Source of the DNA: a virus
Length of the DNA stretch: 22,232 nucleotides
Reading direction: 5' to 3' (one strand)
IMG/VR virus record: IMGVR_UViG_3300037502_000679
Location: 1 to 22,232 of that record
Numbering within the stretch: position 1 is the first letter of the stretch; each line of letters starts with the position of its first letter. This document shows positions 1 to 22,232 of the stretch, piece after piece. Made by a program: the position numbers and the translations under genes. Below the pieces are notes generated by a model, which saw only the letters and a program-made list of their open reading frames with translations, was not told the origin of the DNA and did not search any database.

Positions 1-544
1 TCTGCATGACATTCCCAAGCATATCGACTACTTCTTCGAACTCTACTTCCTGCTTGATAACCTCTAAGGATTGATCTGCCAGCAATAGAGCAAGCTCATC
101 TTCAGACAGGTTCTCGTATTCTTCTTTGGTAACGTCTACACGCTCATCCCAATAAGACTTAACGACACCGACCTTCTGAAGCAGCGCATCTTTGAACCAG
201 TTATGAAGTATCAGGAGTCCGTCATTCTCACGGTAGAACACCCAATTACAGTAGTCTGTAGCCTGTTTAGCAGATTCCTCATCGCCGGGACTCTTAGGCT
301 CAAAGTAGACAATATCCTCTGTAGTCGTAAAGACTCGGATAAGCTGTGGAAGCGCACCATCAATAGCCTCTGCAACCTCGCCAGTGACAATCTGGCTACG
401 CCCCTCGACCTCGTTGCCGTAGGGTTGCCTCAGGTAATACTCTAAAGCTCGCTTACGATCCTCTACTGTCTCAGAATCAATGTAGCCAAGCGAGTTATCT
501 ATTTCATTTTCAAGGATTCCCTTGATTGTGCCTGAATCGAGCAT
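1..544 (-). CDS. Portal protein, N-terminal 181 residues (cut by window edge)
   Basis: The minus strand is open from an ATG at 544 to the window edge, giving 181 codons without a stop. The start has a good ribosome-binding site (AGGGG six nt upstream). The translation begins MLDSGTIKGILENEIDNS and includes LEYYLRQPYGNEVEGRSQIV, followed by a stretch ending in TTTEDIVYFEP. From memory this matches the N-terminal part of podovirus portal proteins (clip/wing region before the central channel). The portal is the dodecameric ring at the capsid vertex through which terminase pumps DNA. Its position, 27 bp downstream of the large terminase on the same strand, supports the call. The rest lies outside the window to the left. 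The family is assigned by pattern recognition only. Confidence 0.75.
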   Translation of the reverse strand, partial: MLDSGTIKGILENEIDNSLGYIDSETVEDRKRALEYYLRQPYGNEVEGRSQIVTGEVAEAIDGALPQLIRVFTTTEDIVYFEPKSPGDEESAKQATDYCNWVFYRENDGLLILHNWFKDALLQKVGVVKSYWDERVDVTKEEYENLSEDELALLLADQSLEVIKQEVEFEEVVDMLGNVMQ

Positions 545-571
545 AACAGCCCCTATGGGAAATTTTGCTCA

Positions 572-1828
572 TTATACAACCCATCTAACATTATTTGGCA
601 ACGGTTTTGACCACGAACCATCCGATTCGTCAAGACCTACTGCTAAATATCTCATTGCATCAGAGAAATGCGACGACCAGTCATGAAGTGGCTTGTCATA
701 GAACACGCTACGCTTCTCGTCATATTCCTTGCGATAGTTCCTCAAAGCATTTAATCCTTGCTTTGTATCAGGATGGAACCAGCATCTAGGAAGCAGCCTT
801 CTGGTGGCCTGAATACCGTCTGCAATCGATAGTCTAGGAGCTACAGTCACATTTAAACCAGCTTCCTGCAAGACTTCCTTACGGCTCTTACCTGTGCCTA
901 GTTCTCTTACCTCAACATCATGAGGAAGAATATGGTCAAAGCTCTGGTAATTGTTCTCGCGCAACCATGATACATACCAATCTAATCCTACTCCGTGATT
1001 TTCCACGCAGTCCAGTAAACGTACCTCTTTTCCAGCCACTTGAGCAACCCAGATAGCCGTTGAATCGCCCATCCCAATATCCCAAGCAGTAAAAGAACGA
1101 CAGAGATCGTCACGAGGAAACTCGGCAATACGACCATTAGCCTCAAGATCATTGATAATTGAGCCATAGTAACTACCCTCCACCGCTGCATTAAACGAGC
1201 ACTCGAACTCTTGGTCATACTTGTCCTGCCCCATTTCCCTGAGTGCAGCCTTAAGTTCTTGCTCTGGGATAATCTTAGTCTGACTGGCCTTGAACTCTAG
1301 GAATGACCAATCAGCTTCAGTCTTGGCTCTTTCTGCTAGATCATGGAAATGGTTATTACCTTTAGGAGTCCCAATGAACAAAGCCCACCCAAGACGATCT
1401 GCCAACGCTGGACGTATGATCTCGTTCCAAATCTTAGGGTTCTGATCCCCAACCTCATCGAGGCATACTCCGTCAAAGTACTGACCCCTAAGACTATCAG
1501 GATTGTCAGACCCGTAAAGACTAATCCTACGCCCCCAAAAATCAACGCGTAACTCAGCAATGTTAGCGATAGCTCCAAGTGGCCTTGTATATTCTAGTAA
1601 GTAATCCCAAGCAATCCTTTTGGCTTGACCATAAGTAGGCGCGATATACGCTAGTCGAGGGTTTGGCTTCTCGCATTGGATTGCACTCTTTATCAGATGA
1701 TTGATAGCAGCTACAGTTTTCCCAGCACGACGATGCATGACAGCAACTACAAACCTATGCTTATCTAGCGCCTCATGTAGATCGTACTGGTGAGGTCTTG
1801 GCTTGTAGTTAATAGTTATTTCTGCCAT
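572..1828 (-). CDS. Terminase large subunit
   Basis: This 418-residue protein is the ATP-driven DNA packaging motor and headful/cos nuclease. A Walker A-like motif, MHRRAGKT, lies at residues 31-38, and Walker B VCLDE at 121-125 carries the catalytic Glu. A coupling motif FIGTPKG lies at 151-157. The C-terminal RNase H-like nuclease domain starts near 245 with TAWDIGMGDST (catalytic Asp about 250), continues through LLDCVEN (about 271-277), and ends with HDWSSHFSDAMRYLA (382-396) supplying the last acidic residue. Length is usual for the shorter large terminases. The start ATG lies inside the end of the small-terminase candidate (13-bp overlap), so translation is probably coupled. The portal gene follows. 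Confidence 0.95.
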   Translation of the reverse strand: MAEITINYKPRPHQYDLHEALDKHRFVVAVMHRRAGKTVAAINHLIKSAIQCEKPNPRLAYIAPTYGQAKRIAWDYLLEYTRPLGAIANIAELRVDFWGRRISLYGSDNPDSLRGQYFDGVCLDEVGDQNPKIWNEIIRPALADRLGWALFIGTPKGNNHFHDLAERAKTEADWSFLEFKASQTKIIPEQELKAALREMGQDKYDQEFECSFNAAVEGSYYGSIINDLEANGRIAEFPRDDLCRSFTAWDIGMGDSTAIWVAQVAGKEVRLLDCVENHGVGLDWYVSWLRENNYQSFDHILPHDVEVRELGTGKSRKEVLQEAGLNVTVAPRLSIADGIQATRRLLPRCWFHPDTKQGLNALRNYRKEYDEKRSVFYDKPLHDWSSHFSDAMRYLAVGLDESDGSWSKPLPNNVRWVV

Positions 1829-2130
1829 GTAACCACGTGTTGTTGAGGCTCTCCATCCTTACCTGTAACCTCTGTTCTAGCCAGCTTAGGGATATGGTAC
1901 TCACTGAGCTTATTCATCAGGTCTAAGGCTTTGTAAGGATCTTCCTGAGCTACCTCATTTAGCCACTTGTCCATGTTAGGAGCATTGCGCTCTAGTAGAT
2001 TAGCTATAGCCTCTCTGACGATAGCTGTGGACTTATTAGGCACTCCCTTAGGTCTACCCTTACCTGCATTAGTTAAAGTAGGGTAATTTTCAGGTATTTT
2101 CTGCTCTACTTTGCTGCTTTCTGTTTCCAT
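1816..2130 (-). CDS. Probable terminase small subunit
   Basis: This protein has 104 residues and sits immediately upstream of, and overlaps, the large terminase, which is the classical place for the DNA-recognition subunit. It has a basic GRPKGVPNKST motif at residues 25-35 and then a helical stretch (about 36-85) with DKWLNEVAQEDPYKALDLMN. The GRPKG(V/S)PNK signature is common in short proteins encoded next to phage large terminases. No classical helix-turn-helix is obvious by eye. The start ATG at 2130 has an AGAGG about 10 nt upstream. Function rests on position and the signature, so a different terminase-adjacent DNA-binding protein is possible. Confidence 0.6.
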   Translation of the reverse strand: METESSKVEQKIPENYPTLTNAGKGRPKGVPNKSTAIVREAIANLLERNAPNMDKWLNEVAQEDPYKALDLMNKLSEYHIPKLARTEVTGKDGEPQQHVVTWQK

Positions 2131-2151
2131 TTTTGCATTACCTCTTAGGTG

Positions 2152-2853
2152 TCATGCGTAGAATATCTCATACATATCTGGCCTATTAGCCTTTAACCAC
2201 GCTTTAGGCTCCTCTAAACACTTCTCGTAGTCCATCCCTACCGTCTGACTACCTGCATGATGTACATACGCTGTACTTACAAAGTGCTTAAATCCCGCCC
2301 TTCTCATATCTAAGCAGATTATATTATCGGAAAACCAATTAATGCTAGGAAATTTAGCCGCGCCCCATGCTTCCTTTGTCACCACAGCGCATATCGGAGC
2401 TATAACGTCTACTTCCTTAATGTTTCCTTCGCTTAAGTATTTCAGGCCAGCTATCTTGTCTCCCTCTACCGGGAACCTAATATTCTGCTCACGCAATACG
2501 TAATCCGATCTGCATCCCAGCCATCCTAATTTATATTCTCTATCAACTGTCAGGAATTCATAGTCTTTCTTTAACTTTTGATAGGTATCAGGAGCAAATA
2601 CCACATCATCATTGCATACAATCAATGAATCATGTTTGAGAAACGCATAATCGATAATGTCATTATACGCATCCCCGAAATTGGAAGCAGTATTTGGTCG
2701 GAATATGATGTTTCCGTAATCTCTGATTCTTGCCCAGAGTGCCAGATTATTTCCGCTAAGGTATATAGGTATGTCTCTGGTATATTGTTTAAGTGACTCC
2801 AGAAGAACATAAACAGACGGACTATTTACCGTAGCTATTACGATTGCTTGCAA
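2152..2853 (-). CDS. Glycosyltransferase-like protein (GT-A fold)
   Basis: This protein has 233 residues. It starts at TTG (2853), chosen because a perfect AGGAGG stands 4 nt upstream and no ATG follows early. The N-terminal strand MQAIVIATVNSPSVYVLLES suits a nucleotide-sugar binding Rossmann-like start. VCNDDVVFAPDTYQKL (about 79-94) carries an NDDV that can serve as the metal-binding DXD motif. Later segments (VDVIAPICAVVTKEAWG, NWFSDNIICLDMRRAGFKH and a C-terminal YVHHAGSQT) fit the acceptor half of GT2-like enzymes, including the terminal His often bound to metal. Transferred sugar and acceptor are unknown: it may modify phage DNA, a virion protein or host surface glycan. It is preceded by the structured intergenic region at 2870-3041. 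Confidence 0.75.
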   Translation of the reverse strand: MQAIVIATVNSPSVYVLLESLKQYTRDIPIYLSGNNLALWARIRDYGNIIFRPNTASNFGDAYNDIIDYAFLKHDSLIVCNDDVVFAPDTYQKLKKDYEFLTVDREYKLGWLGCRSDYVLREQNIRFPVEGDKIAGLKYLSEGNIKEVDVIAPICAVVTKEAWGAAKFPSINWFSDNIICLDMRRAGFKHFVSTAYVHHAGSQTVGMDYEKCLEEPKAWLKANRPDMYEIFYA

Positions 2854-2869
2854 GAAACCTCCTATAAGT

Positions 2870-3041
2870 TGTTGGTGGCCGGTGCTGATCTCCGGCTTCC
2901 GCGATCCATAGTCGCCATCAAGCGTTCACGAACTACGGTTGCGCATCAGCCTGCGCATTCACCAACACGACTGAGGACTGCTGCCATCTCCTAGATACCG
3001 CCCCATACCCTGTCGATGCATTCCGGCGTGGCAGTCTTCAG
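2870..3041 (-). ncRNA. Candidate structured RNA / 5' leader element with kissing loops
   Basis: The 198-nt gap between two co-directional glycosyltransferase genes is visibly GC-richer than its surroundings and full of inverted repeats. Outer stem: TGTTGGTG (2870-2877) with CACCAACA (2960-2967). Inside it are hairpins GCCGG/CCGGC (2878-2882/2892-2896), GCGA/TCGC (2901-2904/2912-2915), GTT/AAC with CACG loop (2924-2933) and TGCGC/GCGCA (2940-2944/2953-2957). The loop at 2884-2889 (GCTGAT) is perfectly complementary to the loop at 2945-2950 (ATCAGC). A second long hairpin pairs 2971-2981 with 3031-3041. Read on the minus strand, the element ends 6 nt before the AGGAGG of the next gene, so a cis-regulatory leader is the simplest reading. 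A stable small RNA, or a packaging site near the terminase genes, is also possible. Only 18- and 20-codon ORFs lie inside. Confidence 0.55.
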
Positions 3042-3051
3042 GTTTCAATCC

Positions 3052-3972
3052 TCATGCGTCTTGATGCTGCTTATATTCCTCAAATGTCCTATTTAGAACG
3101 TCTTTGAAAGACTCGTTAAATGGTCTTGCCTTAGTCTTACCTTCCATCTGACGAGTAATACTTCCACCCATTAAATCAATGTAATATTGCAATAACGCAA
3201 AATACTTTTCCTCCGATACAAACTTCCTGTATTCCCGAATCAACCACAGCATAATTACCGGAAATACATAATCATAATCGCCTAACCATTCAGCAGTTCC
3301 CCAAAAATTAAATGTCTTAGGACTCTGGCTATATACTGCTTTTGTATCTTTAGTGAAACATTTTATCAGCGGTACATTATGCACCTGCCTAATTCTTGCA
3401 TCTGTCTCGTCATTCTTTATCGGCTTATCCCACCTACAAACATCCTGACGGAAACAATTAACCATTAACTCACCTAACAGCGTATCCGCTACATTAGGGT
3501 CAATAAGGTCAACAAACTTACACTCTACTATTCCCTCATATTTCCCTTTGATATTCCCCATTGGAACATCAGGAAACGCATCCCAGACTCTACCTGCATC
3601 ATCCGGGCTAAATGCCATTGTGTTGCAATAAATGTAATCTACATCGTAATTCGTTAGGACAAGTAGCTCACCTATTGAGCCGGGAATAAGGTAGTCATCA
3701 TCCCCAATAATCCAGACAAACTTAGACTTAAACGGCAGGTTATACGCATAAATAAAGTTAGCCGCAGCACCTAGATTCTCTGCGTTATGCCTAACCTCTA
3801 TCCATTTCTGAGCGTCAAGATATTCTTTAGTCCCATCTGTACTGCCGTTATTCGAGACAAATATCTTTACCCTGTCCTCATAGCCTTTTAAATCATATCT
3901 AATTGCTCTTAGACAATTCTTGAGCTTACTTAACCGATTGTAAGTCGGTATGTAGATTGTTAAATCTGTCAC
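3052..3972 (-). CDS. Family 2 glycosyltransferase
   Basis: This protein has 306 residues and a classical GT2 (GT-A fold) N-terminus. LTIYIPTYNR (4-13) is the first nucleotide-binding strand, FVSNNGSTDGTKEYL (38-52) the second, NAENLGAAANFIYAY (63-77) the third, and VWIIGDDDYLIPGSI (86-100) contains the DXD metal site (Asp 91-93). The enzyme should transfer a sugar from an NDP-sugar; acceptor unknown. It starts at GTG (3972), overlapping the stop of the upstream gene as GTGA, so it is translationally coupled. Together with the second glycosyltransferase it forms a pair between the early genes and the terminase. The C-terminal 150 residues are not diagnostic. Confidence 0.85.
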   Translation of the reverse strand: MTDLTIYIPTYNRLSKLKNCLRAIRYDLKGYEDRVKIFVSNNGSTDGTKEYLDAQKWIEVRHNAENLGAAANFIYAYNLPFKSKFVWIIGDDDYLIPGSIGELLVLTNYDVDYIYCNTMAFSPDDAGRVWDAFPDVPMGNIKGKYEGIVECKFVDLIDPNVADTLLGELMVNCFRQDVCRWDKPIKNDETDARIRQVHNVPLIKCFTKDTKAVYSQSPKTFNFWGTAEWLGDYDYVFPVIMLWLIREYRKFVSEEKYFALLQYYIDLMGGSITRQMEGKTKARPFNESFKDVLNRTFEEYKQHQDA

Positions 3973-4271
3973 TTTTTCTTGTTTCGAGCAGATATTGCAG
4001 CAGCTTTCTTCTTAGCATCAGCCTTTGAACTAGCTCCCCACGCCTGAAGGCTCAGAAGCAGTCTAGTAGGCTCACCATTGGGTTTTCGCTCTGCTCCCGG
4101 CATATTCCCCATCCTAGCCAAGAAAGACGCTCTACGTCCAGAATCACCAGACTTTAATGGAGCCTTTAGGTCTGATCCCGGATTCGCTGCTTCATAAGAC
4201 TTACGACCTTTCTCATTAAGCCCTCCAGCCTTATTCTTGCCTTCCTTACGAGTCCATGCAGGTGATTTCAT
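3969..4271 (-). CDS. Small basic protein, DUF6321-like
   Basis: This 100-residue Lys/Arg/Gly-rich protein starts MKSPAWTRKEGKNKAGGLNE and contains GRRASFLARMGNMPG and RLLLSLQAWGASSKADAKK. I recall this pattern as the DUF6321 family seen in many phages and metagenomic viral contigs; function unknown. It has no membrane segment or signal peptide. The high positive charge and lack of acidic clusters suggest a nucleic-acid or packaging-related role, but that is inference. It overlaps the next gene by 4 bp (GTGA) and the upstream 52-residue gene by 4 bp (ATGA), so three short basic genes are read as a chain. Confidence 0.7.
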   Translation of the reverse strand: MKSPAWTRKEGKNKAGGLNEKGRKSYEAANPGSDLKAPLKSGDSGRRASFLARMGNMPGAERKPNGEPTRLLLSLQAWGASSKADAKKKAAAISARNKKK

Positions 4272-4426
4272 TTCTTCCTCGCTGCTCTTAAGTTATCCAC
4301 CAAATTCGGATATGGCCTACCTGCTGCCTTTGCCATCTTCTTAGCGGAAGTCTTTTGCGCTGGAGTAAGTTTCTGGGGCTTTCCTGCGTCTTTTGGCCTA
4401 GCTTTGTCCCAGATAGGCTTTTTCAT
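4268..4426 (-). CDS. Small basic hypothetical protein (52 aa)
   Basis: The ATG at 4426 opens 52 codons ending in a TGA that overlaps the start of the next gene (ATGA). The translation begins MKKPIWDKARPKDAGKPQK and ends in NLVDNLRAARKK, with about one third Lys/Arg. The start also overlaps the stop of the 53-residue gene upstream (ATGA). Stop-start overlap on both sides is strong evidence that it is real despite its size. Its opening (MKxPxW) echoes the neighbouring DUF6321-like protein, so the two may be related or recognise the same partner. No known function. Confidence 0.7.
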   Translation of the reverse strand: MKKPIWDKARPKDAGKPQKLTPAQKTSAKKMAKAAGRPYPNLVDNLRAARKK

Positions 4427-4584
4427 TTCTTCTTACCCTTTGCCATCTTTGCTTCACTCAACGCAATAGCAATCGCCTGTTTAGGATTCTTAACAACCTT
4501 ACCGCCTTTGCCTGAGTGCAACGTGCCTTCCTTGAACTCACCCATAACCTTGCCAACCTTCTTTTCCATCTTAGTTTTCTTCAT
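4423..4584 (-). CDS. Small basic protein, DUF6496-like (53 aa)
   Basis: This protein of 53 codons begins MKKTKMEKKVGKVMGEFKEG and carries a central LHSGKGGKVVKNPKQAIAIA, then ALSEAK and a poly-lysine tail. This central pattern (KVM.EFK.G.L.SG.GG.VVKN..QAIAIALSEA) is what I remember of DUF6496, a short family found in phages and bacteria with no assigned biochemistry. The repeated Gly-Lys and the helical Ala-rich end suggest a small nucleic-acid-binding fold. The start overlaps the end of the HNH gene by 14 bp and the stop overlaps the next start by 4 bp. Confidence 0.7.
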   Translation of the reverse strand: MKKTKMEKKVGKVMGEFKEGTLHSGKGGKVVKNPKQAIAIALSEAKMAKGKKK

Positions 4585-4861
4585 TTAATACTTCCTCTAG
4601 CTTGTCTTTAAGTTCCCATTCGGTAACAGAATATCGCTTTTCAAAAGCCTTACGGCCTAAACCGTGATACCCAGTGTTACCCCTGTGATGCTCAGGACAT
4701 AAAGGAATAGCATTGTCATGAGAGTTCCTAACACCCATCCCTAAGCCCATACCCCTGATATGATGAATCTCAGCAGGAGTGCCAGCATTCCCAAGTTTAT
4801 AGCACAATATACAGCCAATATCAGCTATTTTGGATAGGTATTCTTTCTCTCTTTTTCTCAT
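4571..4861 (-). CDS. HNH nuclease, Ref-like
   Basis: This 96-residue protein has a compact zinc-supported HNH motif. CILC (Cys17, Cys20) and EIHHI (His33-His34) come first, with CPEHH (Cys55, His58, His59) and a following GYHGLGRKAFEKRY. The spacing resembles the Ref/DUF968 type of HNH nucleases: bacteriophage P1 Ref is a RecA-dependent nuclease and other members are replication-associated. It could nick or cut DNA during recombination or packaging; HNH proteins near terminases can assist cos cleavage, but this one lies several genes away. Start ATG 4861 follows the upstream TAA directly, and its AGAGGA site lies inside the end of that upstream gene. Confidence 0.8.
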   Translation of the reverse strand: MRKREKEYLSKIADIGCILCYKLGNAGTPAEIHHIRGMGLGMGVRNSHDNAIPLCPEHHRGNTGYHGLGRKAFEKRYSVTEWELKDKLEEVLNEEN

Positions 4862-5107
4862 TTATCCTCTAGCTCGAATAGCCTCAGCACAAACCAACTC
4901 AATACGATCTCCATAATAGTCTTGTGAACTGTCAATAATTTCACATATTTTCGCGCATTCTTCTCTTTCTTTCTTTACCGCAGCATCAATAGCTTCCTTA
5001 GATGCCTCAATAATCGCAATATTGTGTTTTATTAATATCTGCTCAATAAGCCACAATACATTCTCACCCAAATATGCCGCGGCTTCTCTTTTTTCATCTT
5101 CAGTCAT
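4862..5107 (-). CDS. Small phage protein with EREECAK...AIRARG tail
   Basis: I chose the start MTEDEKREAAAYLGENV at 5107 (81 residues). It gives an 8-bp overlap (ATGACTGA) with the upstream gene, while the longer start would need a hydrophobic N-terminus lying fully inside that gene. The protein is helical and charged. Residues from about 48 carry VKKEREECAKICE and it ends CAEAIRARG, a C-terminal module also found in the gene at 7747-8034. The module recurs in many short phage proteins without a known function. There are no catalytic motifs. Confidence 0.7.
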   Translation of the reverse strand: MTEDEKREAAAYLGENVLWLIEQILIKHNIAIIEASKEAIDAAVKKEREECAKICEIIDSSQDYYGDRIELVCAEAIRARG

Positions 5108-5378
5108 AGTTACACTCGCATAAGAAACTATAGCAATCAGGACAATATCCAATTTCAGAGAGCTTCATCCTTACACCCCATCTAGCTTTTCCGAATCTTT
5201 TACAAGCCTCTAAGTCATTGCTATCAGGCAAGTCAGTATCAAGAAACCTAGCTATGCACTCAAATAGTTCGTCATGCTGAGTCCATACCGTATCTAAACT
5301 CTTTGTCTGGCTTTGAATCGTGGCTTCCATCCGATCAATAGTGGCTTGTTGTTCCGCAATAACTCGCTCAAGACTCAT
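5100..5378 (-). CDS. Coiled-coil protein with C-terminal cysteine cluster
   Basis: The start ATG at 5378 (92 residues) is chosen because GGAG lies 8 nt upstream (CCGGAGAAAAAGAATG). The longer start at 5420 lacks such a site and overlaps the upstream gene more. Residues 1-40 (MSLERVIAEQQATIDRMEAT...) look like a coiled coil. The C-terminus has four cysteines, YCPDCYSFLCECNYD (Cys79, 82, 87, 89), a likely small zinc knuckle. Function unknown; the layout suggests a small oligomeric zinc-binding accessory protein. Overlaps its upstream neighbour by 11 bp and its downstream one by 8 bp. Confidence 0.65.
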   Translation of the reverse strand: MSLERVIAEQQATIDRMEATIQSQTKSLDTVWTQHDELFECIARFLDTDLPDSNDLEACKRFGKARWGVRMKLSEIGYCPDCYSFLCECNYD

Positions 5379-5556
5379 TCTTTTTCTCCGGTTGATAATC
5401 ACGGAATGACTCACCCTCATTGCATTTAGGACATACAGTTACTGTACCGTCAGAACACCACGGATCATTAGCCGTAGGGATTTCGTCCCAATTATCAACA
5501 TATCCACAATACTCACATTCAGCCAGATTTGAATCGTCAGTTTCTTTATATTCCAT
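5368..5556 (-). CDS. Small zinc-ribbon protein
   Basis: This protein has 62 residues with two Cys-x2-Cys pairs: CEYC (Cys14, Cys17) and CPKC (Cys42, Cys45), separated by an acidic, Trp-containing segment. This is the layout of a rubredoxin/zinc-ribbon fold that holds one zinc ion. Such stand-alone ribbons in phages usually act as nucleic-acid or protein-interaction adaptors, and nothing here says which. It overlaps the 219-residue gene upstream by 11 bp, which fits co-translation in the leftward early operon. Confidence 0.65.
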   Translation of the reverse strand: MEYKETDDSNLAECEYCGYVDNWDEIPTANDPWCSDGTVTVCPKCNEGESFRDYQPEKKNES

Positions 5557-6205
5557 TGTTCTTTTCCTTTACCTTGGCTTCGATGGCTCGGGCAAATGAA
5601 CGCATGCGCTGGTCTACTTCCGTCCAGCAGGCATCTTCAATTTCCTCATCCGTCAGCCCTATGAACTTGCGCTGTGGTGGGGTGTCGTGTGACGTTTGAT
5701 CCATCATTACTGTTCGCGCTAATGCTTCGCAGGTTTGACATGGTGTTGGGTCTGCATACAGCGGAATGTATTTCAAATGCTCCCCACGCTCATGCTGTGC
5801 CACGCTGCAATACTTCAGGTCAGTCACGGCATGAGGCTGCGCATCAGTCAGGTTTTCTACCCACGCCACCGGCTCTTGCTTCACCGCGTCCTTCAAACTC
5901 ACGCAAGTACCACACAACGCACCATCGTCAGGCACGATACCGTCACCGCATGAACAATAGACACGCTGTGGTGTGGCGTTGACAGTCAAGATTCCGTCTT
6001 GTTTTGTTTCATACACTGGAAGGGTTCCAAACAACTTCGCCACCGGCTCCGGTTCAGGTGCGCTTAGTCTGGCGAGGAGCAAATCAATTGCTGCGTCGTA
6101 CAAGTCGCCACCTTCAGGCTGCTTAATCTTTTCTCTGCTGGAAATAAAAACTCTGGCGTGTTGCATCGTTTTTAGCACATACTGCATCAGTTCTCTATCT
6201 CTCAT
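5546..6205 (-). CDS. Mosaic hypothetical phage protein with Cys motif
   Basis: This protein has 219 residues. Segments in order: a helical N-terminus with DLYDAAIDLLLARLSAPEPE (34-53), a CSCG...CGTC cysteine set (Cys84, 86, 98, 101) that could bind zinc, an EPVAWVENLTDAQPHAV stretch (111-127) leading to YIPLYADP (146-153), and a C-terminal FIGLTDEEIEDACW with FARAIEAKVKEKN. The 'EPVAW...PLY' and 'LTDEEI...FARAIEAK' pieces recur, from memory, as exchangeable modules in hypothetical proteins of betaproteobacterial phages. The gene is visibly GC-richer than its neighbours, which hints at recent acquisition. The start is fixed by ACTAGGAGAATAATATG. Function unknown. Confidence 0.65.
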   Translation of the reverse strand: MRDRELMQYVLKTMQHARVFISSREKIKQPEGGDLYDAAIDLLLARLSAPEPEPVAKLFGTLPVYETKQDGILTVNATPQRVYCSCGDGIVPDDGALCGTCVSLKDAVKQEPVAWVENLTDAQPHAVTDLKYCSVAQHERGEHLKYIPLYADPTPCQTCEALARTVMMDQTSHDTPPQRKFIGLTDEEIEDACWTEVDQRMRSFARAIEAKVKEKNNGI

Positions 6206-6214
6206 ATTATTCTC

Positions 6215-6685
6215 CTAGTTAGTATTACGGTCTATCGCTCGATTAGAGGCTTCCTGTGACCTCCACACATCGATCCTTGCCTGTGCAGCTACCAGCTCCC
6301 ATTTCAACGCCTCAGCCCTCTCTACAGCTTCCTGAAGCCCTTTAAGTACCTCACGATATTCTGGATGAGCATAAGCATAATTCTCCCTATCCGCTATCGT
6401 ATTGCCTGTTGCCCTAGCAAATAATATTGCCTTCTTGCTCTTACGAAACTCCTCAAGATACGTTACCTCAGCCTTTGCCTTAGCATAAGCTCCTGCGTTC
6501 TTAAGCATAAAATCTATAGCTTTATGAGGATCAATTGTTTTCATATTGCAATTATATTCCTTTAGACAATAGTAGAGGCCAAGAAGGTGATATTCCCATC
6601 TTTCAGCCATCCTGTTAGGACTGCTGCACCCAGAAGGTCTACATTCAATTTCCAGAGCGCCCGTATCGTGGACTAACCGTACCAT
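6215..6685 (-). CDS. Conserved helical phage protein of unknown function
   Basis: The C-terminal 108 residues from MKTIDPHKAIDFMLKNAG onward are a charged helical protein with KAEVTYLEEFRKSKKAILFA, AYAHPEYREVLKGL and VAAQARIDVWRSQEASNR, a pattern I recall in small conserved phage proteins near replication genes. An in-frame ATG at 6544 could start this core alone, but its ribosome site (AAAGGA) is about 13 nt away. The frame stays open upstream to an ATG at 6685 (and GTG at 6688). The extra 48 residues (with CRPSGCSSPNRMAERWEYH) look protein-like, so the longer form is listed. The 6685 start sits against the TAG of a possible upstream ORF (TAGGTGATG). Start uncertain; function unknown. Confidence 0.6.
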   Translation of the reverse strand: MVRLVHDTGALEIECRPSGCSSPNRMAERWEYHLLGLYYCLKEYNCNMKTIDPHKAIDFMLKNAGAYAKAKAEVTYLEEFRKSKKAILFARATGNTIADRENYAYAHPEYREVLKGLQEAVERAEALKWELVAAQARIDVWRSQEASNRAIDRNTN

Positions 6686-6688
6686 CAC

Positions 6689-6856
6689 CTATTTGCTCTG
6701 TTCCTGAGATACCTGTAGCAAGTTCTCGCGCTGGCCTCTTAAAGCGCACTCGGTTCTCTTGGCAGCAACCCCGAACATGGGTTCATTACTAACGCGACCA
6801 GTACGGTCTAAACGCAAAAAAGCCCCTAAAGTCTTGGCTCTTGCGTGTGACGGCAC
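6689..6856 (-). CDS. Possible short ORF across the terminator (55 codons)
   Basis: A minus-strand frame is open from a GTG at 6856 to a TAG at 6689. It includes RTGRVSNEPMFGVAAKRTEC and ends QENLLQVSQEQSK-like (read RGQRENLLQVSQEQSK). Its stop is followed directly by GTG ATG, the candidate starts of the next gene, as in coupled genes. Against it: the 5' half lies inside the terminator hairpin and U-tract at 6816-6895, and the ribosome site (GGGA) is too close to the GTG. A shorter version could start at the internal ATG of MFGVAAKR. It may be a leader peptide, the 3' part of a longer decayed gene, or chance. Confidence 0.3.
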   Translation of the reverse strand: MPSHARAKTLGAFLRLDRTGRVSNEPMFGVAAKRTECALRGQRENLLQVSQEQSK

Positions 6857-6895
6857 GTTCCCATTTAAGGGTCAAGAACCAAAGCTTTAAGGGCT
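6816..6895 (-). terminator. Rho-independent terminator, possibly an attenuator
   Basis: On the minus strand a 23-nt arm (6895-6873) pairs with 6843-6821: AGCCCTTAAAG with CTTTAGGGGCT, then TTGGTTCTTG with CAAGAGCCAA. It is followed by six U (6821-6816). The non-Watson-Crick positions in these two blocks are G-U wobbles on the minus strand but A-C mismatches on the plus strand, which fixes the transcribed strand. It lies 40 bp after the stop of the 61-residue gene and so ends, or attenuates, the transcript from the promoter near 7430. Its loop holds TGCCGTCACA (6855-6846), complementary to 6917-6908 just upstream in the transcript. Confidence 0.75.
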
Positions 6896-6934
6896 TTAGC
6901 GTATCCATGCCGTCACATAGACACCTAAACTATA

Positions 6935-7120
6935 TCACAGAGTATCAACTACATCCTGAAGATTTTTAATTAACTCTTGTGCTTGCTCTTTTGTTAATAC
7001 TGCCCTCATTGATGCAAACCTACGATTCATACTTATCCACAGGGTATCTTCATCAAACCGAGCTACATCTATCTCAGCACTATCCTCGAAACTGCTTAGT
7101 CTTATCGTGCGATCTTCCAT
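6935..7120 (-). CDS. Hypothetical protein (61 aa)
   Basis: This small acidic protein begins MEDRTIRLSSFEDSAEIDVA and ends with a helix, VLTKEQAQELIKNLQDVVDTL. The N-terminal half looks like beta strands (DTLWISMNRR), and the helix resembles the end of short phage proteins whose last segment packs on a sheet. The ribosome site is excellent: ACTAGGAGATTAATATG, preceded by a GAAA-tetraloop hairpin at 7137-7152. It is the last gene before the terminator at 6816-6895. No function recognised. Confidence 0.65.
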   Translation of the reverse strand: MEDRTIRLSSFEDSAEIDVARFDEDTLWISMNRRFASMRAVLTKEQAQELIKNLQDVVDTL

Positions 7121-7152
7121 ATTAATCTCCTAGTAAGCCGGGTTTCCCCGGC
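7121..7152 (-). promoter_or_regulatory. GNRA hairpin plus strong ribosome-binding module
   Basis: On the minus strand GCCGGG-GAAA-CCCGGC (7152-7137) is a perfect 6-bp all-GC stem with a GNRA tetraloop, followed 4 nt later by ACTAGGAGATTAATATG. The hairpin lies between two co-transcribed genes. It is too short a gap and lacks a U-tract, so it is not a terminator; a stability or processing element that leaves the ribosome site at the new 5' side is the likely role. The same module occurs at 7360-7397 and, on the plus strand, at 10858-10892. Confidence 0.6.
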
Positions 7153-7158
7153 ATTTAA

Positions 7159-7359
7159 TTAAAAAGAATAAATTGTTTCTGTTTCTTTAAGTTTCTTTGT
7201 GCCAAACATTCCATGCTCACGAACAACAGCTTGCCAAGAAATGTTGTTAAATGTCATTTTGCGCCATCCTTTACGAAAACTCGAATGGAATAACTTTTGT
7301 TCTTTATGGTCAAAAGTTGCGCCTGTTTCTAACAATTCTATTAATTTGGCCTTGTTCAT
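7159..7359 (-). CDS. Hypothetical protein (66 aa)
   Basis: This small basic protein begins MNKAKLIELLETGATFDHKE and continues LFHSSFRKGWRKMTF, ending in KKLKETETIYSF. It has no membrane segment or cysteine motif; the predicted shape is a short helix followed by strands. It is the first gene after the promoter at 7407-7434 and starts with ACTAGGAGAATAATATG, so it should be strongly expressed early. Function not recognised. Confidence 0.65.
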   Translation of the reverse strand: MNKAKLIELLETGATFDHKEQKLFHSSFRKGWRKMTFNNISWQAVVREHGMFGTKKLKETETIYSF

Positions 7360-7434
7360 ATTATTCTCCTAGTGTCTGACGCTGCGTTTGCTGCGTCCAT
7401 GTACACAGAATAGCACAGTCTTAATCCAATGCAA
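7360..7434 (-). promoter_or_regulatory. Sigma70-type promoter with leader hairpin
   Basis: Reading the minus strand: TTGCAT (-35, 7434-7429), a 16-nt spacer, then TATTCT (-10, 7412-7407) with an extended TGC in front. The transcript should begin near 7400. The leader then has GACGC (7397-7393) pairing with GCGTC (7382-7378), with an inner GC/GC around an AAAC loop, and ACTAGGAGAATAATATG at the start codon. It drives the two small genes at 7159-7359 and 6935-7120, ending at the terminator at 6816-6895. The box scores are moderate, but the ordered promoter-hairpin-SD layout matches the rightward leader at 10821-10889. Confidence 0.55.
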
Positions 7435-7463
7435 CATATATATTTCTATCGATTAACACTTTC

Positions 7464-7754
7464 CTATAGCCTAAACCTCTTAACCTGCTCTATCACTACA
7501 TCATAAGCTTGTTGTGCTGTTGCAACAGTAGCAACCTGACCTCGCCAGTTTTGATGCCAGATAACTTGATCTGGTGTCAGCTTCTTAGTCTCGTCTCTCT
7601 TGATTTCTAGTAATACATTAACACTTTTGTAACCCACCAATAAATCAGGGCATCCTTTACCTACGCTATGTAAATGCTGGACTTCCATATGGTGCTTTCT
7701 AAGGTGCTCTACAATGGTCTTTTGGTTCTCGTCTGCTCTGGCTGCTCTAAACAT
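7464..7754 (-). CDS. PD-(D/E)XK nuclease, VRR-NUC / resolvase-like
   Basis: I chose the ATG at 7754 (96 residues) because AGAGG lies 6 nt upstream; the longer start at 7787 has no such site. The core reads HSVGKGCPDLLVGYKSVNVL then LEIKRD, giving the catalytic Asp37 and Glu50-x-Lys52. TPDQVIWHQNW follows, the Q-containing helix typical of VRR-NUC domains, and VATVATAQQAYDVV forms the last strand and helix. This is a stand-alone VRR-NUC-size nuclease; relatives cut branched or structured DNA in replication and recombination, or degrade host DNA. It overlaps the upstream gene by 8 bp and lies downstream of the helicase gene. Confidence 0.75.
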   Translation of the reverse strand: MFRAARADENQKTIVEHLRKHHMEVQHLHSVGKGCPDLLVGYKSVNVLLEIKRDETKKLTPDQVIWHQNWRGQVATVATAQQAYDVVIEQVKRFRL

Positions 7755-8034
7755 TTGAACCTCTTGCACGTATATTTGCTGCAACATTAAGACAAACCAT
7801 TGGAGCTATACGACCGGCTTCTGGAGTAATGTCACGAAGATGATCTGGTAAATTTGCTCTAAATTCATACCGATAACCAGCTTCATCAACGACCTTAGCG
7901 CATTGCTCTCGTTCTTCTGCTGCGACTAGGGCGGCAAAGCGTTCAAGCTGTGCGACATTCGATACCTCACCAGTTCGGAAATAGTATGGAAGCTGCGCCT
8001 CCAGCGCCATGCGGATAATGTCATCTCTATTCAC
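7747..8034 (-). CDS. Small phage protein with EREQCAK...NIRARG tail
   Basis: The GTG at 8034 is preferred: AAGGAG lies 7 nt upstream and it overlaps the upstream stop as GTGAATAG. The 95-residue product opens VNRDDIIRMALEAQLPYYFR, continues LERFAALVAAEEREQCAKVV and ends NVAANIRARGSNV. The opening RDDIIRMA, the ERFAALVAA helix and the IRARG ending form a recurring module of short phage proteins with unknown role. The C-terminal half is related to the protein at 4862-5107, so the genome carries two copies of the module. Confidence 0.7.
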   Translation of the reverse strand: MNRDDIIRMALEAQLPYYFRTGEVSNVAQLERFAALVAAEEREQCAKVVDEAGYRYEFRANLPDHLRDITPEAGRIAPMVCLNVAANIRARGSNV

Positions 8035-8233
8035 GCCAGTCTCCTTTTTCGCCTCGGTTTCCGAGTTCCCATTGTTTTTTACAATCATCAATCAACTGCT
8101 TTGCTTTTTCTTTTCTTTTTTCCTGAACCATAGATAAATATTTCATAGCCTCATCTCTATTAGTAGCTCTTATTGCTAGGACATATCTGACTTCACACCT
8201 ATGGCGCAAATCTTCCACCGTTATCAAAGTCAA
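8027..8233 (-). CDS. Small conserved phage protein (RHRCEVR family)
   Basis: This protein has 68 residues. The start is TTG at 8233, set by a perfect AGGAGG 8 nt upstream even though it lies 35 bp inside the helicase gene. The sequence reads VEDLRHRCEVRYVLAIRATN followed by DEAMKYLSMVQEKRKEKAKQ and ends in CKKQWELGNRGEKGDWRE. I recall similar short proteins (RHRCEVR...WE.GNRG..GDWR) downstream of replication genes in betaproteobacterial phages; no function is assigned. The helical charged make-up and single conserved Cys suggest a small DNA- or protein-binding accessory factor. Confidence 0.7.
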   Translation of the reverse strand: MTLITVEDLRHRCEVRYVLAIRATNRDEAMKYLSMVQEKRKEKAKQLIDDCKKQWELGNRGEKGDWRE

Positions 8234-9206
8234 TCGGGAATCCTCCTAATCTTTCTACGAACTGCTGGCTGCTTGAGTGAAACCATAACTTGTACCACTC
8301 TGTAGCATCACCATTTCTCTGCTTCTCACACATTAAATATGTATCTGCAATATCATCTAATCCAACTTCACCTTGCTTCAACATATTCTCTTTCTTTTTG
8401 TTTCTCCAAACTAAGAACACGTTATCCACTTGATCTGCTATCGATCCTGAACCCTTCAAATCATTCTTGTTCGGCTGCTTCTCATCAGTTTCTTGCTTCC
8501 TGATATGATGAATCAAGTGAATATGAACATCATGATCCCTAGCCAATGAGCACATCTCATCAACAAACCGCTTCTGCTCGTTATAGTCATCCTCTTTCTC
8601 TACGCACTTCATCAGCGAATCGATAAAGATATGCGTTATTCCTTTTTCCATAGCGCAATATCTCGCCATCGCTATCGTCTTATTTGGCGTAGTAGTTCCT
8701 TGCTGATCGTAAATATATAACTTGCCTTTGATAAACTTTGCAAACCTCGCCATCAACGGACTGATATATCCACCCCTATCCGATGCCAGTGGATCATCAA
8801 TAAACTCACCACTGAACTGACGAATCATTCGCCATAACGTCAATTTCGGCTGCATCTCAAACGATGCAATACATACTTTCTTGCCTTGACGCACTAAATT
8901 CAAAGCAATTTGCCCTGTGATAAGAGACTTTCCTGAACCGTTAGTACCGCCATAAACCGTTACCTCACCCATCCGAAACTTGAAGTCTCCATGAGTCGTA
9001 GTCCACGGCATAGTTACATTACTATCAACACTAGGATTGATATAGCTTTCTTCCATCTCAGCAAGCCACTCAGTCGCATCCTTCACTTGAGTAGTTACAT
9101 CATGGAAATGTAGGTACTTGTCTACATCAATGTTGCGTGATGATATCTTTTGCTGACGGATAACTTCATCAAGCTCTTGTGCCCTAATTTCAAGTGTATT
9201 TTTCAT
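8199..9206 (-). CDS. Replicative helicase, DnaB/RecA-like ATPase
   Basis: This 335-residue protein consists of a short N-terminal linker (1-65) and a RecA-fold motor. Walker A is GGTNGSGKS (86-94), preceded by FRMGEVTVYGG. IASFEMQP (about 113-120) is the DnaB-type motif after strand 2, HIFIDSL (182-188) is Walker B, LIHHIRK (221-227) motif 3, and DLKGSGSIADQVDNVF (239-254) the DNA-loop/motif 4 region. This is the C-terminal half of a DnaB/gp4-type hexameric 5'-3' helicase without its own primase domain. The primase-type zinc finger is encoded by the next gene upstream (17-bp overlap), so the two probably work together, like a split T7 gp4. Confidence 0.88.
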   Translation of the reverse strand: MKNTLEIRAQELDEVIRQQKISSRNIDVDKYLHFHDVTTQVKDATEWLAEMEESYINPSVDSNVTMPWTTTHGDFKFRMGEVTVYGGTNGSGKSLITGQIALNLVRQGKKVCIASFEMQPKLTLWRMIRQFSGEFIDDPLASDRGGYISPLMARFAKFIKGKLYIYDQQGTTTPNKTIAMARYCAMEKGITHIFIDSLMKCVEKEDDYNEQKRFVDEMCSLARDHDVHIHLIHHIRKQETDEKQPNKNDLKGSGSIADQVDNVFLVWRNKKKENMLKQGEVGLDDIADTYLMCEKQRNGDATEWYKLWFHSSSQQFVERLGGFPIDFDNGGRFAP

Positions 9207-9627
9207 CTATCTCCCCAACTACGGCACATATACGCTCAAAAGCCACGTTTAAACGCTCTAAATCGCCTTCTGAGACGTTTTTTCCGCGAGTTATATCTCT
9301 AGCTACCAACGCGACGACTAACGCCTCAAATCGCGTTATTTTCAATAGGTCGGATGGATAGAACGGTCTGCGCTCTGGTTTGGCAGGTTTGACACGATAA
9401 GCCAAAGAATCATCATCAGGTGGGAAAAGATCAGTCAGTCTCATTCCTACAGACTCAACTATTTCCGCAGCAGAACATCCAGCAAAGCACTTGACGAGGA
9501 TTCGCCCGTCATCCAGTTCTCGAACCGCGAGGGATGGAGACTTATCACCATGAGCCGGGCAACAAGCAGTCCAGCGACCATTGCGCCCGTTAACTTTCTG
9601 TAACCGCGAAAGGAAGTCATCTATCAT
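9190..9627 (-). CDS. Primase zinc-finger domain protein
   Basis: This protein has 145 residues. The N-terminal 60 carry a primase-type zinc site: ACCPAHGDKSPSLAVRE (Cys23, His26) and ILVKCFAGCSAAEIVESVGM (Cys47, Cys51), as in the CHC2/P4-alpha type fingers that choose the priming sequence. After LTDLFPP the remainder is a basic linker and a helical tail (FEALVVALVARDITRG...). No Toprim or AEP catalytic residues are present, so alone it cannot be a complete primase; it may recruit the helicase or host DnaG. It sits between the initiator and the helicase and overlaps both. Confidence 0.8.
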   Translation of the reverse strand: MIDDFLSRLQKVNGRNGRWTACCPAHGDKSPSLAVRELDDGRILVKCFAGCSAAEIVESVGMRLTDLFPPDDDSLAYRVKPAKPERRPFYPSDLLKITRFEALVVALVARDITRGKNVSEGDLERLNVAFERICAVVGEIDEKYT

Positions 9628-10226
9628 TTGGCTCTCCTAAGCATTTCATCAAAGCCATTTGATGATTCTTGATTCTTTGATCCTGTAATCCAAGATGCTT
9701 TAAAACCAGTCCATCCTCTAACACACATTTCCTCTATTGCTTGAGATAAAGTCATTCCAGCCTTATTAGCCTCACTCCTAATTTTATTTATTACCAAAGA
9801 AGTAATAGTGGCTTTCTTTTTCTCGCGCAACTTTTTAAAGTCATCCCAGAGTTCTTCAGAAATATCATCAGGACGTATATCGTCCTTCTTATTCTTATTC
9901 TTATTCTTATCTAGGACATCATCTTGATATTCCTCTGATATCAACGGTATATCATCTTGCTCCAACCATGAACTAAGCTGGTAAATCATTGAATTTACGT
10001 CTTTTTCTTGCATCCTAAGTCTGAATGCAATGGCCTGAACACTCGGTAATTCGCCATGTTTCTCACCAGCGAGCAACCAGAGATTAATTAGGAATTTAGA
10101 AAGTTTTGGATCAAGCTCATGCCACTCAAAATTGTTGAGTAAATCGATATAAAGTTTGATCCAGATGGTTCGACGCTTGTCGTTGAAATGCTGGAACTTG
10201 TTCCAGTTACGGATTCGTACTGACAT
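9624..10226 (-). CDS. Replication initiator (phage O-like) protein
   Basis: The ATG at 10226 is preferred (AGAGG 5-6 nt upstream), giving 200 residues. The N-terminus VRIRNWNKFQHFNDKRRTIW and the winged-helix stretch WLLAGEKHGELPSVQAIAFR match phage replication-initiator DNA-binding domains. A Lys/Asn-rich, charged linker (NKNKNKK; encoded by a TTATTC repeat near 9890-9914) joins it to a C-terminal domain ending GMTLSQAIEEMCVRGWTGFK, resembling the tail of O/DnaT-like loaders that contact helicase. It should bind the phage origin and load the helicase encoded two genes later. I could not find clear iterons inside the gene; the origin may lie elsewhere. Confidence 0.72.
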   Translation of the reverse strand: MSVRIRNWNKFQHFNDKRRTIWIKLYIDLLNNFEWHELDPKLSKFLINLWLLAGEKHGELPSVQAIAFRLRMQEKDVNSMIYQLSSWLEQDDIPLISEEYQDDVLDKNKNKNKKDDIRPDDISEELWDDFKKLREKKKATITSLVINKIRSEANKAGMTLSQAIEEMCVRGWTGFKASWITGSKNQESSNGFDEMLRRAK

Positions 10227-10281
10227 ATCTGCCTCTCTCAATGGCAATCTCACTAAGCGGAATCAAGGCAGGACGGTGAGA
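10227..10281 (-). promoter_or_regulatory. Leader of the initiator gene with competing hairpins
   Basis: On the minus strand TCTCAC (10281-10276) can pair with GTGAGA (10253-10248). CTGCC (10271-10267) can pair with GGCAG (10233-10229), which forms part of the ribosome site GAGAGGCAGATATG. The second pairing would cover the initiation region. This is a paper fold only, weaker than the elements at 2870-3041 or 6816-6917. Confidence 0.3.
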
Positions 10282-10320
10282 AGTCGTCTTTTCGGGTTGC
10301 ACTCCCTAGCCTTTGAAAAA

Positions 10321-10349
10321 ACTATACCTTACTTCCTCGCAATGTGCAA
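10321..10349 (-). promoter_or_regulatory. Possible promoter for the replication genes
   Basis: On the minus strand TTGCAC (10349-10344), a 17-nt spacer and TATAGT (10326-10321) form a plausible sigma70 promoter with a near-consensus -10. It lies at the end of the zinc-ribbon ORF and about 95 bp upstream of the replication initiator, inside a 95-bp non-coding gap. It would give the initiator, primase finger and helicase a start independent of the winged-helix gene. The -35 box is weak. Confidence 0.45.
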
Positions 10350-10456
10350 ACCCTGCATAACTCAGAGTTCTGGAATTGAATTGCTGATCTAGTCCTCTTG
10401 CAGCTAGGACATACTTTCTTACTAAAGTTATAAATCGTTTTTTGTTGGTTTGACAC
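10322..10456 (-). CDS. Tiny zinc-ribbon protein (44 aa)
   Basis: A 44-codon frame starts at GTG 10456 inside the end of the winged-helix gene and ends with TAG at 10322. The product has a convincing pair of Cys-x2-Cys motifs: KKVCPSCKRTRSAIQF (Cys16, Cys19) and SELCRVCTLRG (Cys34, Cys37). This spacing (CPxCK...F......CRxC) is a standard treble-clef/zinc-ribbon layout seen in tiny phage proteins. The ribosome site is weak, so translation may depend on coupling to the overlapping upstream gene (29 bp). Likely a nucleic-acid or protein adaptor; function unknown. Confidence 0.55.
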   Translation of the reverse strand: MSNQQKTIYNFSKKVCPSCKRTRSAIQFQNSELCRVCTLRGSKV

Positions 10457-10796
10457 TGGACTTGCAGATTTTGAAACTTCTGTGCTCAATTGGCTGACCT
10501 CTTGGACTTAGTTTAGGAAGGAAATTATTTAATGGCTTAAAGACAAATGGTTGGCGTATTAATACTTCAGTAACTATTTCAGGCTCCTCAATACGCTCGT
10601 AATACAGGCCATTTACCTCTTTTAAGGCTTTAAACGTCACCAGCATATTCAACTCCCTAACCACCATGAATTGATCGTCATAGAGCTTTGTACGTCTCCA
10701 GACCTGTATTGCTGATAGCCCGGGATTCGCTAGGACAAACTTATAGATTGTTTCTCTTTTGCTACCAATTTTAGGCTTATAGGTTCTTTTAATCAT
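10428..10796 (-). CDS. Winged-helix DNA-binding protein, possible early regulator
   Basis: The ATG at 10796 is preferred over the upstream TTG (10829), which lies inside the divergent promoter. The 122-residue product begins MIKRTYKPKIGSKRETIYKF and continues NPGLSAIQVWRRTKLYDDQF, then ELNMLVTFKALKEVNGLYYE. A helix-turn-helix followed by a wing (about residues 14-67) fits this well. The tail is basic and Pro-rich. As first gene of the leftward early operon, facing the rightward operon across about 90 bp, it may bind the shared control region; a replication-associated role is the alternative. The ribosome site is poor. Confidence 0.6.
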   Translation of the reverse strand: MIKRTYKPKIGSKRETIYKFVLANPGLSAIQVWRRTKLYDDQFMVVRELNMLVTFKALKEVNGLYYERIEEPEIVTEVLIRQPFVFKPLNNFLPKLSPRGQPIEHRSFKICKSSVKPTKNDL

Positions 10797-10820
10797 TGTT
10801 AAGTTACCGATAGAAAAGTT

Positions 10821-10889
10821 TTTACACAAAAAGAATAGTTATGGTATTGTTCTCTTACCGCAATGCTGCGGATTAACTAGGAGATTAAT
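10821..10889 (+). promoter_or_regulatory. Rightward early promoter with 5' hairpin leader
   Basis: TTTACA (-35, 10821-10826; five of six consensus bases), an 18-nt spacer, then TATTGT (-10, 10845-10850) with an extended TGG in front. The transcript should start near 10857. It would open almost directly with the hairpin CCGCA-ATGC-TGCGG (10858-10871), followed by ACTAGGAGATTAATATG at the first gene. A 5'-terminal hairpin of this type often stabilises phage early mRNA. A leftward promoter for the winged-helix gene must also lie here, but I cannot place its boxes with confidence. Confidence 0.65.
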
Positions 10890-11195
10890 ATGAAGCGTCA
10901 TGAATTCGAGCAGGAATGTTTACAGATGATTCTGAGTCTTAAGTCGGATGATTTTGTGGATCAGATGACTGAAGGTGACTTGCGGGAGAACATGATCGAG
11001 TTCTTTAATGTTTGGGCTACGCATCGCTCTAATCCTGAAGCATTGTCTAGCCATCTGTCAAGGTTCATTGCGGGAATGATTGCATACGAATCAAAACATT
11101 CAAAGTACGTTAATGACGAGCCTACTGCTGAAGATATTTGGAACTTTCATCAAGATATGAAAACTATGCAATGGGAGAATCGTCATGACTATTGA
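10890..11195 (+). CDS. Hypothetical early protein (101 aa)
   Basis: This is the first gene of the rightward early operon, directly behind the promoter and the strong ACTAGGAGATTAATATG module, so it should be made early and abundantly. The product is acidic and helical: MKRHEFEQECLQMILSLKSD, DLRENMIEFFNVWATHRSN, HLSRFIAGMIAYESK and a Trp-containing tail (DIWNFHQDMKTMQWEN). No family recognised. The position and acidic nature are typical of host-takeover or anti-host-defence proteins, but that is only inference. Confidence 0.65.
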   Translation: MKRHEFEQECLQMILSLKSDDFVDQMTEGDLRENMIEFFNVWATHRSNPEALSSHLSRFIAGMIAYESKHSKYVNDEPTAEDIWNFHQDMKTMQWENRHDY

Positions 11196-11340
11196 TGAGA
11201 TGAAGCAAAAGCTAGACGAGATAGCTCACAAGAATGCTCACTGGAAGAAATGCCAAGATGGAAGTTATGAGCGAGCACTAGATGAAGATGGTTACTGGAA
11301 ATTATTAAATGAATATAGGAGGCTAACCAATGAAAACTAA
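11185..11340 (+). CDS. Small hypothetical protein (51 aa)
   Basis: The ATG at 11185 lies inside the end of the previous gene (11-bp overlap) and opens 51 codons to a TAA at 11340, which in turn overlaps the next start by 11 bp. The product reads MTIDEMKQKLDEIAHKNAHW with KCQDGSYERALDEDGYWKLL and ends in RRLTNEN. It is helical with regularly spaced Trp/Tyr. Its dense overlap with both neighbours supports a real gene. Function unknown. Confidence 0.6.
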   Translation: MTIDEMKQKLDEIAHKNAHWKKCQDGSYERALDEDGYWKLLNEYRRLTNEN

Positions 11341-11530
11341 TATGCATAACTGGGAAATCGCAGAGCTTGTCTACACTATCCGTTTGCTGGCAAATAACCT
11401 TGAGGATAAAGAGAACAAGACTCCTGAAGAAGAAGAAATCCTAACTATCGCTTACGAGGCTCTCATGATCCCACCGAGAGACATTCATGAACTCGCTAAT
11501 ATCATTGAATCCAATGAAAACTTTGCTTAA
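11330..11530 (+). CDS. Hypothetical acidic protein (66 aa)
   Basis: The ATG is at 11330, with AGGAGG about 8 nt upstream (ATAGGAGGCTAACCAATG) inside the previous gene. The product is acidic and all-helical: WEIAELVYTIRLLANNLEDK, a Glu run (TPEEEEILTIAYEAL) and HELANIIESNENFA. The helical pattern resembles small helical-bundle phage proteins, but no family is assignable. It overlaps both its neighbours. Confidence 0.65.
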   Translation: MKTNMHNWEIAELVYTIRLLANNLEDKENKTPEEEEILTIAYEALMIPPRDIHELANIIESNENFA

Positions 11531-11612
11531 TACTAACGATTGGTTTTCTCACCATCCTCTCATTTGTGGTGCGATAATGATTGTTCTATACATTATTGCT
11601 TGCTCGATATGA
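11514..11612 (+). CDS. Tiny single-pass membrane protein (32 aa)
   Basis: The ATG at 11514 opens 32 codons ending in a TGA that overlaps the ATG of the next gene (ATGA). The product has a polar N-terminus MKTLLNTNDWFSHHP and a single hydrophobic segment LICGAIMIVLYIIACSI. It overlaps the upstream gene by 17 bp and fills what would otherwise be a 78-bp gap in a fully packed operon. There is no clear ribosome site, so coupling to the upstream gene is likely. Possible roles of such microproteins are membrane anchoring or superinfection exclusion; unproven. Confidence 0.45.
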   Translation: MKTLLNTNDWFSHHPLICGAIMIVLYIIACSI

Positions 11613-11782
11613 AAGACGAACGCTCAATTCTATACAAGAAAGACTATGTTCCAGCCGCTAAGACTGACATACGCAAGACTTTTGCTCGCATTATTAAAGA
11701 GCAGAAAAAGATGGCAGAGGTACAAACTACTAAGGAAACACAACCTCTCAATATTGTGCAGTATAAAAAATATAAAGGCTAA
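11609..11782 (+). CDS. Small conserved phage protein (57 aa)
   Basis: I chose the ATG at 11609 (57 residues) rather than the in-frame TTG/ATG region at 11540. The upstream 23 codons coincide with the 32-residue membrane ORF in another frame, and the ATGA overlap marks the start. The product begins MKDERSILYKKDYVPAAKTD and continues RKTFARIIKEQKKMAEVQTT. The SILY..DYVPA.KTD..KTF start is a pattern I recall from short proteins near ERF genes in betaproteobacterial phages. Basic, function unknown, two bases before the ERF gene. Confidence 0.65.
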   Translation: MKDERSILYKKDYVPAAKTDIRKTFARIIKEQKKMAEVQTTKETQPLNIVQYKKYKG

Positions 11783-11784
11783 AT

Positions 11785-12441
11785 ATGACTGACTATCAAC
11801 AGCAAGCTGAACATGAGCAGCAGCAATGGCTCGTTTACAAAAAACTACAGACAGCACGAATCAAGCTGCAATCCATGACGCTAAAGAAGTCTGGTCACAA
11901 TAAGTTTGCTGGCTATCAATACTTTGAACTTGGCGACTTTTTACCAACTATTAACGAGATATTCCACGAACTCGGACTCTGCTCTATTGTCAGCTTTACT
12001 AAAGATTACGCTGAGTTACGCATCATTGATTCTGATACTGGTGGCTGCATTACATTTTCTAGCCCTATGGCTGAAGCCCAATTAAAGGGATGCCATCCTA
12101 TCCAGAATCTCGGAGCAGTAGAGACCTATCAGAGGCGCTATTTGTACGTTACAGCCCTCGAAATCGTAGAGCATGACGCACTAGACGCTACCACTGGACA
12201 AGACGCTCCTAAGTCCGCTAAAGCGGTCACAGTGGATGTTTATGACTCTATGACTCAGGACGATCAAGAGTTTGTAGAGAATATTGCAGTTGAGGCTAGG
12301 TGGATGATTGAGAAAGGAGATGTTGACGGAGCAGTTCAATATATTAATGACCAAGAACTAGATGCAGACTTTAAAACTGCACTCTGGTCTCGGTTTGATT
12401 CTAAACAACGCAGCGCATTGAAAAAAGCATCGGTGAAATAA
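11785..12441 (+). CDS. erf: ERF family single-strand annealing protein
   Basis: This 218-residue protein carries the ERF core. The signature GYQYFELGDFLPTINEIF lies at residues 43-60, LGLCSIVSFTKDYAELRI follows at about 63-80, and IQNLGAVETYQRRYLYVTAL lies at about 106-125. ERF proteins (type member phage P22 Erf) form rings on single-stranded DNA and anneal complementary strands, supporting recombination and circularisation of phage genomes. The C-terminal 70 residues are an acidic helical tail (DDQEFVENIAVEARWMIEKG) ending in a basic patch. AAAGG lies 7 nt upstream of the ATG. The SSB-like gene follows one base later, a classical annealing-protein/SSB pair. Confidence 0.9.
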   Translation: MTDYQQQAEHEQQQWLVYKKLQTARIKLQSMTLKKSGHNKFAGYQYFELGDFLPTINEIFHELGLCSIVSFTKDYAELRIIDSDTGGCITFSSPMAEAQLKGCHPIQNLGAVETYQRRYLYVTALEIVEHDALDATTGQDAPKSAKAVTVDVYDSMTQDDQEFVENIAVEARWMIEKGDVDGAVQYINDQELDADFKTALWSRFDSKQRSALKKASVK

Positions 12442-12442
12442 T

Positions 12443-12688
12443 ATGGAATATAGCAATGTTAATCGCGGAACACTCTACCGCAATGAAAATAAGAAAGAGG
12501 AGAATCATCCTGACTACTCTGGCAGTCTTAACGTAGGAGGTAAAGACTACTGGCTATCTGGATGGATTAAAGAGTCTAAGAAAGACGGTAAGAAGTTCTT
12601 TAGTCTATCAGTTAAGCAGAAAGAGAAACAGAATCCTCATGCTAAGCCAAAAGTTGAAGAACAACCTAACGACGATATTCCATTTTAA
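12443..12688 (+). CDS. OB-fold, SSB-like protein with DDIPF tail
   Basis: This 81-residue protein reads NRGTLYRNENKKEENHPDYS, GSLNVGGKDYWLSGWIKESK and KKFFSLSVKQKEK: a five-strand OB-like pattern with aromatic residues for base stacking. It then runs through a Lys/Pro linker to the acidic end NDDIPF. That ending copies the C-terminal DDIPF tip of bacterial SSB, which recruits replication and repair enzymes. Similar short proteins often follow phage recombinases. It probably coats single-stranded DNA or competes for host SSB partners. It directly follows the ERF gene, which supports the role. Confidence 0.75.
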   Translation: MEYSNVNRGTLYRNENKKEENHPDYSGSLNVGGKDYWLSGWIKESKKDGKKFFSLSVKQKEKQNPHAKPKVEEQPNDDIPF

Positions 12689-12701
12689 CTAGGAGAAATA
12701 A

Positions 12702-12902
12702 ATGTATCCAGAACAACGTATGGCTAAAGAAGCAATTAGTGCAGGTCAGCGAATTGATTTCAACCCAACTGTTGAAGAAAACATTGATAGTCGTATTAAA
12801 CAGTTACAAACAGAAATTGATCGCTTAAAGAAATCAAAAGATGATCTTGCTCCACTTCTAAAGATGCGTATTAGAGATATTCGTACAGCAATGGATTTTT
12901 GA
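12702..12902 (+). CDS. Coiled-coil hypothetical protein (66 aa)
   Basis: The start ATG is set by ACTAGGAGAAATAAATG, the same module found at other strong starts. The protein has a short N-terminal part (MYPEQRMAKEAISAGQRIDF) and a long coiled coil (NIDSRIKQLQTEIDRLKKSK) running to the basic end RIRDIRTAMDF. It probably oligomerises. It lies at the end of the ERF/SSB group, before a 147-bp non-coding gap. Function unknown. Confidence 0.65.
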   Translation: MYPEQRMAKEAISAGQRIDFNPTVEENIDSRIKQLQTEIDRLKKSKDDLAPLLKMRIRDIRTAMDF

Positions 12903-12952
12903 TCTACGGGGAAAGCCTGACGCTTTTGATTAACATTGGTCTGTGATCTTGT

Positions 12953-13020
12953 TGGGTTAGTACCCACCAGTTACCGGAGGCGCACCACTGCTTTCGAGAA
13001 AGACGGTAATGACACCTCGG
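12953..13020 (+). promoter_or_regulatory. Folded leader before the Cro-like gene
   Basis: Within the 147-bp gap (12903-13049) TGGGT-TAGT-ACCCA (12953-12966) makes a tetraloop hairpin. TTACCG (12971-12976) pairs with CGGTAA (13004-13009), enclosing CTTT-CGAG-AAAG (12991-13002). GAGG (12977-12980) could instead pair with CCTC (13015-13018). A direct repeat GAAAGACGG occurs at 12998-13006 and 13020-13028. The fold precedes ATAGGAGAAGAAAGTG at the next start. I see no clear U-tract terminator, so a leader or processing element is the better reading. Paper fold only. Confidence 0.35.
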
Positions 13021-13049
13021 AAAGACGGGGATTTTTATAGGAGAAGAAA

Positions 13050-13238
13050 GTGATACTTGACGTACTTAAAGAAAAATACGATCTGAAGAATGATGCAGCT
13101 ATTGCTAAAGCTCTGGAAATTGCTCCACCTATCGTTAGCCGTATCCGTAATGGAAAGTCTAATGTATCAGCAGAGATTATCCTGAAGATTCATGAAACCT
13201 TTGGTATGCCAGTAGCGGATATTAAGGCTCTGCTGTGA
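13050..13238 (+). CDS. Cro/CI-type helix-turn-helix protein
   Basis: This 62-residue protein starts at GTG with AGGAG 9 nt upstream. It is a compact XRE-like domain: DVLKEKYDLKNDAAIAKALE gives helices 1-2, IAPPIVSRIRNGKSNVSAEI contains the recognition helix, and KIHETFGMPVADIKALL closes the five-helix bundle. Size and position resemble a Cro-type repressor, here inside the rightward operon rather than at its head. It may tune early transcription by binding the divergent control region. There is no partner CI-type repressor or integrase in the window, so lysogeny is not indicated. Confidence 0.8.
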   Translation: MILDVLKEKYDLKNDAAIAKALEIAPPIVSRIRNGKSNVSAEIILKIHETFGMPVADIKALL

Positions 13239-13438
13239 AAGTAATATGGTATGTCGTCTGCATTCTGGCGATCTTCTGGGCTGGCGGTGAACTGTTTGTA
13301 AATAAGGTTCAGTCAGCCTATTGGAGAGGCTATCAGGATGGCAGAAAGTCTAATATGGTTAATCCTACAGATGGTCAATGTGCGTCATGGTTAATGCAGA
13401 CTAATATGAAAGACGCTAAGAGGAGAATATGTAAATGA
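13235..13438 (+). CDS. Small membrane-anchored protein (67 aa)
   Basis: The GTG at 13235 overlaps the stop of the HTH gene as GTGA. The product has an N-terminal hydrophobic segment (VIWYVVCILAIFWAGGELFV), then a polar part QSAYWRGYQDGRKS and a tail with two cysteines, QCASWLMQTNMKDAKRRICK. The pattern of one N-terminal anchor followed by a periplasmic domain with a Cys pair suggests an inner-membrane protein with one disulphide. The C-terminal (C.SW......DAK.R.C) motif recurs in short phage proteins I recall; no known role. Confidence 0.65.
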   Translation: MKVIWYVVCILAIFWAGGELFVNKVQSAYWRGYQDGRKSNMVNPTDGQCASWLMQTNMKDAKRRICK

Positions 13439-13620
13439 AAACGCCAAAGGAACTAGATATTGTCCGTCGGCATGAAATGTTTGATGACACTCCGCTGATA
13501 GTCAAAATCTTAGAAGATGGAAAGATGCCAGAGATTGCTAGGCACGTTCATAAAATGCACATATACCAGAAACACTTAATCGCAGAAGTTCGTAAGCTAC
13601 GAAGGGAATTGAAGAAATGA
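13435..13620 (+). CDS. Hypothetical basic helical protein (61 aa)
   Basis: The ATG overlaps the previous stop by 4 bp (ATGA); AGGAG lies about 9 nt upstream. The product MKTPKELDIVRRHEMFDDTP, LEDGKMPEIARHVHKMHIYQ and HLIAEVRKLRRELKK is His/Lys-rich and helical, possibly a short coiled coil at the end. No family recognised. It is followed by another short gene with a 4-bp overlap. Confidence 0.6.
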   Translation: MKTPKELDIVRRHEMFDDTPLIVKILEDGKMPEIARHVHKMHIYQKHLIAEVRKLRRELKK

Positions 13621-13793
13621 CCACAGGGAAAATAATTGTTACTGACGATGGCTATAGAAAAGTAAGTATTAAACTTGATTTTGGGGAAAAATTTGATGAA
13701 GATAGTGCAGCACATGAAACTATTACAAGAATTATGAATTTATTTATTGAAAATCAAGATCGCATGAAATTTTATGAAGATGAGGATATGTAA
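13617..13793 (+). CDS. Small hypothetical protein (58 aa)
   Basis: The ATG at 13617 overlaps the previous stop (ATGA) and runs 58 codons to a TAA at 13793, immediately followed by the ATG of the MazG-like gene. The product MTTGKIIVTDDGYRKVSIKL, DFGEKFDEDSAAHETITRIM and ENQDRMKFYEDEDM looks like a small sheet followed by a helix and is strongly acidic. It is AT-richer than its neighbours, but exact fitting between two genes supports its reality. Function unknown. Confidence 0.6.
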   Translation: MTTGKIIVTDDGYRKVSIKLDFGEKFDEDSAAHETITRIMNLFIENQDRMKFYEDEDM

Positions 13794-14105
13794 ATGACAT
13801 GGAATATGACTGAGATGGACGTAATCCGCTGGTCTGAGGCTAGAGGGATTATCCAGAACTCAACGAGTGAAGCTCAATTGAGGAAGGCTTATGAAGAAAT
13901 GGACGAACTTCGTGAAGCAATTGCCACAAGAGACAAAGACGGCATTATTGATGGACTTGGCGATGTTCTTGTATGTCTTATTAATGTTGCTGCTATTGAA
14001 AACCTTGACCTGACTCAGTGCTTAGAGTCTGCTTATCAAGAGATTAAGGAACGCAAGGGTTATCTCGGTAAAGATGGAATTTTCGTAAAGGAAACCAATG
14101 GCTAG
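13794..14105 (+). CDS. MazG-like nucleotide pyrophosphohydrolase
   Basis: This 103-residue all-alpha protein has QLRKAYEEMDELREAI (EExxE at Glu34, Glu35, Glu38) and GIIDGLGDVLVCLINVAA (Asp53, Asp57), the metal-binding pattern of the MazG/dUTPase-2 all-alpha NTP-PPase fold. It ends LESAYQEIKERKGYLGKDG, typical of phage MazG-like proteins. The enzyme would cleave NTP/dNTP to the monophosphate and pyrophosphate, altering nucleotide or ppGpp pools during infection. The second motif has Asp in place of the usual Glu. It is the only nucleotide-metabolism gene visible in the window. Confidence 0.8.
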   Translation: MTWNMTEMDVIRWSEARGIIQNSTSEAQLRKAYEEMDELREAIATRDKDGIIDGLGDVLVCLINVAAIENLDLTQCLESAYQEIKERKGYLGKDGIFVKETNG

Positions 14106-14295
14106 ACCTAGAAAGAATCCAGACGATCCTAAGTGGGAAACTCAAGAACCGATTAAATCTAATACTGACGTTAAGTTAGTTCTCTATGCTGTGTCTTTAG
14201 CAGGTGTAATAGCTCAAGGGAAACCTGTAAGCCATGAGCAAGCTGCTAGAAGCGCAATGGAATATGCAGAAGCCGCTATGAGGATATGGCAATAA
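14098..14295 (+). CDS. Hypothetical protein (65 aa)
   Basis: The ATG at 14098 lies 8 bp inside the MazG-like gene, with AAGGA 5 nt upstream. The product has a basic start MARPRKNPDDPKWETQEPIK and a helical end DVKLVLYAVSLAGVIAQGKP, ending in AMEYAEAAMRIWQ. The N-terminus resembles an AT-hook-like basic arm, but this is weak. No function recognised. Confidence 0.6.
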   Translation: MARPRKNPDDPKWETQEPIKSNTDVKLVLYAVSLAGVIAQGKPVSHEQAARSAMEYAEAAMRIWQ

Positions 14296-14309
14296 TTTAA
14301 AGGAAAAAA

Positions 14310-14444
14310 ATGACTTGGCAACAAAATAAAGCTAGAAAAGAACGCCTAGAGAAAGTCAAACAGAATAGCCGCTATCTACATGACTTATTCTTTGGAAAGA
14401 TAAAACGTGCGCCCGATATACGAAACAAGCCAAGACCTAAGTAG
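14310..14444 (+). CDS. Small basic hypothetical protein (44 aa)
   Basis: The ATG at 14310 has AAAGGA about 6 nt upstream and opens 44 codons to TAG at 14444. The product is very basic: MTWQQNKARKERLEKVKQNS, YLHDLFFGKIKRAP and RNKPRPK. It overlaps the next gene's GTG start by 38 bp in another frame. A good ribosome site and filling of an otherwise 111-bp gap support it. It may bind nucleic acid; function unknown. Confidence 0.55.
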   Translation: MTWQQNKARKERLEKVKQNSRYLHDLFFGKIKRAPDIRNKPRPK

Positions 14445-14826
14445 AGAACATGATATAGGAAAGATACTTAAAGAAATATGGAGTGTTGATTTACATAAAC
14501 TACCACGAGCATATTATGTTGATTGGATGATAACTAAAGACAAAGATGTCCGTGGATTTGCTGAACTAAAGTGTAGGTCTAATCCTAGAAATAAGTACGA
14601 TACGTTTATGTTATCCCTGCACAAGTGGATGCACGGGAAACAACTAGCAGCAGAAGTATCTGGCAAGTTTATGATTGTTGTTCAGTGGGAAGATGGACTG
14701 TTTTACCACCAGCAAGGATGGTGTGAGGTTACTTACGGGTTAGGAGGCAGGAGGGATAGGCAGGATTCGCAGGACATTGAGCCTGTAATCTACATTCCTA
14801 CCTATGCTTTTAAGAGGATTACTTAG
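14407..14826 (+). CDS. PD-(D/E)XK nuclease-like protein
   Basis: This 139-residue protein starts at GTG 14407. The central segment RAYYVDWMITKDKDVRGFAE then LKCRS gives Asp39 and Glu53-x-Lys55, the catalytic triad pattern of PD-(D/E)XK nucleases. SLHKWMHGKQLAAEVSGKFM contains the usual helix with a conserved Lys/Gln, and a strand IVVQWEDGLFYHQ follows. I recall similar short proteins as phage nuclease-fold enzymes; substrate unknown. It is the last gene of the rightward operon, and its stop overlaps the convergent Rz stop by 8 bp. Confidence 0.65.
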   Translation: MRPIYETSQDLSREHDIGKILKEIWSVDLHKLPRAYYVDWMITKDKDVRGFAELKCRSNPRNKYDTFMLSLHKWMHGKQLAAEVSGKFMIVVQWEDGLFYHQQGWCEVTYGLGGRRDRQDSQDIEPVIYIPTYAFKRIT

Positions 14827-15280
14827 CTACTGCTTCGTATTGGGAGTAGCATTGTTTGAGGGCAAGTCGGAGTTCGTCGGCTTCTCTAGCGATCCTGATA
14901 AGAACTTCTCCATCTTCTCGGTAAAGCTCTTTTCCGGTACAACCACTTTGTCCAGCACCGGAGGCTTTGGACATTCCACTGCCTTCGGCGGGGCGCTGAT
15001 TCCTGTCGCGCAAGCTGTTAGCAAGAGCAATGGTACGAGCGTTAATTTCTTTAAGCTCACGGTCTTTCTCCTGTCTAATCTTGTCAGCACTGGTCTGCAT
15101 ATCACGCTCTCGCTGACGGGCAGCTTCTTGAGCAGCAGCATACTCAGCCATCTGTTTAGCCTTCTCTTTATCCCATTGAGACTGAACCTTAGCCTGACCA
15201 GCATCGTCACCTTGCCAATGACCTACACCGTAGGCTAAGACCACAGCCACTACAGAGCCAGCTATGAAGTATGGGTTCAT
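14819..15280 (-). CDS. Rz-like inner-membrane spanin
   Basis: This 153-residue protein has an N-terminal membrane anchor (FIAGSVVAVVLAYGVGHWQG), then a long periplasmic coiled coil (QWDKEKAKQMAEYAAAQEAA, RERDMQTSADKIRQEKDREL) and a Cys-containing tail. This is the usual layout of i-spanins such as lambda Rz. They pair with the o-spanin lipoprotein to fuse inner and outer membranes in the last step of lysis of Gram-negative hosts. The o-spanin gene is nested fully inside it. The ATG overlaps the previous stop (ATGA). Confidence 0.88.
   Translation of the reverse strand: MNPYFIAGSVVAVVLAYGVGHWQGDDAGQAKVQSQWDKEKAKQMAEYAAAQEAARQRERDMQTSADKIRQEKDRELKEINARTIALANSLRDRNQRPAEGSGMSKASGAGQSGCTGKELYREDGEVLIRIAREADELRLALKQCYSQYEAVAK
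14827..15060 (-). CDS. Rz1-like outer-membrane spanin lipoprotein (nested)
   Basis: This protein of 77 residues starts at GTG 15060 with AGGAG 8 nt upstream; the longer open frame upstream is just the shadow of Rz. The signal sequence VSLKKLTLVPLLLLTAC ends in a lipobox LLTAC (Cys17), followed by a Pro/Lys-rich mature part (APPKAVECPKPPVLDKVVVP) that is typical of Rz1. The gene lies entirely within Rz in another frame, as in lambda. Its mature part should be anchored to the outer membrane and bind the Rz tip. Confidence 0.85.
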   Translation of the reverse strand: MSLKKLTLVPLLLLTACATGISAPPKAVECPKPPVLDKVVVPEKSFTEKMEKFLSGSLEKPTNSDLPSNNATPNTKQ

Positions 15281-15456
15281 TTCGGAGGTACTTTAGTTCC
15301 GTCCAACTTCTTATGAACCTTGATCTTCTTGCAGACCTCTACTTCTTTGCCTTTTTTAACTTCCTTAGAGCAAACCTCTTTAACCTCGCCACCAGCCCAA
15401 CTTAAGTTTACAGTCAATGCCAGAATACTTAACAGTGCAATTTTGATAACTTTCAT
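15277..15456 (-). CDS. Secreted small protein with Cys pair (59 aa)
   Basis: The ATG at 15456 overlaps the holin-candidate stop (TAATG), and the TGA overlaps the Rz start (ATGA), so the gene is wedged between two lysis genes. The product has a clear signal peptide MKVIKIALLSILALTVNLSW followed by AGGEV, with likely cleavage after Ala21. The mature part has a Cys-x12-Cys pair (KEVCSKEVKKGKEVEVCKK) and ends in HKKLDGTKVPPK. It is exported to the periplasm, perhaps with one disulphide. I recall similar short proteins in lysis regions of related phages; the role is unknown. Confidence 0.7.
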   Translation of the reverse strand: MKVIKIALLSILALTVNLSWAGGEVKEVCSKEVKKGKEVEVCKKIKVHKKLDGTKVPPK

Positions 15457-15917
15457 TATTCAATCTCCGGGTGAGGTGGTTCGATAGGAGCAGGTTTACC
15501 GCCATATCCTTGAGCCACAGGAGCAGCAGTATTCACAGGATCAAGTTTAGGCTCAGTTCTAGTCCATGCAGGAGGCTGGCCTTTAGAAGTCCATGTAGGC
15601 TTATCTTCGCGTTCCTCTTTAGTTGATAGGTTCGGAGGCACGAACTGTGGCAAAGCGTCCTTGCCCTTGACGGCGAGGAGGGTCGCCAAACTTCCCAATA
15701 TGTACTTTGACATATCGCTCAAGATTAGGAAAAACTGCTTATCCGCTGGAGCCATACCATTCATAGGTTGCGTTACGAAAACAACCGAATACAGACTCAC
15801 ACCTACCATAATGACAACAGTGCAGCAGAAAGTTAAAGCAATGCAAAACTTAATTACTGCATCGTGCTGTTCCTGCGTCATTGCAAGAAACTGGCTTATC
15901 AACTTTAACGGGTTCAT
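15456..15917 (-). CDS. Holin candidate (two membrane segments)
   Basis: This 153-residue protein starts at the 15917 ATG, chosen for GAGGA 6-7 nt upstream. It has two membrane segments, residues 21-48 (VIKFCIALTFCCTVVIMVGV...) and 61-84 (FFLILSDMSKYILGSLATLL), then a long hydrophilic Pro/Lys-rich tail. Two helices with a cytoplasmic tail and a place between endolysin and spanin genes fit a class II-like holin, which opens the inner membrane at lysis time. The tail is longer than in usual holins. The family is not recognised, so the call is positional. Confidence 0.6.
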   Translation of the reverse strand: MNPLKLISQFLAMTQEQHDAVIKFCIALTFCCTVVIMVGVSLYSVVFVTQPMNGMAPADKQFFLILSDMSKYILGSLATLLAVKGKDALPQFVPPNLSTKEEREDKPTWTSKGQPPAWTRTEPKLDPVNTAAPVAQGYGGKPAPIEPPHPEIE

Positions 15918-16104
15918 TCAAATCCTCTGGTTTCGTCAATTGATCTGGGCAAGTACCTGTTGCAGAACAATACGGCCTCTTACACTCTTTCTTTTCCCAA
16001 TTCTCAGGGTCTTGGCATGGATACCTAAATCTCTCACATCCCAAGCAGCTTAGAAATACGAGCAAACTGAAGCTCACGATCTTCCATGCCTTTATATCCA
16101 CCAT
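15850..16104 (-). CDS. Cys-rich lipoprotein-like protein (84 aa)
   Basis: The ATG at 16104 has GAGG 7 nt upstream; a GTG at 16077 is the alternative and would give a shorter signal. The N-terminus AWKIVSFSLLVFLSCLGC is a hydrophobic export signal with Cys20/Cys23 at a lipobox-like spot. The mature part has six more cysteines (RYPCQDPENWEKKECKRPYC, ATGTCPDQL, SCNDAG, RCSN). This RYPCQDP...EC..P.C..TGTC pattern recurs, from memory, in phage lysis regions. It overlaps the endolysin by 71 bp and the holin candidate by 68 bp. Likely a disulphide-bonded envelope protein; role unknown. Confidence 0.65.
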   Translation of the reverse strand: MVDIKAWKIVSFSLLVFLSCLGCERFRYPCQDPENWEKKECKRPYCSATGTCPDQLTKPEDLNEPVKVDKPVSCNDAGTARCSN

Positions 16105-16669
16105 TGATTACCCTCGTCATCGTCTTTAAGTCGCCAGCATCAGCAAACTTATTCAGGTTATTTGTTTCCCAAAACCAACATGCACTCTGAGCAGCACCTT
16201 CAAAGGTTTTCATGTACTCAGCAGCATCCTCTACACTGATCTCTAAACTCTGAGCAAATCGAGTGTAATTATCTTTGCCTGTTAATTGAATGATACCTTT
16301 TCCAGCGTACTTAAAACCCTCTCCAGACGCTTCATCGCCATTGCCCATACGATTAGCGTAAACCCTGTTTGCGATCTTCTGAGGCTGCTTCTCGTAAGCC
16401 CTAGCGGTACTCTCATTGAAGTATTTAGGAAATACCTTAACCAGACCACTTGCCTTATAGTTAAGATTCTCTGAGACAAATACAAAACCACCTGATTCAT
16501 GGTGACACTGCGCCATAAAGTAAGCGATTCTCTTAGGCGTATTAATATCGTAATCATCTAAAAGAGAATGACCACCTAGTTCTGTCTGCTTGCCAAATAA
16601 AGCGTCATGCCAGTTTTCTGCGTACTTCGTATGTGGCGCAAATTCTTTAAATTGTTTCAAAGTAAGCAT
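16034..16669 (-). CDS. Endolysin, GH19 (chitinase-like) muramidase
   Basis: This 211-residue protein is of the lysozyme-like GH19 fold. RIAYFMAQCHHESGGFVF (47-64) carries the catalytic Glu58, SENLNYKASGL (66-76) gives the second acidic residue Glu67, and EGFKYAGKGIIQLTGKDNYT (about 117-136) is the GH19 signature. NGGYKGMEDRELQFARI closes the domain. Such enzymes cleave the glycan strands of peptidoglycan. There is no signal peptide or signal anchor, so release depends on the holin. The ATG overlaps the previous stop (TAATG). Confidence 0.9.
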   Translation of the reverse strand: MLTLKQFKEFAPHTKYAENWHDALFGKQTELGGHSLLDDYDINTPKRIAYFMAQCHHESGGFVFVSENLNYKASGLVKVFPKYFNESTARAYEKQPQKIANRVYANRMGNGDEASGEGFKYAGKGIIQLTGKDNYTRFAQSLEISVEDAAEYMKTFEGAAQSACWFWETNNLNKFADAGDLKTMTRVINGGYKGMEDRELQFARISKLLGM

Positions 16670-16908
16670 TATTCACCTTGTAAGATTCTTGCCCTAAGTT
16701 CACGCATTTTCTTTATTTCTTCTACCGCAATAACCGTTGCATTGTGCATATCTAAATAAGCCATTCCCAACAGAGGAATCGCCAGAACGAACGTCAGCGC
16801 CATTATTGCAAGACATATAACGATAACAATTGATACGTCTGACTCGTCCTTAGAAGTATTAGGACGCCCCACATCCACGCTAGGACGAACAGGACTGCTC
16901 CAATCCAT
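16669..16908 (-). CDS. Small membrane protein (79 aa)
   Basis: I chose MDWSSPVRPSVDVGRPNTSK at 16908; the frame is also open to an ATG at 16953, and neither has a strong ribosome site. The product has a polar N-terminus, one strong membrane segment VSIVIVICLAIMALTFVLAI continuing to LLGMAYL, and a charged C-terminal helix (VEEIKKMRELRARILQGE). It overlaps the C-terminal 106 bp of the 234-codon gene in another frame, so both proteins encode a membrane segment from shared DNA. It sits just before the endolysin, a place for a holin or antiholin, though the DUF-like sequence is not recognised. Confidence 0.6.
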   Translation of the reverse strand: MDWSSPVRPSVDVGRPNTSKDESDVSIVIVICLAIMALTFVLAIPLLGMAYLDMHNATVIAVEEIKKMRELRARILQGE

Positions 16909-17507
16909 GTTGCTAGAGCCTTTGCCCTTTGAATTGCCCTGTCTCGTCGCCATTGGATTATTTGATTCTTTCTTAATTCTTCTGCTAAGGCTTCGTTCTG
17001 TTCTTCAACAATCTGCATCCACATCTTCTCCCACCGAGTGTATACATTTGATAACTCTGGAGGGGTGTTATAGACCATTTCCTCACGAACAGTCGCTAAC
17101 ATAGAATCAAGCTGAGTTCTAATCTGAATCCGTCTTAATGCTCGTCTAGCTAAAGACTCATCACCTTTATAGACTTTCTTAGCGTTAGCTTCTTCCTCGA
17201 TAAACGCCTTACAAAGCCTGTCATACTCATCTATAAACGTACCTAGATGATCCCAAATACTGTTTAAAGCATCTTGAGGATGAGTCTTTGCTACTTCCTG
17301 TATTCGTTTAACTTCTTCGTTATATTGTTTAGTCTGCTCTGGACTAGGCTTAACTATCTTGTGATACTGGTCTTTTAAATCTTTTAAGACTCCTGATACA
17401 TCACCTGCTGTACTCTTTATTTCTTTATATAAAGCAACGCCACGCTTGCACAGGTCTATGGCAGTCGTGGCGGCTTTAAACGCAGCAGCAATAGTAATTG
17501 GGTCAAT
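16803..17507 (-). CDS. Hypothetical tail/lysis-region protein with apparent ATT start
   Basis: The minus frame is open for 234 codons from ATT 17507 to TAA 16803, but the first conventional start is the ATG at 17102, 135 codons in. The upstream part is clearly protein-like: IDPITIAAAFKAATTAIDLC, GVALYKEIKSTAGDVSGVLK, WDHLGTFIDEYDRLCKAFI. The opening DPITI is the N-terminus I remember for related phage proteins (MDPITI...), so ATT probably replaces ATG. GGGA lies about 9 nt upstream. The product is charged and helical and ends in a membrane segment (ALATWIGAVLFVLAWMWGVL). Alternatives are a +1 frameshift from the preceding gene at AAT TGA C, or a base-call error. Function unknown. Confidence 0.7.
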   Translation of the reverse strand: MDPITIAAAFKAATTAIDLCKRGVALYKEIKSTAGDVSGVLKDLKDQYHKIVKPSPEQTKQYNEEVKRIQEVAKTHPQDALNSIWDHLGTFIDEYDRLCKAFIEEEANAKKVYKGDESLARRALRRIQIRTQLDSMLATVREEMVYNTPPELSNVYTRWEKMWMQIVEEQNEALAEELRKNQIIQWRRDRAIQRAKALATWIGAVLFVLAWMWGVLILLRTSQTYQLLSLYVLQ

Positions 17508-17688
17508 TTTTCAGATTCCCGTTTCCTGCTAACCAATACATCAAAGCGATAACGCCAGCGCCAACAAGCCAGTAAATCTTATGAATGACTGACTTACCTA
17601 CTTGCTCATAAATTTTACGAAAAGCAACCTCTGCGGCCTTCTCCGCTATCTTCTCGATTTGCTCGTCTGTGAGTTGTATTTTTTCCAT
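17503..17688 (-). CDS. Small membrane protein with amphipathic helix (61 aa)
   Basis: I chose the ATG at 17688 (AAGG 8 nt upstream; 2 bp after the tail-collar stop). The product begins MEKIQLTDEQIEKIAEKAAE, an amphipathic helix, followed by VGKSVIHKIYWLVGAGVIAL as a single membrane segment and the end NGNLKN. This small helix-plus-TM type is frequent after phage tail-fibre genes and might be a holin-like or tail-assembly factor. Its stop codon TGA is followed by C (weak termination context) and overlaps the ATT-start gene. Confidence 0.6.
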   Translation of the reverse strand: MEKIQLTDEQIEKIAEKAAEVAFRKIYEQVGKSVIHKIYWLVGAGVIALMYWLAGNGNLKN

Positions 17689-17690
17689 GA

Positions 17691-18398
17691 TTACGCCTTC
17701 ATAATGTAGCAAAGAGCATAGTAAGGAGGCAGATTAGCGTTAGTGCCAGATGATCCAGTTGTAGAAACACTAATACTTGCAGAAGTAGAACCGGAAGTCA
17801 CATTAACAACAGTAGTTGCACCAGCAGGAGTTCCGTCAACGATAGCACCGCCCCCACCGTCAGCACCAGCAGTCGCGGGGACAGCAACGCTATGCGTATG
17901 GCCTGAATCGGTAGCCGTATGAGTATGGCTAACTACAATTGCGTCAGCACTACCACCAGTTGCGCCTACTGCATACGTTGAGCCAGCACCAACAATAAAG
18001 CGATTACGCAGGTCTGGAGTGCTATTAGAACCGTTGCAAAGATACCAGCCAGAAGGAATCGATGCGACAGAGCCAGACCACATCACAATACAGCCACTAG
18101 GTATTGAGTTATTTGCAACAAATGCAGTCGTAGCTACTTTGGTTGAGCTATCGCCATTGGTAGGAGTTGGAGCAGTAACAGTGCTTGAAAATACCGCTGC
18201 ACCAGAGCATGTAAATGCACCACCAACGACTAGACCATCAGAGTCTGAGCCTGTCTGCATATCCTTAACCTGAGCCATAAGCTCACGTATAGCGTTATTA
18301 ATACCCGATGGAGCGCAACCTTCTGCAATGTTAATACCACCAATATCGGTATTATTCGACGCTGTGGCTGACCATTCGCTAACTTTGTTCTTTGGCAT
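17691..18398 (-). CDS. Tail-collar domain fibre protein
   Basis: This protein has 235 residues. The N-terminus NKVSEWSATASNNTDIGGIN followed by EGCAPSGINNAIRELMAQ is a common virion-attachment start of phage fibres. A short repeat-like Thr/Ser/Ala region (55-95) leads to the tail-collar domain, residues 100-139: SIPSGWYLCNGSNSTPDLRN then RFIVGAG. His pairs in VVSHTHTATDSGHTHSVAVP (156-174) are the metal-binding HxH motifs of fibre tips, and the end is Gly/Ser-rich. It should form the distal receptor-binding tip of a trimeric fibre. GAGGG lies about 8 nt upstream of the ATG. Confidence 0.85.
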   Translation of the reverse strand: MPKNKVSEWSATASNNTDIGGINIAEGCAPSGINNAIRELMAQVKDMQTGSDSDGLVVGGAFTCSGAAVFSSTVTAPTPTNGDSSTKVATTAFVANNSIPSGCIVMWSGSVASIPSGWYLCNGSNSTPDLRNRFIVGAGSTYAVGATGGSADAIVVSHTHTATDSGHTHSVAVPATAGADGGGGAIVDGTPAGATTVVNVTSGSTSASISVSTTGSSGTNANLPPYYALCYIMKA

Positions 18399-18400
18399 GA

Positions 18401-20431
18401 TTATTCCCTCAACTCTGAAATCCCATAGTCAGCAAGCAATTGAGCAGTAGCAGCCCAACGCTTTGCCGATGTTGGAGACATACGCTTCAATTCTTTCAAC
18501 CTGTTAATACCATCTGGGCTAGTTATTATGTTAGCAATGTTTGTGGCATTAGCAGAAGCATCTCGTTTAATAGCCCAATCAGAAAGCGCCTTTGCTGGTT
18601 GATCTAGCTTAATTCCACCAACAGCACGAGCAACACCAGTTGTAATGCTGGTAATCGGAGGATTCTTAAGCAATTCTTCAGTCACAAGTTGATTAAATGC
18701 AGTATCAGAGCCTAGCTTTTTAACTCGTCCAGCAGCCTCTAAAACGTCAGCCAAATCGCGCAATGCCTTAAAACTTTCAGGAGGCAATGCTGCTTGCATA
18801 GCCTTCATCTGCTTAGGATCACCAATGATGATGTTTTGCCAAGTGTTGCCAGTGTCTAATTTAGCGCCTTGCTGCGACTTAGCTGGCTTCTTAGCAAGCG
18901 TCCATTGCTCCTCAAGAAATGCCCTAGTAACTGCATTCCAAGCTTCCTCTCCACCGCCAGCAATAATCTGCTTCTTAGCGTAATTGATCGTTCCCGGACT
19001 AGGATTTTGGAATATCCTATTGGCAAAGTTCTTGATATTGTCGGGAGACATTTGCATCAATGAAACGCCAGTGATGCGCTCATTGAACTCATTGATAGGC
19101 TGAGACAAAAGCTCAAACTTCTTGTTTGCAGCAATGTAATCAGGGTTTTCTTTACCCATCTGCTGAAGCAAGTTTTCCTTAATCGCGGTAAGCTGACCTT
19201 GAACCGTCTTATCAAGAGAACTAAAAGCGTCCTCTTTAAATAAAGCATCAATCTCAAACTTAGCGTTCTGCAATATTGGCAAACGATCTTCTGGGACAAA
19301 TGTCTTTAGCGTATTGCCTTCAGCATCTATCTCAGGCTTTTGAAGCAGGTCTTTAACCTTACGCAAGTATCCAGCAGCACGACCAGTAGGAGGCTGCGTC
19401 TTTAGCATAGTGTCAATCTGATCCAATACAGGAGCAGTATTCACAGGCACAGACGACTCAAATGCAGCCTTATAAATAGGAGCAGCAGCTTCTTCCCTAG
19501 CCTTCAAAAGATTCTGCTTCTGAACCTCAAGAGCCTGAACTCCACGATTACCAGCAACAGCAGCATCCTCAACTTGAGACAGACTTGCTAAATAGTCATC
19601 TACTGCGCTTTGAACCTGTGCTTCTCTCTGCTTATAGAACTTTTGCATCTGAACAGAGGATTCAGGAATATTTCCTAAAACCTTCTGCTGACCCATCAAT
19701 GACGAAAGATTAGTAAGCTCTGCTGGAGTAAGCTGGACTCCAACTTGACCAGCCTTTTGACGCAAAGACTGAATCATCTGTGGGTTTGCCTGAGCAATAT
19801 CCCTTACCAATCTCCGTTCTGCAAATCCCTGACGCACAGCAGGAGCCAATTCAGCACCAGCAGACAATACGCCAGATAAAGCCACTTGACCCGGACTAAT
19901 TTGCTGACCAGACGTTCTTTCTGCAATCTTTTGACGCAAGTAGTTAGTTCCAGCAGCAACAGCACCAGTTCCAACAGCAGCACCCGCAACACCGGGAGCA
20001 CCCAACAAAGACAACGGAGCCAATGTCACACCAGTAGCTATATCAGGAGCCATCTCAAGCACATCAGGCGCATAATAAGCAGCCGTAGCACCTAAGCCAG
20101 ATACCTCTTTATAAAATTTACCATCGTCAGCCTGATAAGCAATATCCCCATCAATAATCGTATATCGATTAGGAGAAATACCACGCTGTTTTGCAAAATA
20201 GTTAATTGCTGCTTGTTTGTCTGTAGGAATACCACCCATGAAAGCAGTACCGACAGAAGCACCCATAGAAGGCTCAGAAATAGCCACAGGAGGCTTTTCT
20301 AGGCCGGGAGCAGTACCAATACTAGGACGGACTCCAGAGAACAACTGAGAGGCATAATCTACCTGCTGCTCTGGTGGAGCACCTTGAGGCTTTCCAGAAA
20401 ACAAAGCACCTGCATAATCAAAATCTGCCAT
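18401..20431 (-). CDS. Large internal virion / DNA ejection-type protein
   Basis: This protein has 676 residues. The N-terminus contains a repeated motif, DYAGALFSGKP and DYASQLFSGVRP (about residues 5-35). A hydrophobic glycine-rich region, GVTLAPLSLLGAPGVAGAAV to about residue 160, could insert in a membrane. The rest is helical and Gln/Ala-rich, with long coiled-coil stretches (VEDAAVAGNRGVQALEVQKQ, EREEAAAPIYKAAFE-like). The large size, the low-complexity helices, the membrane-inserting stretch and the position after another such gene fit podovirus internal/ejection proteins that form a trans-envelope channel. A similar tail-needle or lytic transglycosylase role is not supported: no catalytic motif seen. 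Confidence 0.6.
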   Translation of the reverse strand: MADFDYAGALFSGKPQGAPPEQQVDYASQLFSGVRPSIGTAPGLEKPPVAISEPSMGASVGTAFMGGIPTDKQAAINYFAKQRGISPNRYTIIDGDIAYQADDGKFYKEVSGLGATAAYYAPDVLEMAPDIATGVTLAPLSLLGAPGVAGAAVGTGAVAAGTNYLRQKIAERTSGQQISPGQVALSGVLSAGAELAPAVRQGFAERRLVRDIAQANPQMIQSLRQKAGQVGVQLTPAELTNLSSLMGQQKVLGNIPESSVQMQKFYKQREAQVQSAVDDYLASLSQVEDAAVAGNRGVQALEVQKQNLLKAREEAAAPIYKAAFESSVPVNTAPVLDQIDTMLKTQPPTGRAAGYLRKVKDLLQKPEIDAEGNTLKTFVPEDRLPILQNAKFEIDALFKEDAFSSLDKTVQGQLTAIKENLLQQMGKENPDYIAANKKFELLSQPINEFNERITGVSLMQMSPDNIKNFANRIFQNPSPGTINYAKKQIIAGGGEEAWNAVTRAFLEEQWTLAKKPAKSQQGAKLDTGNTWQNIIIGDPKQMKAMQAALPPESFKALRDLADVLEAAGRVKKLGSDTAFNQLVTEELLKNPPITSITTGVARAVGGIKLDQPAKALSDWAIKRDASANATNIANIITSPDGINRLKELKRMSPTSAKRWAATAQLLADYGISELRE

Positions 20432-20439
20432 GATCTTTC

Positions 20440-22191
20440 CTAGAAAGAAATACCAAACTCAGCAGCCAATTGCCTCTGAACAGTGATCTTATCAGCTGGT
20501 TTATCAGGATCAAGATTGTATGTTTTTTCAATCTCTTTGCCACGCTGATTCACAATTTCAGGCATCTTCTCTAGCGGTATTGCCTCCCAACGCAACCCCT
20601 TAGTCAAAGAGTATTGTTTACGGGCAAGAGCATACTGAACCTGTTTAATCTGGTTATTTAGTTTTGCTTCAAAGTTAGACGGGCTATCACCATCAAACAC
20701 GCCAGTACCAGCATTAGGAGCACCAGCAATAATACGCTCTGCTTCCTGAACACCCATTGCAGCACCCGTCAAATCTTTAATAGTCTGATTCAGGTTATTG
20801 ATAGAGTTCTGTTTATACGTTGAGTAACCTTGCAGAACAGCCTTATCTTTAGGATCAAGTGAAGTAAATTTATCTTTTAAAGTATTCCATTCTTGCTGAC
20901 CTCTAAACTTAATATTTAGATATTCAGGACGGAACGTAGACTTAATCTGATTTAGTCGAGAAGCAGCATTACCAGTGGTCAACAATTCTTCTTCAAGTTT
21001 ACCTTTTGTTCCCTTGCTAAGTTCTCCAGTATTAACATTAAGCTGAGTACGACGAGCACCACCAGCAAACTGAACCCAATCTTTAAAGGTTCCAGTAAAG
21101 CCTTCTCTCTTAGCTTGGTTGTATTCCTGAATATCAGCAGTCTTGTTTTGAGCAGCAGTTTGAACATCACTAACAGCAATACGCAGCTCATTGCCTGTGA
21201 GCATACGTTTCTTAGCCATATTCTCAATCAGATCAACTCTAGGACGATATTCTTCAGGAATAGAATCCTTCAGTGCCTTAAAGTCAAAGTTGCCAACATT
21301 GATCTGTTGCAGTTGAGTATCAAGCGTCTTTATTTGCTCAAGATTATTTTTGATCTCGTCATTAGCTTCTTTAGAACCAAGTCTTGCCAATTTTGCATTA
21401 GCATTCAGCAAAATCTGTTTTTGGCTCAAAAGACCTGCTTCCATTGGATCAACAGCAGGAGGCGTAGGAGGCAAAGCACCATAAGTGCCATCGATATTAG
21501 GAATAGGAGCAGTCTCAACAGTTCCTTGTGCTAACGGACGATTTACGTCAACCATAGGCTCCGGCATTGCTGTAACAGTCGCAGGAGTACCAGCAATACC
21601 ACCTTCAGAACGTCCAGCACTAACTGTGTATTGAGCCATTTCTGGAGACACAGCAGATGGTTGAGGAGCCAAAATACCTGCACTCTGATAAGCCTCAGCG
21701 ATAGGACGCTGCTTTTCCATTTGAGTAACTAGCTCAACAGCCTTACCCGGATCAATACGAGCAAGTTCAGCATACTGAGGATAGCGTTTAGCAAATGCAT
21801 TAAATGCTTCTTGCTTCATTCTTGCATCAGCAAGTTTCTGAGCATTAGAAATCTGCTCAATGCCAGCACCATAAGCCTGACCAGCCGTACCGTAACCAGC
21901 AGCCAAAGCGCCGAGGATATTCTGAAGCGGAGAACGTCTAGCACCTTGACGACCCATGCCTGTTACCAACGCAGCAGCAGCCCCTAGTAGACCAGCCGTT
22001 CCAGACTGACGAGCCAAAGCATTAGACTGCTCTGCGCCTAATAGCCCTTCATACATAGGTTGCCTGACTTCAAACAATTTAGGAATGAAGTTAGATAATG
22101 TTGGGTTAGTTGGCTGCTGTCCCTGCAAAAGTTGACGATTAACCTCGTCAGGAGACATTTGATTAACCAACTGATTAAAGTCTAGTGCCAT
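20440..22191 (-). CDS. Large internal virion / DNA ejection-type protein
   Basis: This protein has 583 residues. A Gly/Ala-rich segment follows a short N-terminus: TAGLLGAAAALVTGMGRQGA and LGALAAGYGTAGQAYGAGI (66-112), able to insert in membranes. Long helical Gln/Glu-rich stretches follow (KLADARMKQEAFNAFAKRYP, EIKNNLEQIKTLDTQLQQI), and YNQAKREGFTGTFKDWVQFA is a short motif I recall in virion-internal proteins. It lies 8 bp upstream of the 676-residue protein, and the pair resembles adjacent ejection-protein genes. The start has AGGTGA about 5 nt upstream. No enzyme motif seen. Confidence 0.6.
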   Translation of the reverse strand: MALDFNQLVNQMSPDEVNRQLLQGQQPTNPTLSNFIPKLFEVRQPMYEGLLGAEQSNALARQSGTAGLLGAAAALVTGMGRQGARRSPLQNILGALAAGYGTAGQAYGAGIEQISNAQKLADARMKQEAFNAFAKRYPQYAELARIDPGKAVELVTQMEKQRPIAEAYQSAGILAPQPSAVSPEMAQYTVSAGRSEGGIAGTPATVTAMPEPMVDVNRPLAQGTVETAPIPNIDGTYGALPPTPPAVDPMEAGLLSQKQILLNANAKLARLGSKEANDEIKNNLEQIKTLDTQLQQINVGNFDFKALKDSIPEEYRPRVDLIENMAKKRMLTGNELRIAVSDVQTAAQNKTADIQEYNQAKREGFTGTFKDWVQFAGGARRTQLNVNTGELSKGTKGKLEEELLTTGNAASRLNQIKSTFRPEYLNIKFRGQQEWNTLKDKFTSLDPKDKAVLQGYSTYKQNSINNLNQTIKDLTGAAMGVQEAERIIAGAPNAGTGVFDGDSPSNFEAKLNNQIKQVQYALARKQYSLTKGLRWEAIPLEKMPEIVNQRGKEIEKTYNLDPDKPADKITVQRQLAAEFGISF

Positions 22192-22198
22192 ACATCAC

Positions 22199-22232
22199 CT
22201 ATATAAGCGAAGGAGTTGCAGGACGAATAACT
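22199..22232 (-). CDS. Possible 3' end of an upstream late gene
   Basis: At the right edge the minus strand can be read as codons ending in PATPSLI and a TAG at 22199-22201, which lies inside the ribosome-site region (AGGTGATGTATG) of the 583-residue gene. Tight spacing of late genes makes the tail of another gene likely here. Only about ten codons are visible and two other frames are also open, so the frame is a guess. Confidence 0.3.
   Translation of the reverse strand, partial: VIRPATPSLI

What the first reader, a model, noticed from the sequence alone, without database searches (positions are those of the whole stretch)
2860..3051. Kissing-loop RNA between two glycosyltransferase genes
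Seen directly: an 8-bp closing stem (2870-2877/2960-2967) encloses four hairpins. The 9-nt loop of the first (GCTGAT, 2884-2889) is perfectly complementary to the 8-nt loop of the last (ATCAGC, 2945-2950). A second long hairpin (2971-2981/3031-3041) abuts it. The region is GC-richer than its surroundings, has no good ORF and ends 6 nt before AGGAGG of a TTG-start gene. A multi-branch fold with kissing loops is what riboswitches and other tertiary-structured RNAs look like. It may control the glycosyltransferase, act as a small RNA, or serve packaging near the terminase. One wobble in the second hairpin (2975/3037) pairs better as plus-strand RNA, so the strand is open.
Basis: seen in the sequence. 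Interest (0 to 1): 0.75.

Follow-up and report, generated by a model that had tools for sequence, protein, structure and literature searches.

The report
Phage tRNA-shaped RNA with swappable core
The gap between two phage sugar-transferase genes encodes a real, unnamed, folded RNA that recurs across phages and prophages of many proteobacteria: a tRNA-like frame that hardly changes holds a core that is different almost every time, which suggests a fast-evolving phage tool, perhaps a decoy against bacterial defences.

Summary
The kissing-loop structure is real and belongs to a large RNA family absent from Rfam 15. The RNA strand is the minus strand: 74 G-U wobbles against 4 A-C, and D2 folds far better there (z -4.2 against -1.6). 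It has two abutting domains. D2 (2871-2966) is tRNA-shaped: a 7-bp outer stem, a 4-bp D-like arm, an insert, and a 5-bp T-like arm abutting the outer stem. The D- and T-like loops pair with each other. Across 45 scaffolds found by anchors outside the loops, 12 of 22 pairs show two-sided changes, three of them in the loop-loop helix. The frame recurs in phages, prophages and phage-plasmids of Gamma- and Betaproteobacteria, often in protein-free arrays beside tRNAs. Inserts are hypervariable: 69 dissimilar cores in 89 elements. Exact 17-mers from the window's inserts turned up elsewhere only by chance. Some relatives' inserts carry a genuine tRNA T-arm, on the sense strand only. Best-supported function: trans-acting tRNA-mimic RNAs, possibly decoys for tRNA-targeting defences; that step is inferred. 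RNA family about 0.95; decoy about 0.35.

The parts
2973..3053 (-). Domain D1: closing stem GAGGATT (3053-3047) with AGTCCTC (2979-2973), enclosing a variable insert (3046-2980)
   Evidence: frame recurs in 203 distinct D1 domains, stem covaries; a 17-mer of this insert occurs elsewhere only outside the frame
3054..3066 (-). Left-end linker CATCAAGACGCAT, shared with relatives; its last T starts the TGA stop codon (3054-3052) of the upstream gene
2967..2972 (-). D1-D2 linker AGTCGT; part of it can alternatively extend the D1 stem (CACG of the left end of many relatives with CGTG)
   Evidence: sequence shown directly; relatives
2871..2966 (-). Domain D2, the tRNA-shaped kissing-loop domain; outer 7-bp stem GTTGGTG (2966-2960) with CACCAAC (2877-2871)
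   Evidence: about 200 phage records share its boxes
2941..2956 (-). D-like arm GCGC-AGGCTGAT-GCGC (4 bp, 8-nt loop 2952-2945)
   Evidence: all four pairs show two-sided changes
2897..2940 (-). Hypervariable insert (44 nt here), folds as one long bulged hairpin
   Evidence: 69 insert clusters in 89 elements, 26-162 nt; a 17-mer of this insert occurs elsewhere only outside the frame; fold
2878..2896 (-). T-like arm GCCGG-AGATCAGCA-CCGGC (5 bp, 9-nt loop 2891-2883), directly abutting the outer stem
   Evidence: three pairs with two-sided changes
2884..2889 (-). T-side half of the loop-loop helix (AUCAGC), pairs with GCUGAU at 2950-2945
   Evidence: columns 17-19 with 45-47 show two-sided changes
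2945..2950 (-). D-side half of the loop-loop helix (GCUGAU)
2858..2863 (-). Shine-Dalgarno AGGAGG, shortly after D2; TTG start at 2853
2152..2853 (-).
   Evidence: 32 loci with relatives, some with and some without the RNA unit
3052..3972 (-). Upstream gene, glycosyltransferase family 2 (PF00535)

Best explanation
It is a two-domain structured RNA module made from the minus strand, a member of a large, undescribed phage RNA family. Shown here: a constant frame (D1 closing stem; D2 outer stem, D-like and T-like arms, loop-loop helix) holds exchangeable hypervariable inserts, in single units or tandem arrays, often beside phage tRNAs. Inferred: the transcript is a stable RNA shaped like a tRNA. 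The acceptor-like stem abutting the T-like arm and the kissing-loop elbow hold the shape, and the insert takes the place of the anticodon and variable region. It acts in trans by engaging host proteins that bind tRNAs, most plausibly as a decoy or inhibitor of tRNA-cleaving or tRNA-sensing anti-phage defences. Exchange of inserts keeps pace with changing defences. The RNA-family part is near certain (about 0.95); the decoy step is a hypothesis (about 0.35).
For: Covariation: 97.1% of cells paired and 12 of 22 pairs with two-sided changes (shuffle mean 5.0, 0 of 500 as high), including the loop-loop helix. RNA on this strand: 74 G-U against 4 A-C in D2 and D1 pairs. Hypervariability: 69 insert clusters in 89 elements, some inserts on different outer stems; the same core can sit in D1 or D2, and D1 and D2 are re-paired between loci. 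Window against its near relative L003: only the arms match. tRNA mimicry: a canonical T-arm inside 13 of 204 non-redundant inserts on the sense strand, 0 on the reverse strand, at most 1 per shuffled set; sense-strand similarity of inserts to tRNAs lies mostly at T-arms. Context: protein-free stretches of up to 3.3 kb, near tRNA genes in UPM2146, HC6, a P1-like plasmid and CF57a, and in HK633 between the late promoter pR' and the holin, same strand. Four bacterial copies examined lie by phage genes. Precedent: PAK_P3 sRNA2, an abundant late phage RNA between two tRNAs with a T-psi-C 11-mer (PMC4933390), which by eye has acceptor-like ends, a T-arm and an oversized interior; phage tRNAs counter tRNA-cleaving defences (PMC11555353; PMC13096335).
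Against: No expression or interaction data exist for this window. The window's own inserts carry no T-arm. Rfam's tRNA model does not match the units and ARAGORN calls none of them. T-arms occur in only about 6% of inserts. In 22 of 73 window-type units the element lies just upstream of a ribosome-binding site, which a cis role would also explain. A 6-bp loop-loop helix between short arms of one junction may be strained, so the loops could instead pair between molecules.
Confidence: 0.4

Rival explanations
1. Cis-acting leader or punctuation element: the folded unit sits between genes of an operon, is cut by RNase P/RNase E-type enzymes or protects the 5' end, and so insulates or stabilises the downstream mRNA. 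The insert is free to drift.
For: The window unit lies between two co-directional genes and ends just before AGGAGG and the start; 22 of 73 window-type units are followed by an RBS and start within 60 nt, control 4.4% of random positions; related phages lack the unit at the same gene.
Against: Several enterobacterial relatives lie in long protein-free arrays, some with tRNAs, not at gene starts; inserts move as intact cassettes, not as drifting filler.
Confidence: 0.22
2. Scaffold for antisense or regulatory small RNAs: the frame protects and presents an insert that base-pairs with host or phage transcripts.
For: A constant frame with a variable insert is what a programmable scaffold would look like; the PAK_P3 small RNAs were first examined as base-pairing sRNAs (PMC4933390).
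Against: No complementarity of the window unit to the rest of its own contig beyond shuffles; the inserts are themselves folded; host transcripts were not searched.
Confidence: 0.15
3. Selfish modular repeat: a mobile hairpin element that spreads between phage intergenic sites and recombines through its conserved arms, with no function for the phage.
For: Presence or absence before the same gene in related phages, tandem copies in L015/L016, and shuffled D1/D2.
Against: Two-sided changes in stems and in the loop-loop helix and the wobble bias show selection on the folded RNA; no associated mobility gene was noticed.
Confidence: 0.13
4. Multimerising RNA comparable to the phi29 packaging RNA: the complementary loops pair between molecules to form rings or chains.
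For: The T-like loop has two purines, six pairing bases and one purine, the layout known (own knowledge) for dimerising kissing loops; a probable terminase gene lies about 1 kb away in the window (weak Pfam match).
Against: Most relatives examined are not next to a terminase (L036 is an exception, with a terminase within 1 kb); hypervariable inserts do not suit a machine part.
Confidence: 0.06

Closest known systems
T4 stable RNAs C and D (rnaC, rnaD)
   Same: Phage-encoded stable RNAs of 139 and 119 nt at the end of a tRNA cluster; rnaC has a canonical T-arm, CCGGGTTCGAATCCCGG, with oversized non-canonical arms; function unknown since the 1970s (PMC4933390).
   Different: No D1/D2 frame or shared sequence noticed by eye; no kissing-loop elbow of this type.
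Pseudomonas phage PAK_P3 sRNA1 and sRNA2
   Same: Small abundant late RNAs; sRNA2 lies between two phage tRNAs and has a T-psi-C 11-mer (PMC4933390); by eye the region shows GCTGTGT..ACACAGC around a T-arm and a large interior.
   Different: Lacks the constant D/T kissing-loop frame; not shown to be homologous.
tRNA (RF00005) and phage-encoded tRNAs that evade defences
   Same: Outer stem, D-like and T-like arms in tRNA order, T-like arm abutting the outer stem; several arrays lie beside phage tRNAs.
   Different: No anticodon arm identified, no CCA in frame, D- and T-like loops replaced by a Watson-Crick loop-loop helix; no match to the tRNA model.
GOLLD and ROOL ornate RNAs
   Same: Structured bacterial and phage-associated noncoding RNAs with kissing loops (PMC12286853).
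   Different: Much larger (own knowledge); no Rfam family at all is matched here.
C4 antisense RNA (RF01695)
   Same: Structured phage RNA of Enterobacteria.
   Different: A true C4 match lies elsewhere in the mEp460 locus (L037 475-562); the element itself does not match.

Membership tests
tRNA | match to the tRNA covariance model or ARAGORN | tested here: not met
tRNA | canonical T-loop (TTCRANY) and matching D-loop | tested here: not met
   window loops are AGATCAGCA and AGGCTGAT; some relatives' inserts do carry canonical T-arms
tRNA | 7-bp acceptor stem directly followed by a 5-bp T stem, and a 4-bp D arm | tested here: met
   some relatives have outer stems longer than 7 bp (L045)
tRNA | 3' CCA and aminoacylation | not testable with these tools
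   no CCA follows the 7-bp outer stem (tail AACTTATAGG); charging needs an experiment
riboswitch | conserved ligand-binding core upstream of functionally related genes | tested here: not met
   interior hypervariable; unrelated neighbours
C4 antisense RNA | match to RF01695 | tested here: not met
   a true C4 was found elsewhere in L037, so the search works
CRISPR repeat (RF01322) | direct repeats with spacers | tested here: not met
   one sub-threshold match of 20.8 bits, gathering 45, at the GGATTGAAAC of D1; the unit occurs once in the record
T4 RNA C-type stable phage RNA | stable transcript in a phage tRNA cluster | tested here: inconclusive
   genomic setting fits for several relatives; no transcript data for this family
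Antisense sRNA | extended complementarity to a target RNA | tested here: inconclusive
   none beyond chance within the window; host transcripts not searched

The most novel reading that the evidence does not exclude
Phages of proteobacteria carry a shared repertoire of 'variable-core' RNAs: one selected, kissing-loop-locked tRNA-like frame displays an exchangeable, almost unlimited set of folded RNA inserts, shuffled between phages and stacked in arrays, as an RNA-based counter-defence repertoire comparable in logic to variable protein scaffolds.
Probability: 0.33. Interest if true: 0.92.

Novelty: categorically new. Interest (0 to 1): 0.8.

Why it matters
The family is common: about 200 phage records matched the window query, and 959 of 5426 complete E. 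coli genomes matched a single relative with its insert. It spans at least two classes of Proteobacteria, yet it matches no Rfam model and was not found in the papers searched. It would explain long 'empty' stretches in phage genomes and give a handle on the unexplained stable RNAs of T4 and PAK_P3. A constant RNA frame with hypervariable folded inserts has no described counterpart known to me, and the decoy idea can be tested directly with existing temperate E. coli phages and defence-carrying laboratory strains.

Tried and rejected
Rfam at gathering and relaxed thresholds: only a CRISPR-repeat-like chance match, whose GGATTGAAAC overlaps the D1 stem. C4 and isrK: present elsewhere in L037, not the element. 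Riboswitch: rejected on variable interior and unrelated neighbours. Plus-strand reading: rejected on wobble bias and fold energy. Integron attC-like reading of GTTGGTG/CACCAAC: the core order is reversed relative to attC (own knowledge), and the wobble bias points to RNA. Antisense to its own phage: nothing beyond shuffles. Enrichment of anticodon-arm-like hairpins: not separable from T-arms, dropped. K-12 as a place to look for existing transcript data: its CPS-53 prophage lacks the element. Same insert elsewhere: the 17-mer hits lay outside the frame. Pas sRNAs of E. coli prophages (PasA is 84 nt): judged different from the passages read; sequences were not compared. Simple sigma-70 and terminator scans near the element: nothing useful. 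ORF overlap of elements (41 of 103 covered by an ORF of 100 aa or more, control 76%) was too blunt in GC-rich genomes to use as proof. Megablast with 331 bp of the mEp460 locus gave 2727 E. coli genomes, but this may include flanking prophage DNA, so the narrower count is used.

Full report
1. The observation. The gap of 198 nt lies between two minus-strand genes: upstream a family 2 glycosyltransferase (PF00535), downstream a 233-aa protein without a Pfam match. D2 on the minus strand folds at -44.8 kcal/mol, z -4.15, 1 of 200 shuffles as good; on the plus strand -34.5, z -1.63. D1 alone does not stand out energetically (z -0.85); its support is comparative. Rfam has nothing for the region.

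2. Relatives. A blastn search found about 200 phage records that share parts of two boxes with a variable middle: GTTGGTGAATGCGCAGGCTGATGCGC and GCCGGAGATCAGCACCGGCCACCAAC (many hits cover only one box). Loci with relatives of the downstream gene showed that the window unit is a two-domain module. ACGCAT-GAGGATT [D1] AGTCCTC-AGTC-GTGTTGGTG [D2] CACCAAC-AAC can be present, absent or doubled (L015/L016) before the same gene. Pattern scans of viral contigs brought several hundred loci. In enterobacterial phages the same frame appears as ACAGGTAA-GAGCATT [D1] AGTGCTC-TTTCC-GTTGTGGTG [D2] CACCACAAC.

3. Structure by comparison. Scaffolds were taken by anchors outside the loops; the descriptor asked for paired stems and at least four loop-loop pairs, so the percentage of paired cells is favoured, while the two-sided changes are not required by it. 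On 45 distinct scaffolds, 97.1% of cells pair and 12 of 22 pairs show two-sided changes against a shuffle mean of 5.0, 0 of 500 reaching it; sliding the partners destroys the signal. All four D-arm pairs, three T-arm pairs, two outer pairs and three loop-loop pairs show two-sided changes. In the loop-loop helix these come from few sequences: AGACTGAT with ATCAGT in two, and AGGTCGAT with TTCGAC in one. Its last pair is often open (17 of 45), so five pairs are the core. The D1 closing stem covaries too. Summed over D2 and D1, G-U outnumbers A-C 74 to 4, so the RNA is the minus strand of the window.

4. tRNA shape. D2 has a 7-bp outer stem, a short linker (AAT), a 4-bp arm with an 8-nt loop, an insert, and a 5-bp arm that abuts the outer stem, in tRNA order. 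The usual elbow is replaced by a Watson-Crick loop-loop helix. It is not a tRNA by any test made (see the membership table). Inserts of relatives carry canonical T-arms in 13 of 204 non-redundant cases, never on the reverse strand, and one carries an exact 22-nt stretch of a tRNA D-arm region.

5. Hypervariability. 89 elements held 79 distinct and 69 dissimilar inserts of 26 to 162 nt. D1 gave 117 and D2 87 non-redundant interiors out of 181 and 119. The same insert can sit on different outer stems, and the same core can sit in D1 (L222) or D2 (L269). Exact 17-mers of the window's two inserts matched only stretches outside any such frame in 2.9 million viral contigs.

6. Context and spread. 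Named phages carry the elements in protein-free stretches of up to 3.3 kb: UPM2146 and HC6 near tRNAs, a P1-like plasmid among tRNA-Asn, -Thr and -Ile, IME11, HK633 between pR' and holin on the transcribed strand, an O157 prophage. One relative with its insert is in 959 of 5426 complete E. coli genomes, 237 of 1094 places on plasmids.

7. Mechanism. The frame is under selection as RNA and is nearly constant; the core is exchanged; the setting is often a phage tRNA array; some cores carry T-arms. The simplest reading is a family of tRNA-mimic RNAs acting in trans, diversified by conflict with the host. Phage tRNAs are known to counter tRNA-cleaving defences (PMC11555353 and PMC10264068; PMC13096335), which makes decoys plausible, but nothing here shows binding or expression for this family. 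The cis reading remains the main rival for the window, because 22 of 73 window-type units end just before a ribosome-binding site. Closest transcript evidence is by analogy: PAK_P3 sRNA2 and T4 RNA C.

8. Limits. The exact-match scans bias the sets towards the searched boxes; covariation was therefore taken only from sets anchored elsewhere. Ecosystem and host of the window are unknown; G000 is a virus record of 22,232 bases. Novelty rests on Rfam 15 and on searches of an open-access library only, so a description elsewhere is possible.

Noticed in passing
L284, L279, L278, L034, L286: Phage genomes and prophages hold 1-3 kb stretches without annotated proteins that seem to consist of many different folded RNA modules in tandem (D1/D2 units, short GAAAGA-loop hairpins, sometimes true tRNAs).
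   Followed up: partly
L037 about 3200-3300, L286 2725-2745, L278: Motif GACGGGCTCATAACCCAATCC and variants (10 variants) looks like the anticodon arm of initiator tRNA (GGG-CTCATAA-CCC) inside these arrays; possible mimic of a VapC target.
   Followed up: partly
L284 2230-2300, L279 2255-2310, L278 1805-1865: A further module shared by unrelated phages: TTTTCGTAAGCGACTTTGCGG..TTTAGAAACTGA..AAATGCAAACGATG, upstream of D1.
   Followed up: no
window 3052-3054: The left end of the element supplies the stop codon of the upstream gene (..QDA*); in L003 a different upstream gene ends the same way.
   Followed up: partly
L599 25820-25895: PAK_P3 has another unannotated tRNA-like stretch with a T-arm (GCTCAGTTCGAATCTGAG) and GGGTAG../CTGCCC ends.
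   Followed up: no
L279 2690-2760: The IME11 array holds a tRNA-like unit with T-arm and CCA-like end (TTCCGGT..GCCGGAACCA) that is not annotated.
   Followed up: no
L597 1409-1547: T4 rnaC has a canonical T-arm and two loops that could pair (TTGACG/CGTCAA); it folds at z -4.6.
   Followed up: partly
L011 430-465: A relative keeps only the right end (CTAACAGGAGGTTACTTG) of the unit, as if the rest had been lost.
   Followed up: no
window 4571-4861: Small gene matching PF16786, RecA-dependent nuclease.
   Followed up: no
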